From positions 248,001 to 312,000 of the forward strand of contig NZ_QTQI01000003.1 in the NCBI RefSeq assembly GCF_003853705.1: a DNA stretch of 64,000 bases. Direction: 5' to 3'. The notes beneath the pieces were generated by a model. That model was not told the origin of the DNA. It saw only the letters and a program-made list of their open reading frames with translations, and ran no database searches. The position numbers and the translations under genes were made by a program. Position 1 is the stretch's first letter. Each line of letters opens with the position of its first letter. The DNA is from Burkholderia sp. Bp8992 (GTDB lineage Bacteria; Pseudomonadota; Gammaproteobacteria; Burkholderiales; Burkholderiaceae). Shown piece by piece: positions 1 to 64,000 of this stretch.

Positions 1-178
1 CTGTCCGGCAATCCCGTTTTTCAGATGGAAAATGTAATTTCCGGCTTGCAACGGAAATGATTCTAGATGGCGAAAAGCACGTACCGATGAAAAGTGAAAA
101 AAGTTCAAATTTGATTTTCGGCCGGACGAATATCATCGCTCACGTCACTCCATTTCGCGTCCAATCCACGGGCTCACT

Positions 179-1303
179 ATGCGTGCGAATACGATCACCC
201 GGCATGAACTTGGCATGTCCGTCATCCACGCGATCGGCGACGAAGGTTTCAACAGCCTCAGCGCGGCGCTCGACCGCCTCGACCCAGATTTCAAACGCTT
301 GCTCGTCGAGGGCGCGTATGCCGACATCATTGCCCGGCCCAATCTCTCGCTGAAATATCGGGAACTCGTGACGGTCGCGGTTCTCGCAACGATGGGCAAT
401 GCCGATTCCGCGCTGAAATACCATGCGGGCGGCATGCTGAATACCGGCTGGGCACCGCAAGCGGTGCTCGAAACGGTCTTCGATACGCTCTACTATGCAG
501 GCGTGCCGGTGGCCACGGCCGGCATCCGTCATCTCGTGGCGTTGTTACGCGAGCGTGACATCGATATCGGTCGCGACGTCGATCGTCTCGGACGATACGA
601 ATCGGCAACCGCACACATGCTCGAGCGGCGGCAACGGCCATTCGACGCGCTGACGCCAAAGGAGCGCCGGCTCGCCACACTCGCCATCGTCATCGCTCGC
701 GAAAATCGTCACGACGAGGTTCGGGTCCACTTGAACGCATGTCTGCATGTCGGCTGGACGCGCAGCGAACTGACTGAAGTGCTGATTCAACTCACCGGCT
801 ATATCGGCTGGCCGCTCATCCTGCCCGTGTCGCGCATTGCGCTCGACATATTCGACGAGTTCGCCGCGACACAGGGCGGCGCAACGGTCGGACAAGCGGA
901 CGCATCGACCGGACGGAATGCGCTGGAGCGCGATCCGTGTATGCCGGAAGCGTCGGCCGGCCGGCCCGAGATGCCGGCGGCGATCGCAGGTTGTCTCGAT
1001 CGGATGGCCGACGCTGCGTCACGCGTCGAATCGGTCGAACACGTGAAGGCACGGCACCTGACGGCGATCGCGTGCCTGACCTGCCTTGCCCGAAATGCAG
1101 ATGCCGACGCGCTCGCCACGCATATCGTCGACGCGCGCTTGTCGGGCACGTCGCAGCACGAGATCGTCGACGCCATCGTCGGCGCACTGCCTCATGCCGG
1201 CGTGCTCGCCGTGCAATGGGCGCTGGCTGTGGCAAGCCGATCGTTTGCATCGACAGATCCGCATGCGGCGCGCGAGCACGACAACGTGGAGGCATCGGGA
1301 TGA
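179..1303 (+). CDS. Carboxymuconolactone-decarboxylase-fold protein with three repeats
   Basis: A 374-residue protein of the carboxymuconolactone decarboxylase/AhpD-like superfamily. Repeat 1 (about residues 50-125) has the family pattern of a basic residue, LVTVAVLA, then YHAGGMLNTGW and a YYAGVP turn. Repeat 2 (about 160-225) has LATLAIVIA, HLNACLHVGWT and YIGWP. A weaker third copy (about 285-355) has LTAIACLTCLA, ATHIVDARLSGTS and LPHAG. The AhpD CxxC peroxidase pair is absent, so decarboxylase/lactonase-like chemistry or an unknown role is more likely than peroxide reduction. The MaoC gene follows 55 bases downstream on the same strand and they probably share a transcript. The start is not backed by a strong ribosome site; ATG at 215 is an alternative. 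The substrate is unknown. Confidence 0.8.
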   Translation: MRANTITRHELGMSVIHAIGDEGFNSLSAALDRLDPDFKRLLVEGAYADIIARPNLSLKYRELVTVAVLATMGNADSALKYHAGGMLNTGWAPQAVLETVFDTLYYAGVPVATAGIRHLVALLRERDIDIGRDVDRLGRYESATAHMLERRQRPFDALTPKERRLATLAIVIARENRHDEVRVHLNACLHVGWTRSELTEVLIQLTGYIGWPLILPVSRIALDIFDEFAATQGGATVGQADASTGRNALERDPCMPEASAGRPEMPAAIAGCLDRMADAASRVESVEHVKARHLTAIACLTCLARNADADALATHIVDARLSGTSQHEIVDAIVGALPHAGVLAVQWALAVASRSFASTDPHAAREHDNVEASG

Positions 1304-1358
1304 CGACGCTCGAACCCTCCACCCACACCATGCTGCACGAACGACACAGGAGCAAACG

Positions 1359-1829
1359 ATGAACGACGAAGGCGGATACGACCTCGAGGACCTGATGCCC
1401 GGCATGAACGCATGTTTCTCGAAAACCCTGTCCGAGCACGACGTGCTCCTGTTTGCGAGCGCGTCCGGCGACCGGAATCCCGTGCACCTCGACGAAACCT
1501 ATGCACAGCAAACGCGCTTCGGCGGTCGCATCGCGCACGGCATGCTGTCCGCGTCGGTGATCTCGGCGGCGATCGCAACGCATCTGCCGGGGCCCGGCTC
1601 GATCTATCTGTCGCAGGACCTGCAGTTCCGCCGCCCGGTCAAGCTCGGTGAAACGGTTTGCGCGACCGTGACAGTCAAGGAGATACTCGCGAGCCGGCGT
1701 CGGGTCGTGCTGGAAACCTGCTGCCACGTGAACGGGCACGTGGTCGTGGAAGGCACGGCGGTGGTCATGCCCACCAACGCGGCAGCGCGGTCGCAAGAAG
1801 CATCGACCGCACGAGATCAGGAAGCCTGA
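1359..1829 (+). CDS. MaoC family (R)-specific enoyl-CoA hydratase-like protein
   Basis: A 156-residue single hot-dog-fold protein, the usual length for short MaoC/PhaJ hydratases, which add water to trans-2-enoyl-CoA. The hydratase motif is clear: FASASGDRNPVHLDETYA (about residues 27-44) carries the catalytic Asp and His, followed by the GGRIAHGML segment. The ATG at 1359 is chosen because AGGAG lies 7 bases upstream and because the conserved domain starts soon after. It follows the triple decarboxylase-fold gene and probably forms a two-gene unit with it. Pairing with a CMD protein suggests catabolism of an acyl-CoA intermediate, but the substrate cannot be read from sequence. Confidence 0.85.
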   Translation: MNDEGGYDLEDLMPGMNACFSKTLSEHDVLLFASASGDRNPVHLDETYAQQTRFGGRIAHGMLSASVISAAIATHLPGPGSIYLSQDLQFRRPVKLGETVCATVTVKEILASRRRVVLETCCHVNGHVVVEGTAVVMPTNAAARSQEASTARDQEA

Positions 1830-1924
1830 CGATCGTACGGGTCCGGCGTGTCGGATTCAGCTGTTGCCGGCATGCCGCGGCGCGACCGGATGCGGCGGCT
1901 GAAGCCCCGCTGCGTCGCGGTGCG

Positions 1925-2014
1925 GAACGCTGCCGAGTTGCCTTCCCCGTGACCGATCGCGGCACGTGAATCGCCGTGCGGCGGCGCGCATGCGACGGAC
2001 ACCGCATGCGCACG
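1925..2014 (-). pseudogene. Decayed duplicate of the OmpA-domain 3' region
   Basis: The minus strand reads RAHAVSVACAPPHGDSRAAI then GHGEGN, which aligns with ADAVAGYLREHGLQADSFAA then TGHGEAN of the intact OmpA-like lipoprotein just upstream (2120-2782). At DNA level the 14-base block CTTCCCCGTGACCG (plus strand) occurs at both 1942-1955 and 2197-2210, with high similarity on both sides. The rest of the peptidoglycan-binding domain cannot be followed. This looks like a tandem duplication remnant in the 290-base gap between two converging genes. The reading frame around it (1817-2104) has no other protein-like character. Confidence 0.5.
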
Positions 2015-2119
2015 CAGCGACGGGCCGTTCCCGCCGCGGTTGTCTGCGTCGAGCATCATTGCCGCAAGCGAGCCGCCCGACTTCGACGGCCACGCTTGCG
2101 GCAACCTGGCCGAAACGTC

Positions 2120-2782
2120 CTACTTCCGCAGCGAGATTTCCACGCGACGATTGCGTGCTCGCCCTTCGGCGGTATCGTTCGATGCCGCCGGATTGGCTTC
2201 CCCGTGACCGGTCGCGGCAAACGAATCCGCCTGCAGCCCATGCTCGCGCAGATACCCCGCGACGGCGTCCGCCCGGCGCTTCGACAGTGCCTGGTTGTGC
2301 GCGTTCGAGCCCGTCGCGTCGGTATAACCGTCCACCTCCACGCTGGCGAAATGCCGATCACCCTGCTGGTTCAGCAGCGTATCGAGCGCGGTGGTGGCCT
2401 CCGTCGTCAGCACGGCCGAGTCGGTCGCGAAATACGCATCTCCGTTCAGGCTCACCTTCTCGACCGGTGCGGGTGCGGGTGCTACGGCCGCGGCGGCCGG
2501 CGCGGGCGCCGCACCGCACTGGAACACGATCGAATGCGGATCGGCGCCGTCGCGGTACGGCGTGGTGGTGTCGACCAGGAGCACGGGCTCGTTGCCGCAC
2601 ATGCGCGTCGCGACCTTCATGCAGGTCTTCGCGGTCGACAGGATGCCGTGGCAGTCGACCTGGAACGTGCGGACGCCGTTTCGCGACTGCAATTCGTATG
2701 CGTTGTACGTCGGCCCCGACGCACTCGAACAGGCCGCGAGGGAAACGACGGACACCAGCAGTGCAAGATGGATGTTTTTCAC
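2120..2782 (-). CDS. OmpA-family peptidoglycan-associated lipoprotein
   Basis: A 220-residue outer-membrane lipoprotein. Starting from the GTG at 2782, the product has a signal peptide ending in the lipobox LAAC (Cys at about residue 17). A longer reading from 2836 would put a basic stretch before the signal and is less likely; GGAG sits 8 bases before the GTG. Residues 25-100 hold four cysteines, then comes a Pro/Ala-rich linker and a C-terminal OmpA-like domain (about 115-220) with the YFATDSAVLT start, GYTDATGSNAHNQALS and NRRVEI motifs, which bind diaminopimelate in peptidoglycan. It lies 121 bases downstream of the trimeric autotransporter gene on the same strand and probably helps anchor or assemble that adhesin, as paired OmpA proteins do in other Burkholderia adhesin loci (inference). 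Confidence 0.88.
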   Translation of the reverse strand: MKNIHLALLVSVVSLAACSSASGPTYNAYELQSRNGVRTFQVDCHGILSTAKTCMKVATRMCGNEPVLLVDTTTPYRDGADPHSIVFQCGAAPAPAAAAVAPAPAPVEKVSLNGDAYFATDSAVLTTEATTALDTLLNQQGDRHFASVEVDGYTDATGSNAHNQALSKRRADAVAGYLREHGLQADSFAATGHGEANPAASNDTAEGRARNRRVEISLRK

Positions 2783-2903
2783 TTGATTACTCCGAGAATG
2801 CGATGGGCGCAGCGTGCGGCGCGGCCGCACGCGCATGCGTTTGCGTTTGCGTTAGGCGCGGTCCGCTCCGGCCACGCGGGCCGGAACGAACCGCTGCGCG
2901 CGA

Positions 2904-5900
2904 TCACTTCCACTGATACAGCATGCCCGCGCCGACCACGCGCTGGCTGCCGGCGAAACCGCCGTTCAGCGTCGCCTTCAGGTTCTCCGTGACGCGCGCC
3001 TGCACGCCGACCGCCATGGCTTTCTGGCCCTGGAACGTCGCCGTGCCGACCCCCATCGCGAAGTTCGAATCGCGGTCCATGTGCGGGATCGACGCCATCG
3101 CGGCGGTCGCGGCGATCCCCTCGCGGGCCATCGAATCGGTCTGCTGGATCTGCTGCTGCATCTGCGTGAGCTGGTTGTTGACCGTGTTCAGCGATTGCGT
3201 GAACTGGTTCGATACCGCATTCAGCTGGTTCACGTTCACGGCATCGGTGCCCTGCGTGCCGGCCGCGACGTTCACGACCTGGCGTGCCGAATCCGCCGAG
3301 CCGACCGCGACGACGTTCGAGCGTCCGCCGTCGTTGCTGCCCGTGCCGATCGCGGACGAGTTATTGCCCGATGCCGTCGCGCCCACGCCGATCGCAGAGG
3401 AACCGTTGCCCGATGCGAGCGCATTGTTGCCGACCGCCGTGCTGTTCGAACCCGATGCCACCGCCCCCGAACCGCCCGCCGACGAATTCGCGCCGGTCGA
3501 TCCCGGCGGCACGTTCGCGCCGTTCGGGTTCGTCGTGTACTGCCCGCCGAGGTTGGTCGTGCGCTGGTCGATCAGCGTCGTCAACTGGTTCGCGACCGAA
3601 TCGAGCTGCGATACGTTCACCGCGTCCGTGCCGCTCTTGCCGGCGGCGAGGCCGGTGATCTGCCGGTTGCCGATGTTCACTTCACCGGCCGACGATTGCG
3701 GGCTGCCCAGGCCGTACGCGACATAGTTCGTCAGCGCGCCGACCGTGGTCAACGAACCGGCGCCGAGCGCCACGCTGTTCGCGAACGTCGCCGATGCGCC
3801 GGCGCCGAGTGCAAGTGCGTCGGTCGCATTGCTGCGCGCAGCCGAGCCGAGCGCGACGCTGCCCACGCTGACCGCCACCGCGTTGGCGCCCTGCGCAACC
3901 GACTGCGCGCCGGTTGCCGTCGCGCCGCTGCCCAGCGCGATCGCGTCGGCCTGCGCGGAACTCGCCGCCTGCCCGATCGCGATCCCGCCCGGCGCCGTCT
4001 GGTCGACGATTGCGCCGTTGCCGATCCCCACGCCGTTGTCGCCGTTGACGACCGTCGTCGGGCCCACCGCGACCGATTCCGCGCCGACCGCGAGCGAATC
4101 CCCCGCCGTCGAATTCGCGTGGAAGTACTTCTGGCCCGTGACCGCGAACGACTGCAGCGCGCCGGTCAACTGCCGCACCGTCACCGCATCCTGCTGGCCG
4201 GTACCGTCGGCGACGTTGGTGATCTGGCGATACGTCTTGTTCGTTGCATCGCCCACCGATACCGCGCCGAGCAGCGTCTGGTCGGTCGTGTTGAACGGAA
4301 TCGACGCGGTGCCGTTGCGGATGACGCCCGACGACGGCACCACGGCGCGGTCGGCCACCGAACCCGAGCCGAGCGCGATGCTGCCATCGACCTTCGAGAT
4401 CGCGCTCGGGCCGATCGCGACGCTGTCGACACCCACCGCCTGGCTGTCCGGCGCGGTCGAGTTCGCGTGGAAGTACTTGATGCCGTGCGCGTTGATGTTG
4501 TCGATCGCCGAGCCGACGTTGTTGTTGATCGTCGTCGATCCATCGCTGTTGTACGTCACGTACGACGGCGCCGAGATCGTGCCGGTGGTCGGATCGTAGG
4601 TGGCCCCGCCGCCGATCGCGCCGGCCGTGCTGTTGCCGAGGTTCGTGTTGTTGTTCGCGATCGAGCTCAGGCCCGTCGACAGCGAACCGATCCCGGTCGA
4701 CGTGGCGGTCGACAGCGAGGTCAGGTTGCTGTTCGTCGAGCTCAGGCCGGTGGACAGCGAGCCGACGACCGTCGAGGTCGACGTCGACAGCGAAGTGATC
4801 GAGCTGTTGGTCGAGCTCAAGCCGGTCGACAGCGAACCGACGACGGTCGATGTCGACGTGGACAGCGACGTCAGGTTGCTGTTGGTCGAGCTCAGGCCGG
4901 TCGACAACGAGCCGACGACGGTCGATGTCGACGTGGACAGCGAGGTCAGGTTGCTGTTCGTCGAACTCAGGCCGGTGGACAACGAGCTGATGCCCGTCGA
5001 GGTCGACGTCGACAGCGACGTCACCGTACTGTTGGTCGAACTCAGGCCGGTCGACAGCGAGCTGATGCCCGTCGAGGTCGACGTCGACAGCGACGTCACC
5101 GCGCTGTTGGTCGAGCTCAGGCCGGTGGACAGCGAACCGACGACCGTCGACGTCGAGGTGGACAACGACGTCACCGAACTGTTGGTCGAACTCAAGCCGG
5201 TCGACAACGAGCTGATGCCCGTCGACGTCGAGGTCGACAGCGACGCGACCGAGCTGTTCGTAGAACTCAGGCCGGTGGACGTCGACGTGGACAATGACGT
5301 GATCGCGCTGTTCGCCGACGACAATCCGGTCGACGTCGACGTCGACAACGAAGTCACCGCGCTATTGGTCGAACTCAGACCGGTCGACAGCGAGCTGATG
5401 CCCGTCGACGTGGACGTGGACAGCGACGTCACCGCGCTGTTGGTCGAGCTCAAGCCGGTCGACAGCGAACTGATGCCCGTCGACGTGGAGGTCGACAGCG
5501 ACGTCACCGCGCTGTTGGTCGAACTCAAGCCGGTCGACAGCGAACTGATGCCGGTCGACGTCGATGTGGACAACGACGTCACCGCGCTATTGGTCGAGCT
5601 CAAGCCGGTCGACAACGAACTGATGCCCGTCGACGTCGAAGTCGACAGCGACGTCACCGCACTATTGGTCGAACTCAGACCGGTTGACAACGACGAAACC
5701 CCGGTCGACAGCGACGTGATGCTCGACGCCGTCGACGTCGACAGCGAATCGAGCGCCGTGTTCGTCGCGGCAAGCTGCGAGCCGTTGATCGCGTCCGTAC
5801 TCGCCGAACTGATGCGCCCGGCCGCGACGTTGGTGATCTGGCGCTCGGTGCCCGCTGCGCCGACGCTGACGACGCTGGTCGGCGTCGTACCGTTGAAGTT

Positions 5901-7460
5901 GTACGTGACGCCGCCGATCACCGCGCTGGCCGTCGGATTCGGCGCGGCCGTGGTCGATCCCGAGCCGAGCGCGACATCGTTTGCGTTGTTGGCCACGGCC
6001 GACGCGCCGAACGCGACAGCCCCCGCCGCCGCCGCCGTCGACGTATTGCCGAGCGCGAGCGAACCCGTGCCCTGCGCGTTGTTGGTATTGCCGATCGCCA
6101 CCGCGCCGTTGCCGTTCGCGGTGTTGTTCGAGCCCATCGTGACCGCGCCGGTGCCGATCGCGGTGCTCGGATCGCCGATCGCGACCGCGCCGTTGCCGCT
6201 CACCGTCTGCCCCAGGCCGAGCGCGACGGCGCCCGTGCCGCCCAGCACCTTCGAGTTGTTGCCACCCGCGATCGAGCCTGCGCCGGCAGTGGCTGCGACC
6301 GAGTTGCTCGCGCCGATCGCGACGGTCCAGTCCGCCGCCGCCACGCTGTTGATGCCGACCGAGGTCGCCCCGACGCCCGCCGCGGTCGCGCCGGCGCCCA
6401 GTGCGGTTGCCGACGTGCCCGTCGCGAGCGAGAGATTGCCAAGCGCAACCGCGAACTGCTGCGTCGCGGTCGACTGCACACCCATCGCGACCGAACTGAC
6501 GCCCGACGCATTGGCGTTCACGCCGAATGCCATCGCGTTGTCCGCGCCGGCCGTCGTGTTCGAGCCCATCGCGATCGAACTCTGGCCGAGCGACTGCGTG
6601 CCCGAGCCTGGTACGCCCGCGGTGCCGCCCCAGCCGATCGCAATCGACGCCGTGCCCTTCGCGCCGCTGTTCACGCCCATCGCAACGCCTGAATTACCGG
6701 TCGTCAGCGCGCCGCTGCCGACGGCCACGCCTGCCGCGCCCGAACTGGTCGACTGGTTGCCGAGCGCGACGGAGCCCGTGTTCGTGGCATGCGACGCATA
6801 GCCGAGCGAGACGCTCTGCGCGCCTGCCGCACTCGCACCGAGCCCCACCGCCGCCGCGTACTGGCCGGACGCCAGCGCGTTGTTGCCCAACCCGACGGCG
6901 GAAACACCGGTCGCCGCCGCGCCACTGCCCATCGCTACCGCACCGCTCTGCGTCGCGCTCGACAGGTTGCCGATGGCAACCGAGTAGTCGCCCGAACCGA
7001 TTGCCTGCACGCCGAGCGACGCGCTGTTGACGCCGGTCGCCTGCGCGTTGATGCCGATGGCCGTCGACGCGTCGCCCATCGCATGCGCGCCCGGGCCCAG
7101 CGCCGTGGCCGACACGCCCTGTGCCGTCGAGAGATTGCCCAGCGCGGTGGAATTCTGCTGCGCGGCAGTCGAACCGACGCCGATCGAGATCGACGTCACG
7201 CCGCCGTTCGCGGTACCGCCGTCCGGCGCGTACTGCGCATGTGCGCCCACATGGAACAACGCGAGATACGTGGCCGCCATCAGCATGGCCAACCGCCGTG
7301 GCGACGGCATGCCCGCGAGCGCCGACCCGCCCGCGCTCGCTGCATGCTCCGACGCGCGGCGCGACGACGCGACACGCTTGCCGCGTGCCCGATCGAGTTC
7401 CGAAGCCGCAACCCAGGCCCCCAGTGCTTCGTTCCAGATCGACTTGAACGACTTGTTCAT
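2904..7460 (-). CDS. Trimeric autotransporter adhesin (YadA-like)
   Basis: A 1518-residue surface adhesin. The N-terminus MNKSFKSIWNEALGAWV is an extended signal peptide region (ESPR) followed by a hydrophobic signal ending near AHA-Q. Residues about 80-540 are YadA-type head repeats (variants of GxxSxALGxxAxA), with neck motifs such as RQITNVAAG. Residues about 566-934 are a 25-residue coiled-stalk repeat rich in Ser and Thr. A second head/neck region follows (about 935-1390), including two FHANST connectors. The C-terminal ~75 residues (GIAATAAMASIPHMDRDSNF to LYQWK) form the YadA anchor, which makes a 12-stranded trimeric barrel with an aromatic-containing C-terminus. AGGGA precedes the ATG. 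It is secreted by type Vc export and likely mediates attachment and biofilm growth. Confidence 0.97.
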   Translation of the reverse strand: MNKSFKSIWNEALGAWVAASELDRARGKRVASSRRASEHAASAGGSALAGMPSPRRLAMLMAATYLALFHVGAHAQYAPDGGTANGGVTSISIGVGSTAAQQNSTALGNLSTAQGVSATALGPGAHAMGDASTAIGINAQATGVNSASLGVQAIGSGDYSVAIGNLSSATQSGAVAMGSGAAATGVSAVGLGNNALASGQYAAAVGLGASAAGAQSVSLGYASHATNTGSVALGNQSTSSGAAGVAVGSGALTTGNSGVAMGVNSGAKGTASIAIGWGGTAGVPGSGTQSLGQSSIAMGSNTTAGADNAMAFGVNANASGVSSVAMGVQSTATQQFAVALGNLSLATGTSATALGAGATAAGVGATSVGINSVAAADWTVAIGASNSVAATAGAGSIAGGNNSKVLGGTGAVALGLGQTVSGNGAVAIGDPSTAIGTGAVTMGSNNTANGNGAVAIGNTNNAQGTGSLALGNTSTAAAAGAVAFGASAVANNANDVALGSGSTTAAPNPTASAVIGGVTYNFNGTTPTSVVSVGAAGTERQITNVAAGRISSASTDAINGSQLAATNTALDSLSTSTASSITSLSTGVSSLSTGLSSTNSAVTSLSTSTSTGISSLSTGLSSTNSAVTSLSTSTSTGISSLSTGLSSTNSAVTSLSTSTSTGISSLSTGLSSTNSAVTSLSTSTSTGISSLSTGLSSTNSAVTSLSTSTSTGLSSANSAITSLSTSTSTGLSSTNSSVASLSTSTSTGISSLSTGLSSTNSSVTSLSTSTSTVVGSLSTGLSSTNSAVTSLSTSTSTGISSLSTGLSSTNSTVTSLSTSTSTGISSLSTGLSSTNSNLTSLSTSTSTVVGSLSTGLSSTNSNLTSLSTSTSTVVGSLSTGLSSTNSSITSLSTSTSTVVGSLSTGLSSTNSNLTSLSTATSTGIGSLSTGLSSIANNNTNLGNSTAGAIGGGATYDPTTGTISAPSYVTYNSDGSTTINNNVGSAIDNINAHGIKYFHANSTAPDSQAVGVDSVAIGPSAISKVDGSIALGSGSVADRAVVPSSGVIRNGTASIPFNTTDQTLLGAVSVGDATNKTYRQITNVADGTGQQDAVTVRQLTGALQSFAVTGQKYFHANSTAGDSLAVGAESVAVGPTTVVNGDNGVGIGNGAIVDQTAPGGIAIGQAASSAQADAIALGSGATATGAQSVAQGANAVAVSVGSVALGSAARSNATDALALGAGASATFANSVALGAGSLTTVGALTNYVAYGLGSPQSSAGEVNIGNRQITGLAAGKSGTDAVNVSQLDSVANQLTTLIDQRTTNLGGQYTTNPNGANVPPGSTGANSSAGGSGAVASGSNSTAVGNNALASGNGSSAIGVGATASGNNSSAIGTGSNDGGRSNVVAVGSADSARQVVNVAAGTQGTDAVNVNQLNAVSNQFTQSLNTVNNQLTQMQQQIQQTDSMAREGIAATAAMASIPHMDRDSNFAMGVGTATFQGQKAMAVGVQARVTENLKATLNGGFAGSQRVVGAGMLYQWK
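4660..5770 (-). repeat. 75-base tandem repeats coding the adhesin stalk
   Basis: Degenerate direct repeats with a 75-base unit lie inside the trimeric autotransporter gene. Each unit encodes 25 residues of the form SLSTGLSSTNSAVTSLSTST plus a short STGIS-type tail. About a dozen units are seen, some shortened (for example around 5270-5350, where copies lack the SSLSTGLSS half). Units differ mainly at the residues after TNS (AV, SV, NL, SI, TV) and in GIS versus VVG. Such repeats expand and contract by recombination, so stalk length is expected to vary between strains. Assembly errors are also possible here. Confidence 0.92.
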
Positions 7461-8908
7461 CTTGTATTCCCTCGGTTCTCATGTGCTGGATGACGCAACA
7501 GCGCGCGCGTTGGCCGCCGACGACGGGTTGCCTTGCGCCGCTCCTCTACAACTTCGGATATCTAACTAAATAACGGAATGGTGCTGTACGACTCTCACGA
7601 AACAGCGCGTGAACACGCGGTCGCCGTTTGCGCGCGCCTGCCGACGCGACGTGCAACGGCGCTCGCCGGTGATCGAATCAAGGAAGCCGACGTCGCCGGC
7701 CAGACGGCCGCACGATGCCAGCCACACCGCGAAAGCGCGCGTGCGGGCACCGGCGCCCCGTGCCAGGGGCGACATCGTATTTCACGGAAATGCGTCGTTC
7801 AGACGCGGGATGGACGGGTGCTGGCCGGCAACCCGTCATCCGTCACGTCATTCGGGAGGCGGATGACGCCGTACGGTCCCCGGGATGGAAGCGTGCGCCG
7901 CCGGAATGCGGTCGCCGACAGCCGACTCCGGTTCGGGCGAACCGGTGCTGTGATCTGCCACGCCTGTTGATTTCATAATTTTCATGCCCGCCTGATTCGA
8001 TAGCGCACCGCACGCGACTGCCCCGGATGGATCGAACCGCCAGGCTGCCAACGCGAAGCCACTTACCCTTTCCGTCCGGCCGTCAAACGCTTTCCGGATT
8101 TCCGGAAGAGCGCCGACACGCCGAACGACCCCTGCACCGAATTAATCGATCGAATTTTCTTGACGATTTTTTCTCGCCCGGTGCATCACACCCGAACAAT
8201 CCTCGCAATTTGCCGACTTATCTTATATATCAACGTATTCGACGAATTATGAAGTTTGCATTACCCTCGTGCCAGTCATTCGCCCGCTGCCGCATGTTCA
8301 TATTTTGAGAATGCCATCATTCAATGTCACATTGAATGTAGCGAGCATCGGGATGCAGCAGCGGTTATCAATCAGCCCGGAACCGCTCACCTCCGCAGAA
8401 CCGATTCCAGCCGCTCCAGGGCTAGTGTGCTGGCATTCGTCCAAACAAACCTTTTCCCGAGCGGAAAAATACTTTTCCGGAGCGGACGACATTCACATTC
8501 ATACATTTCCGATCGAAATACCATTGATGAATGAGAGGAATTCTGACCGACCATCACCTCGATATCGATCGTGCCGACCGCGAATCTGCAAATGCCATTT
8601 ACACGGAATGTGAATCATGCATTCGACACCCCAAGAATAAATTCATCATCCGGGCCATTCCGATTAAATGATTATAAATGCGGAAATAAAGACCGACATT
8701 TCCACAATGAGTTCGGCATATTTTTCCATTTTCGCGTTTCCGGCCGGAGCCGCCTGCCGCACACGCGCCGCTCCTGCCGCACAAGCCCCCACGAGCGGCA
8801 CGGAATCCTCACTATCAGCCGTGTTGTCGACATATAATTTTTCGCAACAATCGCGCAGATAGCGACGCTTTCAACCTGACAGGCCACCCTTCCATCGCAT
8901 CCGCAACC
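7461..8908. other. Long AT-rich intergenic region between adhesin and its likely regulators
   Basis: This 1448-base stretch separates the divergently transcribed adhesin gene and response regulator. No open frame in it has a ribosome site plus protein-like composition. The first 400 bases are GC-rich; from about 8120 to 8840 the DNA is clearly AT-richer than the flanking genes. It contains a perfect 21-base inverted repeat (8318-8338) and, at 8452-8479, two overlapping hairpins in which GGAAAA (8463-8468) can pair with TTTTCC on either side, so the two structures exclude each other. It is probably a large regulatory region for the adhesin, and a likely target for H-NS-type silencing (inference). 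Confidence 0.6.
8318..8338. promoter_or_regulatory. Perfect 21-base inverted repeat, candidate operator
   Basis: CATTCAATGT-C-ACATTGAATG: two 10-base arms match exactly around one central base. It sits in the AT-rich part of the adhesin/regulator intergenic region, 570 bases upstream of the response regulator start and 857 bases upstream of the adhesin start. Length and perfection suggest a binding site for a dimeric regulator. The protein that binds is unknown; the adjacent AraC-output response regulator is one candidate, although AraC proteins more often bind direct repeats. Confidence 0.55.
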
Positions 8909-9739
8909 ATGTCATCCCGCTCGTCCAGTTCGGCGCCGCCTCGTACCACGCCGGATCTCGGTGACGCACATATTCTTATCGTCGATGATCGCCCGAACGA
9001 CCTGCGGCTCCTGACCGAAATCCTGCGTGCCGCGCGCTGCCGGATCAGCGTCGCGTTCGACGGGCTGCAGGCCTACCATCGCGCGCAGGCGATCGCGCCC
9101 GACCTGATCCTGATGGACGTCCGCATGCCGCGCATGGACGGCTTCGCCGCGTGCCGGCTGCTGGCGTCGACACCGTCCACGCAATCGATCCCGGTCATCA
9201 TCCTGACGGCCGCGGGCGATCTCGAGGACCGCATCGCAGGGCTCGAAACCGGCGCGATCGACTACATCGTCAAGCCGTTCGAACCGGCCGAAGTGATTGC
9301 GCGGATCCGCAATCACCTGAAGCGGGCGCGCCGCAGCCAGCCGTTCGCCCGTCTGCCCGAACTGCCCGACAACCCCGACGCGGCCCTCGTGCGTGCGGCC
9401 AGCGACGTGCTGCTGCGCGACCTGCGCCATCCGCCCGCGCTCGAGGATCTCGCGCGACAGGTCGGCACGCACGAAAAGCGCCTGTCCCGCATCTTCCGCG
9501 ACCATCTCGGCCAGACCGTGTTCGAGTACCTGCGCGATACGCGCCTGCGCGCCGCGATGCACTTCCTCGCCGAAACATCGATGGGGATCGGCGACATCGC
9601 CGAGGAGATCGGTTTCTCCACGCCCGGCAACTTCGCGACGGCGTTCCGCGAGCGCTTCGGCATCACGCCGTCCGACTGGCGGCGCCAGCGTCAGGTCCAC
9701 GCGCCGCTCACGCCCGGCGGGCACCGTCACGATGCCTAG
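8909..9739 (+). CDS. Response regulator with AraC-type DNA-binding output domain
   Basis: A 276-residue regulator. An N-terminal receiver domain (about residues 22-140) has the acidic pair in LIVDDRPND, the phosphorylation site Asp70 in LMDVRMPRMDG, a Thr in ILTA and the switch Lys in VKPFEP. The C-terminal part (about 165-265) is an AraC/XylS-type double helix-turn-helix (VFEYLRDTRLRAAMHFL, FSTPGNFATAFRERFG, TPSDWRR). Receiver-AraC fusions are less common than OmpR or NarL types. Its stop overlaps the start of the histidine kinase gene by 8 bases, so the two are translationally coupled and form a cognate pair. It likely controls the divergent adhesin gene (inference from position). Confidence 0.93.
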   Translation: MSSRSSSSAPPRTTPDLGDAHILIVDDRPNDLRLLTEILRAARCRISVAFDGLQAYHRAQAIAPDLILMDVRMPRMDGFAACRLLASTPSTQSIPVIILTAAGDLEDRIAGLETGAIDYIVKPFEPAEVIARIRNHLKRARRSQPFARLPELPDNPDAALVRAASDVLLRDLRHPPALEDLARQVGTHEKRLSRIFRDHLGQTVFEYLRDTRLRAAMHFLAETSMGIGDIAEEIGFSTPGNFATAFRERFGITPSDWRRQRQVHAPLTPGGHRHDA

Positions 9740-12080
9740 GCGCGACGCGGCGTGGGCAGCCGGATGGCGCGCGGTGCTGCTGCTTCTGATCGCACTGGCC
9801 GTCACCTGCGCAACGGCCCGCGCGGCGTCGGCGCCGAACCCCGCGCAACTGGACGGCGTGTCGGTGTACGAGGACGCCAGCACGACGATGACCGCCGAAC
9901 AGGTCGCGGCATGGCTCGCCGGGGCCGGTCAACGCGCGCCTGCGGCAAGCCCGTCGACGTTCAACGTCGAGTTCTCGCGGTCGGCCTGGTGGGTCCGTGC
10001 GACGCTGACCAACCGCGGCAACGCGGCCCGTCCGCTGGTGCTGGCGATTCGCGACGCGCGCGTCGACCATGCCGACTTCTATGTCGGCCACGACGGCCGG
10101 TGGACGCCCGACAGCCGTTTCCCGGCCGCCGACGCCGGCGCCGACGCGGTCCGGCAGCCATCACGCTACCCGGTACTCGACGTCACGCTGCCCGCTGGCG
10201 CAAGCATCCCCGTGCTGATCCGCGTCACGTCGCGCAAGGAAATGCGGCTCGCGCCGGCCGCGTTCACGCGCGCGGCATGGGATGCGCTGGAGCGGCGCGC
10301 GACGATGTGGGACTTCGGTTTCTTCGGCGGCCTGCTTGCACTCGTGTGGTGCGCGCTGCTGATCGGGTTCTTTTCGCGCAGCGGCGTGTTCCATGTCCTG
10401 GCCGCGCTGGCGCTGGGCACGACGCTGTTCGAGGCGGCTTACCGCGGCTATACGGCCATGGCCTTGCCGCCCGCACTACGCGAGTGGTCGGCGCGCGGCG
10501 AGGTGATCTCCGCGTACGTGGCGATCGCCTGCTTCATCGTCTTCATCCTGATGGTCGCGCGGCGCGAGCAGGCCAGGCTGCCGATGCGTGCGGTCTACAT
10601 GGCCTTCCTCGCGCTCGAATGCATCGGCGTGGCCGGCGCCGCGGGCGGCGACCTGCTGACCTTCACGTGGTTCTGCCTGCGGCTGAACGCCGTGCTGGGA
10701 ATCGTCAACATCAGCCTCGCGCTGATGCTCGCGATCCGCCGGACGCCGACCGGCCGCGTGATGCTGATTGCCGTCGCGTTCGCCACCGTCAACATGTTGA
10801 TCCGCGTGCTCGACGGCACGAACGCGCTGCCGCCGGTGCTGTCCTGGCTCAAGTCCGATATCCATCCGAACCCCGTCATCGCGATGATCGGGCTCGCCAC
10901 GCACCTGCTGGTACTGGCCGCGTGGATCCACCACGTGGGCCGCCAGCGCACCGAGGCCAGGAAGCGGCTCGAACACTGGCAGCTCACCGAACAGGATCGC
11001 CTGCGCGACGAAGTCGCGAGACGCACGGTCGCGCTCAACGACGCGCTGCAACAGGTGACGACCCACATGCAGCAGAAGGTCGAAACGCTCGGCTATGTCA
11101 GCCACGACCTGCGCGCGCCGCTGTCGACGATCAACGGCTATGCGAAGCTGCTGCTGCAAAGCGCGACACGCAGCCAGGCGCGGCTGATCCGCTCGATCGA
11201 CCGCAGCATCCGCTACCAGCTCACGCTGATCGACGAACTGCTCGCGTTCACGAAAGCCGAGCTGCAGCCGCTCGGCGTGACGCCGGACACGACCGACCTG
11301 CCCGGCCTGCTCGACGATATCGGCCACTACGCACTCGCGCTGTGCTCGCAGCAGGATAACCGGTTCGTATACCGGCCGGCCACGGCGCTGCCGCGCACGG
11401 TGTCGATCGACGGGATGCGGCTGCAGCAGGTGCTGCTGAACCTGCTGTCGAACGCGTCGAAATTCACGCGCGACGGCACGGTCACGCTGTCGGTGCACGC
11501 CGCGCACGAAGGCGATGCGTGGCGCCTGCTGTTCGAGGTCGCCGATACGGGCATCGGGATCGACATCAGCGGCACCCGCGACATCTTCCGGGCGTACCAG
11601 CAGGTGCAGGCCGTCAACGGCGGAACCGGGCTCGGCCTGTTCATCGCGCAGCGCATCGTCGGCGCGATGGGCGGCGAACTGGCCGTCGCGAGCCAGCCGG
11701 GTGTCGGCACCGCGTTCTCGTTCCCGGTCGTCGCGCCGGCCGTCGGACATGCGCTCGTGCCGGTGTCGGAACTCGTCCGGCGGTTTCATCCGGACGACGA
11801 GGCCGAACCGGAACGCGTCGCGCCCGCGATGGACGGCCCGCCCGACGACGCGCTCGACGAACTGATCCTGCTCGCCCGCGACGGGCGGCTCACCGATATC
11901 GAGGACTGGCTCGGTCCGGTTGCCGACGTGCCGGATTACGCCGTGTTCGTGCAGCACGTGCGCGAACAGCTCGATGCGCTCGACCTGCACGCGATCGAGA
12001 AACTGGCCGGCTCGCTGAAGCGCTCGCGTGTCGCGGAGGTGTCGATCGACACCGCGACGGGCGCGGCCGGCCCGGCCTGA
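9732..12080 (+). CDS. 7TMR-DISM membrane sensor histidine kinase
   Basis: A 782-residue inner-membrane sensor. A signal/first membrane segment lies at residues 12-33. A periplasmic 7TMR-DISM extracellular-2 beta-sandwich (about 40-170) precedes seven membrane helices (about 190-410), an architecture that usually senses carbohydrates or envelope ligands. A coiled linker leads to HisKA with His458 in YVSHDLRAPLS, then HATPase_c with the N box NLLSNASKF, the DTGIGID G1 box and GGTGLGLFIA. About 115 residues follow the kinase core and end in a helical segment with no recognised phosphotransfer His. The ATG at 9732 overlaps the upstream response regulator. It is predicted to phosphorylate that regulator. 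Confidence 0.92.
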   Translation: MPRRDAAWAAGWRAVLLLLIALAVTCATARAASAPNPAQLDGVSVYEDASTTMTAEQVAAWLAGAGQRAPAASPSTFNVEFSRSAWWVRATLTNRGNAARPLVLAIRDARVDHADFYVGHDGRWTPDSRFPAADAGADAVRQPSRYPVLDVTLPAGASIPVLIRVTSRKEMRLAPAAFTRAAWDALERRATMWDFGFFGGLLALVWCALLIGFFSRSGVFHVLAALALGTTLFEAAYRGYTAMALPPALREWSARGEVISAYVAIACFIVFILMVARREQARLPMRAVYMAFLALECIGVAGAAGGDLLTFTWFCLRLNAVLGIVNISLALMLAIRRTPTGRVMLIAVAFATVNMLIRVLDGTNALPPVLSWLKSDIHPNPVIAMIGLATHLLVLAAWIHHVGRQRTEARKRLEHWQLTEQDRLRDEVARRTVALNDALQQVTTHMQQKVETLGYVSHDLRAPLSTINGYAKLLLQSATRSQARLIRSIDRSIRYQLTLIDELLAFTKAELQPLGVTPDTTDLPGLLDDIGHYALALCSQQDNRFVYRPATALPRTVSIDGMRLQQVLLNLLSNASKFTRDGTVTLSVHAAHEGDAWRLLFEVADTGIGIDISGTRDIFRAYQQVQAVNGGTGLGLFIAQRIVGAMGGELAVASQPGVGTAFSFPVVAPAVGHALVPVSELVRRFHPDDEAEPERVAPAMDGPPDDALDELILLARDGRLTDIEDWLGPVADVPDYAVFVQHVREQLDALDLHAIEKLAGSLKRSRVAEVSIDTATGAAGPA

Positions 12081-12122
12081 CGGTGCAGCGGCGCGGCGCA
12101 CGCGCCATTCAACCGCAGTACG

Positions 12123-12392
12123 CTAGCGCCGACGGTCGGCCCGCTCGACGACGCGCGCGAGGCGAATGATGTCGGTCAGCCCGAATTCGCCGGCATCCGG
12201 GCGCGGGCGGCCATGCTCGTCGGCCACGCGCATCGCGAACGCCAGCGCTTCCGAGCGCTCGCGCAGCAGCACGCGCAGCGCATCGGCCACGATCCGGCAG
12301 TCGCGCGAATCGCCGAGATCGAGCAGCGGCCGGGTGCCGGGTTCGACGGCCAGCGTCTCGGCACCACCAGCCATCATGTCATTGCGTTTCAT
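12123..12392 (-). CDS. Small hypothetical protein downstream of sugar ABC importer
   Basis: An 89-residue protein of unknown function. It starts at an ATG preceded by GAGGAG at good spacing. It has no signal peptide or membrane segment and is rich in Arg, Asp and Glu, with predicted helices (CRIVADALRVLLRERSEALA and FGLTDIIRLARVVERADR). It lies 18 bases after the last permease gene of the ytf-like operon and is probably its final gene. It converges with the histidine kinase gene. The strong ribosome site and operon position support it being real; no function can be assigned. Confidence 0.65.
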   Translation of the reverse strand: MKRNDMMAGGAETLAVEPGTRPLLDLGDSRDCRIVADALRVLLRERSEALAFAMRVADEHGRPRPDAGEFGLTDIIRLARVVERADRRR

Positions 12393-12410
12393 GGCGTTCT
12401 CCTCGCCGCG

Positions 12411-13514
12411 TCATGGCCGGTCGCCCTGCAGCCGCCGCATCGTCGCCACCCGCGCCGGATCGTCTTGCGGCGGTGCGCGCCGCGCGGGCGCGACGCCGCG
12501 CGCCGGCCTTCGTTCGCCGAGCCCCGTGCCGCCCGTGCGCCGCCGCGCGGCGTGCCGTTCGATGACCCGCTGCAGCACGCAGAACACGCACAGCAGCGCG
12601 CCGATCACGATCCGCGTCCACCACGAGCTCAACGTGCCGTCGAACGTGATCAGTACCTGGATCGTGCCGAGGATCCCGACGCCGAACACCGAGCCGACCA
12701 CGTAGCCGACGCCGCCCGTCAGCAGCGTGCCGCCGATCACGGTCGCGGCGATCGCGTCGAGTTCCATCCCCTGCGCCTGCAACCCGTAACCCGACAGCAC
12801 GTACAGCGTGAACACCACGCCGCCGAGCGCCGAGCACAGCCCGCTCAGCGCGTAGACGCCGACTTTCGTGCGCGCGACCGGCAAGCCCATCAGCAGCGCC
12901 GAGCGCTCGTTGCCGCCGATCGCATACACGTTGCGGCCGAATCGCGTGAAATGCGCGACGTAGATCGCGACGGCCAGCGTCGCGAGCGCGATCAGCGCAC
13001 CCGCGCTCAGCGTCCCGCCGCCGACCGGTACGCTGATGCCCGCGATCGCATGGAACGCCGGATCGTTGATCGTGATCGACTGCGTCGTGATCAGGAAGCA
13101 CGCGCCACGCGCGAGAAACATCCCCGCCAGCGTGACGATGAACGGCTGCAGCCGGAAATAGTGGATCAGCGCGCCCATCGCCGCGCCGTACAGCGCGCCG
13201 AACGCGAGCACGAGCGGCACGATCACCCACACCGGCCAGTGCAGCCGCTCGGCGCCGACCGCGCAGAAGATCGTCGTCAGCGCCACGACCGAGCCGACCG
13301 ACAGGTCGATGCCGCCCGACACGATCACGAACGTCATCCCGATCGCGACGATCAGCAGGAATGCGTTGTCGACGAGCAGTCCGGTCAGCACCTGCATCGA
13401 GAAGAAGCCCGTGTACATCACGGACCCGAAGCCGAACAGCGCGGCGAACAGCACGATCGTCACGACGATCGGCAGCGTACGCGGGTCGGCGAGCCAGCCA
13501 GGGAATCGGGTCAT
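12411..13514 (-). CDS. yjfF: Galactofuranose-type ABC importer, second permease
   Basis: A 367-residue inner-membrane permease of the ribose/galactofuranose (RbsC-like, BPD_transp_2) family, with about ten hydrophobic helices and the family signatures FVIVSGGIDLSVGSVVAL and GMELDAIAATVIGGTLLTGG. Orthologous to E. coli YjfF, which pairs with YtfT to form the membrane channel. Its ATG overlaps the stop of the preceding permease gene (ATGA), so the two are translationally coupled. After residue 320 there is an Arg/Pro/Gly-rich cytoplasmic tail of about 45 residues not expected from the E. coli protein; it may be a lineage-specific extension. Confidence 0.9.
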   Translation of the reverse strand: MTRFPGWLADPRTLPIVVTIVLFAALFGFGSVMYTGFFSMQVLTGLLVDNAFLLIVAIGMTFVIVSGGIDLSVGSVVALTTIFCAVGAERLHWPVWVIVPLVLAFGALYGAAMGALIHYFRLQPFIVTLAGMFLARGACFLITTQSITINDPAFHAIAGISVPVGGGTLSAGALIALATLAVAIYVAHFTRFGRNVYAIGGNERSALLMGLPVARTKVGVYALSGLCSALGGVVFTLYVLSGYGLQAQGMELDAIAATVIGGTLLTGGVGYVVGSVFGVGILGTIQVLITFDGTLSSWWTRIVIGALLCVFCVLQRVIERHAARRRTGGTGLGERRPARGVAPARRAPPQDDPARVATMRRLQGDRP

Positions 13515-14551
13515 CGCGGGGTCGCTCCGGAGGTAGCGCGCGAACGCGCGGCGGGCAGCAGTCGCGACGCAAGCCGGACGACCAGCTCGCGCGCCGCGTC
13601 CGACTGGATCAGCGTCACGACGATCACGACGACCGCCTTCACGACGAGCGTCGCCTCCGGCGGCACGCCGATCGAATAGGTCGTGTAGGTGAGCGTCTGG
13701 ATGATCAGCGCACCGAGCACCGAACCGGCGAGGCTGAAACGGCCGCCGAGCAGCGACGTGCCGCCGAGCGTCACCGCGAGGATCGCGTCGAGTTCGAGCA
13801 GCAGCCCCGCGTTGTTGCCGTCGGCGCTGCGCACGTTCGAGCTCGCGAGGATGCCCGCCAGCGCCGACATCACGCCCGAACACAGATACACGCCGAACAC
13901 GACCGCGCCTGAGCGCAGCCCGACGAGCCGGGTCGCGACCGGGTTCACGCCGATCGCGCGGATGAACAGCCCGAGCGCCGTGCGGTTCACCAGCAGCGCG
14001 ATCGCGGCGATCGTCGCGATCGCGATCCACACGGCGCACGGTACGGTCGCGAGATAGCCGCCGCCGAGCGCGAGGTAGCCTGGCGCGCCGATCGGGATGA
14101 TCTGGCCGCCCGTCAGCAATTGCGCGACACCGCGCCCGGCCACCATCAGGATCAGCGTCGCGATGATCGGCTGCATCCCGACGAACGCGACGAGCAGCCC
14201 GTTCCATGCACCGGCCAGCAGCCCGACACCGAGCGCGGCGGCCAGCGCCATGCCGACCCGCGACGGGTCCGCCTCGAGCACGATCGCGGCCGCCGCGCCG
14301 GCGATCGCGACGATCGCGCCGACCGAGATGTCGATCCCGCGCGTCGCGATTACGAGCGTCATCCCGAGCGACACGATCACGAGCGGCGCCGCGCGGTTCA
14401 GGATGTCGATCGGCGCGCCGAACAGGTGGCCGTCGAGCAGCGCGATCGACAGGAAACCCGGACGATGCGCGACATCCAGCGCGAACAGCAGCGCGAGCGT
14501 CAGCACCGGCCACGCAAGCGGATGACGAAACAGCGTGCGCAAGCGCGTCAT
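13511..14551 (-). CDS. ytfT: Galactofuranose-type ABC importer, first permease
   Basis: A 346-residue permease of the same family as the next gene, with matching signatures LVIATRGIDISVGAIVAIAG and LELDAILAVTLGGTSLLGG. It starts at an ATG that overlaps the ATPase stop as ATGA, and its own stop overlaps the next permease start in the same way, giving a tightly coupled ATPase-permease-permease unit. Orthologue of E. coli YtfT. Together with YjfF, YtfR and YtfQ it would import a furanose sugar such as galactofuranose from the periplasm using ATP. The C-terminal tail is short and Arg/Ala-rich. Confidence 0.92.
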   Translation of the reverse strand: MTRLRTLFRHPLAWPVLTLALLFALDVAHRPGFLSIALLDGHLFGAPIDILNRAAPLVIVSLGMTLVIATRGIDISVGAIVAIAGAAAAIVLEADPSRVGMALAAALGVGLLAGAWNGLLVAFVGMQPIIATLILMVAGRGVAQLLTGGQIIPIGAPGYLALGGGYLATVPCAVWIAIATIAAIALLVNRTALGLFIRAIGVNPVATRLVGLRSGAVVFGVYLCSGVMSALAGILASSNVRSADGNNAGLLLELDAILAVTLGGTSLLGGRFSLAGSVLGALIIQTLTYTTYSIGVPPEATLVVKAVVVIVVTLIQSDAARELVVRLASRLLPAARSRATSGATPR

Positions 14552-16062
14552 GACTGGCCTCCCGCGATCAACCGGTAAACCTGCTCCTCGGACGCATCGG
14601 CGCCCGTCAGTTCCGCGACCTTGCGCCGGTCGCGCAGCACCGCGATCCGGTGGCTCACGCGCACGACCTCGCCGATCTCCGATGAAATGAACAGGATCGC
14701 GAGCCCCTGCGCGCACAGCGCCAGCACGCGCTCCATGATGTCGAACTTCGCGGCGACGTCGATGCCGCGTGTCGGCTCGTCGAGAATCAGCAGCTTCGGG
14801 TCCGTCGCGAGCCAGCGCGCGAGCAGCACCTTCTGCTGGTTGCCGCCCGACAGCAGCCCGATCGGCTGTTCCGCGTCGCGCGCCTTGATGCCGAGCCGCG
14901 CGATGTACGTCTCGGCGATCTCGCGCTGGCGTGCGCGCCCGATCAGCCGCCACCAGCCGCGTCGCGCCTGCAGTGCGAGGATGATGTTCTCTCGGATCGA
15001 CAGTGCGGCGACGATGCCCTCCTTCTTGCGGTCCTCCGGGCAATACGCGATGCCGTGCCGCACCGCATCGTGCGGCGACGCGAGCCGCGTGCGCGCGCCG
15101 TCGATCTCGATCGCGCCGGTATCGGGGCGCGCCGCGGCGAACGCGAGTTGCGCGGTTTCGGTGCGGCCCGAGCCGAGCAGCCCGGCCAGCCCGACGATCT
15201 CGCCGGGGCGCACGTCCAGATCCAGCGCGCTCATCATTCCGCGCCGGCCGACCTGTTGCATCGACAGGAACGGCGCGGTGGTCGCGGTGTCATGCTCGAC
15301 CGCCGCGGCGCCCGCCTGCAGCGTGTCGGACATGCGCTCGCGGCCGGTCATCTTCGCGACCAGCGCATCGACCGGCAGGTCGCGCGCGAGGTACTCGCCT
15401 TCGCGCTCGCCGTTGCGCATCACGGTGATCCGGTCGGACACCGCGTAGGTCTGCTCGAGAAAGTGCGTGACGAACAGGATCGCGATGCCCGACGCCTTCA
15501 GCCGGCGCAGCACGTCGAACAGCCGTGCGACCTCGCCGTCGTCGAGGCTCGACGTCGGCTCGTCGAGAATCAGCACGCGTGCGTCGACTGACACCGCACG
15601 TGCGATCGCGACCATCTGCTGGATCGCGATCGGATACGCATCGAGCGAACGCGTGACGTCGAGCGACAGGTCGAGTTCGGCCAGCGCCGCGCGCGAGCGC
15701 GCATGGATCGCGTTCCAGTCGATCGCGCCGCGCCGCATCGGCTGCCGGCCCGCGAAGATGTTCTCGGCAACCGACAGGTTCGCGCACAGGTTCACTTCCT
15801 GGTAAAGCGTCTGGATACCGGCCGCCTCGGCCTCGCGCGGCGCGGCGAAATTCACCGGCGCGCCACCGACGCGAATCTCGCCCGCGTCATGCGCATGCAC
15901 GCCGGTGAGCACGTTGATCAGCGTCGACTTGCCCGCGCCGTTCTGGCCCATCAGCGCGTGGATCTCGCCCGGAAACAGCCGGAAGTTCACGCGCTGCAGC
16001 GCGCTCACACCCGGAAACGACTTGTCGATGCCGATCATCTCGACCACCGGCGGACTCTCCAT
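14548..16062 (-). CDS. ytfR: Galactofuranose-type ABC importer, duplicated ATPase
   Basis: A 504-residue cytoplasmic ATPase with two ABC cassettes, the typical layout and length of sugar-importer RbsA/MglA/YtfR proteins. Cassette 1 has Walker A GQNGAGKST (about residue 40) and Walker B LILDEPTSSLD. Cassette 2 has a degenerate Walker A, GLLGSGRTE, as normal for the family, the signature LLSGGNQQKVLLARWL and LLILDEPTRGID. It energises the two permeases encoded immediately downstream with ATGA overlaps. The binding-protein gene lies 60 bases upstream. Substrate specificity is inferred from the binding protein, since the ATPase alone does not show it. Confidence 0.94.
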   Translation of the reverse strand: MESPPVVEMIGIDKSFPGVSALQRVNFRLFPGEIHALMGQNGAGKSTLINVLTGVHAHDAGEIRVGGAPVNFAAPREAEAAGIQTLYQEVNLCANLSVAENIFAGRQPMRRGAIDWNAIHARSRAALAELDLSLDVTRSLDAYPIAIQQMVAIARAVSVDARVLILDEPTSSLDDGEVARLFDVLRRLKASGIAILFVTHFLEQTYAVSDRITVMRNGEREGEYLARDLPVDALVAKMTGRERMSDTLQAGAAAVEHDTATTAPFLSMQQVGRRGMMSALDLDVRPGEIVGLAGLLGSGRTETAQLAFAAARPDTGAIEIDGARTRLASPHDAVRHGIAYCPEDRKKEGIVAALSIRENIILALQARRGWWRLIGRARQREIAETYIARLGIKARDAEQPIGLLSGGNQQKVLLARWLATDPKLLILDEPTRGIDVAAKFDIMERVLALCAQGLAILFISSEIGEVVRVSHRIAVLRDRRKVAELTGADASEEQVYRLIAGGQS

Positions 16063-16122
16063 GCCTCCTCCCTCGAAGCGTCGCCGGACGGCCGCCGCCA
16101 GGCCGCCGCCCGTGCGGCAAGG

Positions 16123-17085
16123 TCAGTACTTCCGGGTCGGCAGCACCTGCGCCGCGACGTTCATCGGGAACACCGTCTCGTTGGTCACGATGCGCTTGGG
16201 CAACTGCTTGCCGGCGACGACATCCTTCACCGCGCTCATCAGCTGCGGGCCGAGCAGCGGGCTGCATTCGACATCGACGTTGATCTTGCCGGCGACCATC
16301 GCCTGGAAGCCGCCCTTCGTCGCGTCGAACGACACGACGCTCACGTCCTTGCCGGGCTTGATACCGGCTTCCTCCATCGCCTGGATCGCGCCGAGCGCCA
16401 TGTCGTCGTTGTGTGCATAGACGACGTTGATCTGCTTGCCGTAGGTCTTCGCGAACGCTTCCATCACCTGCTTGCCGCCGGCGAGCGTGAAGTCGCCGCT
16501 CTGCGACGCGATCACCTTGAATTTCGGATTGCTCTTGATCACTTCGAGCAGGCCCGCGCGGCGATCATTGGCCGGCGCGGAGCCGACCGTGCCCTGCAGC
16601 TCGACGATGTTGATCGGGCCTGCGTCGTTCTTGTAGCGCTCTTCGAGCCAGTGGCCCGCGCGCCGCCCTTCCTCGAGGAAGTCCGAGCCGATCATCGTCA
16701 CGTACAGCGACGGGTCCTTCACGTCGACGCCGCGGTCGGTCAGGATCACCGGAATGTGCGCGGCCTTCGCTTCGGTCAGCACCGGCTCCCAGCCCGATTC
16801 GACGACCGGCGAGAATGCAATCACGTCGACCTTCTGCGCGATGAACGAGCGGATCGCGCGGATCTGGTTCTCCTGCTTCTGCTGTGCATCGGAGAACTTC
16901 AGGTTGATGCCGGCGTCCTTCGCCGCGCCTTTCACCGAGACAGTGTTCGCGGTGCGCCACGCGCTTTCCGCGCCGACCTGCGAAAACCCGAGCGTGATCG
17001 GCTTTTGCTGCGCGTGCGCGCCGCCTGCCAGCACCGTCGCCGCGGCGACGATCGCGCCGGCCGCCAGCTTCCTGATGAATGTCAT
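16123..17085 (-). CDS. ytfQ: Galactofuranose-type periplasmic sugar-binding protein
   Basis: A 320-residue secreted binding protein, very near the length of E. coli YtfQ and similar along its length. Shared stretches include LGFSQVGAES, DAQQKQENQIRAIRSF, SPVVESGWEPVL, IVELQGTVGS, VIASQSGDFT and VYAHNDDMALGAIQAM. A signal peptide ends at AHA-Q (about residue 25). The start at 17085 follows GGAGA by a normal spacing. It is the first gene of the importer operon. In E. coli YtfQ binds galactofuranose forms; specificity here is likely the same or a related furanose. A perfect inverted repeat 146 bases upstream (17232-17248) may control the operon. Confidence 0.93.
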   Translation of the reverse strand: MTFIRKLAAGAIVAAATVLAGGAHAQQKPITLGFSQVGAESAWRTANTVSVKGAAKDAGINLKFSDAQQKQENQIRAIRSFIAQKVDVIAFSPVVESGWEPVLTEAKAAHIPVILTDRGVDVKDPSLYVTMIGSDFLEEGRRAGHWLEERYKNDAGPINIVELQGTVGSAPANDRRAGLLEVIKSNPKFKVIASQSGDFTLAGGKQVMEAFAKTYGKQINVVYAHNDDMALGAIQAMEEAGIKPGKDVSVVSFDATKGGFQAMVAGKINVDVECSPLLGPQLMSAVKDVVAGKQLPKRIVTNETVFPMNVAAQVLPTRKY

Positions 17086-17418
17086 GGTCCGTCTCCGATG
17101 ATGTCGTTGTGTGCCGCGGCGCTGTTCTGTTTCTGCGTGGCGCTGGCGCGGATCGGGGCTGCGCCGGCCGGCGCGTGCGGCCGGCCCGGTCTGCCTGCCC
17201 CGCATCAGTCTAAGAACAAGCCCGATAACCTTCCAATGAAATATTGGATTGGGGCGATATCGTAATCGGCATACGTATAAACACCTAAACGCGCGAAGGC
17301 CGGCGCATGCGGGAATGCGCCGGCCGCGTCGGGGTTCGGCTGGCTGACGGGAGGCGATCGCTCCGCGGCCGTTCGCACCGGTGACCCCGGCCGCGACCGC
17401 GACCGCGCTCGACCACAC
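17086..17418. other. Promoter region upstream of the ytf-like operon
   Basis: This 333-base gap lies between the sugar-binding-protein start and the 3' end of a small secreted-protein gene on the same strand. The section 17210-17290 is AT-rich compared with its surroundings and holds the inverted repeat listed separately. No gene is seen in it. Confidence 0.6.
17232..17248. promoter_or_regulatory. Inverted repeat TCCAAT-N5-ATTGGA, candidate operator of ytf-like operon
   Basis: Two perfect 6-base arms flank five bases (GAAAT) in the AT-rich promoter region of the sugar importer, 146 bases before the ytfQ start. The size fits a dimeric repressor or LysR-type site. No regulator gene is adjacent to the importer operon, so the binding protein is unknown. 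Confidence 0.5.
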
Positions 17419-17646
17419 TCAGCTCCGGCAAGTCGCCGCCTGCCTGCCGGTTTCGCGGCCCTCCTTCGGCGCGACGCCGGCCGTATGCGTCCGTGCGTCG
17501 CCGTCCGCAAGCGTCGGGTTCAGTTCCTGCAGCACGCTGGCGCGGCTGCCGTCGTCATTGGGCAATTGCGGCTGCCCGCGTGCAAACGCGGGCGCGACCG
17601 CCGCCGCGAGCAGCGCGGCGATCGCCAGCCGGGAAAGGCTTTTCAT
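17419..17646 (-). CDS. Small secreted protein of unknown function
   Basis: A 75-residue product that begins with a clear signal peptide (MKSLSRLAIAALLAAAVAPA, cleavage near FA-R) followed by a polar 50-residue chain with no recognised domain and one Cys near the end. A GGGAG element lies about 9 bases upstream of the ATG. It starts 14 bases after the stop of the DUF4148 gene and runs in the same direction, so the two probably form a small operon that diverges from the efflux operon. Function unknown. Confidence 0.6.
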   Translation of the reverse strand: MKSLSRLAIAALLAAAVAPAFARGQPQLPNDDGSRASVLQELNPTLADGDARTHTAGVAPKEGRETGRQAATCRS

Positions 17647-17660
17647 CGCCCGGCTCCCGC

Positions 17661-17936
17661 TCACTGCGCGCTGGGGGCCGGTACGGATACCGACGCGGTC
17701 GCCGTACCCGTCTCGCCGTGCGCGATCGCATAGAGCTCGCGATTGCGTGCGATCGTCTGCGTGCTCGGCGGATAGTCCCAGTTCGACGTCGGCACGGTGC
17801 CGTCGCGCTGCGCCTGGACGAGGTCGGCGATCACGTCGGCGCGGGTCGGGCCCGACGACGACTGGGCGAAAGCGGCAACCGGCGTGCCGATGGCGAGGGC
17901 GAGCAGCGCGGTCGCTGCGATCAGTCTGCGATTCAT
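17661..17936 (-). CDS. DUF4148 domain secreted protein
   Basis: A 91-residue exported protein with a signal peptide ending at AFA-Q, then the DUF4148 pattern: TRADVIADLVQAQRDGTVP, a YPPS element and IARNRELYA. DUF4148 proteins are small, abundant in Burkholderia and of unknown function. The ATG at 17936 follows GGGGAG. The gene diverges from the RND efflux operon, and the shared 269-base promoter region holds the inverted repeat at 18097-18114. A paralogue at 26719-26976 sits in the same position relative to the two-component genes, which suggests that both belong to one envelope-stress or efflux regulon (inference). Confidence 0.85.
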   Translation of the reverse strand: MNRRLIAATALLALAIGTPVAAFAQSSSGPTRADVIADLVQAQRDGTVPTSNWDYPPSTQTIARNRELYAIAHGETGTATASVSVPAPSAQ

Positions 17937-18096
17937 GATGAAACTCCCCAGAACGGTTCGATGAAGACGCATCGTCGATGCGCCGCCGGCGGAACCGCGG
18001 ATGCGATTCGCCGCCTGACGCATTCATTCTGGTCATCGCAGCCGGCACGGCGCTGACGCCCGGATGACAATCCTGAAATCTGCCGCCTCGCGCGCA

Positions 18097-18114
18097 GATA
18101 ACAGCTTCGTAATC
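18097..18114. promoter_or_regulatory. Inverted repeat GATAAC-N6-GTAATC upstream of efflux operon
   Basis: A near-perfect inverted repeat (one mismatch between arms) in the divergent promoter between the DUF4148 gene and the RND pump gene. It ends 91 bases before the pump start. The same motif with perfect arms occurs at 26609-26626, ending 92 bases before the other DUF4148 gene and upstream of the two-component operon. The layout matches OmpR-family response-regulator boxes (two 6-base half-sites with a 6-base spacer). It is the likely binding site of the regulator encoded at 25841-26518. Confidence 0.65.
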
Positions 18115-18205
18115 TTCGAGTCAGGGCCGGGTCAACGCCGCGCCGGCAGACTGCAGCCTCGTCGCATCGCATGCGGCGCCCCTGCCCTGCTTCGAGGAAA
18201 ACATC

Positions 18206-21200
18206 ATGTGGATCGTCCGGCTGGCGTTGCGCAGGCCCTATACGTTCGTCGTGCTCGCGCTGCTGATCTTCATTGCGGGACCGCTCGCGATCCTGCGCAC
18301 GCCGACCGACATCTTTCCGAACATCGACATCCCCGTCGTCAGCATCGTGTGGTCGTACAACGGCTTCTCGGCCGAGGACATGGCCAAGCGGATCACGTCG
18401 AACTACGAGCGCGCGCTGACCTCCGACGTCGACGACATCGAGCACATCGAATCGCAGTCGCTGAACGGCGTGTCGGTGGTGAAGATCTTCTTCCACCCCG
18501 GCGCGGACATCAATCGCGCGATCGCGGAGGCCGCGAGCAACTCGGCGTCGATCCTGCGGATCCTGCCGCCGGGCACGCTGCCGCCGAACATCATCACGTA
18601 CAACGCGTCGACGGTGCCGATCCTGCAACTCGGGCTGTCGAGCGACACGCTGGCCGAGCAGCAGCTGTACGACCTCGGCAACAGCTTCATCCGCACGCAG
18701 CTCGCCACCGTCCAGGGTGCGGCCGTGCCGCTGCCGTTCGGCGGCAAGATCCGCCAGATCGTCGTCGATCTCGACACGCGCGCGCTGCAGGCGAAGGGGC
18801 TCGCGCCGATCGACGTCGTGAACGCGATCAACGCGCAGAACCTGATCCTGCCGGGCGGCACCGCGAAGATCGGCACGCGCGAATACAACGTGCAGATGAA
18901 CGGCAGCACGCAGACGGTCGCCGCGCTGAACAACCTGCCCGTGAAGACGATCGGCGGCAGCGTCGTCTATGTACGCGACGTCGCGCACGTTCGCGACGGC
19001 TATGCGCCGCAGACCAACATCGTGCGCGCCAACGGCAAGCGCGCGGCGCTGCTGACCGTCGAGAAGACCGGCAGCGCGTCGACGCTGACGATCATCGACC
19101 AGGTCAAGGCGATGCTGCCGAAGATCGCGGCCGGCCTGCCGAAGGCGCTGCACATCGCGGCGCTCGGCGATCAGTCGGTGTTCGTGAAAGCGGCGATCCA
19201 GGGTGTCGTGCGCGAGGCGCTGATCGCCGCATGCCTGACCGCGCTGATGATCCTGCTGTTCCTCGGCAGCTGGCGCGCGACGCTGATCATCGCGATCACG
19301 ATCCCGCTCGCGGTGCTCACGTCGCTGCTCGCGCTGGGCGCGCTCGGCCAGACCATCAACATCATGACGCTCGGCGGGCTCGCGCTCGCGGTGGGGATTC
19401 TCGTCGACGACGCGACCGTCGCGATCGAGAACATCACGCACCATCTCGAGCGCGGCGCGCCGCTGGAGGACGCGATCCTGACCGGCTCGGGCGAAATCGC
19501 GGTGCCGACCTTCGTGTCGACGCTGTCGATCTGCATCGTGTTCGTGCCGATGTTCATGCTGACGGGCGTCGCGCGCTACCTGTTCGTGCCGATGGCCGAA
19601 GCGGTGATCTTCGCGATGGTCGCGTCGTATTTCTTCTCGCGCACGCTGGTGCCGACGCTCGCGATGGTGCTGATGCGCGCGAAAGGCCAGGGCCGGCCGC
19701 CGCGCGGCGTGTTCGCACGGATCGCACGGCTCCAGGCCGCATTCGAGCATCGCTTCGAAGCCGTGCGGCTGCGCTATCGCGCGCTGCTTGCCGCGGCGAT
19801 CGCGCGCCGGCGCCGGTTCGCGGCGGCGTTCCTGCTCGCGTGCGCCGCATCGACCGCGCTGTTCGCGTTCGCCGGCCAGGACTTCTTCCCCGCGGTCGAT
19901 ACCGGCGAGATCCGCCTGCACCTGCGCGCGCCGACCGGTACGCGGATCGAGGAAACCGCACGCCTGACCGACGAAGTGGAGGCGCGCATCCACGACGTGA
20001 TTCCGGCAAGCGACATCGCCGGCGTGCTCGACAACATCGGCGTGCCGGTGAGCGGGATCAACCTCACGTACGACTCGTCCGACCCGATCGGCACCGAGGA
20101 TGCGGACGTGATGATCACGCTGAAGCCGAACCATGCGCCGACGGCCGCATATGTCGCGAAGCTGCGCAACCTGCTCGCGCAGTCGTTCCCCGGCGTGACG
20201 TTCGCGTTCCTGCCGGCCGACATCGTCAGCCAGATCCTCAACTTCGGGCTGCCCGCGCCGATCGACATCCAGATCGTCGGCAACAAGCTCGACCAGAACC
20301 GCGCGGTGGCCAACGCGCTGCTCGCGAAGCTGCGCGGCGTGCGCGGCCTCGTCGACGCACGCATCCAGCAGCCCGGCGACGAGCCGGCGATCAACGTGAA
20401 CGTGGACCGCACCAAGGCGATCCAGGCGGGCCTCCAGCAACGCGACGTCGCACAGAACCTGTTGATCGCGTTGTCGGGCAGTTCGCAGACCACGCCGAAC
20501 TTCTGGCTCGACCCGCGCAACGGCGTCAGCTATCCGCTGCTGGTGCAGACGCCGCAGTACGCGGTCGATTCGCTGCAGGCGCTCGCGAACGTGCCGCTGC
20601 CGGCCGGCACCGCACGTTCGCCGCAGACGCCGGCCGACGGGCCGGCCGCCGGTGCGCCCGCGCAGAACCTGCTCGGCGCGCTCGGCAGCTTCTCGCGCGC
20701 GACGCAGCAGGCCGTCGTATCGCACTACAACGTGCAGCCGGTGCTCGACATCTTCGCGTCGGTGCAGGGGCGCGATCTCGGCGGCGTGACGGCCGACGTG
20801 ACGAAGCTCGTCGACGATGCGCGCGCGCAGTTGCCGCCCGGCTCGTCGATCGTGCTGCGGGGCCAGGTGCAGGCGATGCACGAATCGTTTGCCGGGCTGC
20901 TCGGCGGCCTCGCGCTCGCGATCGCGCTCGTCTACCTGCTGATGGTCGTGAACTTCCAGTCGTGGCTCGACCCGCTCGTGATCGTCGGCGGCCTGCCGGC
21001 GTCGCTCGCCGGCATCGCGTGGATGCTGTTCGTCACGCGCACGACGCTGTCGGTGCCCGCGCTGACCGGCACGATCCTGTGCATCGGCATCGCGACCGCG
21101 AACAGCATTCTCGTCGTCAACGCGGCGCGCGAGCTGATCGCGGGCGGTGCGCCACCGTGGCAGGCCGCGCTCGATGCCGGGTTCGGCCGCTTCCGCCCGG

Positions 21201-21436
21201 TCGTGATGACCGCGCTCGCGATGCTGATCGGCATGCTGCCGATGGCGCTCGGCCTCGGCGACGGCGGCGAGCAGAACGCGCCGCTCGGCCGCGCGGTGAT
21301 CGGCGGCCTCGCGTTCGGCACGCTGTCGACGTTGCTGTTCGTGCCCGTCGTGTTCGGCTTCGTCCATGCATGGCTCGACCGGCGCCGCGACGCGGCCGCC
21401 GCGCGCCGCGCACAGGACACGCCGGCGTTGCCCTGA
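18206..21436 (+). CDS. RND efflux pump inner-membrane transporter (HAE type)
   Basis: A 1076-residue proton-driven transporter with the twelve-helix, two-large-loop plan of AcrB-like RND proteins. The TM4 motif GILVDDATVAIENITHH carries the paired Asp residues of hydrophobic/amphiphilic-drug (HAE) pumps; heavy-metal pumps usually have a single Asp there. Other signatures are FPNIDIPVVSIVW near the N-terminus, GIATANSILVVNAARE in TM10 and RPVVMTALAMLIGMLPMALG. GAGGAAA precedes the ATG. It is the first gene of a pump-adaptor-channel operon. Drug identity is not readable. The convergent OmpR/CusS-type two-component system and the shared inverted repeat suggest its regulation. Confidence 0.95.
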   Translation: MWIVRLALRRPYTFVVLALLIFIAGPLAILRTPTDIFPNIDIPVVSIVWSYNGFSAEDMAKRITSNYERALTSDVDDIEHIESQSLNGVSVVKIFFHPGADINRAIAEAASNSASILRILPPGTLPPNIITYNASTVPILQLGLSSDTLAEQQLYDLGNSFIRTQLATVQGAAVPLPFGGKIRQIVVDLDTRALQAKGLAPIDVVNAINAQNLILPGGTAKIGTREYNVQMNGSTQTVAALNNLPVKTIGGSVVYVRDVAHVRDGYAPQTNIVRANGKRAALLTVEKTGSASTLTIIDQVKAMLPKIAAGLPKALHIAALGDQSVFVKAAIQGVVREALIAACLTALMILLFLGSWRATLIIAITIPLAVLTSLLALGALGQTINIMTLGGLALAVGILVDDATVAIENITHHLERGAPLEDAILTGSGEIAVPTFVSTLSICIVFVPMFMLTGVARYLFVPMAEAVIFAMVASYFFSRTLVPTLAMVLMRAKGQGRPPRGVFARIARLQAAFEHRFEAVRLRYRALLAAAIARRRRFAAAFLLACAASTALFAFAGQDFFPAVDTGEIRLHLRAPTGTRIEETARLTDEVEARIHDVIPASDIAGVLDNIGVPVSGINLTYDSSDPIGTEDADVMITLKPNHAPTAAYVAKLRNLLAQSFPGVTFAFLPADIVSQILNFGLPAPIDIQIVGNKLDQNRAVANALLAKLRGVRGLVDARIQQPGDEPAINVNVDRTKAIQAGLQQRDVAQNLLIALSGSSQTTPNFWLDPRNGVSYPLLVQTPQYAVDSLQALANVPLPAGTARSPQTPADGPAAGAPAQNLLGALGSFSRATQQAVVSHYNVQPVLDIFASVQGRDLGGVTADVTKLVDDARAQLPPGSSIVLRGQVQAMHESFAGLLGGLALAIALVYLLMVVNFQSWLDPLVIVGGLPASLAGIAWMLFVTRTTLSVPALTGTILCIGIATANSILVVNAARELIAGGAPPWQAALDAGFGRFRPVVMTALAMLIGMLPMALGLGDGGEQNAPLGRAVIGGLAFGTLSTLLFVPVVFGFVHAWLDRRRDAAAARRAQDTPALP

Positions 21437-21485
21437 GCGCAGCACCCTCCCGACTCCCTTCGACTCGCCCGACCTCGACCCGATC

Positions 21486-22814
21486 ATGAACGACACGACC
21501 GAACCCCTCGCCCCGCCGCCGGCCGCCGAAGCGGCCCCCGTGCCGCCCATCGCGCGCGACGCGACGCCCGCCGCCGCACCGCCCCGACGCCGCCGCAAGC
21601 TGGCCGTGCCGCTCGTCGCGATCGCGGCGGCGGCCGCGCTGCTGGCCATCGGCATCGTGCCGCGCATCGATGCGCGTGCCGCACAGCGCGTGCAGGTGGC
21701 CGCACAGCAGGCGCTGCCGGTATCGGTAATCCTGCCGGGTACCGCGCCTGCCGACCAGACGTTGACGCTGCCGGGCGCCGTGATGCCGTACGCGGAGGCG
21801 TCGATCTATGCGCGCACGAGCGGCTATATCGCGCACTGGAGCGCCGACATCGGTGCGCATGTGAAGGCCGGGCAGACGCTCGCGCAAATCACGGCGCCCG
21901 ACCTCGACGCACAGTTGCGGCAGGCGCGCGCCGACGCGGCCACCGCGCAGGCGAACTACGACTACGCGAAATCGACCGCGCAGCGCTGGCAGGACATGCT
22001 GAAGACACAATCGGTATCGCAGCAGGACACCGACACGAAGGTCGCCGACATGAACGCGAAGCGCGCGATGCTGGCATCCGCGCAGGCGAACGTCGCGCAC
22101 CTGACCGAGCTCGTGTCGTACGAATCGGTCGCCGCGCCGTTCGACGGCGTGATCACCGCGCGCAACGTCGACGTCGGCACGCTCGTCACCGCGGGCGGAA
22201 CGCCCGGCAGCCCCGGGCTCTCCGGCGAGCTGTTCCATCTCGAACAGACCGGCACGCTGCGCGTGTTCGTCGACGTGCCGCAGGACAGCGCGGCAGGCGT
22301 GACGACCGGCACGTCGGTGTTCCTCACCACGCAGCAGTATCCGGGCCGGCGCTTCGCCGCGCGCGTCGCACGCAGCGCGGGCGCGATCGATCCCGTCACG
22401 CGTACGCTGCGCGTCGAGATCGACGTCGACAACGGCAACGGTGCGCTGATGCCCGGCGCGTATGCGCAGGCGCACCTGCTCGTGCCGAGCGCGGCGCCGG
22501 CGTTCGAGCTGCCCGTCAGCGCGCTGCTGTTCCGGCCGAACGGCGTGACGGTCGCGACCGTCGCCGCGAACGGCACCACCGCACTGAAAACCGTGCAGAT
22601 CGGGCGCGATTTCGGCACGCGCGTCGAGATCGTGTCGGGGCTCGCAGCGGGCGATCGCGTGATCGACAACCCGGGCGATGCGATCGCCGCCGGCGAGGCC
22701 GTGAAGATTATCTCGATTGCACGCGGGGCTGCTCCGGCCGCGCGCCCCGCAGCAGCCTCGGCGCCTGCCGCGGTCGCCACGCCGGCCTCGGCCTCGACGA
22801 CCGCCCGCGGTTGA
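21486..22814 (+). CDS. RND efflux periplasmic adaptor (membrane fusion protein)
   Basis: A 442-residue adaptor. After a Pro/Ala-rich cytoplasmic start, one membrane anchor lies at residues 38-58 (VPLVAIAAAAALLAIGIVP). The lipoyl half-motif GYIAHWSADIGAHVKAGQTL is followed by a helical hairpin (about 135-220), the second lipoyl half APFDGVITARNVDVGTLV, and beta-barrel and membrane-proximal domains ending near GLAAGDRVIDNPGD. It would link the inner-membrane pump to the outer-membrane channel encoded next. The ATG at 21486 lies 49 bases after the pump stop and has no strong ribosome site, so translation may be coupled. The last 40 residues are an Ala/Pro-rich tail. Confidence 0.93.
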   Translation: MNDTTEPLAPPPAAEAAPVPPIARDATPAAAPPRRRRKLAVPLVAIAAAAALLAIGIVPRIDARAAQRVQVAAQQALPVSVILPGTAPADQTLTLPGAVMPYAEASIYARTSGYIAHWSADIGAHVKAGQTLAQITAPDLDAQLRQARADAATAQANYDYAKSTAQRWQDMLKTQSVSQQDTDTKVADMNAKRAMLASAQANVAHLTELVSYESVAAPFDGVITARNVDVGTLVTAGGTPGSPGLSGELFHLEQTGTLRVFVDVPQDSAAGVTTGTSVFLTTQQYPGRRFAARVARSAGAIDPVTRTLRVEIDVDNGNGALMPGAYAQAHLLVPSAAPAFELPVSALLFRPNGVTVATVAANGTTALKTVQIGRDFGTRVEIVSGLAAGDRVIDNPGDAIAAGEAVKIISIARGAAPAARPAAASAPAAVATPASASTTARG

Positions 22815-22840
22815 TCCAAACACGCACGAACCTTCACGAG

Positions 22841-24382
22841 ATGCCTGCCATGCGCTTCCCCCGTCCGCTTCCGTTCGCCCGCCGCGTCGTCACGCTCGGC
22901 ATCGCCGCCGCGCTGGCCGCGTGCTCGACGCTGCCCGCCTACTCGCCGCCCGCCGTCGCGGTGCCCGCGCACTATGCGGGCATACCGGCATCGGGCATAC
23001 CGGCATCGGGCGTACCGGCAGCGGGCATACCGGTATCGGGTGCCCCCGCATCGCGCCCCGGCTGGAACGTTGCGGCGCCCGCCGATGCCGCATCGCGTGG
23101 CCCATGGTGGACCGTCTTCGGCGACGCCACGCTGAACGCGCTCGAAGCACGTGTCGACATCTCGAACCAGACCGTGAAGAAGGCCGTTGCCGATCTCCAG
23201 CAGGCGCGCGCGATGGTCGACTACCAGCATGCCGGGTTCCTGCCGACCGTCACGGCCGGCGTCGCGCAGAGCCGCTCGCGCGTGTCGCAGAACAAGCTCG
23301 GCTCGTCGCTCGCCGGCAAGACGACGCCCGACTACCAAGCGGGCGTGGCCGCCAGCTGGGAGCCCGACCTGTTCGGCCGCGTGCGCGATGCCGTGACGGG
23401 TGCGCAGGCGAACGCCGACGCGAGCGCGGCCGACCTGCAGGCCGTGAAGCTGTCGGTGACGGCCGAGCTCGCGACCGACTATTTCGCGCTGCGCTCGCTC
23501 GATACGCAGAAGCAGCTGCTCGACGACACCGTGCACGCGTACGCAGATGCATTGAAGCTGCTGAAACAGCAGCTCGCGGCCGGCGCGATCGACGCGTCGG
23601 CCGTCGCGCAGGCCGAGACGCAGCTCGATTCGACGCAGACGCAGGACACCGACATCGACGCGTCGCGCGCGCAGCTCCGGCATGCGCTCGCGACGCTCGT
23701 CGGCGAAAGCGCGTCGACCTTCACGCTGCCGCCGCGCGTGCAGGCGTTCGACGTGCCCGAGATCCCGGCCGGCGTGCCGTCGCAACTGCTCGAACGGCGG
23801 CCCGACATCGCGGCGGCCGAGCGCCGCGTCGCGGCCGCGAACGCGCAGATCGGCGAAGCGCGCGCCGCGTTCTTTCCCGATCTCGTGCTGTCGGCGAGCG
23901 CGGGGCTCGAAAGCTCGCTCTTCGCACCATGGCTCACCGCGCCGAGCCTGTTCTGGTCGATCGGCCCGCAACTGGTCGGCACGTTGTTCGACGGCGGCCG
24001 CCGCAGCGCATCGCTGCGTGGCGCACATGCGCAATACGACGGCGCGGTCGCCGACTACCGGCAAACGGTGCTGGTCGCGTTCCAGCAGGTCGAGGACCGG
24101 TTGTCGACGCTCGCTGCGCTCGCGTCGGAAGCCGGCAGCCAGCAGCGCGCCACCGATGCGGCCGACCTGTCGCTGCGGCTGACGACCAATCGCTTCAACG
24201 CAGGCGCGGTCAGCTACCTCGATGTCGTGACCGCGCAGACGATCGCGCTGACGAACCGGCGCCTCGCCGACCAGATCGCCGCCCGCCGGATGGAGGCGGC
24301 GGTCGGGTTGCTGACGGCGCTCGGCGGCGGCTGGGATCAATCCGCGCACGCGAACGCAACCGCTACACCGTCGGCGTCCTGA
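22841..24382 (+). CDS. RND efflux outer-membrane channel lipoprotein (NodT/OprM family)
   Basis: A 513-residue TolC-like channel. The signal peptide ends in a LAAC lipobox, so it is lipid-anchored like OprM. Two outer-membrane efflux domains follow (about 105-290 and 315-490), including SWEPDLFGRVRDAV, ERRPDIAAAERRVAAANAQIG and the TNRFNAGAVSYLDVVTAQ segment. ATG 22841 is used; ATG 22850 is equally possible. Between the lipobox and the first helix lies a short run of five 5-residue repeats (GIPAS type). The 3' end overlaps the convergent histidine kinase gene by 20 bases, which could cause antisense interference between the two units. Confidence 0.93.
   Translation: MPAMRFPRPLPFARRVVTLGIAAALAACSTLPAYSPPAVAVPAHYAGIPASGIPASGVPAAGIPVSGAPASRPGWNVAAPADAASRGPWWTVFGDATLNALEARVDISNQTVKKAVADLQQARAMVDYQHAGFLPTVTAGVAQSRSRVSQNKLGSSLAGKTTPDYQAGVAASWEPDLFGRVRDAVTGAQANADASAADLQAVKLSVTAELATDYFALRSLDTQKQLLDDTVHAYADALKLLKQQLAAGAIDASAVAQAETQLDSTQTQDTDIDASRAQLRHALATLVGESASTFTLPPRVQAFDVPEIPAGVPSQLLERRPDIAAAERRVAAANAQIGEARAAFFPDLVLSASAGLESSLFAPWLTAPSLFWSIGPQLVGTLFDGGRRSASLRGAHAQYDGAVADYRQTVLVAFQQVEDRLSTLAALASEAGSQQRATDAADLSLRLTTNRFNAGAVSYLDVVTAQTIALTNRRLADQIAARRMEAAVGLLTALGGGWDQSAHANATATPSAS
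22979..23053 (+). repeat. Five 15-base tandem repeats coding GIPAS-like pentapeptides
   Basis: Five consecutive 15-base units (type GGCATACCGGCATCG) encode GIPAS, GIPAS, GVPAA, GIPVS and GAPAS in the N-terminal linker of the outer-membrane channel. In-frame units allow slippage without frameshift, so the length of the flexible linker between lipid anchor and channel probably varies between strains. Confidence 0.9.
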
Positions 24383-25844
24383 TGAACGTGAGGATGAAGC
24401 GCGTACCGGCTGCGTCGCTTTCGACACGGGCGGTGCCGCCGTGGAGTTCCATGACCGAGCGCACGATCGCGAGGCCGAGCCCGGCCGTGCCGCCCGGCAC
24501 GCCGCCGCTGCGCGCGGGATCGCCGCGGACGAAGCGGTCGAAGATCCGCGGCAGCAATGCAGGATCGATCGGCTCGCCCGGGTTCGCGACGACGACGCGC
24601 ACCGCGTCCGCCGTTTCGTCGACTGTCAGGGCGATGACGCCGCCTGCCGGCGTGTAGCGCAGCGCGTTGGCGAGCAGGTTGCTGACCGCGCGGCGAAACA
24701 GTTCGAGGTCGGCGGTCAGCCGGCCATGCCCGTCCACCCGCAGCGTCGACCCGGCTTCGTCGGCCAGCCCTTCGAAATAGCCGGCGATGCGCTCCAGCTC
24801 GTCGTGCACGTCGAACGCGCGCTGCCGCGTGACGAAACCCGGGTGCTCGGCGCGCGCGAGAAACAGCACGTTCTCGATCATCCGCGCGAGACGGTCGTAT
24901 TCCTCGAGATTCGATTCGAGCAGCGCCTGGTATTCGTCGACGGAGCGCGGCCGCGCGAGCGCCACCTCGGTCGCGCCGCGCATGTTGTTCAGCGGCGTGC
25001 GCAGGTCGTGCGCGAGATCCGCGCTGAATTGCGACAGGTGCCCGAACGCCTGCTGAAGGCGGCCGAGCATCGCGTTCTGCGCGTCGACGAGCGCCGTCAA
25101 CTCGCGCGGCGCGCGCGACGCGTCGAGCCGCGTATCGAGCTTGTCGACCGTGATGCGGCCCGTGTTCGCGACGATCTCGCGCAGCGGCGCGAGCGACCGG
25201 CGGATCAGCCAATAGCTGAGCAGCATCGCGAACAGCGCACCGACGCCGCCGGCGATCTTCAGCCTGTCGCGGTAGCCGTCGAGCAAGGCGGTGCGATCGC
25301 TCATGTTGCGCGCGACCGCGATCCGGATCTTCGCGTGGTCGCGCAACTCGGCCTCGGCGACGACGCCGCGCACGGGCGTGCCGCCGTCGGCGGTCCACGT
25401 CGCGATCCGATCGGCCGTGATCCGTTCGCTCGCCGGCACGGCCATCGCGTGCGGCGGCAACAGGTCAGCATCCGGTAGCGCGGGCAGCGCGGGCGACGCC
25501 GTGGCCGATGCGACCTCCGGTGGATCCTCGACACCGGTCCGCTCGACGTTCTTGCGTGCGAGCACCTTGCCCTGCGCGTCGACGACGGCCATCGACAGTG
25601 CTTCGTTGCCGAGCACCTGGCTCGTCAGCCGGTCCGCGTGCGCGCGCACCGCGTCGAGCGAATCGAGTTCGCCCGCCAGCCGGCGCGTGTGCCGCGCGGC
25701 GAGCACGATGTCGAGGTCGTCCTGCGTGCTGACCTGCCGTTCGAGGCCGGTGTACACATACGTGCCGACGAGTGCAAAGGCGGCGAAAGTGGTCGCGCCG
25801 AACGCGAGCGCGAGCGTCGCGCCGAGCGAGCGGCCGAGCGTCAT
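24363..25844 (-). CDS. Sensor histidine kinase, heavy-metal/CusS-like family
   Basis: A 493-residue inner-membrane kinase. Two membrane helices (about residues 13-33 and 190-208) enclose a periplasmic sensor of about 155 residues. A HAMP linker leads to HisKA with the phosphorylated His in [13 protein letters not shown] (about 282) and HATPase_c with [11 protein letters not shown] and [14 protein letters not shown]. The ATG overlaps the response regulator stop (ATGA), so they are co-translated. It resembles CusS/IrlS-type sensors, but the periplasmic part lacks an obvious His/Met metal cluster, so the signal is open. Its 3' end overlaps that of the efflux channel gene on the other strand. Confidence 0.92.
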
Positions 25845-26518
25845 GCGCCGTCCTTCAATTCGAGCACGTAGCCGACGCCGCGCACCGTATGAATCAGCTT
25901 GACCGCGAAATCGTCGTCGATCTTCGCGCGCAGCCGCCGGATCGCGACTTCGACGACATTGGTATCGCTGTCGAAATTCATGTCCCACACGTACGACGCA
26001 ATCTGCGTGCGGCTCAGCACCTCGCCCTGCCGGCGCGCGAGCAGCTGGAGCAGCGAGAATTCGCGCGGCGTCAGGTCGATCCGCACGGTGCCGCGCTTCA
26101 CGCGGCGGCGCACGACGTCGATCTCCAGGTCGCCCACGACGACGCGCTCCGTCTCGCGCGGCGGCCCGCGGCGCGCGAGCGTGCGGATCCGCGCGAGCAG
26201 CTCGACGAACGCGAACGGCTTCACGAGGTAGTCGTCGGCGCCGAGTTCGAGCCCGTGCACGCGATCCTGCACGTCGTCGCGCGCGGTCAGGAACAGCACG
26301 GGCGTCTCATGCGTGTCGCGCAGCCGCTTCAGCACGCTCCAGCCGTCGAGCACGGGCAGCATCACGTCGAGCACGATCACGTCGTAACTTTCCTCCTGCG
26401 CGAGCGTCAGCCCTTCGCCGCCGTCCTTCGCGAGGTCGACGCTGAAGCCGGATTCCTCGAGCCCCTTCTTCAGGTACGCGCCCGTCTTCGGTTCGTCTTC
26501 AACTATCAGGATGTGCAT
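25841..26518 (-). CDS. OmpR-family response regulator (CusR/IrlR-like)
   Basis: A 225-residue regulator with a receiver domain (acidic pair in VEDE, phosphorylation site Asp51 in VLDVMLP, Lys in VKPFAF) and an OmpR-type winged helix ([47 protein letters not shown]). The ATG at 26518 is preferred over 26548 because GGAG lies 7 bases upstream. It is co-transcribed with the sensor kinase and diverges from a DUF4148 gene. The inverted repeat at 26609-26626 lies in its own promoter, and a near copy lies before the RND operon, so it probably autoregulates and activates the pump. Confidence 0.95.
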
Positions 26519-26608
26519 GATCGGCTCCGCCGCATTCGGTGATGACATGCGCCGATGTTACCGGGAAACGGGCCGCGCCAACCGCCCCGCGCCCGCGCGA
26601 GGAGGCCT

Positions 26609-26626
26609 GATTACGAGACTGTAATC
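26609..26626. promoter_or_regulatory. Inverted repeat GATTAC-N6-GTAATC in two-component promoter
   Basis: Perfect 6-base arms with a 6-base spacer (GAGACT), between the response regulator start (26518) and the DUF4148 gene start (26719). It ends 92 bases before the DUF4148 start. A copy differing at one arm base is at 18097-18114 upstream of the efflux operon, at nearly the same distance (91 bases) from the plus-strand gene. Likely a response-regulator box. Confidence 0.7.
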
Positions 26627-26718
26627 GGCCGGTCAGTGTGGTGACGGCTGCGGAAACCAGAATGGGACATGTGGGCCTACCCCACTTGCCCGTTCGTTCA
26701 ACCATCCAGGAGTCCGCC

Positions 26719-26976
26719 ATGAAACTCGTCGCCGCTTTCATCGTTGCCACCTTGAGCCTGCCGTTCGGCACGCAGGCCTTCGCCCAGTCCACGCAGGCGC
26801 CGATCACGCGCGCGGAAGTGCGCCAGCAACTGATCGACGCCGAAGCCGACGGCCTGCTGCCGTCGAACCGCAACGACTATCCGCCGTCGCACGCGGAGAT
26901 CGCGCGCAACCGCCAGCTTTACGCGCTCCAGCATCCCGATGCGGCGCCGGTCGCAACGGCGTCGACCGAAAATTGA
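26719..26976 (+). CDS. DUF4148 domain secreted protein
   Basis: An 85-residue exported protein. The signal peptide ends at AFA-Q (about residue 21) and is followed by the DUF4148 segment TRAEVRQQLIDAEADGLLP, then DYPPS and IARNRQLYAL. CAGGAG precedes the ATG at 26719. It is a paralogue of the product of 17661-17936 and stands divergent to the two-component operon, with the shared inverted repeat between them. Function is unknown. Its placement suggests co-regulation with the efflux system. Confidence 0.85.
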   Translation: MKLVAAFIVATLSLPFGTQAFAQSTQAPITRAEVRQQLIDAEADGLLPSNRNDYPPSHAEIARNRQLYALQHPDAAPVATASTEN

Positions 26977-27033
26977 CGCCAAGGCCGGCCCGCATGGCGC
27001 GATCGCCGGCGCTGCCCGCGCCGACGTCGCGCT

Positions 27034-27300
27034 TCAGCGACTATCCGTAAGCGGCTCGCTCAATACCCGCGAACGCTCGGCCGCTCGGCCGCCGCGGCAT
27101 CGCTCGCCCGCGGCAACACGCCGTCCCGCGGCTGGCGATCGGCCGGCACCGCTTGCGCGACGTCGACATCCTCGCAATACACGCCGCCCATTCCGTCCAG
27201 CATCGGGCCGGTCGCGCCCCGCACCGTCGTGGTGCCCTTGTTCCGACGCCTTGAACAGTGCCTGCTGCTTGCCAGCCACACGCCCCATCGCGGCCAGCAA
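27034..27300 (-). pseudogene. Frameshifted 3' remnant of an SDR oxidoreductase
   Basis: The last part of a short-chain dehydrogenase of the retinol-dehydrogenase-like group is recognisable but split over two frames. One frame gives LAAMGRVAGKQQALFKASEQG. The next gives TTVRGATGPMLDGMGGVYCE then DVDVAQAVPAD and DGVLPRASDAAAAER. The first frame then resumes with VLSEPLTDSR and the stop. This matches the family C-terminus (FKTxEQGAATTVWAAT..LLDGMGGVYCEDCDIA...GVRPWA.D..AAERLW.LSERL). At least two frameshifts are needed, and the NAD-binding half is missing. It is a decayed fragment downstream of the DUF4148 gene. Confidence 0.7.
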
Positions 27301-28066
27301 GATATGAGTGATACCGCAAACGAGCCAGCTGTCGAGTGACGTCCTGCCAGGGATGCTCTCTCGATTCGGTTAGGAATGCGTCATATCCGGGATGTTTGAC
27401 CACACGTCGCCTGCCTCCTGCGTTCCGTTCCCACACCCCCGCGCATCGACGCTTTTGTCTTCGAGTTTCGCCGCAGGCCCGCCGCGGTCCGAGCATGGTT
27501 TGCGGCGCCCGAAACCGGCGATTTTCAAAGACAGATAATCCCGCCCTGCGTCAACACCATTCTTGCTCTTTTATTCGGATATTTTTTTTGCTTTGATATT
27601 CAACTACGAGGCAACTTGCCTTTACACTAGCGACGCGATGCCACCGAAGCTTAAGAAATGTAAATAATTTGCCGGATCAGATAACCTGAAAATGTCACCA
27701 ACCGATGCGAATGGTGCATTTTTATTATGCAATGCCGCTGGAGCGCCTGATTAAAACCGGTTTCATGAATCAATCGGATTATCACGCGAATAGTAACTGG
27801 CAACAGTCATTGTTTCATTACGTGAAGCGATGTGTGCATGCAGGATTTGACGAATGACGATGACCTGCCGTGGAGAGCCGGCATGGTGAAACGAGAAAGG
27901 CAGGCCTGTCGGGGCGGTGCTGGTGCCGCGCCAGGACGGGAATTGCCGAGGAATTAATCACCGCAGATTCGTTTGCAGTCGAATCATCCGGTTCGCTTCG
28001 GATTGACGACTGCGAATGGACAATCTTCGGTCGCCGTATCGATCGAGTACGTTTTCTGGCGAGTCA
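27301..28066. other. AT-rich non-coding stretch upstream of the biosynthetic operon
   Basis: No supported gene is seen. From about 27500 the sequence becomes clearly AT-rich, with runs such as those near 27575-27600 and 27720-27735. This is the only long non-coding stretch ahead of the biosynthetic operon and most likely contains its promoter. No single promoter element is clear enough to mark. Confidence 0.5.
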
Positions 28067-28339
28067 ATGATGAATGAATCACCGCAAATCCGCTGGGTGG
28101 TTGAATCTTTTGATTCGTCGAATATTCCGAATTACGGGTACGTATTTTTCAGCTGCTGTAAAAGTTACATCTGCTATCCAGGTGAACCGATTGGTTTTAC
28201 TCCCGAACGCATGGCCGCGGCAATCACTGCGCTGCGTCATTTCCTGAAACAGGAGCCCCCGAAAGAAATACTGATTTCAGATATCAAGATTGACCGTGTA
28301 TCACCGTCGGGGATGCGTCGCGAGCCGATTCGGGCTTGA
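28067..28339 (+). CDS. Hypothetical protein ahead of the biosynthetic operon
   Basis: A 90-residue product without recognised domain. It contains IRWVVESFDSSNIPNYGYVF followed by a CCKSYICYP segment with three Cys, then a helix (ERMAAAITALRHFLKQ) and a beta-like end. Adjacent ATG codons at 28067 and 28070 follow a weak GGCGAG. Base composition is lower in G+C than the genes that follow. A strong hairpin followed by a T-rich run (28356-28390) comes 16 bases after its stop, as expected for a real transcript end. It could be an independent small gene or the first gene of the biosynthetic operon. Confidence 0.5.
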   Translation: MMNESPQIRWVVESFDSSNIPNYGYVFFSCCKSYICYPGEPIGFTPERMAAAITALRHFLKQEPPKEILISDIKIDRVSPSGMRREPIRA

Positions 28340-28355
28340 GCGTCGACAGTCCGCT

Positions 28356-28390
28356 GCATGGCGCGTACAGGCGCGCCATGCCCTTTGTTT
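28356..28390 (+). terminator. Hairpin with T-rich tail before the biosynthetic operon
   Basis: GCATGGCGCG (28356-28365) pairs perfectly with CGCGCCATGC (28372-28381) across a 6-base loop and is followed by CCTTTGTTT. This is terminator-like, although the T run is broken. It lies only 22 bases before the ribosome site of the first biosynthetic gene, leaving little room for a separate promoter. It may therefore act as an attenuator or partial terminator controlling read-through into the operon. Confidence 0.6.
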
Positions 28391-28411
28391 ATCCACCTGA
28401 AGAGGATGTGC

Positions 28412-29737
28412 ATGAGCAACGCGAGTGTGACAGCAAAGATCAAGGAAACGCCGGCGCCGAAGGAACCGGCGACGGCAACGCCGGTCCCGTTCGAGAGCCA
28501 GGAGACGGTCGCCAGGCGGACGTCGGTAAAGCTGACCAACGTGTCGGCGAGCGCCCAGTCGAAGCGCACGGCGCTGGACGGGCAACTGGTGTGGTACGAC
28601 ACGGCGCAACTGGCCAGGCCGCATCCGGACGACAGCATGTTCGTGCGGGTCGTCAATTCGCTGTACAGCGGTGTGGTGGTCTACCCGGACAACGCGGCCA
28701 ACCTGCTGCCGGCGATTCCGGACCGGATGCAGGTCGTGCTGCGCCTGGGCAATGCCGCCGATGTCAAGGCGTTCCGCGAAGGGCCGCTGTACGCCGAGTT
28801 CAAGGGTGACGGCAAGCGCCGGCGCACCGTCGCGTGCCGGGATCTCGCTGCGCTGCGGCAGCTCGGCTCGGAGGGCATCACGACCTGCTACACGAGCTAC
28901 GTGGACGATCGCGAGAGCCTGCTCGGCGCCATCAACGACGGGCTCGCGTTCGACTATCTGTGGATCCGCTTCCGCGACCCGACCAACATTCCGCTGGAGC
29001 TGGTGATCGCGTCGCTGCAGTCGACGGGCACGATCCTGATGAAGGAGATCAACGAGCCGACCAACGTCGACGACGCGATCGTGTCGTACGGCGTGATGGA
29101 GTACGGCGCGGAAGGCGTGATCTTCTCGCCGCGCGACCATGGGGTGATGTCGTCGTTCCTCGACCAGATGTCGGACGCGGAACACGAGAACCTGCAGATC
29201 CAGACCGGCACGGTGATCGAGAGCCGCCCGGTGGGCATGGGCTACCGCGCCTGCATCGACACGTCGACGCTGTTCGCGCCGGACGAAGGGATGCTGATCG
29301 GCAGCACGTCGCAGGGCGGCCTGCTGGCCTGCCCGGAAGTGTTCTTCCTGCCGTACATGGAGCTGCGCCCGTTCCGCGTCAACGCCGGCGCCGTGCACTC
29401 CTATGTCTTCAATACCGGCAACCGCACCGACTACATGAGCGAGCTCAAGGCCGGCTCGCCGGTGATGATCGTAAACGCGAAAGGCCGCGTGCGGCGCGCG
29501 GCGGTGGGCCGGATGAAGATCGAGCAGCGTCCGCTGCGACTGATCGAGGTGGAGTTCCCCGGCAAGGAGCGCGTCAACATCCTGATGCAGGACGACTGGC
29601 ACGTGCGCGTGTTCTCCGACGCAGCCAAGCCGCTCAACATCTCCGAGCTGAAGCCGGGCGACAAGGTACTGGGCTACGTGACGGAGCCGGGGCGTCACGT
29701 GGGCATCAAGATCAACGAGACGATCATCGAAAAGTAG
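28412..29737 (+). CDS. 3-dehydroquinate synthase II family enzyme (GriH-like)
   Basis: A 441-residue enzyme of the DHQ synthase II family (archaeal AroB', MJ1249 type), unrelated in sequence to the usual AroB. Conserved stretches include KEINEPTNVDDAIVSYGVME, EYGAEGVIFSPRD and GDKVLGYVTEPGRHVG. In Streptomyces griseus GriH, of this family, converts the C7N product of GriI into 3-amino-4-hydroxybenzoate. The first 58 residues are an Ala/Pro/Thr-rich extension before the domain. The next gene, the matching aldolase, starts 9 bases downstream, and this two-gene pairing is diagnostic of the pathway. It is the first core gene of the operon; GAGG precedes the ATG. A role in primary shikimate synthesis is unlikely in a bacterium that would carry AroB. 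Confidence 0.92.
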   Translation: MSNASVTAKIKETPAPKEPATATPVPFESQETVARRTSVKLTNVSASAQSKRTALDGQLVWYDTAQLARPHPDDSMFVRVVNSLYSGVVVYPDNAANLLPAIPDRMQVVLRLGNAADVKAFREGPLYAEFKGDGKRRRTVACRDLAALRQLGSEGITTCYTSYVDDRESLLGAINDGLAFDYLWIRFRDPTNIPLELVIASLQSTGTILMKEINEPTNVDDAIVSYGVMEYGAEGVIFSPRDHGVMSSFLDQMSDAEHENLQIQTGTVIESRPVGMGYRACIDTSTLFAPDEGMLIGSTSQGGLLACPEVFFLPYMELRPFRVNAGAVHSYVFNTGNRTDYMSELKAGSPVMIVNAKGRVRRAAVGRMKIEQRPLRLIEVEFPGKERVNILMQDDWHVRVFSDAAKPLNISELKPGDKVLGYVTEPGRHVGIKINETIIEK

Positions 29738-29746
29738 GAGACGTCG

Positions 29747-30547
29747 ATGGGCTACGTCGGTAGAAAACTGAGAGAGCGCCGGATCCTGTTCCCGGATTCG
29801 CAGCGCGGGCTGATCGTGCCGGTCGATCACGGGCTGACGCTCGGCCCGATCGCCGGCATCCAGGCAACGGAGGCACTGGAAAGCTGGGTCGGAAGTGCCG
29901 ACCTCAGCGCGGTGCTCGGTCACAAGGGGCTGATCGAGCGCCTGATCGTACGGCAGTGCCTGCACCCTGCGACGGGCGTGATCGTGCACCTGAACGGCAT
30001 GGCGAGCCTGTCGCCCGATGCGGACACCAAGGTCATGGTGGCCGACATCGATACGGCGTTGCGGCTCGGCGCGGATGCGGTGTCGATCCAGGTGAACTTC
30101 ACGACCGGCAATTTCGCGCACAACTTCGCGATGCTCGGCGCGGTGACGGACGCCGCGCACGCCGCCGGGCTGCCGCTGCTGACGATGCTGTACGACAAGG
30201 TGCAGACGCCCAACGCCGCGGAGCGCCTGGCACGCCTGCACCATCTCGTGCGAGTGGTGACCGAGCTGGGTTCGGACGCCGTGAAGCTCGCGTACGCGTC
30301 GGTGGACGAAGTCGAGCAGCTGGCTTCCGCTCATGGACGCGACATCCGGATCTTCTTCGCCGGCGGCGAAAAGGCGGACGAAGAGGTCCTGGTGGCGATG
30401 TCGCAGGCTGCGATCCGGCATGGCGCGACCGGACTCTGCGTGGGCCGCAACGTGTTCCAGCACGCGCGGCCGCGGGCCCTGCTCCGAAGGCTGGCGGACA
30501 GCGTGAAAGGCCGGACCGAGCAGCTGGTCGAACTCGACCTCGTGTGA
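29747..30547 (+). CDS. C7N aldolase, ADH synthase/GriI-like (DeoC/LacD fold)
   Basis: A 266-residue class I aldolase of the 2-amino-3,7-dideoxy-D-threo-hept-6-ulosonate synthase family (MJ0400, GriI). It has the N-terminal LIVPVDHGLTLGP motif, MLYDK, the Schiff-base Lys180 in SDAVKLAYASV, and the phosphate-binding end GATGLCVGRNVFQ. GriI joins aspartate-4-semialdehyde and dihydroxyacetone phosphate to give the C7N precursor that GriH cyclises to 3-amino-4-hydroxybenzoate. The start has AGGAG upstream and lies 9 bases after the GriH-like gene. The length is normal for the family. The pair strongly implies an aminohydroxybenzoate-derived metabolite. Confidence 0.93.
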   Translation: MGYVGRKLRERRILFPDSQRGLIVPVDHGLTLGPIAGIQATEALESWVGSADLSAVLGHKGLIERLIVRQCLHPATGVIVHLNGMASLSPDADTKVMVADIDTALRLGADAVSIQVNFTTGNFAHNFAMLGAVTDAAHAAGLPLLTMLYDKVQTPNAAERLARLHHLVRVVTELGSDAVKLAYASVDEVEQLASAHGRDIRIFFAGGEKADEEVLVAMSQAAIRHGATGLCVGRNVFQHARPRALLRRLADSVKGRTEQLVELDLV

Positions 30548-30593
30548 TGCCGTTCGCCGCGCCATGGGGGCGCGGCCGTGGAGAACCCATTCG

Positions 30594-33023
30594 ATGAATG
30601 CAATGAACCATCAACCGGTGGCGGGACACGTCTTGCCCGGACACATGCAGTTGTCGCAGCTCTGGTCGGACATGTTTCCGGCCGGGCTGCTCGAGGAACT
30701 GAACGCGAACCCGTTTCTCGCGGCCTGTCGCGACGGCACGGTCAGCGATGCGCAGCTGCGCGGCTTTCTTATTCAGCACCAATATTATTCGCAGTACTTC
30801 ACACGTTACCTGTGCTCGATGATGGGCGGCCTGGCCGAGCCGGGAGAATTCAAGGCGCTGTCGCACAACCTGACCGAGGAGCTGCACGGCGACGGAACGG
30901 ATCAGGTCTCGCACGCGGAACTGTATCTGCAGTCGATGGAGGCGATGTCGGCGTTGCCGCGCAGCCTGCCGATGCTGTCGAGCACGCGCGCGCTGATCGA
31001 CGTCATGTTCCATTACTGCCGCGGCGCCGATCCGCTGGACGGCCTGGCTGCGCTGTGCCTCGGCGCGGAGGCGATCGTGCCGATCGTCTACGGTCCGATC
31101 CTGGCCGCCATGCGCCATCGCAATGCGCCGGAGCAGGCCACGCGGTTCTTCAAGATCCATGTCGAGGAAGACGAGCAGCATGCGATCGTGATGCGCGAGA
31201 TCATCGACCGGATGCTGGCCGAGAAGCCGTACCGGCGGGCGCGCGTGATCGCGGTCGGCGAGGAGATGGTGCGGCGCCGGATGGCGATGCTGAGCGACCT
31301 GCTCGCGTATCCGGGCAACGACGCGCCGGAGGCGGAGGCGCGACTGCCGGAAGCCGGGCTGGCTGCACTGCGTGCGGACGCCTCGCTCGGCAGCGGCAAT
31401 TTCATCGATCTGTGCCTCGCGCTGAACCCGGCGAAGGACGTCGAATTCCTGCAGCTGGACAAGCCGGTGACCGGCGTCGATGGCGCGCCGGTGCGGGCCT
31501 TCAGTCTCGCGACCCTGCAGCAGTATCGCGCGGCGCTGGCGGACTGGTACCTGGGCCAGGGCGTGGGCCGCGGCGATGTGGTGGCCGTGTGCGTGGAAGA
31601 CGGCATCGCGCCGTTTCTCCATTACCTGGCGCTGACGAGCCTCGGCGCCGCGATCGCGCTGATCAACCCCGCGATGCCGGCCGAAGTCGGCGCGGCGTAC
31701 ATGAGCGAGAACGGATTCGACCGGCTGGTGGCGGATACGCATACGCTGGCGGCGAGCGCGTTCGTGCGGCACTGGGGCGCGTCGCATCCCGACCGGCTGG
31801 TGGACGTGTCGCGCGCGGTGCTGCGGCCTGACGCGCGCATGCCGGCCGGATGGCCGGTGGCGCCGGAGGATTCGACGCTGGTGATGCTGAGCCATACGTC
31901 GGGCACGACCGGGATCCCGAAAGCGGTGCGCTTCGAGCACCGGCAGTTCTTCATGGGCAAGCGCGCCCGCATCGGGCGCTTTGCCGAGGGCCCGGACGAA
32001 CGCCTGCTGACGGCGCTGCCCCAGTCGCATTCGGCGGCGATCAGCCATCTCGAAACCGCGGTGCTGCACGCCATTCCGACCTATGTGATGGGCACGCAGG
32101 AAGGCGACGCGGTGCGCGCGGCGATCCGCGCGTTTCGCCCGACCACGGTCGTCGCGTTCCCGAAGAGCTACATGCAATTGGTCGAGGGCGGTGTCGGCGA
32201 GCGCGAATTCGATTCGGTGCGGCGCTGGTTCAGCATGGGCGACGCGGCGCACCAGAGCCATACGCGCCGGCTGCTGGCCGGTGCGCCGGAATCGCGCTTC
32301 ATCGACGCGTTCGGCAGTTCCGAACTGGGCATGGCGCTGTTCCGCTGCGAATCGACCGCGGCCGAGCTGGCACCGCAGCGCGCGATCGGCCGGCCGGTGG
32401 ACATCGCTGTCGCGAAGATCCTCGATCCGGTGACGGGCCACGAAGTCGCGCCGGGGCAACGCGGCCTGCTCGCGGTGCGCGCGCCGACGATCACGTCCGG
32501 GTACTGGCAGCAGCCGGCACGCACGGCCGGCGCATGGCAAGGCGGCTATTTCCTGACGGGCGACGTCGCGTACTGCGAGGACGGCATCTTCTATCAGATC
32601 GACCGTGAAGTCGACGTGGTCGAAACGCCCGCGGGCCGGCTCTACACGCTGCAGCTTGAGGAAGTGGCCCAGCAGGTGCCGGGCGTGTGCGACGTGGCCG
32701 TGGTCGGCGTGGACGGCGACACGGCCGACGATCCGGCGCTGCTGGCGCTGGTGCTGCCCGACCGGCACGTCGCCGATCCGGCGGCCGTCGCGGAAGGCGT
32801 GCTCGAGGCGCTGCTCGCCGAATGCGGGGCCGTGCTGCCGGAGCGCGGCGTGGCCGTGGCGATCGTGCGCAGCCTGGCGTTCCTGCCGGTGGGCGCGACC
32901 GGCAAGGTGCTGAAGCGACTGTTGCGCGATTCGGCGGGGGCGTTGCTGCGTCGTGCAGCCGACGATGCTTCCGGCACGCGCGACGTCCTGTATGTGGCGC
33001 GCGGATCTGCCGCGCGCGTTTGA
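30594..33023 (+). CDS. Fusion of haem-oxygenase-like di-iron oxidase and adenylating enzyme
   Basis: An 809-residue two-domain protein. Residues about 20-240 are a haem-oxygenase-like di-iron oxidase (HDO, PqqC/TenA fold). Candidate iron ligands are Glu95/Glu96 in LTEELHGDG, His107 in SHAEL, Glu159 in GAEAIV, and His189, Asp193 and His196 in HVEEDEQH; the H-x3-D-x2-H spacing is that of known HDOs such as CADD and SznF. Residues about 270-790 are an acyl-CoA synthetase/adenylation domain with SHTSGTTGIPKA, FGSSELG, a divergent GDVAYCEDGIFYQIDRE and the C-terminal Lys in ATGKVLKRLL. No carrier protein follows, in the gene or in the operon. The adenylation half probably activates an aminohydroxybenzoate and the HDO half oxidises it, possibly at nitrogen; both are inferences. 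The ATG at 30594 follows GGAG. Confidence 0.88.
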   Translation: MNAMNHQPVAGHVLPGHMQLSQLWSDMFPAGLLEELNANPFLAACRDGTVSDAQLRGFLIQHQYYSQYFTRYLCSMMGGLAEPGEFKALSHNLTEELHGDGTDQVSHAELYLQSMEAMSALPRSLPMLSSTRALIDVMFHYCRGADPLDGLAALCLGAEAIVPIVYGPILAAMRHRNAPEQATRFFKIHVEEDEQHAIVMREIIDRMLAEKPYRRARVIAVGEEMVRRRMAMLSDLLAYPGNDAPEAEARLPEAGLAALRADASLGSGNFIDLCLALNPAKDVEFLQLDKPVTGVDGAPVRAFSLATLQQYRAALADWYLGQGVGRGDVVAVCVEDGIAPFLHYLALTSLGAAIALINPAMPAEVGAAYMSENGFDRLVADTHTLAASAFVRHWGASHPDRLVDVSRAVLRPDARMPAGWPVAPEDSTLVMLSHTSGTTGIPKAVRFEHRQFFMGKRARIGRFAEGPDERLLTALPQSHSAAISHLETAVLHAIPTYVMGTQEGDAVRAAIRAFRPTTVVAFPKSYMQLVEGGVGEREFDSVRRWFSMGDAAHQSHTRRLLAGAPESRFIDAFGSSELGMALFRCESTAAELAPQRAIGRPVDIAVAKILDPVTGHEVAPGQRGLLAVRAPTITSGYWQQPARTAGAWQGGYFLTGDVAYCEDGIFYQIDREVDVVETPAGRLYTLQLEEVAQQVPGVCDVAVVGVDGDTADDPALLALVLPDRHVADPAAVAEGVLEALLAECGAVLPERGVAVAIVRSLAFLPVGATGKVLKRLLRDSAGALLRRAADDASGTRDVLYVARGSAARV

Positions 33024-33042
33024 ACCGGAGACAACGCGAGTC

Positions 33043-33762
33043 ATGAACGAACAAGACTATCAATCCGACGCGTTCGCATCGGTGCGGCGCAGGCTGGCCG
33101 CCGCCGAGGCGGACGGCATCGTCCGCTACGAATGCGAAGGCCGCAGCTTCGACGTGCATGCGGGGGTGTTTCCGCCGACGCATTTCCAGTCGACCGGCAT
33201 CTTCACCCGGCACCTGCCGTACCGCCGCGGCGGCAGTTTCCTCGAGATCGGGTGCGGCGCGGGCGTGACGGCAGTGACGGCCGCCCTCGCCGGCTGCGCG
33301 CGGGTCGTCGCGGCAGACATCAGCGAGGCGGCCGTGCTCAACACGCGGGCCAACGTGCTGCTGCACGGCGTGGCGGAGCAAGTGTCGACGCGGCACGGCG
33401 ACCTGTTCGACGTCCTGCAGCCCGGCGAGCGATTCGACCAGATCTTCTGGAATTCGAACTTCGTCTTCGTTCCGGAGGACTACGTGTTCGAGCAGCCGAT
33501 CCTGCAGGCGTTCTGCGACGCGGGCTACCTCGCGCACCGCCGGTTCCTGCGCGAAGCGACGCGGCACCTGATGCCCGGCGGCGAACTGCTGATCGGCTTC
33601 AGCAGTCTCGGCGACGAACGGGCGCTGACGGAAATGCTCGCCGAACACGACTACTCGTCGACGATCGTGGCGTCCGCCTTTGGCGAGGGCGCCGGCGCGC
33701 ACCGCTACGACATCCTGCGGCTGTGGCCAGGCCGGCAGGTGTCCGCGGCCGGCGCGGCGTGA
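33043..33762 (+). CDS. SAM-dependent methyltransferase, PrmC/TrmN-like fold
   Basis: A 239-residue class I methyltransferase. The SAM-binding motif FLEIGCGAGVTAVTAAL lies at about residues 66-82, with the acidic ribose-binding end in VVAADIS and a motif-IV equivalent, FWNSNFVFVPEDY (about 136-148). In PrmC-like N-methyltransferases this position is NPPY/F, so NSNF is a departure that suggests a changed substrate site. It lies 19 bases after the fusion gene and 13 bases before the hydroxylase, inside the operon. It probably methylates a phenol, amine or hydroxylamine of the aminohydroxybenzoate-derived intermediate (inference). Confidence 0.85.
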   Translation: MNEQDYQSDAFASVRRRLAAAEADGIVRYECEGRSFDVHAGVFPPTHFQSTGIFTRHLPYRRGGSFLEIGCGAGVTAVTAALAGCARVVAADISEAAVLNTRANVLLHGVAEQVSTRHGDLFDVLQPGERFDQIFWNSNFVFVPEDYVFEQPILQAFCDAGYLAHRRFLREATRHLMPGGELLIGFSSLGDERALTEMLAEHDYSSTIVASAFGEGAGAHRYDILRLWPGRQVSAAGAA

Positions 33763-33775
33763 CGCCGGAGCCGGC

Positions 33776-35575
33776 ATGTCGAACGTAGCCTCCGATGCTG
33801 GCCGCCGGTCCGGCACGACACACGAGCGGCCGGTGGCCATCGTGGGCGGTGGCCCGGTGGGGCTGCTGCTCGCGCTGTTCCTCGATCGTCACGGCGTTGC
33901 GTCGATCGTGTTCAACCGCGAGCCGGACAGCCGCTGGCATCCGAAAGGCAGCACGCACAACGCCCGAACGATGGAGCACTACCGCCGCCTGGGCATCTCG
34001 GATGCGGTGCGCGCGCAGGGTTTGCCGTCCAATCATCCGCGCGACATCGCGTATTTCACGCGGCTCGCCGACTGGGAGCTGGCGCGGCTCGCCATGGGTT
34101 CCGAGTACCAGCGGATGCGGGCGGCACGCGCCGCCGACGATATCGATCAGGTGCCCGAACCGCTGCTGCGCACGAACCAGATGTATGTGGAGCGGTTCCT
34201 GCTCGCCCACGCGCGCACCCGGCCCAACATCGATGTGCGGTTCGGCTGGTGCGTGACCGGGTTCGAACAGGATGAAACAGGCGTCACGCTCGACGCCCAG
34301 TCCGTGGACAAGCCCGCGACGGCCGAGCGGTGGCGGGCCGCGTACCTGGTCGGCTGCGACGGCGGGCAGAGCTTCGTGCGGCGTACGCTCGGCATCCGCT
34401 ATCTCGGCCCGGGCGGCGCGAGCGACGGCTTCCTCAGCGGCCGGATGATCTCGAGCCACGTGCGGATTCCCGCGCTGCACGGCGAGTTGCTGAAGGGGCG
34501 CGAGTCGTGGATGTACAACGTGATGGCGCCCGGCTCGCGGATGCTGCTGATCAGCCTCGACGGCGCGGACGAGTTCCTGCTGATGTCGAAAGCGGACGAC
34601 GGGGAGGCGCTGCCGGACGACGCGACGGTGATCGGCCGGATCCGCGAAGGCGTGGGTCGGCCGGTCGACGTGGACGTGCTCGCCCATGCGTCGTGGCAAG
34701 GCGGCGTCGCGCTGGTGGCCGAGCGCTATTCGGCCGGCCGCGTGTTCCTGTGCGGCGACGCCATTCACCTGTTCTCGCCGACCGGCGGCTTCGGCATGAA
34801 CACCGGCATCGACGATGCGGCGAACCTCGCGTGGAAGCTGGCCGGCGCGGTGCAGGGCTGGGCCGGCACTTCATTGCTCGCGAGCTATGAAGCGGAGCGC
34901 CGGCCGATCGCGCTGCGCAACACGGCGGCCGCGCGCCGCCTGACGCAGCGCGTGGGCGAGGTGCAGGTGCCGATGGACGTCGAGATGCCGGGCGCGCACG
35001 GCGACGCGGCGCGCGCGCGGCTCGGCGACGCGCTGCAGGCATTTCGCGCGCAGTTCGACGCGATCGGCGTGGAGCTGGGCGCACGCTACGACGGCTCGTC
35101 GATCGTCTGGCCGGACGGCACGGCGCCGGAGGACGACCCGCTGATCTACCGGCCGAGCAGCGTGCCGGGCGGCCGCTTGCCGCATCTGTGGCTGACCGGT
35201 GCCGACGGCGTGCGCCGGTCGGTCTTCGACCGGCTGGGCGTCGGGTTCACGTTGTTGCAGGTGCGGAGCGCGGCCGAGCCGCCCTTCCCCGGCGACGATG
35301 CCGAGCGGCTCGCCGAGGCAGCACGCGTGCGGGCCATTCCGCTGTCGATCGTCGAGATCGAGTCGGACGCGGCACCGGCATTGTACGAGCGGCGCCTGGT
35401 GCTGGTCCGGCCCGACCAGCATGTCGCGTGGCGCGGCGATGTCGTACCGCGTGACGCGGGCGCGCTGCTCGACCGCGTGACCGGGCGCACGACGGATTCA
35501 CCGGCCGGCAACCTGCAGCGGGCACCGGGCGCGGATCACGCGACCCGCCATCCGGTAGCCGATGCAGCGCGCTGA
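33776..35575 (+). CDS. FAD-dependent aromatic hydroxylase (class A flavin monooxygenase)
   Basis: A 599-residue monooxygenase of the phenol/3-(3-hydroxyphenyl)propionate hydroxylase type. It has the N-terminal FAD motif VAIVGGGPVGLLLALF, the NADPH-related VGCDGGQSFVRRTLGI, and the FAD-ribityl motif GDAIHLFSPTGGFGMNTGID near residue 327. A C-terminal thioredoxin-like domain (about 440-570) is typical of the longer members. Such enzymes add one oxygen to an electron-rich ring using NAD(P)H. In cremeomycin biosynthesis a flavin enzyme hydroxylates 3-amino-4-hydroxybenzoate before methylation, so an equivalent step is plausible here. GGAG precedes the ATG at 33776. Confidence 0.93.
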   Translation: MSNVASDAGRRSGTTHERPVAIVGGGPVGLLLALFLDRHGVASIVFNREPDSRWHPKGSTHNARTMEHYRRLGISDAVRAQGLPSNHPRDIAYFTRLADWELARLAMGSEYQRMRAARAADDIDQVPEPLLRTNQMYVERFLLAHARTRPNIDVRFGWCVTGFEQDETGVTLDAQSVDKPATAERWRAAYLVGCDGGQSFVRRTLGIRYLGPGGASDGFLSGRMISSHVRIPALHGELLKGRESWMYNVMAPGSRMLLISLDGADEFLLMSKADDGEALPDDATVIGRIREGVGRPVDVDVLAHASWQGGVALVAERYSAGRVFLCGDAIHLFSPTGGFGMNTGIDDAANLAWKLAGAVQGWAGTSLLASYEAERRPIALRNTAAARRLTQRVGEVQVPMDVEMPGAHGDAARARLGDALQAFRAQFDAIGVELGARYDGSSIVWPDGTAPEDDPLIYRPSSVPGGRLPHLWLTGADGVRRSVFDRLGVGFTLLQVRSAAEPPFPGDDAERLAEAARVRAIPLSIVEIESDAAPALYERRLVLVRPDQHVAWRGDVVPRDAGALLDRVTGRTTDSPAGNLQRAPGADHATRHPVADAAR

Positions 35576-35606
35576 TTCAACACGGCAGTTCAACTGAGGA
35601 GCGACC

Positions 35607-36365
35607 ATGAGTGACATGCTGGAGGAAACGCAAACGTCGACCGAGCCGGCCGATCACGCCGGCTTGCCGCAGCACCGGGCGGAGCACGACGTCGAATCGG
35701 ACTGGGCGGACGACGCACAGGACAACGCGGCCGCGTTCGCGCTGGTCGACGACGACCCCGAGCCGCTGGTCGTCAACGGCGAGCCGGAAGGCGCGTCGAT
35801 CAAGTTCGTCCGCACCGGCGCAACCACGGGCCAGCGGTATCTGATGGCGAAGGTCGAGATTCCGCCGGGATCGGGGCCGCCGCTGCACCTGCATACGCTG
35901 ACCGACGAGTGGTTCTACGCGCCGGAAGGCGGCATCGTGATGCTGATGGGCACGAAGAAATACCGGGACCTGGATCAACCGCCCGACGTCTCCGGGCGCG
36001 ACACGATCCGGATGATTCCGATGAAGAAGGGCAGCCTCGTGTTCGGTCCGCGCAATCACATCCACGGCTTCCTGAACGTGACGGACAAGACCGTCGTCGT
36101 GCAGCTGGTGTGGACGCCCGACGTACCGGGCGAATCGCTGCTCGATTACTTCACGTCGATCGCGAAGCCGATCCTGCCCGGCGTGAAGGGTGCACTGAAC
36201 AATCCGATCGTGCAGCTGAAGGCCGTGAGCGAAGCGCGCGAGTACGGAATGATGTTCAGCACCGATTTCTGGAGCTACGCCGAGAAAGTCGAGGAAGGTG
36301 CCGCTCCATTCGGCAAGAACCTGCCGGGCCTGATCAAGCTGTTCAAATCGGCCGAAGGTTCGTAA
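35607..36365 (+). CDS. Cupin-domain protein, candidate metal oxygenase or isomerase
   Basis: A 252-residue protein with one central cupin barrel. The full set of metal ligands is present: His94, His96 and Glu101 in LHLHTLTDEW (HxHx4E) and a later His in FGPRNHIHGFLN with the HxxxN pattern of motif 2. The acidic N-terminal 45 residues look disordered, and about 85 C-terminal residues after the barrel form helices. With all four ligands it is likely catalytic (dioxygenase, isomerase or cyclase) and not merely regulatory. GAGGAG precedes the ATG and it lies 31 bases after the hydroxylase gene. Its substrate is presumably a hydroxylated ring intermediate (inference). Confidence 0.85.
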   Translation: MSDMLEETQTSTEPADHAGLPQHRAEHDVESDWADDAQDNAAAFALVDDDPEPLVVNGEPEGASIKFVRTGATTGQRYLMAKVEIPPGSGPPLHLHTLTDEWFYAPEGGIVMLMGTKKYRDLDQPPDVSGRDTIRMIPMKKGSLVFGPRNHIHGFLNVTDKTVVVQLVWTPDVPGESLLDYFTSIAKPILPGVKGALNNPIVQLKAVSEAREYGMMFSTDFWSYAEKVEEGAAPFGKNLPGLIKLFKSAEGS

Positions 36366-36433
36366 GTGGAAAGTGCCGCGCCGGGCTTCCCGGCACGGCT
36401 TGTCAATTCGTCATGCTTATCAAGGTAAAGAAC

Positions 36434-37198
36434 ATGAATCTTCTCGCTGACAAGACCGCCATCGTGACCGGCGCCAGCTCGGGTATCGGCCGCGAGGCCG
36501 CGAAGCTGTTTGCGAAGGAAGGCGCGAGCGTCGTCCTGGTGGCGCGCCGTGCGGCACAGCTCAATGCACTGGTCGACGAAATCGCGAGCTTCGGCGGCAA
36601 GGCGGTCGCGCTGGCCGGCGACGTGAAGGACGAGCGCTGCGCGAAGGAAGCGGTCGAGCTGGCCGTCGGCCGGTTCGGCGGGCTCGACGTGGCGTTCAAC
36701 AACGCGGCGACGATGGGCGCGCTCGGCAGCGTCACCGACATCACGCCGGAAGGCTGGCGCGACACGCTCGAAACCAACCTGACGAGCGCATTCCTCGGCG
36801 CGAAATATCAGCTTCCCGCCATGCTCGCGCGCAAGCGCGGCTCGCTGATCTTCACGTCGTCGTTCGTCGGTCACACGGTCGGCTTTCCGGGGATGGCCGC
36901 GTATGCCGCCAGCAAGGCCGGGCTCGTCGGCCTGGCCAAGACGCTCGCCGCCGAATACGGCCCGTCGGGCGTGCGCGTCAACGTGCTGATGCCGGGCGGG
37001 ACCGACACCGAGATGGGCCGCGAAGCGGCCAGCACGCCGGAGCAGAAGGCGTTCGTCGAGAGCATTCACGCGCTGAAGCGGATGGCCCATCCGGAAGAGA
37101 TCGCGAAGTCGGCGCTGTATCTCGCGTCCGACCTGTCCAGCTTTGTCACGGGCACGACGTTGCTCGTCGAAGGCGGCGTGTCGATCACGCGCACCTGA
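36434..37198 (+). CDS. Short-chain dehydrogenase/reductase
   Basis: A 254-residue classical SDR. The cofactor motif is TGASSGIG (about residues 12-19), NNAAT follows at about 90, and the active site comprises Ser in FTSSFVG and YAASK (Tyr/Lys about 156-160). The end LVEGGVSITRT is typical. ATG 36434 is chosen over 36413 because GGTAAAG lies just before it and the beta-1 strand starts at once. Basic residues (ARRAAQ) after strand beta-2 suggest NADP(H) use. It is one of two SDRs in the operon and would oxidise or reduce a hydroxyl/keto group of the pathway intermediate. Confidence 0.92.
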   Translation: MNLLADKTAIVTGASSGIGREAAKLFAKEGASVVLVARRAAQLNALVDEIASFGGKAVALAGDVKDERCAKEAVELAVGRFGGLDVAFNNAATMGALGSVTDITPEGWRDTLETNLTSAFLGAKYQLPAMLARKRGSLIFTSSFVGHTVGFPGMAAYAASKAGLVGLAKTLAAEYGPSGVRVNVLMPGGTDTEMGREAASTPEQKAFVESIHALKRMAHPEEIAKSALYLASDLSSFVTGTTLLVEGGVSITRT

Positions 37199-37270
37199 GC
37201 GTTCGCTCACCGGGCGGCGCGCCCGCGCCGCCCGCTCCTTCCACTCCTTTCATCCATTGCCGGGACCATC

Positions 37271-38977
37271 ATGAGTCACGAGGCTGAACAGTATCCGCAA
37301 CCGAACGATCTGGACCACGGCCGGCCGCGAAGCCGGCGCGCCTTTCTCGGCAAGCTGGCGGCGCTGGGCGCGGGCGCGGCCGGCGTCGGCCAATTCAGCC
37401 GCTTCATCGACACGGCCGAAGCCGGCCAGGCCGGGGCGCTGCGCGACAGCTACGACTATGTGATCGTCGGCGCCGGGTCGGCAGGAAGCCTGCTGGCCGA
37501 CCGGCTGTCCGCGTCGGGGGCGTCGGTCCTCCTGATCGAGGCGGGCAGCAACCAGCTCGGCCAGTCGAAGGTCGCGCTCGTCGCCGACTGGCTGCGCAAT
37601 CTGGGCAGCGATACCGACTGGGCGCGCACGAGCGTGCCGCAGACGCAACTGGACGGCCGCTCGCAGGCGTCGCCGGCCGGCAGGACCTGGGGCGGCTCGG
37701 GCAGCATCAACGCGATGATCTGGCTGCGCGGCGACCCGCGCGACTATCGCGCGTGGCAGCAGCTCGTCGGGCCCGAATGGAACCCGGCCGAGCTGAACCG
37801 TGCGTACCTGCAGGTGACGCAGGCATCGCATACCTGCGGTGCGGCCGGCGGCCGCATCACGGTCGGCCGGTATGCCGACCAGCATCCGCTCACCGCCGCG
37901 TATCTCGCGGCCGGCGTCTCGACGGGCCTCGGGCAAATCGAGCTGAACGCCGGGCGGCGGCTCGACGGCACCGGCGTGACCGACGTGAACGCGACCGCCG
38001 ACGGGCGGCGCGTCGGGCCCGCGCAGGCCTTCCTGGCGCCTGCGCTGAGCCGGCCGAACCTGAAAATCCTGTCGAACGTCGTGGTCTCGAAGCTGGTCCT
38101 GCAGGGGACGGTCTGCCGCGGCGTCGAGGTGCGGCTCGGCTCGTCCGCGCTGACGATCCACGCGACCCGCGAGACCATCGTGTCGGCCGGGACCGCCGCG
38201 TCGCCGCAACTGCTGATGCTGTCCGGCCTCGGGCCGCTCGACCAGCTCGCGCCGCTCAATATCCAGGTGCGGCAGGACATGCCGGCCGTCGGCCGCAACT
38301 TCCACGACCACCTGCTGCTGAGCGTCACGTACAAGGCGCGCACGGCGATTGCACCGCAGGTGTCGAACGGCGTCTCGACGATGGCGTACTACGGCGGCAC
38401 GGCGGCCAGCGCGCCGACCATCCAGGTGGCCGGCATGCAGTACCCGTTCGGCGGCCCGCTGGCTGCGGGAGAAGGCTACACGCTGATCCCGTTCCTCGCG
38501 AAACCGCGCAGCCGGGGCACCGCCCGGCTCGTCAGCGCCGATCCGCGCCAGCCGCTCTCGCTCGATCCGAATTACCTGGCCGACGCGGTCGACCGCGACA
38601 CGATGGTCGCGGCGCTCGATCGTGCGCTGGAGCTCGGCGCGGCGCGCGCGCTCGCGCCGTACAACGGCGGACTGCAGTCGGGCGCGCCGCTCGCGACGCG
38701 CGCGGACAAGCTCGCGTTCATCCGCCAGAACGCCGCGCCCGGCCTGCATTTCGTCGGCAGTTGCGCCGCCGGCCGCGACCCGGCGACGAGCGTGGTCGAT
38801 GCGCGTTTCCGCGTGTGGGGCATCCAGAACCTGCGCGTCGTGGACGCGTCGGTGATCCCCGAAGTGCCCACGGTCAACATTCAGCCATCCGTATTGACCG
38901 TCGCGCAACTCGCCGCGAACCAGCTTCTCGCCGAAGCACGGGCCAGCGGCATGGCGGTATCTGCCGCAGCCTGCTGA
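37271..38977 (+). CDS. Tat-exported GMC-family FAD oxidoreductase
   Basis: A 568-residue glucose-methanol-choline oxidoreductase. The N-terminus has a twin-arginine signal (RSRRAFLGK, Arg22/Arg23, followed by LAALGAGAAGVG), so the folded flavoenzyme should be exported to the periplasm. The FAD motif DYVIVGAGSAGS begins near residue 60. GMC signatures are GRTWGGSGSINAMIWLRGDPRDY and, at the active site, LHFVGSCAAGRDPATSVVD plus TVNIQPS, which supplies the second polar residue. Export implies that a late oxidation of the product happens outside the cytoplasm, in line with the membrane acyltransferase at the operon end. GMC enzymes usually oxidise alcohols. Confidence 0.92.
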   Translation: MSHEAEQYPQPNDLDHGRPRSRRAFLGKLAALGAGAAGVGQFSRFIDTAEAGQAGALRDSYDYVIVGAGSAGSLLADRLSASGASVLLIEAGSNQLGQSKVALVADWLRNLGSDTDWARTSVPQTQLDGRSQASPAGRTWGGSGSINAMIWLRGDPRDYRAWQQLVGPEWNPAELNRAYLQVTQASHTCGAAGGRITVGRYADQHPLTAAYLAAGVSTGLGQIELNAGRRLDGTGVTDVNATADGRRVGPAQAFLAPALSRPNLKILSNVVVSKLVLQGTVCRGVEVRLGSSALTIHATRETIVSAGTAASPQLLMLSGLGPLDQLAPLNIQVRQDMPAVGRNFHDHLLLSVTYKARTAIAPQVSNGVSTMAYYGGTAASAPTIQVAGMQYPFGGPLAAGEGYTLIPFLAKPRSRGTARLVSADPRQPLSLDPNYLADAVDRDTMVAALDRALELGAARALAPYNGGLQSGAPLATRADKLAFIRQNAAPGLHFVGSCAAGRDPATSVVDARFRVWGIQNLRVVDASVIPEVPTVNIQPSVLTVAQLAANQLLAEARASGMAVSAAAC

Positions 38978-39059
38978 GCCTGCGCCGGACGTGGTGTACC
39001 GCGTGGCTGTTGCGCGGTACGCCTCCCTCTTTTCCCGTTCATTGATGAAGGAATCGCCG

Positions 39060-39809
39060 ATGAAATCCCATCTGGGCAACAAGACCGCGCTGGTCACCGG
39101 CGCATCGCGCGGCATCGGGCGCGCGACGGCGCTCGCGCTCGCGCGCCAGGGTGCGTACGTGCTCGTGCATTACTCGACCGCGGCGGCGGAGGCGGAAGCC
39201 GTGGTGGCCGAAATCCGCGCCGCCGGCGGGACCGCCGATTCGCTCGCAGCCGATCTCGGGACGGTACACGGCCCGCACGCGCTGGCCGCCGCGACGCGCG
39301 AGGCCCTCGACGGCCGACTCGATATCCTGGTCGCGAACGCGGGCATCGCGATGAGCGCACCGATCGACGCGATGCCGGTCGACGATTTCGACCGGCTGTT
39401 CGCCATCAACGTGCGCGCGCCGTACTTCCTCACCCAGCAGCTGCTGCCGGTGATGGGCGACGGCGCGAGCATCGTCCTGCTGTCATCGCTCGGCGCGCGT
39501 TCGCCGGTGGGCGAGATCTCCGCCTACGCGGCGACCAAGGGCGCGATCGACACGCTCGTCAAGCACTTCGCCCAGGCGCTCGGCAGCCGCGGCATCCGTG
39601 TGAACGGCGTGGCGCCCGGCGTCGTCGACACCGACATGTCGGCGTTCGTTCGCAGCGATGCGGGCCGCGAACAGGTCCTCGCGCTCCAGGCGCTGCAGCG
39701 GGTCGCGCGGCCCGAGGACATCGCCGACGTGATCGCATTCCTGGCCTCGGACGGCGCGCGCTGGATCACCGGCGACATCGTGCAGGTGGACGGTGGCACC
39801 AAGCTGTGA
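39060..39809 (+). CDS. Short-chain dehydrogenase/reductase (FabG-like)
   Basis: A 249-residue classical SDR with TGASRGIG (about residues 12-19), NAGIAMS, the active-site Ser in LLSSLGA and YAATK (Tyr152/Lys156 region), and the end DIVQVDGGTKL. The ATG at 39060 follows AAGGAA; an in-frame ATG at 39045 is less likely. It is only distantly like the other SDR in the operon (36434-37198), so the two probably act on different positions. It lies 82 bases after the GMC gene. Confidence 0.92.
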   Translation: MKSHLGNKTALVTGASRGIGRATALALARQGAYVLVHYSTAAAEAEAVVAEIRAAGGTADSLAADLGTVHGPHALAAATREALDGRLDILVANAGIAMSAPIDAMPVDDFDRLFAINVRAPYFLTQQLLPVMGDGASIVLLSSLGARSPVGEISAYAATKGAIDTLVKHFAQALGSRGIRVNGVAPGVVDTDMSAFVRSDAGREQVLALQALQRVARPEDIADVIAFLASDGARWITGDIVQVDGGTKL

Positions 39810-39875
39810 ACGCGCGGCCCGGCGTGCCGGGCCGTATTCCGTGTCCCGACGCCGCCCTTCCGGACGGAGGAAACC

Positions 39876-41111
39876 ATGAAGGCATTGCCGGACAATCCGG
39901 CGCTCGCGCACATCGTGCAGCGGGCGCCGCGCAACCTGGAGCTGGATCGCCTGAGGGCGATCGCCGTGCTGCTGACCTGCTACGTGCATTGGCGCCAGGT
40001 GTTCTATCCGTGGACCTTCACGATGCACTTCGCCGGGCCCGCGACGCCGCTGGACCTGCTGGGCAACGCGTGGGCCGGCGTCGATCTGTTCTTCGTGATC
40101 TCCGGCTACATCATTTCGCGCACGATCGTGAGCGAATTCGATGCGCTGCGCGGTGACCCGGGCGCGCTCGCGGCGCACGTGAAGGCGTTCTACGTCCGCC
40201 GTGCGTTCCGGATCCTGCCGGTCGCATGGTGCGTGATCCTGATCGTCATCGTCTGCGGCGCGTTCCTGAACGCCGGCGGCTATTTCGCCGACACCGTCTA
40301 CAACCTGCAGGCGGCGCTCTCCATCTTCACGTACACGTTCAACTTCTGGCTGCCCGATCACAAGATCGCGCCGGGCGTGCCGCTCGCGCAGTACTGGAGC
40401 CTGTCGGTCGAGGAACAGTTCTATCTCGTGTTTCCGGTGTTCCTGATGCTGACGCGCACGACCCGGCAGCGCGTACTGTGGCTCACGCTCACGCTCGTGG
40501 TCATTTCGGTCGCGATTCGTCCGTACCTGCTGGCCGATCCGCTCAAGGTGTTCTTCTATACGCAGACCCGCTGCGACGGCATGCTCTATGGCTGCCTGCT
40601 GTATCTCGCGACCACCCGGCCGTGGTTCGCCGCGATCCGCATGAACGCCCGGGGAAGCGGTTACCTCGGCGGCGCAGTGGTGCTCCTGCTCGCGCTGGTG
40701 CTGGGCTCGATCACCGCGATCGGATTCGACAACGTCGTCGCGGTGCCGGTAGTCTGCATGCTGTCGGCCGCGCTCGTGTTCCTGGCCGCGTGCGAAGGCG
40801 GCGTCGTGTCGTTCCCGCAGCCGCTGCAATGGGCCTTCGACTGCATCGGCCGGCGCTCCTACTCGCTGTATCTCGTCCATCTGCCGATGTTCTTCCTGAC
40901 GAACGAGCTGATGTTCCGGTACACGCGCGCCCACGACATCGCGATCACGGCACGACTGTGGCCGCAGTACACGCTGCTGATGGCGCTGCTCGTCGCCGGT
41001 GCGACGGAGCTGCTGTATCGCTGCGTCGAGCGGCCGATGATCGCGACCGGCCGGCGGGTCGCGGAGAGCATGGCCAGCGCGGCGCCGGCGGCATTGCCGA
41101 AGGCGGGTTGA
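39876..41111 (+). CDS. Membrane O-acyltransferase, acyltransferase-3 family
   Basis: A 411-residue multi-pass protein of the acyltransferase-3/OafA-like family. The N-terminal LELDRLRAIAVLLTCYVHW carries the family Arg, but the usual catalytic His site is read here as the VHW His (about residue 42). GVDLFFVISGYIISR and YWSLSVEEQFYLVFPV are strong family motifs. About ten hydrophobic helices are visible. These enzymes move acyl groups from cytoplasmic donors to hydroxyls at or across the membrane. It is the last gene of the operon and probably acylates the finished product or an intermediate. CGGAGG precedes the ATG. Confidence 0.92.
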   Translation: MKALPDNPALAHIVQRAPRNLELDRLRAIAVLLTCYVHWRQVFYPWTFTMHFAGPATPLDLLGNAWAGVDLFFVISGYIISRTIVSEFDALRGDPGALAAHVKAFYVRRAFRILPVAWCVILIVIVCGAFLNAGGYFADTVYNLQAALSIFTYTFNFWLPDHKIAPGVPLAQYWSLSVEEQFYLVFPVFLMLTRTTRQRVLWLTLTLVVISVAIRPYLLADPLKVFFYTQTRCDGMLYGCLLYLATTRPWFAAIRMNARGSGYLGGAVVLLLALVLGSITAIGFDNVVAVPVVCMLSAALVFLAACEGGVVSFPQPLQWAFDCIGRRSYSLYLVHLPMFFLTNELMFRYTRAHDIAITARLWPQYTLLMALLVAGATELLYRCVERPMIATGRRVAESMASAAPAALPKAG

Positions 41112-41120
41112 GGGGGAATT

Positions 41121-41155
41121 GACGACAGGCCGGGCGCAGCCCGCCTGGCGTCGTC
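41121..41155 (+). terminator. Strong hairpin at the end of the biosynthetic operon
   Basis: GACGAC plus AGGC-c-GGGC pair with GCCC-GCCT and GTCGTC around a 3-base loop, with small bulges. The hairpin begins 9 bases after the acyltransferase stop. No T run follows, so it is not a classic intrinsic terminator, but it may stop or protect the 3' end of the ten-gene transcript. Confidence 0.55.
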
Positions 41156-41285
41156 TCGCCAGCTCGGCCCTCCCCCGGCGAAAGAACCGGCCGATCGCGT
41201 CCTCGCGCGGATGCCTGTCGCGCCACGTGAAAAACGACGCCGTCGACGCCGGAATCCTCGCCTGTCCGAGCCGGGCGCCCTGCCC

Positions 41286-41390
41286 GGAGGCGGCCTGTAC
41301 TTCGTCGCGCCGTCCACCCGTGCGCGGCCGGCCAAGGTCGGCGCGCTGGCCGATTTCCTCATCGCGAAGCTGACTGCAGCCGAGTGGCGT
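41286..41390 (+). pseudogene. Remnant of a LysR-type regulator C-terminus
   Basis: The plus strand encodes GGGLYFVAPSTRARPAKVGA then LADFLIAKLTAAEWR. This matches the last segment of LysR-type effector domains (xLYLVYPxxRxxPAKVRALxDFLxxxL). Nothing upstream in any frame resembles the rest of the regulator. It is the only trace of a regulator beside the biosynthetic operon and lies in the 569-base gap before the MFS gene. The remainder of that gap (41156-41285 and 41391-41680) shows no gene. Confidence 0.55.
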
Positions 41391-41680
41391 GTGCCGGCAG
41401 CATCAGCGCTGCGCGGCACACGCGCCTCCGATTCAGCGCAACAACCGCCTTTCAAACCCGTGTCGTTTACAACCGGGTTCCGGGCGCATGACCGATAGCC
41501 GGTTGCGCCCGTTTCTCTAAACTGGTTCACACAACACACCTGCCCGGTGCCATCCGCTGCGCGCGTCGCGCCACCGGCATCGCGGCACCCCCGAGACATC
41601 CGCCTTCGCTGCTCCTCGGCCCGCACGACTCCACTGCATTCCAGCCCGGCCGGCTGCCAAGGCAATTCCAGGAGAGTTCA

Positions 41681-43150
41681 TTGAGCCCGTCGCAAGCGCA
41701 CCCTGCGAAAGCACGATCTTCGCGCCAGTCCGTCAAGCTGGATGACATCACGATCGTCGACCCGGCCGTCCTCAAGCGCGCGGTCGGTGCGATGGCGTTC
41801 GGCAATGCGATGGAATGGTTCGACTTCGGCGTCTACAGCTACATCGCCGTCACGCTCGGCAAGGTGTTCTTCCCGTCCAGCAGCCCGTCCGCGCAGTTGC
41901 TCGCCACCTTCGGCACGTTCGCGGCCGCGTTCCTCGTGCGCCCGCTCGGCGGCATGGTGTTCGGCCCGCTCGGCGACCGCATCGGCCGCCAGCGCGTGCT
42001 CGCCGCGACGATGATCATGATGGCCGTCGGCACGTTCGCGATTGGCCTGATCCCCAGCTATGCGTCGATCGGCATCATGGCGCCCGTACTGCTGCTCGTC
42101 GCCCGCCTCGTGCAGGGCTTCTCGACCGGCGGCGAATACGGCGGCGCGGCCACCTTCATCGCCGAATTCTCGACCGACAAGCGCCGCGGCTTCATGGGCA
42201 GCTTCCTCGAGTTCGGCACGCTGATCGGCTATACGCTCGGCGCGGCCACCGTCGCACTGCTCACCGCAACGCTGTCGCAGGAAGCCCTGCTGTCGTGGGG
42301 CTGGCGCGTACCGTTCTTCATCGCCGGCCCGCTCGGCCTCGTCGGCCTCTACGTGCGCCTGAAACTCGAGGAAACGCCGGCGTTCAAGAAGGAGGCCGAA
42401 GCGCGCGAAGCGGACGAACGCGCGCGGCCGAAACAACGCTTCGCGGCGCTGCTCGTCGAACAGTGGAAGCCGCTGCTGCAGTGTGTCGGCCTCGTGCTGA
42501 TCTTCAACGTGACCGACTACATGGCGCTGTCGTACCTGCCGAACTACCTGTCCGCGACGCTGCACGTCCGCGAATCGCACGGGTTGTTCATGGTGTTGCT
42601 CGTGATGGTGCTGATGATGCCGATGACGCTGTACGCCGGGCGTCTGTCGGACAAGGTCGGCCGCAAGCCGGTGATGATGGCCGGCTGCGTGGGCCTGCTC
42701 GTGCTGTCGGTGCCGGCGCTGATGCTGATCCGCACCGGCGGCATGCTGCCGGTGTTCGGCGGGATGCTGATCTACGGTACCCTGCTGTCGACGTTCACCG
42801 GCGTGATGCCGTCGGCGCTGCCCGCGCTGTTCCCGACGCGGATCCGCTACGGCGCGCTCGCGATCGGCTTCAACGTGTCGGTATCGCTGTTCGGCGGCAC
42901 GACGCCGCTCGTCACCGCGTGGCTGGTCGATCGCACCGGCGACCTGATGATGCCCGCGTACTACCTGATGGGCGCGTCGTTCATCGGCATCGTGTCGGTG
43001 CTCGCGCTGCGCGAGACGGCGCGCCAGCCGCTGCCCGGTTCGGGGCCGTGCGTCGCAAGCCGCGCGGAAGCGCTGAGCCTCGTTCGCGGCGGTGCGGACG
43101 ATGCCCGTGTGCCGGGCAGGAAATTCACGCCGGTCGGCGAGCGCGCGTGA
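41681..43150 (+). CDS. MFS transporter, metabolite:H+ symporter (ProP-like) family
   Basis: A 489-residue twelve-helix permease of the MHS group, with NAMEWFDFGVYSY near helix 1, GDRIGRQRVL in the loop between helices 2 and 3, GFSTGGEYGGAATFIAE and RLSDKVGRKPV. Relatives carry proline/betaine (ProP), dicarboxylates or alpha-ketoglutarate. The start is an unusual TTG, supported by CCAGGAGA 7 bases upstream and by the N-terminal sequence. The gene is separated from the biosynthetic operon by 570 bases and is probably independent of it. The last 35 residues are a polar tail. Confidence 0.9.
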   Translation: MSPSQAHPAKARSSRQSVKLDDITIVDPAVLKRAVGAMAFGNAMEWFDFGVYSYIAVTLGKVFFPSSSPSAQLLATFGTFAAAFLVRPLGGMVFGPLGDRIGRQRVLAATMIMMAVGTFAIGLIPSYASIGIMAPVLLLVARLVQGFSTGGEYGGAATFIAEFSTDKRRGFMGSFLEFGTLIGYTLGAATVALLTATLSQEALLSWGWRVPFFIAGPLGLVGLYVRLKLEETPAFKKEAEAREADERARPKQRFAALLVEQWKPLLQCVGLVLIFNVTDYMALSYLPNYLSATLHVRESHGLFMVLLVMVLMMPMTLYAGRLSDKVGRKPVMMAGCVGLLVLSVPALMLIRTGGMLPVFGGMLIYGTLLSTFTGVMPSALPALFPTRIRYGALAIGFNVSVSLFGGTTPLVTAWLVDRTGDLMMPAYYLMGASFIGIVSVLALRETARQPLPGSGPCVASRAEALSLVRGGADDARVPGRKFTPVGERA

Positions 43151-43210
43151 CGCGACCCGGCATGACGCGACGCCGCGCGACCTGCGCCGGCGTCGCCGCC
43201 CACGCATTCG

Positions 43211-44035
43211 TCAGTTCGACGACAGTTGCTGCGCATCGAACCAGTCGAGCAGCGCGCGCGTGACGAACGCAGGATTTTCCAGATTCGAGATGTGGCCTGC
43301 GTCCGGCACCAGCGCATGTGCGCAACCGATCACGCTCGCCATCTTCACGGTTTCCGACGGCGGGCGCGCCATGTCGCCCGCGCCGCACATCAGCAGCGTA
43401 CGTTCGGCATCGAGCGCGGCCAGTGCCGACAGCGTGTCGGGTCGGCCGAAGATCAGCCGGCCGAGCGGGACGATCGATTCCCGCAGCCGGTCGGCGGGCA
43501 GGCTCGCGAGCGCAATGCGAAACGCGGTCGGCACCGGGTCCGCCAGATTGACGTCGGGGCGGAAGAACAGCGGCACGATCGCGTCGAGCAGCGGCGGCAC
43601 GATGCTGCCGGCCGCCGCAATCGCATCGAGCATCCCGAAGTAGCGCAGCCGCGTCGCCTCGGGCTCGGCTTCCAGCGAGGCATCCATCAGCACGAGCGAG
43701 CGCACGCGCTGCGGTTCGCGCAACGCGAGCCGTGCGCCCCACATGCCGCCGACGCTGAGCCCGACGACCGCGCACTGCTCGATCTCCAGCGCATCGAGCA
43801 GCGCGCTCGCGTGCGCGGCGAGATCGTCGAGCGTCTGCGTGCCGTCGGGCAGCGCACCCGATGCGCCATGCCCCCACAGGTCCGGCACAATCACGCGATA
43901 CCGGCGCGACAGCGCATCGATCTGCGGCGCCCACATCGCCGCGTCCCACAGATAGCTGTGTCCGAGCAGCACCGGAAACCCGGTGCCTTGATCCTGGTAA
44001 TGCAGCGTGCTGTGTCGAATGAGGTGGGCGGGCAT
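43211..44035 (-). CDS. Alpha/beta hydrolase (enol-lactonase-like)
   Basis: A 274-residue soluble hydrolase. It has the oxyanion segment LGHSYLWDA, the nucleophile elbow VGLSVGGMWG (Ser about residue 98), the strand-7 acidic region in LLMCGAGDMA, and the catalytic His in PDAGHISNLENP. Length and motifs resemble 3-oxoadipate enol-lactonase (PcaD) and carboxylesterases. GGAG lies before the ATG. The gene converges with the MFS gene and lies downstream of the TRAP transporter and a lactonase remnant on the same strand, so it may belong to an acid-sugar or lactone pathway (inference). Confidence 0.88.
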   Translation of the reverse strand: MPAHLIRHSTLHYQDQGTGFPVLLGHSYLWDAAMWAPQIDALSRRYRVIVPDLWGHGASGALPDGTQTLDDLAAHASALLDALEIEQCAVVGLSVGGMWGARLALREPQRVRSLVLMDASLEAEPEATRLRYFGMLDAIAAAGSIVPPLLDAIVPLFFRPDVNLADPVPTAFRIALASLPADRLRESIVPLGRLIFGRPDTLSALAALDAERTLLMCGAGDMARPPSETVKMASVIGCAHALVPDAGHISNLENPAFVTRALLDWFDAQQLSSN

Positions 44036-44210
44036 GTCGTCTCCGGGTGTCAGGACGCGGCGGTAACCCGGAACCGGGCGCCGCGGTCGGCGGCGTTCTG
44101 CAACGAACGCGAAGCGGCGCATCATCGCACAGGTCGCGTGTGATCGGTGTGACGAACCGCGTGCGCAGCATGCCGCCACGCGCAACGGATTCCGATCTGC
44201 GTGCCGGCCG

Positions 44211-44342
44211 TCAGTTCGTCCCGTCGTACGACACGATCTCGACCCAGTTCGCGCCGTTGCCGACCGGATACTTCCCGATCTCGGCGAGATGTCCCGTGTT
44301 GCGCTCGATCCGGTGCACGGCAAGCGTCGGCGACACGCGCGA
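44211..44342 (-). pseudogene. C-terminal remnant of a lactonase (6-phosphogluconolactonase-like)
   Basis: Immediately after the DctM stop codon, and in the same frame, the minus strand reads SRVSPTLAVHRIERNTGHLA then EIGKYPVGNGANWVEIV and stops at 44211. This resembles the last blades of beta-propeller lactonases (TLxVYRIDxxTGxLxExGxYPVGxGANWVEIV). The rest of the propeller is absent and there is no start codon or ribosome site. A larger deletion that removed most of a lactonase gene downstream of the TRAP operon explains it best. The rest of the gap (44036-44210) shows no gene. Confidence 0.6.
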
Positions 44343-45695
44343 TCAGAACACCGCGTGCCCGCTGATCAGGCTCGGCAGCCAGGTCGAGAAGAACGGCAGG
44401 TACGTGACGATGTTGATCGCGCTGAAGATCGCGAGGTAGTACGGCCACGCCATCTTCGTGGTCTCGCCGATCGACACGTTGCCGATCGCGCAGCCGACGA
44501 ACTGCACCGATCCGATCGGCGGATGCACGAGGCCGAGCGAGCAGTTCAGCAGCAGCATGATCCCGAACTGCACCGGCCCGACACCGCACGCCATCGCGAT
44601 CGGCAGGAACAGCGGCGTCGTGATCAGGATGTGCGCGGCCATGTCGACGAACGTGCCGAGGAACACCTGGATGATGTTGATGTACAGCAGCATCAGCCAC
44701 GGCGCGGCGGTCGACTGCTTCAGCAGCCCTTCGATCGCATCCGGAATTTCCAGGTACGACATCTGGAAGCGCAGCATGTTCGACACGGCGATCAGCAGCA
44801 GCACGACGCCCGTCGTGCGCGCCGCATGCGACAGCGCGCGGCGCAGCTTCTCGGCCGTCAGCGTCCGGTAGACGACCGCGGTGAGCACGAGCGAGTACAC
44901 GACGGCAATCGCGGCGGCTTCGGTCGCGGTGGCGATCCCCTTCGCGACGCACACGAGGATGATCGCGATCACCATCAGCCCGGGCACCGCGCCGACGAAG
45001 CTGCGCAGCACCGCATACCAGCCGGGGAACGCAGGCAGCGCGGACGAACCGTCTTCGCGGCGCGGATAGCCGTGACGGACGGCCTGCCAGTACGCGGCGG
45101 CGAGCACGAAGCCCATCACCCACAACACCGGCAAGAGGCCCGAGAACAGCAGGTCGCCGATCGACACGCCGCTCACCGGCTGGCCGTGCAGCATCCCGGT
45201 GATGCCCTGCGCGGCGAACGCGTAGATGATCATGTTGGTCGACGTCGGCATCAGTGCGCCGGCGAGCGACGCATGCGTCGTCACGTTGACCGCGTACGCC
45301 GCGCTGTAGCCTTCGCGCTTCATCAGCGGAATCACCACGCCGCCCATCGCCGACGTATCGGCCGTCGGCGAACCCGACACGCCGCCGAACAGCGTACAGG
45401 CGACGACGTTCGCCATCCCGAGGCCGCCGCGAAAGTGGCCGACGGTCGCCTGCGCGAAGCGCAGGATCCGGTCCGCGATGCCGCCGTGCAGCATCAGTTC
45501 GCCGGAGAAGATGAAGAACGGCACCGCGAGGAACGAGAACGCGTTCATCCCCGAGATCATCGCCTGCATCGCGGTCGCGATCGGCAGGCCTTCGACCATG
45601 TAGGTCAGCACGCAGGCTATCCCGAGCGCGAACGACACGGGTACGCCCAGTACGAGAAAAATCAGAAAACTGACGGACAGGATCGCGAGTTCCAT
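44343..45695 (-). CDS. dctM: TRAP transporter large membrane subunit
   Basis: A 450-residue DctM-type permease with about twelve helices and the family landmarks LGVPVSFALGIA, VPFFIFSGELM, GGVSGSPTADTSAMGGVVIP, THASLAGALMPTSTNM and the C-terminal HPPIGSVQFVGCAIGN. It would carry the solute with Na+ from the periplasmic binding protein. It starts 4 bases after the small subunit stop and is the last intact gene of the dctPQM operon. The same frame continues past its stop into a lactonase remnant, so the original 3' neighbour has been deleted. Confidence 0.94.
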   Translation of the reverse strand: MELAILSVSFLIFLVLGVPVSFALGIACVLTYMVEGLPIATAMQAMISGMNAFSFLAVPFFIFSGELMLHGGIADRILRFAQATVGHFRGGLGMANVVACTLFGGVSGSPTADTSAMGGVVIPLMKREGYSAAYAVNVTTHASLAGALMPTSTNMIIYAFAAQGITGMLHGQPVSGVSIGDLLFSGLLPVLWVMGFVLAAAYWQAVRHGYPRREDGSSALPAFPGWYAVLRSFVGAVPGLMVIAIILVCVAKGIATATEAAAIAVVYSLVLTAVVYRTLTAEKLRRALSHAARTTGVVLLLIAVSNMLRFQMSYLEIPDAIEGLLKQSTAAPWLMLLYINIIQVFLGTFVDMAAHILITTPLFLPIAMACGVGPVQFGIMLLLNCSLGLVHPPIGSVQFVGCAIGNVSIGETTKMAWPYYLAIFSAINIVTYLPFFSTWLPSLISGHAVF

Positions 45696-45699
45696 GGCG

Positions 45700-47687
<1,988 letters not shown>

Positions 47688-48779
47688 TCACGTCTGCATG
47701 ACCAGCGACGTCAGCTGCGTCGCGCGCGTGACGTCGGTCTTCGCGTAGATCGCCTTGATCTGCGTGCGGATCGTGCCGATCGACACGCCGCGCAGTGCCG
47801 CGCATTCCTGCGGCGAGTGCCCGTCGCAGCACAGCAGCACGGCGAGATCGGCTTCGGCCGACGACAGGCCGTAGAACACGCGCAGCCGCTGCGCGCGCGC
47901 CGCCGGCGAGCGCAGGTCGGCAGCCGTCATCAAGGCCGTGACGCCGGGCCGTTCGCGCACGAGGCGCGACTGTTCGGGCACCGGCATCAGCGCGAGCGAC
48001 AGCGGTTCGCCCGTCGCACGCCGCAACAACAGCCCGCCGCGCGCGAACGCGTGCCGCCATTGCGCATCGTCGACGCAGCCTTCCGGCGCGAAACGCCCGT
48101 TCACGACGCGCAGCGCCGGCTCCGCCGCGATCAGTTGATCGGCCGCGCGATTGGTGTAGCGCAGCTCGCGTTTCGCGCCGAGCAGGAATACCGGCACCGG
48201 AATCGCATCGAGCGCCGATTCCGCCGCGGCCACGCGCGCCTCGAGCTCGCCGATGCGCGCCTGGATCCGCAGCGCGCGGCTGATATGCGTGCCCATGATT
48301 TCGATGGCGTGGCGCTGATCGCCGGAAAGGCCTTGCGAGTCGGGGCCGCCCTGCACGCTGAGGAACGCGCCGGTGCCCTCGCCGCGATGGATGTACAGGC
48401 CCGAGATGCTGCCGAGCCCGAACGGGCGCAGGAATTCCTGGTAGAACACGCCGTGCGCGCGCTGGTGTGCGGACAGGTGCTTGACGTCCTCGAACCAGCG
48501 GCCCGCCGGCCAGTCGCCGGCGACCGGCACGACCGGATCGTACCGGTAGAACTCGGTGTTGTAGGTGCCGTAGCACTTGGCGACCCATGATTCGTCGTCG
48601 CCCGCCGCCCGCTCGATCGCCGGCACCCGCGCCGCTTCGTCGAATGACAGCAGCGTGACCATGCGCACGCCGACCGACGATCGCAGCCCGTCCAGCACCG
48701 CTTCCCATCGTTGATCGCCCAGTGCCGCAGCGTAGATGTCGTCGACCCACGCCGATGGAATCAATCCGTTCAGTGGCAT
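47688..48779 (-). CDS. LuxR-type transcriptional regulator
   Basis: A 363-residue regulator. The C-terminal 65 residues form a LuxR/NarL-type helix-turn-helix (YGLSSAEADLAVLLCCDGHS then CAALRGVSIGTIRTQIKAIY). The N-terminal 270 residues have no receiver or autoinducer-binding signature; the middle resembles a PAS-like sensor (AIPVPVFLLGAKRELRYTNR). It lies upstream of the TRAP operon on the same strand and diverges from hisC, so it may regulate either. The signal is unknown. Confidence 0.85.
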   Translation of the reverse strand: MPLNGLIPSAWVDDIYAAALGDQRWEAVLDGLRSSVGVRMVTLLSFDEAARVPAIERAAGDDESWVAKCYGTYNTEFYRYDPVVPVAGDWPAGRWFEDVKHLSAHQRAHGVFYQEFLRPFGLGSISGLYIHRGEGTGAFLSVQGGPDSQGLSGDQRHAIEIMGTHISRALRIQARIGELEARVAAAESALDAIPVPVFLLGAKRELRYTNRAADQLIAAEPALRVVNGRFAPEGCVDDAQWRHAFARGGLLLRRATGEPLSLALMPVPEQSRLVRERPGVTALMTAADLRSPAARAQRLRVFYGLSSAEADLAVLLCCDGHSPQECAALRGVSIGTIRTQIKAIYAKTDVTRATQLTSLVMQT

Positions 48780-48996
48780 CTGGCTACCCCGCGCCGTGCG
48801 TTTCTGTCGAACGTCCTCAGCCCATCTTACTCAATGAACGAGATCGTTCAAATAACGCGTGTGCGTTTGGTTCGAAATACTACGTTTATTACCGTTTCTC
48901 GTCTGACGTATGGGCCATTTCCGACACGAAAGCGCAGTCGCCGTCGGCATGCACCGGCGCGCGGCCCGCTTTTCATCCCGATCAGGGTATGCCATG

Positions 48997-49086
48997 ATGC
49001 GGCGCATGACGATCCGAAACGCCACGCCCTCGCTGCACCATCACCACGGCCGCCCTCCATTGCGCCGTGGTTCGTTTCGCATCTAG
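48997..49086 (+). CDS. Histidine leader peptide (HisL-like)
   Basis: A 29-residue leader with four consecutive His codons (CAC CAT CAC CAC, 49036-49047) in LHHHHGRPPLRRG, ending at TAG 49084-49086. AGGG lies 8 bases before ATG 48997; ATG codons at 48994 and 49006 are in the same frame. It precedes hisC and overlaps hairpins that form a transcription attenuator. When charged histidyl-tRNA is scarce the ribosome would stall on the His run and allow read-through into hisC. Sequence and position both fit; HisL peptides are best known from enterobacteria. Confidence 0.85.
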   Translation: MRRMTIRNATPSLHHHHGRPPLRRGSFRI

Positions 49087-49130
49087 TCATTGCATCGGGC
49101 TGGCCCCGATCAAGACGACGACCAAGGCGC
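49044..49130 (+). promoter_or_regulatory. His attenuator: 1:2 hairpin and antiterminator
   Basis: Segment 1 CCACGGC (49044-49050), overlapping the last His codons, pairs exactly with segment 2 GCCGTGG (49064-49070). Segment 2 extended, GCGCCGTGGT (49062-49071), can instead pair with ACCAAGGCGC (49121-49130) at nine of ten positions, which would consume the 5' arm of the terminator hairpin. A small hairpin, ATCGGG/CCCGAT (49094-49110), lies between. Ribosome stalling at the His codons blocks segment 1 and favours the antiterminator. Confidence 0.85.
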
Positions 49131-49146
49131 CTCCGGCGCCTTTTTT
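49124..49146 (+). terminator. Intrinsic terminator of the his attenuator
   Basis: AAGGCGCC-TCC-GGCGCC is followed by TTTTTT: an 8-base stem including two A-T pairs, a 3-base loop and a T run. It lies 62 bases before the hisC start and ends the leader transcript unless the antiterminator forms. Confidence 0.92.
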
Positions 49147-49208
49147 GTTTTCCGCCGCCTGAAGAATCCTGCCGCGCCGCCCCATCGATCACGTACGGAG
49201 TGTTTCCA

Positions 49209-50321
49209 ATGCAACAACCGTGGAAAGAGATTGCCCTGTCGGACTTGCCGCTCCGGGAAGACTTGAAGTTGCAGCACGCGTACGGAGCGCCGCAGCTCGA
49301 CGTGCCGGTCTGCCTGAACGTCAACGAGAATCCGTATTCGCCGTCGCCGGCGCTCGTCGAGCGCATCGCGACCGCGGTGGCCGATGCCGCGCGCGACGCG
49401 AACCGATATCCCGACCGCGACTTCGCCGAACTGCGATCGCATCTGGCCGCCTACCTGACGCACGACACCGGCGTGCCGGTCGACGCGACGAGCGTCTGGG
49501 CAGCCAACGGTTCGAACGAAGTGATCCAGCAGATCCTGCAGGCGTTCGGCGGCCCGGGGCGCTCGGCGCTGGCCTTCACGCCCGCGTATCCGATGTATGA
49601 CGAATACTGCCGGACGACCTTCACGCGCCTGCATACGTTGCCGCGCACCGGCGATTTCGCGCTGGACGTGGACCAGGCGCTCGACAGCATCCGCGCGCAC
49701 CGGCCGAGCGTGATCCTGCTGACGTCACCGAATAACCCGACGGGAACCGCGCTGCCGCTCGACGACATCCGCGCGATCCTCGACCTCGCGCCGGGCGTGG
49801 TCGTCGTCGACGAAGCCTATGCGGAGTTCCGGCGTCACGGCGTCCGCAGCGCGGCGACGCTGCTGCCCGACCATCCGCGGCTGATCGTGACGCGCACGTT
49901 GAGCAAGGCGTTCAAGTTCGCGGGCGGCCGCGTCGGGTATTGCGCATGCGCGCCCGCGATCGTGGACGCACTGAAGCTGGTTCGCCTGCCGTATCACCTG
50001 TCCGCCTTTACGCAGGCGGCGGCCTGCGCGGCGCTGGTCGCACGTGACGAGATGCTGTCGCAGGTCGACGCGATCAAGGTCGAGCGCGACGCAACCGTTT
50101 GCTGGCTGCGCGGCGTGGGCCTCGCAGTGGCCGATTCCGACGCCAACTTCGTGATGTTCGGCAAGTTCGAGGATCGCCACCGGATCTGGAGCGGACTCCT
50201 GCGCCACGGTGTCCTGATTCGCGAATCCGGGCCGCCCGAGTACCTTCGCGTGTCGATCGGCACGGCGGCGGAGATGGCCGCGTTTCGCGCGGCGCTGCTT
50301 GACGTGATGGCGCTCGGGTGA
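49209..50321 (+). CDS. hisC: Histidinol-phosphate aminotransferase
   Basis: A 370-residue PLP enzyme of the class II aminotransferase family. Typical HisC motifs are LNVNENPYSPSP, the PLP-phosphate site ANGSNEVIQQIL, LTSPNNPTGTALP, VVVDEAYAEF and the PLP-binding Lys in RTLSKAFKFAGGRVGY. It converts imidazole-acetol phosphate and glutamate to histidinol phosphate in histidine synthesis. CGGAG precedes the ATG. It stands apart from any other his gene in the window, yet has its own histidine attenuator, which confirms its pathway. It may be a second hisC copy, since Burkholderia usually carries one in the main his cluster (family knowledge). Confidence 0.95.
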   Translation: MQQPWKEIALSDLPLREDLKLQHAYGAPQLDVPVCLNVNENPYSPSPALVERIATAVADAARDANRYPDRDFAELRSHLAAYLTHDTGVPVDATSVWAANGSNEVIQQILQAFGGPGRSALAFTPAYPMYDEYCRTTFTRLHTLPRTGDFALDVDQALDSIRAHRPSVILLTSPNNPTGTALPLDDIRAILDLAPGVVVVDEAYAEFRRHGVRSAATLLPDHPRLIVTRTLSKAFKFAGGRVGYCACAPAIVDALKLVRLPYHLSAFTQAAACAALVARDEMLSQVDAIKVERDATVCWLRGVGLAVADSDANFVMFGKFEDRHRIWSGLLRHGVLIRESGPPEYLRVSIGTAAEMAAFRAALLDVMALG

Positions 50322-50394
50322 GTGAGCGGCGGGCAGGACGGGAACGGTCGACGACGCAACGGAATGCGTGCCGACGCGCGATCGGACGGTGTAC

Positions 50395-50646
50395 TTACTT
50401 CATCGTCGCGAGACGCGATTCCAGTTCGTCGATCTTCGCGAGCACGGCATTGCTGAGCTTCCTGACATGATGCGGCACATCGGGCGCCGACATCAGTTCC
50501 TCGATGCGCCTTCGCCAGTAACTCGGATGCCTGACGCGCCCGGCGCCCGACATCGATACGTCGTCAGCGACCGTGTCGCTGTCCAGGAGAGCCACCATTC
50601 TCTGGATGTGAGAGAGCTCTCGTTCCACATAGTCTCTTGCCAGCAT
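50395..50646 (-). CDS. Small hypothetical protein
   Basis: An 83-residue acidic/basic helical protein with no signal peptide or known motif (LARDYVERELSHIQRMVALL, HPSYWRRRIEELMSAPDVPH and a C-terminal coiled segment NAVLAKIDELESRL). A GGGGAA element lies about 10 bases upstream of the ATG. The even, protein-like composition and codon use support a real gene, convergent with hisC. Function unknown. Confidence 0.6.
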   Translation of the reverse strand: MLARDYVERELSHIQRMVALLDSDTVADDVSMSGAGRVRHPSYWRRRIEELMSAPDVPHHVRKLSNAVLAKIDELESRLATMK

Positions 50647-50952
50647 ATTGATTGAGATTCCCCGAAATACGACATCAGGCCTTCCATCATCAACGCGCCA
50701 TCGTGTCGCGATGCCAACGACGCACCGTCCACGCCGTGCTCATCGTACGCGGCGACTGTGTCGGTCAACTGCGCGGACGGTCGCGGCAATCGACATTGAA
50801 TGGCAGGCCCGTTCGTTCGTGTTCGTGACACGCGCTCCCCCGTACCCTGCTGCCCATCGTAGGCGCACCGGCCCGCGCCGGCATCCCCAAAAGTGGGGAT
50901 ATCGGCGGATATCGCGAAAGGGGGGTTCCGGAAACGACGGGGGCTGGACGGC
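50647..50952. other. Intergenic stretch with a short hairpin
   Basis: A 306-base gap between two minus-strand genes. ATCCCCA (50882-50888) pairs with TGGGGAT (50893-50899) around a 4-base loop, 54 bases beyond the 3' end of the ankyrin gene on the other side. No T run follows on either strand, so a terminator is only possible. No gene is seen. Confidence 0.4.
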
Positions 50953-52005
50953 CTACCGCCGATACGGCGGCGGCGCGAGTTCGAGCGGATCGGGGTTCAG
51001 GCGCACCCACGCAACCGCAAGCCGGCACAGTTGCGCCGGATCGCCGGCCTGGCGCTTGACATCCTGCACGAGCGCGTCCACGTCAGACAAATCGGCTGCC
51101 GGCAACGACGTGCCGGTCCGCACGATTGCCGCGAACGCATCGGCCATCTTCCGGAAGTCCGCATCCCAGTTACCGCCGCCGTTGTGATCGAGCTCGTGCG
51201 CGATGCGGCCCGCGATCCGGACGAGTTCGCCCTGAACCGTCGCGGCGTGCCCGCTTCCCGGCACCAGTTGCGTCCACAAGGCCTGATGCTGCGCCTGCCA
51301 CGTGCCGTCCGCGACGACGATCGGCGACCGGCCGTCGTGCAGTTGGCGGCGCGGCACCGCCGGTACGTCGAACAGCGCATAGAGCCGGTCCAGCGCGGCG
51401 CTGGCCGCGTCGACGGTATCGGGATTGAAGCGCTCGCGCATGAACTCGAAGCGCTCGCCGATCGCCGTGACGCTGGCCTGCATGGATGGCGTCTTCGCCG
51501 CGCCGGCGCCGAGCAGCACGTCGGCGAGCGCCACCATGTGCTCCAGGTCCGCGTTGCCGCAGGTGCGCAGCGCACGCTCGAGCGGCGTGTGCCCGTCGCG
51601 GTTCAGCGCGTCGACGCGCGCGCCATGTTCCAGCAGCAGCCGCGCGGACAGCGCATTGCGTGAATCGGCCGCCGCATGCAGCGCGGTGCCGATCGACGCA
51701 CCGTCGTCGTGAACGTCCGCACCCAGCTCGAACAGCACGTCGAAGCGACTGCGCCTGCTGCGGGCGCGCACATGCAGCGCCGTATTGCCGTACGCGTCGG
51801 CCGCACCGATGTCCGCACCCTGCGCGACGAGCCAGCGCGCGAGATCGTCAGGACACCGGTCGAACGACAGCGCGGTCCGCTTGCTCGGCCCGCCGCGCGC
51901 GTTCACGTCGCAGGTGTCGAACACCGCCTGCAGCTTCGCGAGGTCGCCCTCGTCGAGCAATGCGTCGAAGTCCTTCGGCAGCAGTTTCTTTTTTGCTTTC
52001 GGCAT
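50953..52005 (-). CDS. Ankyrin-repeat protein
   Basis: A 350-residue cytoplasmic protein. Residues about 10-170 hold four to five ankyrin repeats (for example DAYGNTALHVRARSRRSRFD, GTALHAAADSRNALSARLLL and NRDGHTPLERALR). The C-terminal 170 residues are helical with no recognised domain. GGAGG precedes the ATG at 52005. The N-terminus is basic (MPKAKKKLLPKDF). It is followed upstream on the same strand by a YezG-like immunity gene. Proteins of this kind often occur as immunity or accessory genes beside polymorphic toxins, but no toxin gene is in the window. Confidence 0.85.
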   Translation of the reverse strand: MPKAKKKLLPKDFDALLDEGDLAKLQAVFDTCDVNARGGPSKRTALSFDRCPDDLARWLVAQGADIGAADAYGNTALHVRARSRRSRFDVLFELGADVHDDGASIGTALHAAADSRNALSARLLLEHGARVDALNRDGHTPLERALRTCGNADLEHMVALADVLLGAGAAKTPSMQASVTAIGERFEFMRERFNPDTVDAASAALDRLYALFDVPAVPRRQLHDGRSPIVVADGTWQAQHQALWTQLVPGSGHAATVQGELVRIAGRIAHELDHNGGGNWDADFRKMADAFAAIVRTGTSLPAADLSDVDALVQDVKRQAGDPAQLCRLAVAWVRLNPDPLELAPPPYRR

Positions 52006-52107
52006 GTCGGCCTCCTGCCTTCGGACGCGCGCGCATCGTCGGCATTTCGTCAGTGTGATAAACCTGCCTGGCACCCGCTGCGGGCGCAGCGCATCCTGGC
52101 GCGCACG

Positions 52108-52512
52108 TCAGTCCAGCGGCTCCAGCAGTTCCAGACCGTCCGGTCGGCCGGACTTGCCATCCAGCTTCGTGATGTTCCAGCGCGCAGCGTCTTCCCAGTC
52201 GTAATCCATTCGATAGGAAAACCGGGCATTGGCGCGAAACAGCGCGGCGCGGAATTTCCTGCCGTCGTTCGCCAGCGCGTCGCGCAGTGGCGGCCCGATG
52301 CGCATGATGCCGTCGATGAAGTCGCGATGCTCCATCGCAGAGATCAACTCGACGCCGGCCGCCGTCGCGCAGGACGCGCGGACGCCGTACTGGGCCTCGC
52401 CCGGCGCGTTGAAGCGAACGTAGACTTCGCTCCAGCCGGGAAACGCGGCCTGCATGTAGCCGATCACATGTCGGGCCAGCTCGACCAACCGTTCTGTTGC
52501 GGCATCGTTCAT
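52108..52512 (-). CDS. YezG/DUF600-like immunity protein (orphan)
   Basis: A 134-residue protein resembling the YezG family of antitoxins. Features are an N-terminal helix (ERLVELARHVIGYMQAAFP), WSEVYVRFNAPGEAQYG, and a C-terminal RFSYRMDYDWEDAARWNITK with the tyrosine/aspartate/tryptophan run seen in that family. GAGGAAG precedes the ATG at 52512. No matching toxin is found nearby, so it looks like an orphan immunity gene, perhaps defending against toxins of related strains. The family call is moderate; the gene itself is well supported. Confidence 0.65.
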   Translation of the reverse strand: MNDAATERLVELARHVIGYMQAAFPGWSEVYVRFNAPGEAQYGVRASCATAAGVELISAMEHRDFIDGIMRIGPPLRDALANDGRKFRAALFRANARFSYRMDYDWEDAARWNITKLDGKSGRPDGLELLEPLD

Positions 52513-52715
52513 CGCTCTTCCTCGGAATGGAATCGCGGACGAGCGTAATCCGGCGCTGGGCGACGCGTCAATGGCCGCCGTCGCGAGCATCGGCACGCGC
52601 GCCTGGTGTCGCGCCGCCTGTCGCCTCTTGCATGTCGATTGGCGCGCTTTGCGAGTGAACTGGCGCGTAAAAGGCGGCATCATGGCGCATCACCTCTGCA
52701 ACGGAACCCACGCCC

Positions 52716-53774
52716 ATGAATATCGATACCGACCTCCCTGTCATGGTGACCGGCGCGACCGGATACGTCGCGGGCTGGCTCGTGCAACGGCTTCTCGAGG
52801 CCGGCCTGACGGTCCACGCGGCCGTCCGCGACCCCGACAGCCCGGACAAGCTGAAGCACCTCCAGCGCATCGCGGCCGGCAAGCCCGGCACGATCCGCTT
52901 TTTCCGCGCCGACCTGCTCGACCCCGGCTCGTACGCGGACGCGATGGCCGGTTGCGGCATCGTGTTCCACACCGCGTCGCCGTTCACGGTCACCGTTCGC
53001 GACCCGCAGAAGGAACTCGTCGATCCGGCGCTGCTCGGCACGCGCAACGTGCTCGAGACAGCCAACCGCACACCGTCGGTGCGGCGCGTCGTGCTGACCA
53101 GCAGCTGCGCGGCGATCTACGGCGACAATGCCGATCTCGCCGCGACGCCGAACGGCGTGTTCACCGAAGCGATCTGGAACACCAGCTCGTCGCTCGCCCA
53201 CCAGCCGTATTCGTATTCGAAGACCGTCGCGGAACGCGAAGCGTGGAAAATCGCCCGCGCGCAGCAGCGCTGGGATCTCGTGACGATCAACCCGACGCTC
53301 GTGATCGGCCCCGGCATCAATCCGCATGCCACGTCGGAAAGCTTCGAGATCGTACGGCAGATGGGCAACGGCACGATGAAAATGGGCGTGCCGAATCTCG
53401 GCCTGGGCGCGGTCGACGTGCGCGACGTGGCCGACGCCCACCTCCGTGCCGCGTTTCTGCCCAGCGCCAACGGCCGCTACATCGTGTCGGGTCACGATAC
53501 CAACCTGCCGGCGATGGCCGCCACGCTGCTCGAACGATACGGCGCCGACTACCCGATTCCGCGGCGCATCCTGCCGAAATGGCTCGTGTGGCTGGTCGGC
53601 CCGCTCGCGAACAAAGCCGTGACGCGCCGCATGATCGCGCGCAACATCGGGCTTCCCTGGCGCGGCGACAACAGCCGCAGCCGCAACGAACTCGGCATCC
53701 GCTATCGCCCGCTCGCCGAGTCGATGAACGATTTCTTTCAGCAGCTCGTCGAAACCGGGCAATTGCGGCGATGA
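52716..53774 (+). CDS. NAD-dependent epimerase/dihydroflavonol-reductase-like protein
   Basis: A 352-residue extended SDR. The N-terminal cofactor motif is TGATGYVAGWL (about residues 13-23), followed by AVRDPDSPDKLKHL, typical of NADP-dependent DFR-like enzymes, and the active site is YSYSKTVAE (Tyr/Lys about 167-171) after LTSSCAAIYG. It should reduce a ketone or aldehyde. Its stop overlaps the start of an AraC-type regulator (ATGA), so enzyme and regulator are co-expressed. The substrate is unknown. Confidence 0.9.
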   Translation: MNIDTDLPVMVTGATGYVAGWLVQRLLEAGLTVHAAVRDPDSPDKLKHLQRIAAGKPGTIRFFRADLLDPGSYADAMAGCGIVFHTASPFTVTVRDPQKELVDPALLGTRNVLETANRTPSVRRVVLTSSCAAIYGDNADLAATPNGVFTEAIWNTSSSLAHQPYSYSKTVAEREAWKIARAQQRWDLVTINPTLVIGPGINPHATSESFEIVRQMGNGTMKMGVPNLGLGAVDVRDVADAHLRAAFLPSANGRYIVSGHDTNLPAMAATLLERYGADYPIPRRILPKWLVWLVGPLANKAVTRRMIARNIGLPWRGDNSRSRNELGIRYRPLAESMNDFFQQLVETGQLRR

Positions 53775-54763
53775 ACCGCTTCGCGATCTCACCTGGCTGG
53801 CAGGTCGTGATGGTCGACCTGGGCCTGCGTGTCGACGAACTGCTGCGGCGCGCACAACTGCCCGCCGACCTGTTCACGCGGCCGGAAGGCGGGCTCACGA
53901 CCCGCGAATACTTCCGCTTGTGGCGCGCGACGGAAGAGATGGCAAACGTGCCGGCCGTCGCGCTGCGCATCCTCGATCTCGTCTCGGTCGAGGCGTTCGA
54001 TCCGCCGCTGTTTGCCGCGCTGTGCAGCCCGAACCTGGAAATTGCGATTCGGCGCATCAGCCAGTTCAAGCCGCTGATCGGCCCGGTACGCTTGCGCGTG
54101 GCGCATGAGGCCGACGTGCTGACCCTCGCCGTCGACTTCCTGGAACGCGAGGAGCCGCCGCCCGGCATGCTGCTCACGGCCGAACTCGGCTTCTTCGTGA
54201 AGTTGGCACGGCTCGCGACCCGCACCGGCGTGCCTGCCCGCGCCGTCACGCTGCCGCGCGAGGTCGAGCCGCATCCCGGCTATGCGCGGTTCTTCGGCGT
54301 GACGCCGCAGTACGGCGATACGCCCTGCGTCAGCGTGGCGCTGCAGGATGCGCGACGTCCGTTCGTGACGGCCAACCATGCAATGTGGCAGATCTTCGAG
54401 CCCGATCTGCGCCGCCGCCTCGACGCGTTGTCGGCCGGCGCGGGCATCGTCGAGCGCGTGCGCGCGGCGCTGCTGGAATTGATCCCGGGCGGCCTCGCCA
54501 CCACGGACGACGTTGCACGAACGCTCGCCATCAGCAAGCGCACGCTGCAGCGCCGCCTCGGTGACGACGGCGCGAACTTCAAGACCATCCTGGCCGAGGT
54601 CCGCGAAAAGCTCGCGTGGCACTACCTCGACCGCTCGGACCTTCCCTACAGCCAGATCGCGTTCCTGCTCGGCTACCAGGATCCGAACTCGTTCTTCCGC
54701 GCGTTCAATGAATGGACCGGCATGACACCCGACGCCGCTCGCTCGCGGACGACGCCACGCTGA
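53771..54763 (+). CDS. AraC-family regulator with Arabinose_bd-type N-terminal domain
   Basis: A 330-residue regulator. Residues about 15-200 match the OruR/ArgR-like ligand-binding region (LTTREYFRLWRATEEM, FDPPLFAALCSPNLE, RISQFKPLIGPV). The C-terminal 100 residues are the AraC double helix-turn-helix (VARTLAISKRTLQRRLGDDG, LPYSQIAFLLGYQDPNSF, FNEWTGMTPDAAR). It is translationally coupled to the preceding epimerase gene, whose expression it probably controls. Confidence 0.92.
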   Translation: MNRFAISPGWQVVMVDLGLRVDELLRRAQLPADLFTRPEGGLTTREYFRLWRATEEMANVPAVALRILDLVSVEAFDPPLFAALCSPNLEIAIRRISQFKPLIGPVRLRVAHEADVLTLAVDFLEREEPPPGMLLTAELGFFVKLARLATRTGVPARAVTLPREVEPHPGYARFFGVTPQYGDTPCVSVALQDARRPFVTANHAMWQIFEPDLRRRLDALSAGAGIVERVRAALLELIPGGLATTDDVARTLAISKRTLQRRLGDDGANFKTILAEVREKLAWHYLDRSDLPYSQIAFLLGYQDPNSFFRAFNEWTGMTPDAARSRTTPR

Positions 54764-54799
54764 CGCGCACGGTCGCCCCATCGCCGAGCCGATGCGGCA

Positions 54800-55288
54800 T
54801 CAGCGCGCGGCGTCGTTGCGGTTCAGCCCGAAAATGAAATCGGCTTCCACTGCCGCGCCTTTGGGCAACTGCAGCACGCCGACCGACGAACGCGTATGGA
54901 CGCCGGCATCGCCGAGCACTGCGTACAAAACGTCGGAGGCACCGTCGGCCACTTCGCTTTGCATCGTGAAGCCGGGCGCGCTCCGCACATAGACCGTCAT
55001 GCGCGGCACCGTCGCGATCGCATCGAGCGTGCCGCAATGCTTGCGAATCAGCGACAGCGCACGCAGCGTCGATATGCCGGCCGCACGGCGGCCGTCCTCC
55101 AGCGAAACGGATTCGCCGACGACGCCGACGAAGTGCACGGTTTCCCCGATTCGCGGAATCTGGCCGGACAGATAGGCCGTCCTTCCATCGACCAGAACGG
55201 GCGTGTACTTTCCGCCGATCCTGATTTCCTCGTCCGGATCGAATCCGAAATCGGCCGCGATCTGTTTCAGCTTATCGTCTCTGTTCAT
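54800..55288 (-). CDS. RidA/YjgF-family protein
   Basis: A 162-residue member of the Rid family (two-component YjgH/RidA-like fold; usually about 130-160 residues). Visible elements are TAYLSGQIPRIGETVHFVGV, TLRALSLIRKHCGTLDAI, MTVYVRSAPGF and a C-terminal GVLQLPKGAAVEADFIFG. RidA hydrolyses reactive enamine/imine intermediates; the catalytic Arg of RidA falls at or near TRSSVGV. GGGGAA lies upstream of the ATG. It converges with the AraC gene. Other subgroups of the family have unknown activity, so the exact role is open. Confidence 0.85.
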   Translation of the reverse strand: MNRDDKLKQIAADFGFDPDEEIRIGGKYTPVLVDGRTAYLSGQIPRIGETVHFVGVVGESVSLEDGRRAAGISTLRALSLIRKHCGTLDAIATVPRMTVYVRSAPGFTMQSEVADGASDVLYAVLGDAGVHTRSSVGVLQLPKGAAVEADFIFGLNRNDAAR

Positions 55289-55514
55289 CAGTGAATTCCC
55301 CAATCCTTCATAAAAAAGACAAAGAATAATTGAGTCGCCGAATCTTGTCCCGATGGAGCCGATTTGCAAAAAATGACAAAATTGACTCGCTTGTCAGGTG
55401 TTCGAAGCAGTCCAGCACGCCATATCGACACCGTAATTCGTAGTCGGCGAGATTTTCTTCATCATTTCCGGTTGAAACCGCTATCATGTGAGAACACAAC
55501 CTGATGAGCGATAT

Positions 55515-55814
55515 ATGGCAACTTACAAGGAACTGAAAGCCCAAATGGACGCTTTGGCCGAGAAAGCCGAAGCTGCACGCGTCGCGGAATTCCAGGCGAT
55601 CGTCGACGACATCCGCGCCAAGGTCGCGGAATACGGCATTACCGAAAAGGACATTTTCGGCACGCGTCGTGGTCGGCCAGCCAAGCAGGCAGCGGCACCC
55701 GTGCAGGCGAAGTATCGCGATCCGAAGACCGGTGCAACCTGGTCGGGCCGCGGTCGTGCGCCGGCATGGATCAAGGATGCGAAGAACCGCAATCGATTCC
55801 TGATTCAGGAATAA
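55515..55814 (+). CDS. H-NS family nucleoid-associated protein
   Basis: A 99-residue H-NS-like protein: an N-terminal oligomerisation coiled coil (MATYKELKAQMDALAEKAEA) and a C-terminal DNA-binding end with RRGRPA, the motif TWSGRGRAPAWI and KNRNRFLIQE. It is shorter than enterobacterial H-NS, as is usual for Burkholderia BpH3-type proteins. Such proteins bind AT-rich DNA and silence acquired genes. The ATG at 55515 follows only a weak ribosome site in an AT-rich leader. Its presence beside AT-richer accessory genes suggests a role in silencing them or the adhesin region (inference). Confidence 0.93.
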   Translation: MATYKELKAQMDALAEKAEAARVAEFQAIVDDIRAKVAEYGITEKDIFGTRRGRPAKQAAAPVQAKYRDPKTGATWSGRGRAPAWIKDAKNRNRFLIQE

Positions 55815-55951
55815 GATTTTCGACGCGTACCGGCGCGCGGTTCAGCGCGCTGTCCGGCAAGTCGGGCATTGACACCGGCGGGATTCAAAGACCGCTCCGG
55901 GTTAATGCCGATTTGTCTCATTCGACGCGTCGCACGCCCATTCTTTCCTCA

Positions 55952-56281
55952 TCATTCGTAATAAATCGCAAGCCACACGGTTTGCGTTTCTTCATGCGTC
56001 CACGCAACGCGATGGCGGCAATGCGGCTCGATCAGCACGTAGTCGCCCGGGCGCATCTCGTGCCGCGCCGGACCCTCTTCGAATTCGAGCACGGCCGCGC
56101 CCGACAGCAATACGACCCATTCCGCGCGCGAGTCGTCATACCAGAATCCATCCGCGCTCGCGTGTCCCATCGATACGATCCGTTCGACATTCAGGCGCTG
56201 CCCCGTGACGAGGAGATCGATTCGCTCGTCGCCGCCACGTTGCCCTTCGACGCTGAACAGGTTACCGGTTTGAAGTTGCAT
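55952..56281 (-). CDS. Small cupin-domain protein
   Basis: A 109-residue single cupin barrel (LNVERIVSMGHASADGFWYD, EWVVLLSGAAVLEFEEG, RPGDYVLIEPHCRHRVAWT). Motif 1 has lost the usual HxH (here FWYDDSRAEW), while motif 2 keeps His in PHCRHRV, so metal binding may be altered. The family is often annotated as cupin of unknown function in Burkholderia. AAGG lies 8-9 bases upstream of the ATG. It converges with the H-NS gene. Confidence 0.85.
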   Translation of the reverse strand: MQLQTGNLFSVEGQRGGDERIDLLVTGQRLNVERIVSMGHASADGFWYDDSRAEWVVLLSGAAVLEFEEGPARHEMRPGDYVLIEPHCRHRVAWTHEETQTVWLAIYYE

Positions 56282-56380
56282 TGCTCGACCTTTTCATTGA
56301 CCTTCTGGTGAAGTAAACGCGCTTAAAGACGCCGGGGAATGCTCATTGTCGTCCACCCTTTGCCACGCCGCCGCCGGCAT

Positions 56381-56503
56381 TCAAGGCCTGCACGCGATGG
56401 CTTCGATTTCTATCTTCGTGCCGACCATATTCGTCGCCTGCAATGTCGATCGCGACACGACCGCACGCACGCCGCCCACTTCTTCCTTGCGTTTGCACGG
56501 CAT
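56381..56503 (-). pseudogene. C-terminal remnant resembling a RidA-family protein
   Basis: The minus strand reads MPCKRKEEVGGVRAVVSRST then LQATNMVGTKIEIEAIACRP and stops. The end, VGTKIEIEAIA, matches the last strand of Rid proteins (LVEIEAIA) and the first part resembles the helix before it, with the middle missing. It begins at an ATG without a ribosome site. Probably a decayed second Rid-type gene upstream of the small cupin. Confidence 0.4.
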
Positions 56504-56794
56504 GAAGTGGCTACTTGCCCATCAGTTTATGCCTCACACACAAAGGTCCGGACAGGCTCCTCGGCACCGGAGTTCCAGAACCATTCCTCGCTCACCTGAA
56601 GGCTGCGAAAATGCGGCGCGGACTCTCTGCCCATCGACGCTGAGTTTCGTGTTTCCATACAGCCTCGGTCGGCAACTGTCCTCGAGCGAATCGCCGGTTC
56701 GGCGTTCCCGAACGCCGATCTCAGTGATTGACACATCCCCATGGTTTCGAAGCCCCGATCGCGGCCCCTCGGTCCAACCGGCTCAACACCGCCC
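56504..56794. other. Intergenic stretch without a recognised gene
   Basis: The minus strand has two overlapping open frames (56527-56913 and 56534-56734) with partly protein-like sequence, for example SITEIGVRERRTGDSLED, but no start signal and no match that I can name. It may be decayed coding DNA next to the RidA-like remnant. Otherwise nothing is seen. Confidence 0.35.
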
Positions 56795-57985
56795 CTATGT
56801 GAAGCGCTCCTGTTTTGCGCTTCCACTCTGGAGCAATGATGCGTACTCGTGCAATTCTCGTGGCGCGATGTCGAAGGCGCGACGAAATGCGCGCGTAAAG
56901 CTCGACGCATCATTGAAACCTAACCCGGAGGCTACGTCTTGTATCTCCATATGCGGAAAGCGCACCAGTTCATCGGCCGCCATTCTCAGCCTGCGGTTGC
57001 GGATATAGGCAGCCAGGCCACCTTCATGCTCGAATATGCGATACACGCTGGCGCGTGAGAGATGTAGCGATGCCAACACGCTGTCAGGCGACAAATTCGG
57101 ATCATGCAGATTTGCCTCGACATACCGCCGCACTTGCCCGTAAACAGCAGCGCGTACCGCCGCCCGAGCGTCACCGGCAAGACCCGCTTGACGGCTGAAA
57201 GCTGCAACGATCAGTTCGACAGCGGTGAGAAAAGACTGATGCGCTTCCTTCCTGCTCAGGCCGACGATTCGTCGCCTAAGAGCCGCCACATGCTCAATCA
57301 GTATCCGCGTCAGGGGGGTGGTGGCGTGAATCCAACGGCCATGCAGGGATGCTGCATCAGGGAGTGATCTTTCCACCAAAGCGCGCGGCACAAAAAGGAG
57401 AAGTATCCGACCATGGAAACTCCGGATCGTGCACGGCTGATCCATGTCCAGCGCGAGGATACTTGGCAGTTGCGGCGTGTGCAGCACGTCGGACCGTGGT
57501 TTGCCACCGAGGAACTGGGCCGGCGGCCCCTCGAGGAATACGCTGAACGTGATGTCGCGAACGCTCTCGGTCGAAACCCGACCCAGCGATCGCACGGCCA
57601 GGTTCGGCCCCGTGCGAAAGTCGAAGAGGCTCAGATTGTCGATTGTGTAACGGGACAGCGATGCATCAAACGTATCTTCGGCTTGTTTTGACGAAGGCCG
57701 AATGTCGTAGACAGGACTCATGCGTTCCTGCCAGGCCAGGAAGCTTCGACGCGCGTCGCCTTGAACGCTGAAATTGCTGTGCACGATGCCCGGATCGAGC
57801 GGTGGCGGCTCCGGCGTCAACAGCCAGCGGCCCAACGGTATCGCAGTGTGTAGAGAGTCGTCGTTCAATGCAGCGCTCAGTCCTGATTTGTATCCGGTTT
57901 TGATCCATCCCGCACGGCTGAACTCCATATTGAGCCAATGACCCGGTCGGAACAAGCATGCAGGACGTACTTTGCCGTAGCGCAC
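56795..57985 (-). CDS. AraC-family regulator with AraC_binding_2-type domain
   Basis: A 396-residue regulator if started at GTG 57985; ATG 57928 (MEFSRAGW) is an alternative that removes 19 residues. The N-terminal 280 residues contain FLAWQERMSPVYDIRPS, the start of the AraC_binding_2 (FeaR-like) domain, with strands such as ITFSVFLEGPPAQFL. The C-terminal AraC helix-turn-helix includes SPDSVLASLHLSRASVYRIF and IQDVASGLGFNDASSFTRAF. It diverges from the next AraC-type gene across a 729-base gap. The target is unknown. Confidence 0.88.
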   Translation of the reverse strand: MRYGKVRPACLFRPGHWLNMEFSRAGWIKTGYKSGLSAALNDDSLHTAIPLGRWLLTPEPPPLDPGIVHSNFSVQGDARRSFLAWQERMSPVYDIRPSSKQAEDTFDASLSRYTIDNLSLFDFRTGPNLAVRSLGRVSTESVRDITFSVFLEGPPAQFLGGKPRSDVLHTPQLPSILALDMDQPCTIRSFHGRILLLFVPRALVERSLPDAASLHGRWIHATTPLTRILIEHVAALRRRIVGLSRKEAHQSFLTAVELIVAAFSRQAGLAGDARAAVRAAVYGQVRRYVEANLHDPNLSPDSVLASLHLSRASVYRIFEHEGGLAAYIRNRRLRMAADELVRFPHMEIQDVASGLGFNDASSFTRAFRRAFDIAPRELHEYASLLQSGSAKQERFT

Positions 57986-58714
57986 CGAGGACGACTTTCC
58001 GCCAACTCGATCGCTTCAGTACCCGGAAACGCCACGCGCCCCTGAACAGGTCGACTATCGGGTGGCCACATCACACTTCAATTGCGGTTTATTGGCATGA
58101 CCGCAAGCCAACCGTGGCCGCTCCTTGTCGGGCCGCCGTTGCCTACAATCATCTGCGTTCAGGTCACTGGCTGGCAACTTTCGAAGTGACGTGCCTGATG
58201 CCAGCCGAAAACAACCCCGTCGTGACGGCAATCGTTTGCGAATTGCAGTCTCACGTCATGCGCAATACTCGGACGAATCGCTCGCTTTTCTCAGACAATT
58301 CGGCTGGTCACTATTCGGCTGAAAGTGCAGACCTCCCTGTGTCTGTCTGACAGCCAATTGCACCTGGAATGGCATGACTTCCAAGCGTTCGATCCAGCGC
58401 GTATCCGTGCCGACGATCCATGCACTTGTGCCGAATTAATTCATGCATCGATCAGAATGCCTTCATACAAAAACTTTCGAACCCTCGTGAAGTTCCGCGT
58501 TTTTGAGACAGAGTGTCAAGCCACGCCGACGGCCCCTCGTAGAATTCTCGAGGCTGTCTGGACCTCGGTGTCCGGGCGTTTCAGGCGGCCACGGGCTGTT
58601 CGATTCTGCCACTTGATAGTTGCCGAGGGTCGCCCGGATAGCTTGTACCAACGGGTTCGAGTTTCAGAACCCTGAGCGGACCTCTGTCAGTCGACGACAT
58701 CCCGGAAAATAACC
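57986..58714. other. Long gap between two divergent AraC-type regulators
   Basis: This 729-base region is AT-richer than the window average and contains open frames (57958-58350, 58325-58675) that lack ribosome sites, protein-like composition and any recognisable motif. It probably holds the promoters of both regulators. No clear inverted repeat or terminator was found by eye. Confidence 0.45.
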
Positions 58715-59683
58715 ATGGAATTGGATCACGCCATACTGCCTTGCTCGCACAAGCTCGCTGCACGGGCACCGACGCGAGTCGACATTGCGCTATCCAATGG
58801 ATTTGCGCTGCACGATGTCGCGGCAATCATTGAGATTTTTCATAAGGCAAGTGTGCTGAGTGCATCTCGCCCTTCCGGCGAGGTGCGCTACGACGTAGCG
58901 TTGGTCTCTGCCGCTGGCGGCCGCATCGCCACCTCTTCATTGGTCTTCGTCTGGACGGAAAGGATCGATTCGCGGCGGCGAGTCGACGGCAAGCACATCC
59001 TGTTCGTCGCCGGCGGAGCAGTCGCGCATCTGGCTAGTCAGGACAAGCGGCTGATCGATTGGCTTCGCCGCAAGCATTCATTTTGCGATGGCGTTTATCC
59101 GATCTCCGAAGGAAAGGATATTCTGGATGCGGCAGGTCTTTCGAGCGGATTTCGTGCCGCCAACGAGTCTTCAGATGTATGCGCGATCGGGTCGCCCAGC
59201 GACGAGCATGACGCCGTTCGCATGGCGTTGCGCATTGTCGAAGAAGACTTGGGCGAGGACCTCGCGAAACATGTGTCCGGGTCTCTGACGGCACCGACAC
59301 CCACACCGGTCGGTTTTCCCGTTGCGGCGCACATGGCGCCACGCGTGAGCGCGCAGATCACGGCATCCGCGCGCTGGTTGGAAGCGAACGTCGACCGGCC
59401 TGTCTTGATCGACGACGCGGCACAAGTTGCGGCCATGAGCGAACGCAATTTCCTGAGAAGGTTCAAGAGCGAGATCGGCATGACGCCATCCGACTATCTG
59501 GTGCGTGCGCGCCTGAACATGAGTTGCAAGATGCTGGTGGAATCGAGTCTGCCTGTCGACAAGGTCGCGCGTCGCTGTGGCATCAACAGCGGTGCGCAAT
59601 TGGCGAGGCTGTTCCGCAAATACTTGTCGACAACGCCGACCGAATACCGGATGCGTAACGAAGCGACCACCAGCATCGCGTGA
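58715..59683 (+). CDS. GlxA-type regulator: DJ-1/PfpI-like domain plus AraC output
   Basis: A 322-residue regulator. Residues about 20-195 are a DJ-1/PfpI (GATase1-like) domain: RVDIALSNGFALHDVAAIIE, VALVSAAGGRIATSS, HILFVAGGAVAHLA. The usual nucleophile Cys in the GxCxG elbow is not seen, as is normal for GlxA-type sensors. The C-terminal AraC helix-turn-helix (about 225-312) includes VAAMSERNFLRRFKSEIGMT and VARRCGINSGAQLARLFRKY. It converges with the bcsC gene. It could regulate the cellulose locus, but nothing in sequence proves that. Confidence 0.9.
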   Translation: MELDHAILPCSHKLAARAPTRVDIALSNGFALHDVAAIIEIFHKASVLSASRPSGEVRYDVALVSAAGGRIATSSLVFVWTERIDSRRRVDGKHILFVAGGAVAHLASQDKRLIDWLRRKHSFCDGVYPISEGKDILDAAGLSSGFRAANESSDVCAIGSPSDEHDAVRMALRIVEEDLGEDLAKHVSGSLTAPTPTPVGFPVAAHMAPRVSAQITASARWLEANVDRPVLIDDAAQVAAMSERNFLRRFKSEIGMTPSDYLVRARLNMSCKMLVESSLPVDKVARRCGINSGAQLARLFRKYLSTTPTEYRMRNEATTSIA

Positions 59684-59861
59684 GTGCAGTGCGCATCACC
59701 CTCGGTGCGCTCGACGTCGGCACCGAGCGGAGTAGCCGGAAGAATGTTACGGCCACGGCATCAACGTCTCGATTGACGGATAGTCAATAGAAACTTTCTG
59801 AATGGCTCCACCCACCCTATTCGTACTAACGTGCTCACCCAGCGCAGTCGAGCGAATCCGT

Positions 59862-62800
59862 TCAATCGGCTTCCGCGAGATACGGCGACGTGAACGCGCG
59901 CGGCGGGAACAGCGGCACGCCGCTTTGTGGCGTGAAGCTGTAGCGAAGGTAGACGGCCGCCGTCCACTCGCGATACTGATACGCGTTGCCGAACGATGCC
60001 GTCCCGCCGACGGCGAGCTGCGGAGCGACCTGGTATTCGCCGCGCGCGGCGAGCGAGTAGGCAACGCCCGTCTTGCTGCGTGCCGGATACACGGCCCCCG
60101 GGTCGAGCCCCACCGCTTGACTGGTGGCGGCGTTCGCCGCCGCCTGCGCCTGCATGCCGGGATCGAGCGGGAAATACGGCACCGCGTTCTGCCGGTAATG
60201 TTGGACACCGAATGAGCCGTTCAGATCGTAGGCAAACGAACCCGTTCGCCCTGCAAACTCGATCGGTATGTTCAGGATCACATACTGCTGCGGACTGAAA
60301 TAGCCGCCCTGGCCGTACGTGAAATACGACTGGTTCTTGCTGAAGCGCATCCACGTCGCATTGACGCCCACGGTGAGCGTCCGGTCCGCGTCGCGAAACA
60401 GGCGCGTATAGGCGCCGCCGCTCCCCTTTCCCGAGAAGTTCCGTTCCACGTGATGGCCGTCGTAGTAGTCGAACGCACCCTCGACATACAAGCCGCTGGT
60501 GCCGTCGTCCCAGCTCAGCGCGCCACGCGCGCCGCTGCGCATCACGCCGCCCCACTTGAGGCCGGCACTCGCATCGCGCGCGCCCGCGAACGAAAGCACG
60601 CTGTCGGTCACCGCGCGGCGCGTGACGGCCAGCGAGTAGGCGGCCCGATCGGTTACGGCACCGTTGTAGCTCGCGCCGCCGACCATATCCTGGTACGGGA
60701 ACCCGACCGGCGTCGCGCCGACATCGACCTTCAATTGCTTGCCTTCATAGCCCGCGGAGAGACCGACGCCGCTCGCCGTCTGGGAACCCGGCGAGCCGCC
60801 GCCGGGCGCCATTGCGAGCCCCGCGCCGAACCGGGCGAGGGTCGGCACATCGGTGGCCGAGCTGGCGCCGTCGAGCATGACGGGGGTGGCGGTCACGACG
60901 ATGTGACCGTCGCCCGCCTCGATCCGCCCTTTCAGCGGCGCCTCGATATCGGTGAGGCCCGATAGCCCCGCTTCGCCCGTACGGTTTCGGAACACGAGGC
61001 CGCCGGTCGCCGTACTAGCCTGCTCGCGGTTCACCTGCGCGAGCTCGGACGCGACATCGAGCATCTGTCCACCGGCGTCCGTGCCCGCATCCGGCTGCGG
61101 CGAGCGGGCCGCGATCGCGCTTCTCGCATAGCCGGCCGGCGGCTGCGGGATATAGCGAGGCGACGCATCGGGCTGCCCGTATGCCTGCAATGGAACCGAC
61201 GACCGCGCGGAGGCGGGCTTCGTGGCGCCGCGCGTCTGCCTGCTCGCCCGGGCGGAAGGTGCGGATGCCATCGGCGATGCGCTCGTCGCCGCGGCGCGCG
61301 ACGCCGGCGACATCGGCCACGGCGTGGCGACGTAACCGGCACAGTCGTCGTTCGAATCGACCTGCGACACGCATCCGGCGAACGCCCCCGCCGGCGGCAC
61401 GTCGGCGGCAGGCTCCCGATAGGGCCGCGCGATCGCAGGCCCACCCGATTCACCCGCGCCAACGCTCTCCTGGCCGTAACCGCCGGGATCGCGCGCGATC
61501 GGCTGCAGCGGGATGGCGGACGGCGCCATGCGCGCTTCCGGCATGGCGGACGGTGTGGCGTAGGTCGCGGGCGGTATCGTATAGGGCACGGTCGGAGCGG
61601 AAGAAGACGGGGTGGACCAGGAAGGCATGGCCGGCAGCGGCGATACCGCGGTGCCGAAGCCGGCGCCGTTCGACGAACGCTCGACATCTACGGCGGTCTT
61701 GCCTTCGAACGGATTGGTACCGGGCAGCGGGTTCGCGCCGATGCGCCGCATCGCATCTTCCCAACCGCGCGGAACGTTCGACCGCGCCGGCTTGCTGCTC
61801 GGGGGCGGCGTATTGGCGACCAGCAGCGCACGCTGCAGATACTGTGCGGCGAGCGAGAGATTCCCCTCCGCGCGATACAGACGTCCAGTCGCGGCAAGCA
61901 GCCCCGCGTCGTCGGGCGCAATACGCAGTGCGGTGGCCGCAAACGCTTCGCCATCGCGCCATGCCTTCGCGGCACTCGCCGCATAGATCGCCGCGACCAG
62001 CAAGCCCGTATCGTCGGGCCGGCGGGCCAGTGCGACCCGGTAGCATTTCAGCGCGTTCGGCGCGTCGCCCGCCGATGTATACAGCCTCGCGAGCGCGCCC
62101 TGGAGCTCCGGACTGTCGGGCATCGCGGCCAGCCAGGGGGCGATGACGGCATAGCCACCGGCAAGGTCGCCCTCCTGACGTACCGCGTCGGCGCGACGCA
62201 CGACGATCTCGAGGTTCAGGCGTTCGAAGTCGCTCCGCTGCGCGGGCGACAACGTCATCGCGGCAAGCCGGCGCATCGCGTCGCCAAGAAGCACATCGTT
62301 GCGCACGGTCAGCAGAATCCGCGAATATTGCAGCAGCAAGTGTGCGTTGTCCGGCTCCCGGGCCAGCGCACGCTGCACGATCCAGAGCGCGCGCGACACG
62401 TCGCCGGCTTGCGCATAGCCCGCCGACAGCTGCGCCGCGAGCCGCGGCACCGACTGACCGATTCCCTCGGCGTCGTGCAACACGCCGAGCGCCTGCGCAC
62501 GGTGGCCCTCGCGCACCATCCGCGTCGCGAGTGCAACCTGCTGGCCGACCCAGAGACGGTTCTGCAACGTCGTCATCGCCGCCGTGCGCTGCGCGGGCGG
62601 GATGCGCTCGAGCCGCTGCAGCCCGACGCTCCAGTCCTGCGTCTGCTCCGCCAGCAGCGCGCCGGCGTAGAGCGCGTCGGTCATGTCGGGCCGCTCGGCC
62701 AGCAACCCGTCCATCATGCTGCGCGCCGACGCGATCGCGCCCTGCCGGACATACACGCGTGCCAGATCCAGCCGCAGCCATGGATCGTCCGGGCTGCCCG

Positions 62801-64000
62801 CAAGCGCATCCTCGAACAGACTGCGCGCCGTGCCCAGGTCGCCGCTCGCTTCGGCCTGCCGCGCCTGCGCCGCCTCGGCCGTACGACGCAGCCGGTCGAG
62901 GCCGCCGGCCTTCGATTGCTGCTCGGCGCTCAGTTGCGTCGCGAACTGCAACGCCTCGTCGCCGCGTCCCTCCGCGGCCAACGCGCCGACCAGGCCGCGT
63001 ATCGCGTCCGGATTGTCGGACTGACGCCGCAACGCCATCCGGTACGCCTGCTCGGCGCCACGCGCATCGCGATTCTCCAGCAGCGCGTCGCCGAGCATCA
63101 CCTGCGCGGTGACGTTCGACGGATCGGCCAGAATCGCGCGCTCGAACAGCGCTTTCGCCTTGGCGAAGTCGCCGTTGCTTTGCGCGCCCAGCGCCTCGCT
63201 CGTGTAGGACCAGTATGTCGCGCTACCCAGCGCCGATCGCCAGCGCGCCGCATTCCCGCCTCGCGACGCGCGCTCCAGATCGCTTCGCGCCTGCGCAAAG
63301 CGCTCCTGCTTCAGTTCGACGATGCCGCGACCGCCCAGTGCGTCGCTGTCGTTCGGCAACTTGTCGAGCACGGCGTTGAAACGGGCCCGCGCCGCGTCGA
63401 GATCGCCGCGCTGGAGTGACGCGAAGCCGTCCTCGATCGCGCGGCCGCGCGCTTCGTTCGACGCGTCGCGCTGGTCGTCCTCGCGCCCGGTTTGATCCTG
63501 TCGTACCATGCTGTCGTAGCGCGCCTTGACGGGAGGATCGTCGGGCACCACCTTCAGGTAGGCGAGATAGCGCGCCTGATCCGACGGCCTTGCCGCGAGC
63601 CAGAGCAGCGCCTGCCGCCAACTCTGGCGCGCCGCCTTCCCGACTTTCCCGTCGGCGGACAGCTGTTCGAGCCGCGCGATGCCGTCGCGGCGCGTCGCGT
63701 CGCGATAGGTCAAGTGTTGGGCATACGCGAGCGCGTAGCGCGGATCGTCAGGGTTGTCGCGCGCGAGACGTTCCAGGCCGTGCCGCGCTTCGCTCCATCC
63801 GCTCGGCGTGGCCGCGAGCGCCTGGAAGTACTCGAGCTGCAGTGCCGGCGACGACGGCGCACCTTGCAGCGCACGCTGATACTCGCGCGCGGCCAGTGCG
63901 CTCTGCCCCGCTTGCGCGAGGCTGCGGGCGTCGCTGATCGCGCCGTCCCACGCACTCGCGTCGCCCAGGCGCCGGCCAAGCTCGTCGATCTGCGCAAAGC
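59862..64000 (-). CDS. bcsC: Cellulose synthase operon protein BcsC (partial, 5' end beyond window)
   Basis: The last 1379 codons of a large outer-membrane cellulose export protein; the frame is open to the right edge. From the edge to about 61850 it is made of TPR repeats (for example SNVTAQVMLGDALLENRDAR and GDLAAARARF-type units) that form the periplasmic scaffold. A Pro/Ser/Tyr-rich linker of about 240 residues follows (about 61050-61780). The C-terminal about 390 residues are the BCSC_C beta-barrel, starting near ASTATGGLVFRNRTGEAGLS and ending in VYLRYSFTPQSG then VPLFPPRAFTSPYL. The linker is longer than expected and low in complexity. Other bcs genes are presumed to lie beyond the right edge. 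Confidence 0.95.
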   Translation of the reverse strand, partial: FAQIDELGRRLGDASAWDGAISDARSLAQAGQSALAAREYQRALQGAPSSPALQLEYFQALAATPSGWSEARHGLERLARDNPDDPRYALAYAQHLTYRDATRRDGIARLEQLSADGKVGKAARQSWRQALLWLAARPSDQARYLAYLKVVPDDPPVKARYDSMVRQDQTGREDDQRDASNEARGRAIEDGFASLQRGDLDAARARFNAVLDKLPNDSDALGGRGIVELKQERFAQARSDLERASRGGNAARWRSALGSATYWSYTSEALGAQSNGDFAKAKALFERAILADPSNVTAQVMLGDALLENRDARGAEQAYRMALRRQSDNPDAIRGLVGALAAEGRGDEALQFATQLSAEQQSKAGGLDRLRRTAEAAQARQAEASGDLGTARSLFEDALAGSPDDPWLRLDLARVYVRQGAIASARSMMDGLLAERPDMTDALYAGALLAEQTQDWSVGLQRLERIPPAQRTAAMTTLQNRLWVGQQVALATRMVREGHRAQALGVLHDAEGIGQSVPRLAAQLSAGYAQAGDVSRALWIVQRALAREPDNAHLLLQYSRILLTVRNDVLLGDAMRRLAAMTLSPAQRSDFERLNLEIVVRRADAVRQEGDLAGGYAVIAPWLAAMPDSPELQGALARLYTSAGDAPNALKCYRVALARRPDDTGLLVAAIYAASAAKAWRDGEAFAATALRIAPDDAGLLAATGRLYRAEGNLSLAAQYLQRALLVANTPPPSSKPARSNVPRGWEDAMRRIGANPLPGTNPFEGKTAVDVERSSNGAGFGTAVSPLPAMPSWSTPSSSAPTVPYTIPPATYATPSAMPEARMAPSAIPLQPIARDPGGYGQESVGAGESGGPAIARPYREPAADVPPAGAFAGCVSQVDSNDDCAGYVATPWPMSPASRAAATSASPMASAPSARASRQTRGATKPASARSSVPLQAYGQPDASPRYIPQPPAGYARSAIAARSPQPDAGTDAGGQMLDVASELAQVNREQASTATGGLVFRNRTGEAGLSGLTDIEAPLKGRIEAGDGHIVVTATPVMLDGASSATDVPTLARFGAGLAMAPGGGSPGSQTASGVGLSAGYEGKQLKVDVGATPVGFPYQDMVGGASYNGAVTDRAAYSLAVTRRAVTDSVLSFAGARDASAGLKWGGVMRSGARGALSWDDGTSGLYVEGAFDYYDGHHVERNFSGKGSGGAYTRLFRDADRTLTVGVNATWMRFSKNQSYFTYGQGGYFSPQQYVILNIPIEFAGRTGSFAYDLNGSFGVQHYRQNAVPYFPLDPGMQAQAAANAATSQAVGLDPGAVYPARSKTGVAYSLAARGEYQVAPQLAVGGTASFGNAYQYREWTAAVYLRYSFTPQSGVPLFPPRAFTSPYLAEAD

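Follow-up and report, generated by a model that had tools for sequence, protein, structure and literature searches.

What does a bacterial operon without an assembly line make, presumably from 3-amino-4-hydroxybenzoate (3,4-AHBA), and where would the nitrogen for its chemistry come from? These questions are raised by a group of ten genes in Burkholderia sp. Bp8992, located at 28412..41111 of the window, as we call the whole stretch of 64,000 nucleotides that was analyzed. All ten reading frames are open and on the + strand, with intergenic gaps of 9, 16, 19, 13, 31, 68, 72, 82, and 66 bases in order. This ORF check agreed with the place, the frames, and the spacing (9 to 82 bases) reported in the initial annotation, and Pfam was in agreement with the function named there for each of the ten genes, as well as with the statement that no PKS, NRPS, or carrier protein is found among them. 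Since 36431 holds no start codon, the first SDR gene was given the in-frame ATG at 36434 as its start.

28412..29737, + strand: DHQS-II, a GriH/CreH-type 3,4-AHBA synthase, 441 aa (PF01959, 305 bits)
29747..30547, + strand: GriI/ADH-synthase-type aldolase, 266 aa (PF01791, DeoC/LacD, 98 bits)
30564..31343, + strand: HDO domain, residues 1-260 of the fusion (PF14518, Haem_oxygenas_2, 79 bits, cut-off 28.9)
31344..33023, + strand: ANL diazotase-clade domain, residues 261-819 of the fusion (AMP-binding, 139 bits; clade; GDxxHxxH)
33043..33762, + strand: class I SAM methyltransferase, HemK/PrmC-like (PF05175, 50 bits; PRK14968, 72 bits, cut-off 162)
33776..35575, + strand: flavin aromatic hydroxylase, FAD_binding_3 (PRK06126, 630 bits, cut-off 445 passed)
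35607..36365, + strand: cupin, tailoring (PF07883/PF00190)
36434..37198, + strand: SDR 1 (PRK07478, 411 bits, cut-off 267 passed)
37271..38977, + strand: GMC oxidoreductase with a predicted twin-arginine leader, RSRRAFLGK, read by eye (PF00732/PF05199)
39060..39809, + strand: SDR 2 (PF13561, 193 bits)
39876..41111, + strand: membrane acyltransferase, Acyl_transf_3 (PF01757, 88 bits)

An MFS gene (41681-43150) that follows after 569 bases is probably outside the operon. Scanning the operon for promoters and terminators yielded no more than shuffled sequence did.

The predicted 3,4-AHBA entry pair

Family matches support the earlier proposal of a specialised metabolite operon headed by a GriH/GriI-type 3,4-AHBA pair. 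The DHQS-II gene scored under the cut-off of all seven NCBIfam DHQS/BagC models that it matched, and its product is 45% identical to the copies in Sinorhizobium and Streptomyces clusters. The aldolase reached 187 and 175 bits with the NCBIfam ADH-synthase models, both under cut-off, and in alignment it conserves the Asp of DHG, the Tyr, and the Schiff-base Lys of MJ0400, which we take to be catalytic positions. By these family matches the cremeomycin-type gene pair is present, with its activity predicted. That the two enzymes would instead provide dehydroquinate for primary metabolism is very improbable: DHQS-II serves the archaeal shikimate route and was found in three archaeal control genomes, but it occurs in just 6 of the 369 sampled genomes of the host class and travels with tailoring genes.

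The HDO-ANL fusion

The third gene had been read as an HDO-adenylation fusion. Both domains are indeed present (Pfam), but the adenylation half falls in the nitrite-activating diazotase clade and not among the carboxylate ligases. In a FastTree phylogeny of 29 sequences, which does not include ClxA, it grouped with Tri17, 8ztz, and 9xb8 (solved relatives of which only Tri17 is identified by name) and with Streptomyces enzymes adjoining CreE-like and CreD genes, apart from carboxylate ligases (splits of 0.976 and 0.999). The solved relatives matched it with 246, 224, and 215 bits, the next best hit reaching 100, and a GDxxHxxH motif, found in this analysis and without a published definition as a clade motif, is present in 21/21 clade members versus 0/8 outgroups. 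Its best NCBIfam model is AvaA6, whose cut-off of 975 bits is not passed (260 bits); as a Streptomyces enzyme beside CreE-like and CreD genes also scored under it (357 bits), this model appears to be narrow. By clade, motif, and score, the domain is of the CreM/AvaA6/Tri17-type diazotase clade, and not AvaA6 proper. Because the ANL half sits in this clade, N-N bond chemistry, rather than carboxylate activation, is likely to be its point.

The HDO domain is, by family score and ligands, a diiron oxygenase of the HDO superfamily. Residues E106, H117, E169, H199, D203, and H206 are invariant in 12/12 HDO sequences and align with residues of CADD that are presumably the diiron ligands. Matches to solved HDOs were weak, the best being a 4-aminobenzoate synthase (E 8.5e-05), and the AlphaFold model of the fusion is poor (mean pLDDT 55), with the HDO all-helical in that model. 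No nitrite-releasing HDO is known to us. The six conserved ligands are common to SznF, CADD, and BesC; in SznF, according to the part of PMC11705231 covered, the HDO domain is joined to one that forms N-N bonds. That partner is a cupin acting on a guanidine, whereas the one in the window is an ANL domain. The window ANL domain shares clade and motif with Tri17 of the triacsin pathway, but the portions of the literature covered present AvaA6, CmaA6, and Tri17 as stand-alone enzymes accompanied by nitrite genes. Among the titles and abstracts listed in a literature search, which is no proof of absence from print, none described an HDO-diazotase fusion or a Gram-negative cremeomycin-like cluster.

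Recurrence, known relatives, and nitrite supply genes

A search of genomes for co-occurrence, as the initial annotation had suggested, found the five-gene core also in other Burkholderia and in Trinickia, Pseudomonas, Photorhabdus, Roseateles, and Erwinia (the last without HDO). The order of the first five genes is kept in these five other genera at 54-80% identity, which places the conservation of the operon far beyond chance. HDO and ANL are fused in 4/6 genera found, P. khanii excepted, and the third gene lacks the HDO half in Roseateles and Erwinia. The Roseateles ANL domain is 70% identical, and its cluster carries a separate HDO that is just 36-38% identical; with the fused HDO absent and a distant one in the cluster, HDO function looks needed yet replaceable. 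In Erwinia there is no HDO of any kind, and the cupin and SDR 1 are still 72-75% identical, as expected if the HDO is a supply step. Burkholderia G430 keeps the DHQS, aldolase, methyltransferase, and hydroxylase genes and has no HDO-ANL gene genome-wide (E 1e-30), the fusion gene of B. multivorans WS-FJ9 has an internal stop, the Roseateles hydroxylase match is split over two adjoining frames, and a second Photorhabdus HDO (L030) is an intact ORF. Cupin relatives were found in Burkholderia, Pseudomonas, Roseateles, and Erwinia clusters. The acylated product suggested earlier depends on the membrane acyltransferase, a gene that was found in just part of the family's clusters.

The combination of genes had been thought to have no counterpart among characterised pathways, but its core is close to the described set for cremeomycin, whose hydroxylase is CreL, with the exception of the nitrite genes. 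Compared by description, both have the 3,4-AHBA pair, a CreM-clade ANL enzyme, a methyltransferase, and a flavin hydroxylase, whereas the window lacks CreE and CreD, has an HDO fused to the diazotase-clade domain, adds a cupin, SDRs, GMC, and acyltransferase, and belongs to a family with Gram-negative hosts. As given in the parts of PMC11429834 and PMC11705231 covered, the cre cluster of Streptomyces cremeus comprises a CreH/CreI 3,4-AHBA entry, the CreN methyltransferase, and a CreM-type ANL enzyme. As the CreE/CreD nitrite genes are missing, the window operon would work like the cremeomycin pathway, and is not presented as a member of it. Two Streptomyces plasmid clusters (L017 and L018; NZ_CP107856 and NZ_CP107901) have in common with the window the aldolase, DHQS-II, a diazotase-clade enzyme, and the closest hydroxylase (FMO_b, adjoining the diazotase-clade gene, 52.5% identical in L018 and 49.7% in L017), in addition to a methyltransferase, a cupin, and an SDR; unlike the window, they have CreE-like and CreD genes, no annotated HDO, and many more redox genes. 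The window methyltransferase had no match to their MT1 or MT2, nor the window cupin to their cupin. Motif IV, NPPY in HemK/PrmC enzymes, appears to read NSNF in this methyltransferase. Grixazone and nitrosobenzamide pathways use a tyrosinase-like copper oxidase; no tyrosinase model matched any of the ten genes (Pfam).

Nor are the known relatives only actinobacterial, as had been assumed: closoxazole is formed from 3,4-AHBA in Clostridium cavendishii and the myxobacterium Pyxidicoccus fallax, according to the part of PMC12118335 covered. The clx and pfx systems resemble the window in having 3,4-AHBA and ANL enzymes outside actinobacteria, but use a condensing amidohydrolase and two ligases, and the amidohydrolase is absent from the ten genes (Pfam).

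Scans of the window and of HDO cluster loci gave no match to CreE or CreD. The nitrosuccinate lyase model, which CreD of L017 passes (789 bits, cut-off 650), was over cut-off in 0/14 cluster genomes, one of them without the fusion gene, and CreE-like matches were found in 1/11 (B. multivorans WS-FJ9). No HDO and no CreE/CreD gene was seen in the retrieved stretches of the diazotase-clade clusters of Klebsiella (L002), Sinorhizobium (L001), G139 (L066), and Erwinia (L013), suggesting that a dedicated nitrogen-oxide source may be unnecessary.

Ada/OGT alkylation-repair genes lie within 10 kb of the cluster in 6 of the 11 genomes in the count, with a post hoc value by lineage of about 5e-6. In that count G002, with a contig that stops about 1.6 kb past the cluster, was scored negative. 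It did not take in G010, where the cluster is spread over more than one contig and Ada and AlkB-like genes adjoin the acyltransferase gene. Ada is present in both Streptomyces clusters, and Ada/AlkB had no match in the window, three Burkholderia loci, and five Photorhabdus loci.

Proposed pathway and alternatives

On balance we slightly favor a cremeomycin-like N-N bond (diazo) pathway, with the fused HDO taking the place of the ANS nitrite genes. From family assignments, aldolase and DHQS-II would convert aspartate semialdehyde and DHAP to 3-amino-4-hydroxybenzoate, the flavin hydroxylase would hydroxylate the ring, and the methyltransferase would methylate it, with presumed order and positions. 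The ANL domain, as in its clade, would turn nitrite into nitrosyl-AMP and diazotise the amine on the ring, giving a product of the ortho-diazoquinone type. Somewhat below even confidence, we propose that the HDO makes the nitrogen oxide for the ANL domain, replacing CreE/CreD; more tentative is the specific proposal that within one polypeptide the HDO uses O2 to oxidise an amine, yielding nitrite (or a nitrosating equivalent) with which the ANL domain then diazotises the aminohydroxybenzoate. Cupin, SDRs, Tat-exported GMC, and membrane acyltransferase would act in later tailoring. The product looks like a small DNA-reactive diazo-type compound, and the cluster-adjoining Ada/AlkB-type repair genes of several lineages may guard the producer's DNA.

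The fusion would also be explained if both domains acted on one substrate, the HDO N-hydroxylating the aryl amine and the ANL domain nitrosating the N-hydroxylamine to an aryl diazeniumdiolate, a cupferron-like metal chelator. The frequency of the fusion among genera agrees with this, and in the part of PMC11705231 covered the SznF HDO domain N-hydroxylates and Tri17 is termed a promiscuous N-nitrosylase; however, Erwinia retains cupin and SDR 1 without any HDO, nitrite from some source would still be required, and the repair genes would better suit an alkylating or diazo product, so we regard it as unlikely. Similarly unlikely, in our view, is the route closest to the initial annotation, where the ANL domain would be a plain carboxylate ligase for 3,4-AHBA acting with a ring or carboxylate oxygenase toward a heavily oxidised, methylated, and acylated aromatic. 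The ANL fold would permit it, and closoxazole ligases use 3,4-AHBA and ATP (PMC12118335, in part), but clade, motif, and bit-score gap favor nitrite-activating enzymes, with ClxA outside the tree, and none of the ten genes encodes a condensing amidohydrolase, a thioesterase, or a carrier protein.

Even with a true diazotase, nitrite could come from nitrate reduction or the surroundings, the HDO being an unrelated tailoring oxidation. Erwinia, with an ANL gene and no HDO, has NarG, as do 4/10 HDO-bearing genomes, and 72/134 ava-type clusters are without nitrite genes in the part of PMC10777205 covered. However, NarG is missing from 6/10 and NapA from 10/10 HDO-bearing genomes (E 1e-50 for both), leaving six with neither, an unrelated oxidation fused to a diazotase would be odd, and Roseateles carries a distant HDO instead; this alternative is more doubtful still.

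Two known metabolites were rejected as products. Cepabactin was considered because Burkholderia cepacia and Pseudomonas alcaligenes, the latter a cepabactin producer, were among the matches, but a cluster in other Burkholderia fits far better. That candidate cepabactin cluster is a side observation; a simple Fur-box scan of it was not above shuffles, and the portion of PMC5681537 covered gives the cepabactin genes as unidentified in 2017. For the 3,6-dihydroxy-1,2-benzisoxazole of Photorhabdus, the genes named in the part of PMC11481567 covered differ from those of the window cluster, and P. noenieputensis DSM 25462, a non-producer there, nevertheless has the cluster (L008).

Diazo metabolites are rare, reactive, and difficult to isolate. 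Those CreM-type systems that the covered literature describes come from actinomycetes. Under the cremeomycin-like reading, Burkholderia, Pseudomonas, Photorhabdus, Trinickia, and Roseateles would share a compact version, in which an oxygenase is either joined to the diazotase-clade enzyme or encoded next to it. This version has no recognised ANS pair, and assembly-line cluster finders would probably miss it. If the one-polypeptide proposal is true, the fusion would form N-N bonds as a self-contained enzyme, and diazo natural products would have a further biological source of nitrite besides the ANS pathway and nitrate reduction.

Organization of the operon and its fusion protein

The ten open reading frames between 28412 and 41111, all on the + strand, encode the domains named in the initial annotation and are separated by gaps of 9 to 82 bases. 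The DHQ synthase II (DHQS-II) frame is open from 28358, with the ATG at 28412 preceded by a GAGGA stretch, and the first SDR gene (SDR1) starts at the ATG at 36434, with 36413 as a possible alternative. GC-rich stem-loops were noted upstream of the first gene (28356-28381, 11 pairs) and in the GMC-SDR2 gap (38993-39023, 14 pairs), such sites being no more numerous than in shuffled sequence. The nearest relative found, a Burkholderia MAG contig (L010), shows 93-98% identity across all ten proteins and shares flanking gene families with the window. Because two further Burkholderia loci (L003 and L004) carry the same ten genes amid different flanks, the operon seems mobile as one unit.

The third gene encodes an HDO domain fused to an adenylation (ANL) domain. 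The HDO half scores above the PF14518 cut-off, and six residues located by alignment with CADD, which we take from that protein to be metal ligands, are kept in 12 of 12 sequences. HDO and ANL are encoded by two separate, overlapping genes in P. khanii. The Roseateles cluster contains a distant stand-alone HDO (36-38% identity), its ANL domain being 70% identical, and no HDO match was detected in the Erwinia genome.

Among solved structures, the fusion protein matched 9xb8 (246 bits), 8ztz (224) and Tri17 (9bq0/8tf7; 215), the next best scoring 100; PMC11705231 describes Tri17 as a CreM homologue that forms diazo groups and as an N-nitrosylase. The top NCBIfam model was the AvaA6 diazotase, at 260 bits, below its cut-off of 975. 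In a FastTree analysis of 29 sequences, including eight ligases, the ANL half grouped with 9xb8, 8ztz, Tri17 and Streptomyces enzymes adjoining CreE-like/CreD genes, the ligases lying apart (supports 0.976 and 0.999) and a Leisingera protein sitting between. The GDxxHxxH motif was present in 21/21 clade members, Leisingera included, versus 0/8 ligases.

Distribution of the cluster and of related gene sets

A genome_contigs scan of 84,980 species genomes with the fusion protein as query, which detects close relatives of that single protein only, yielded 14 loci (four Burkholderia, one Trinickia, two Pseudomonas, five Photorhabdus, one Roseateles and one Erwinia). The complete order DHQS, aldolase, (HDO-)ANL, methyltransferase and hydroxylase was found in 12 of them, and the other two (L014 and L015) are consistent with it up to the contig edges at which they end. 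Matches to the Roseateles hydroxylase are split over two adjoining frames, so this gene may be damaged or mis-sequenced. The tail comprises cupin, SDR1, GMC, SDR2 and acyltransferase genes in Burkholderia and Pseudomonas, a second hydroxylase, a small cupin and an SDR in all five Photorhabdus clusters (the SDR being only in part within reach in B. multivorans WS-FJ9), and a flavin reductase in Trinickia. A second P. luminescens locus, with HDO intact, the small cupin kept and the methyltransferase as a remnant, looks decayed.

DHQS-II is rare, occurring in 6 of 369 genomes sampled from the class and, within the families of individual holders, in 1/349 (Roseateles), 3/343 (Erwinia) and 4/348 (Pseudomonas). 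Its survey revealed two additional Pseudomonas genomes with the cluster and 14 positives among 65 Burkholderia genomes; four of these 14 matches are window-like, one of them (genome G430) without the fusion gene.

Other gene sets were also observed. A Klebsiella michiganensis plasmid (L002:10647-16580) carries DHQS-II, an aldolase, an NAD-dependent epimerase-like gene, an MFS gene and a diazotase-clade ANL enzyme with 40% identity to that of the window; neither HDO nor CreE/CreD was matched in this stretch. On Sinorhizobium medicae plasmids (L001:9006-15792), DHQS-II, aldolase and a diazotase-clade ANL protein adjoin an NRPS-like gene. The Leisingera plasmid set (L096:1156-9849; pabB, a 4-hydroxybenzoate 3-monooxygenase gene, the GDxxHxxH ANL protein and a class IV aminotransferase) suggests a chorismate-derived aminohydroxybenzoate route.

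Ten of the 65 Burkholderia genomes hold a candidate cepabactin cluster (L065:723-14602, likewise L072 and L105-L112). One arm encodes a FUSC exporter, flavin reductase, FAD monooxygenase and luciferase-like monooxygenase, the divergent arm an aldolase, a DHQS-II paralogue, DHQS-II and an O-methyltransferase, and a TonB-dependent receptor adjoins. All ten query genes were matched in 10/10 loci, some long ones over partial length; no Fur box was found beyond chance. Cyclisation of the aldol C7N product from N to the C6 ketone, followed by decarboxylation, would give cepabactin's 5-oxy-6-methylpyridine skeleton. The cepabactin genes were unidentified as of 2017, according to PMC5681537, and none is named in the literature since 2021 among the matches listed.

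DNA repair genes beside the cluster

Six of the 11 genomes counted, those of Trinickia, Roseateles, Erwinia and three Pseudomonas, have an Ada/OGT (O6-alkylguanine repair) gene no more than 10 kb from the cluster; in Pseudomonas and Erwinia a PF09859 AlkB-like gene adjoins it. None was found within that distance in three Burkholderia and two Photorhabdus, one of these negatives (G002) lying on a contig that stops ~1.6 kb past the cluster. Two genomes were left out because contig boundaries divide their clusters: in G010, Ada and AlkB-like genes adjoin the acyltransferase gene, and in G009 one unplaced contig bears clustered Ada/OGT and AlkB-like genes. The chance of such proximity in 4/6 lineages, using the copies found per genome, is ~5e-6, a post hoc figure that takes lineages as independent. 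These genes may serve self-protection of the producer. On an unplaced B. multivorans WS-FJ9 contig (L102:8972-13798), two AlkB-like genes and four of the Ada/OGT type, one of the latter partial, lie within 5 kb.

Proposed nitrogen-oxide source and pathway

Two Streptomyces plasmid clusters (L017 and L018) resemble the window in carrying DHQS-II, aldolase, diazotase-clade enzyme, methyltransferase and a hydroxylase 50-53% identical along its length to that of the window; both also contain an Ada gene. They further encode proteins resembling CreE and CreD, the latter a lyase. At 789 bits, the L017 lyase exceeds the nitrosuccinate-lyase model's cut-off of 650; no model matched its CreE-like protein at E 1e-40, and this label therefore rests on size, annotation and place. 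The CreE/CreD pair had no match in the window or in the HDO cluster loci scanned. Genome-wide, CreE-like matches appeared in one of 11 cluster genomes (B. multivorans WS-FJ9, pieces at 33-43%), and nitrosuccinate lyase exceeded the cut-off in 0/14. Sub-cut-off matches (about 354-376 bits in 9/14, with some likewise in 11/14 control genomes) are read as related lyases. NarG occurs in 5/11 cluster holders, HDO-less Erwinia among them, and is missing from 6/10 HDO holders; NapA was found in 0/11.

HDO could supply the nitrogen oxide or could oxidise the aryl amine. The supply role is preferred, because the cupin and SDR1 further downstream are retained at 72-75% in Erwinia, which lacks HDO, and because Roseateles carries a distant HDO instead. 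Counting against supply, neither HDO nor CreE/CreD was seen within the retrieved stretches of the diazotase-clade clusters of Sinorhizobium, Klebsiella, Erwinia and genome G139 (L066), and G430, which has no fusion gene, retains four genes of the core.

The cluster is cremeomycin-like in logic and, by the tests done, not a member of the cremeomycin type, since CreE/CreD are absent. The sequences themselves show which genes it contains and in what order, their families, the clade of the ANL domain and the ligand residues; the proposed pathway would make 3-amino-4-hydroxybenzoate, hydroxylate and methylate the derived ring, and carry out a diazotisation for which HDO, as preferred here, would be the source of nitrogen oxide.
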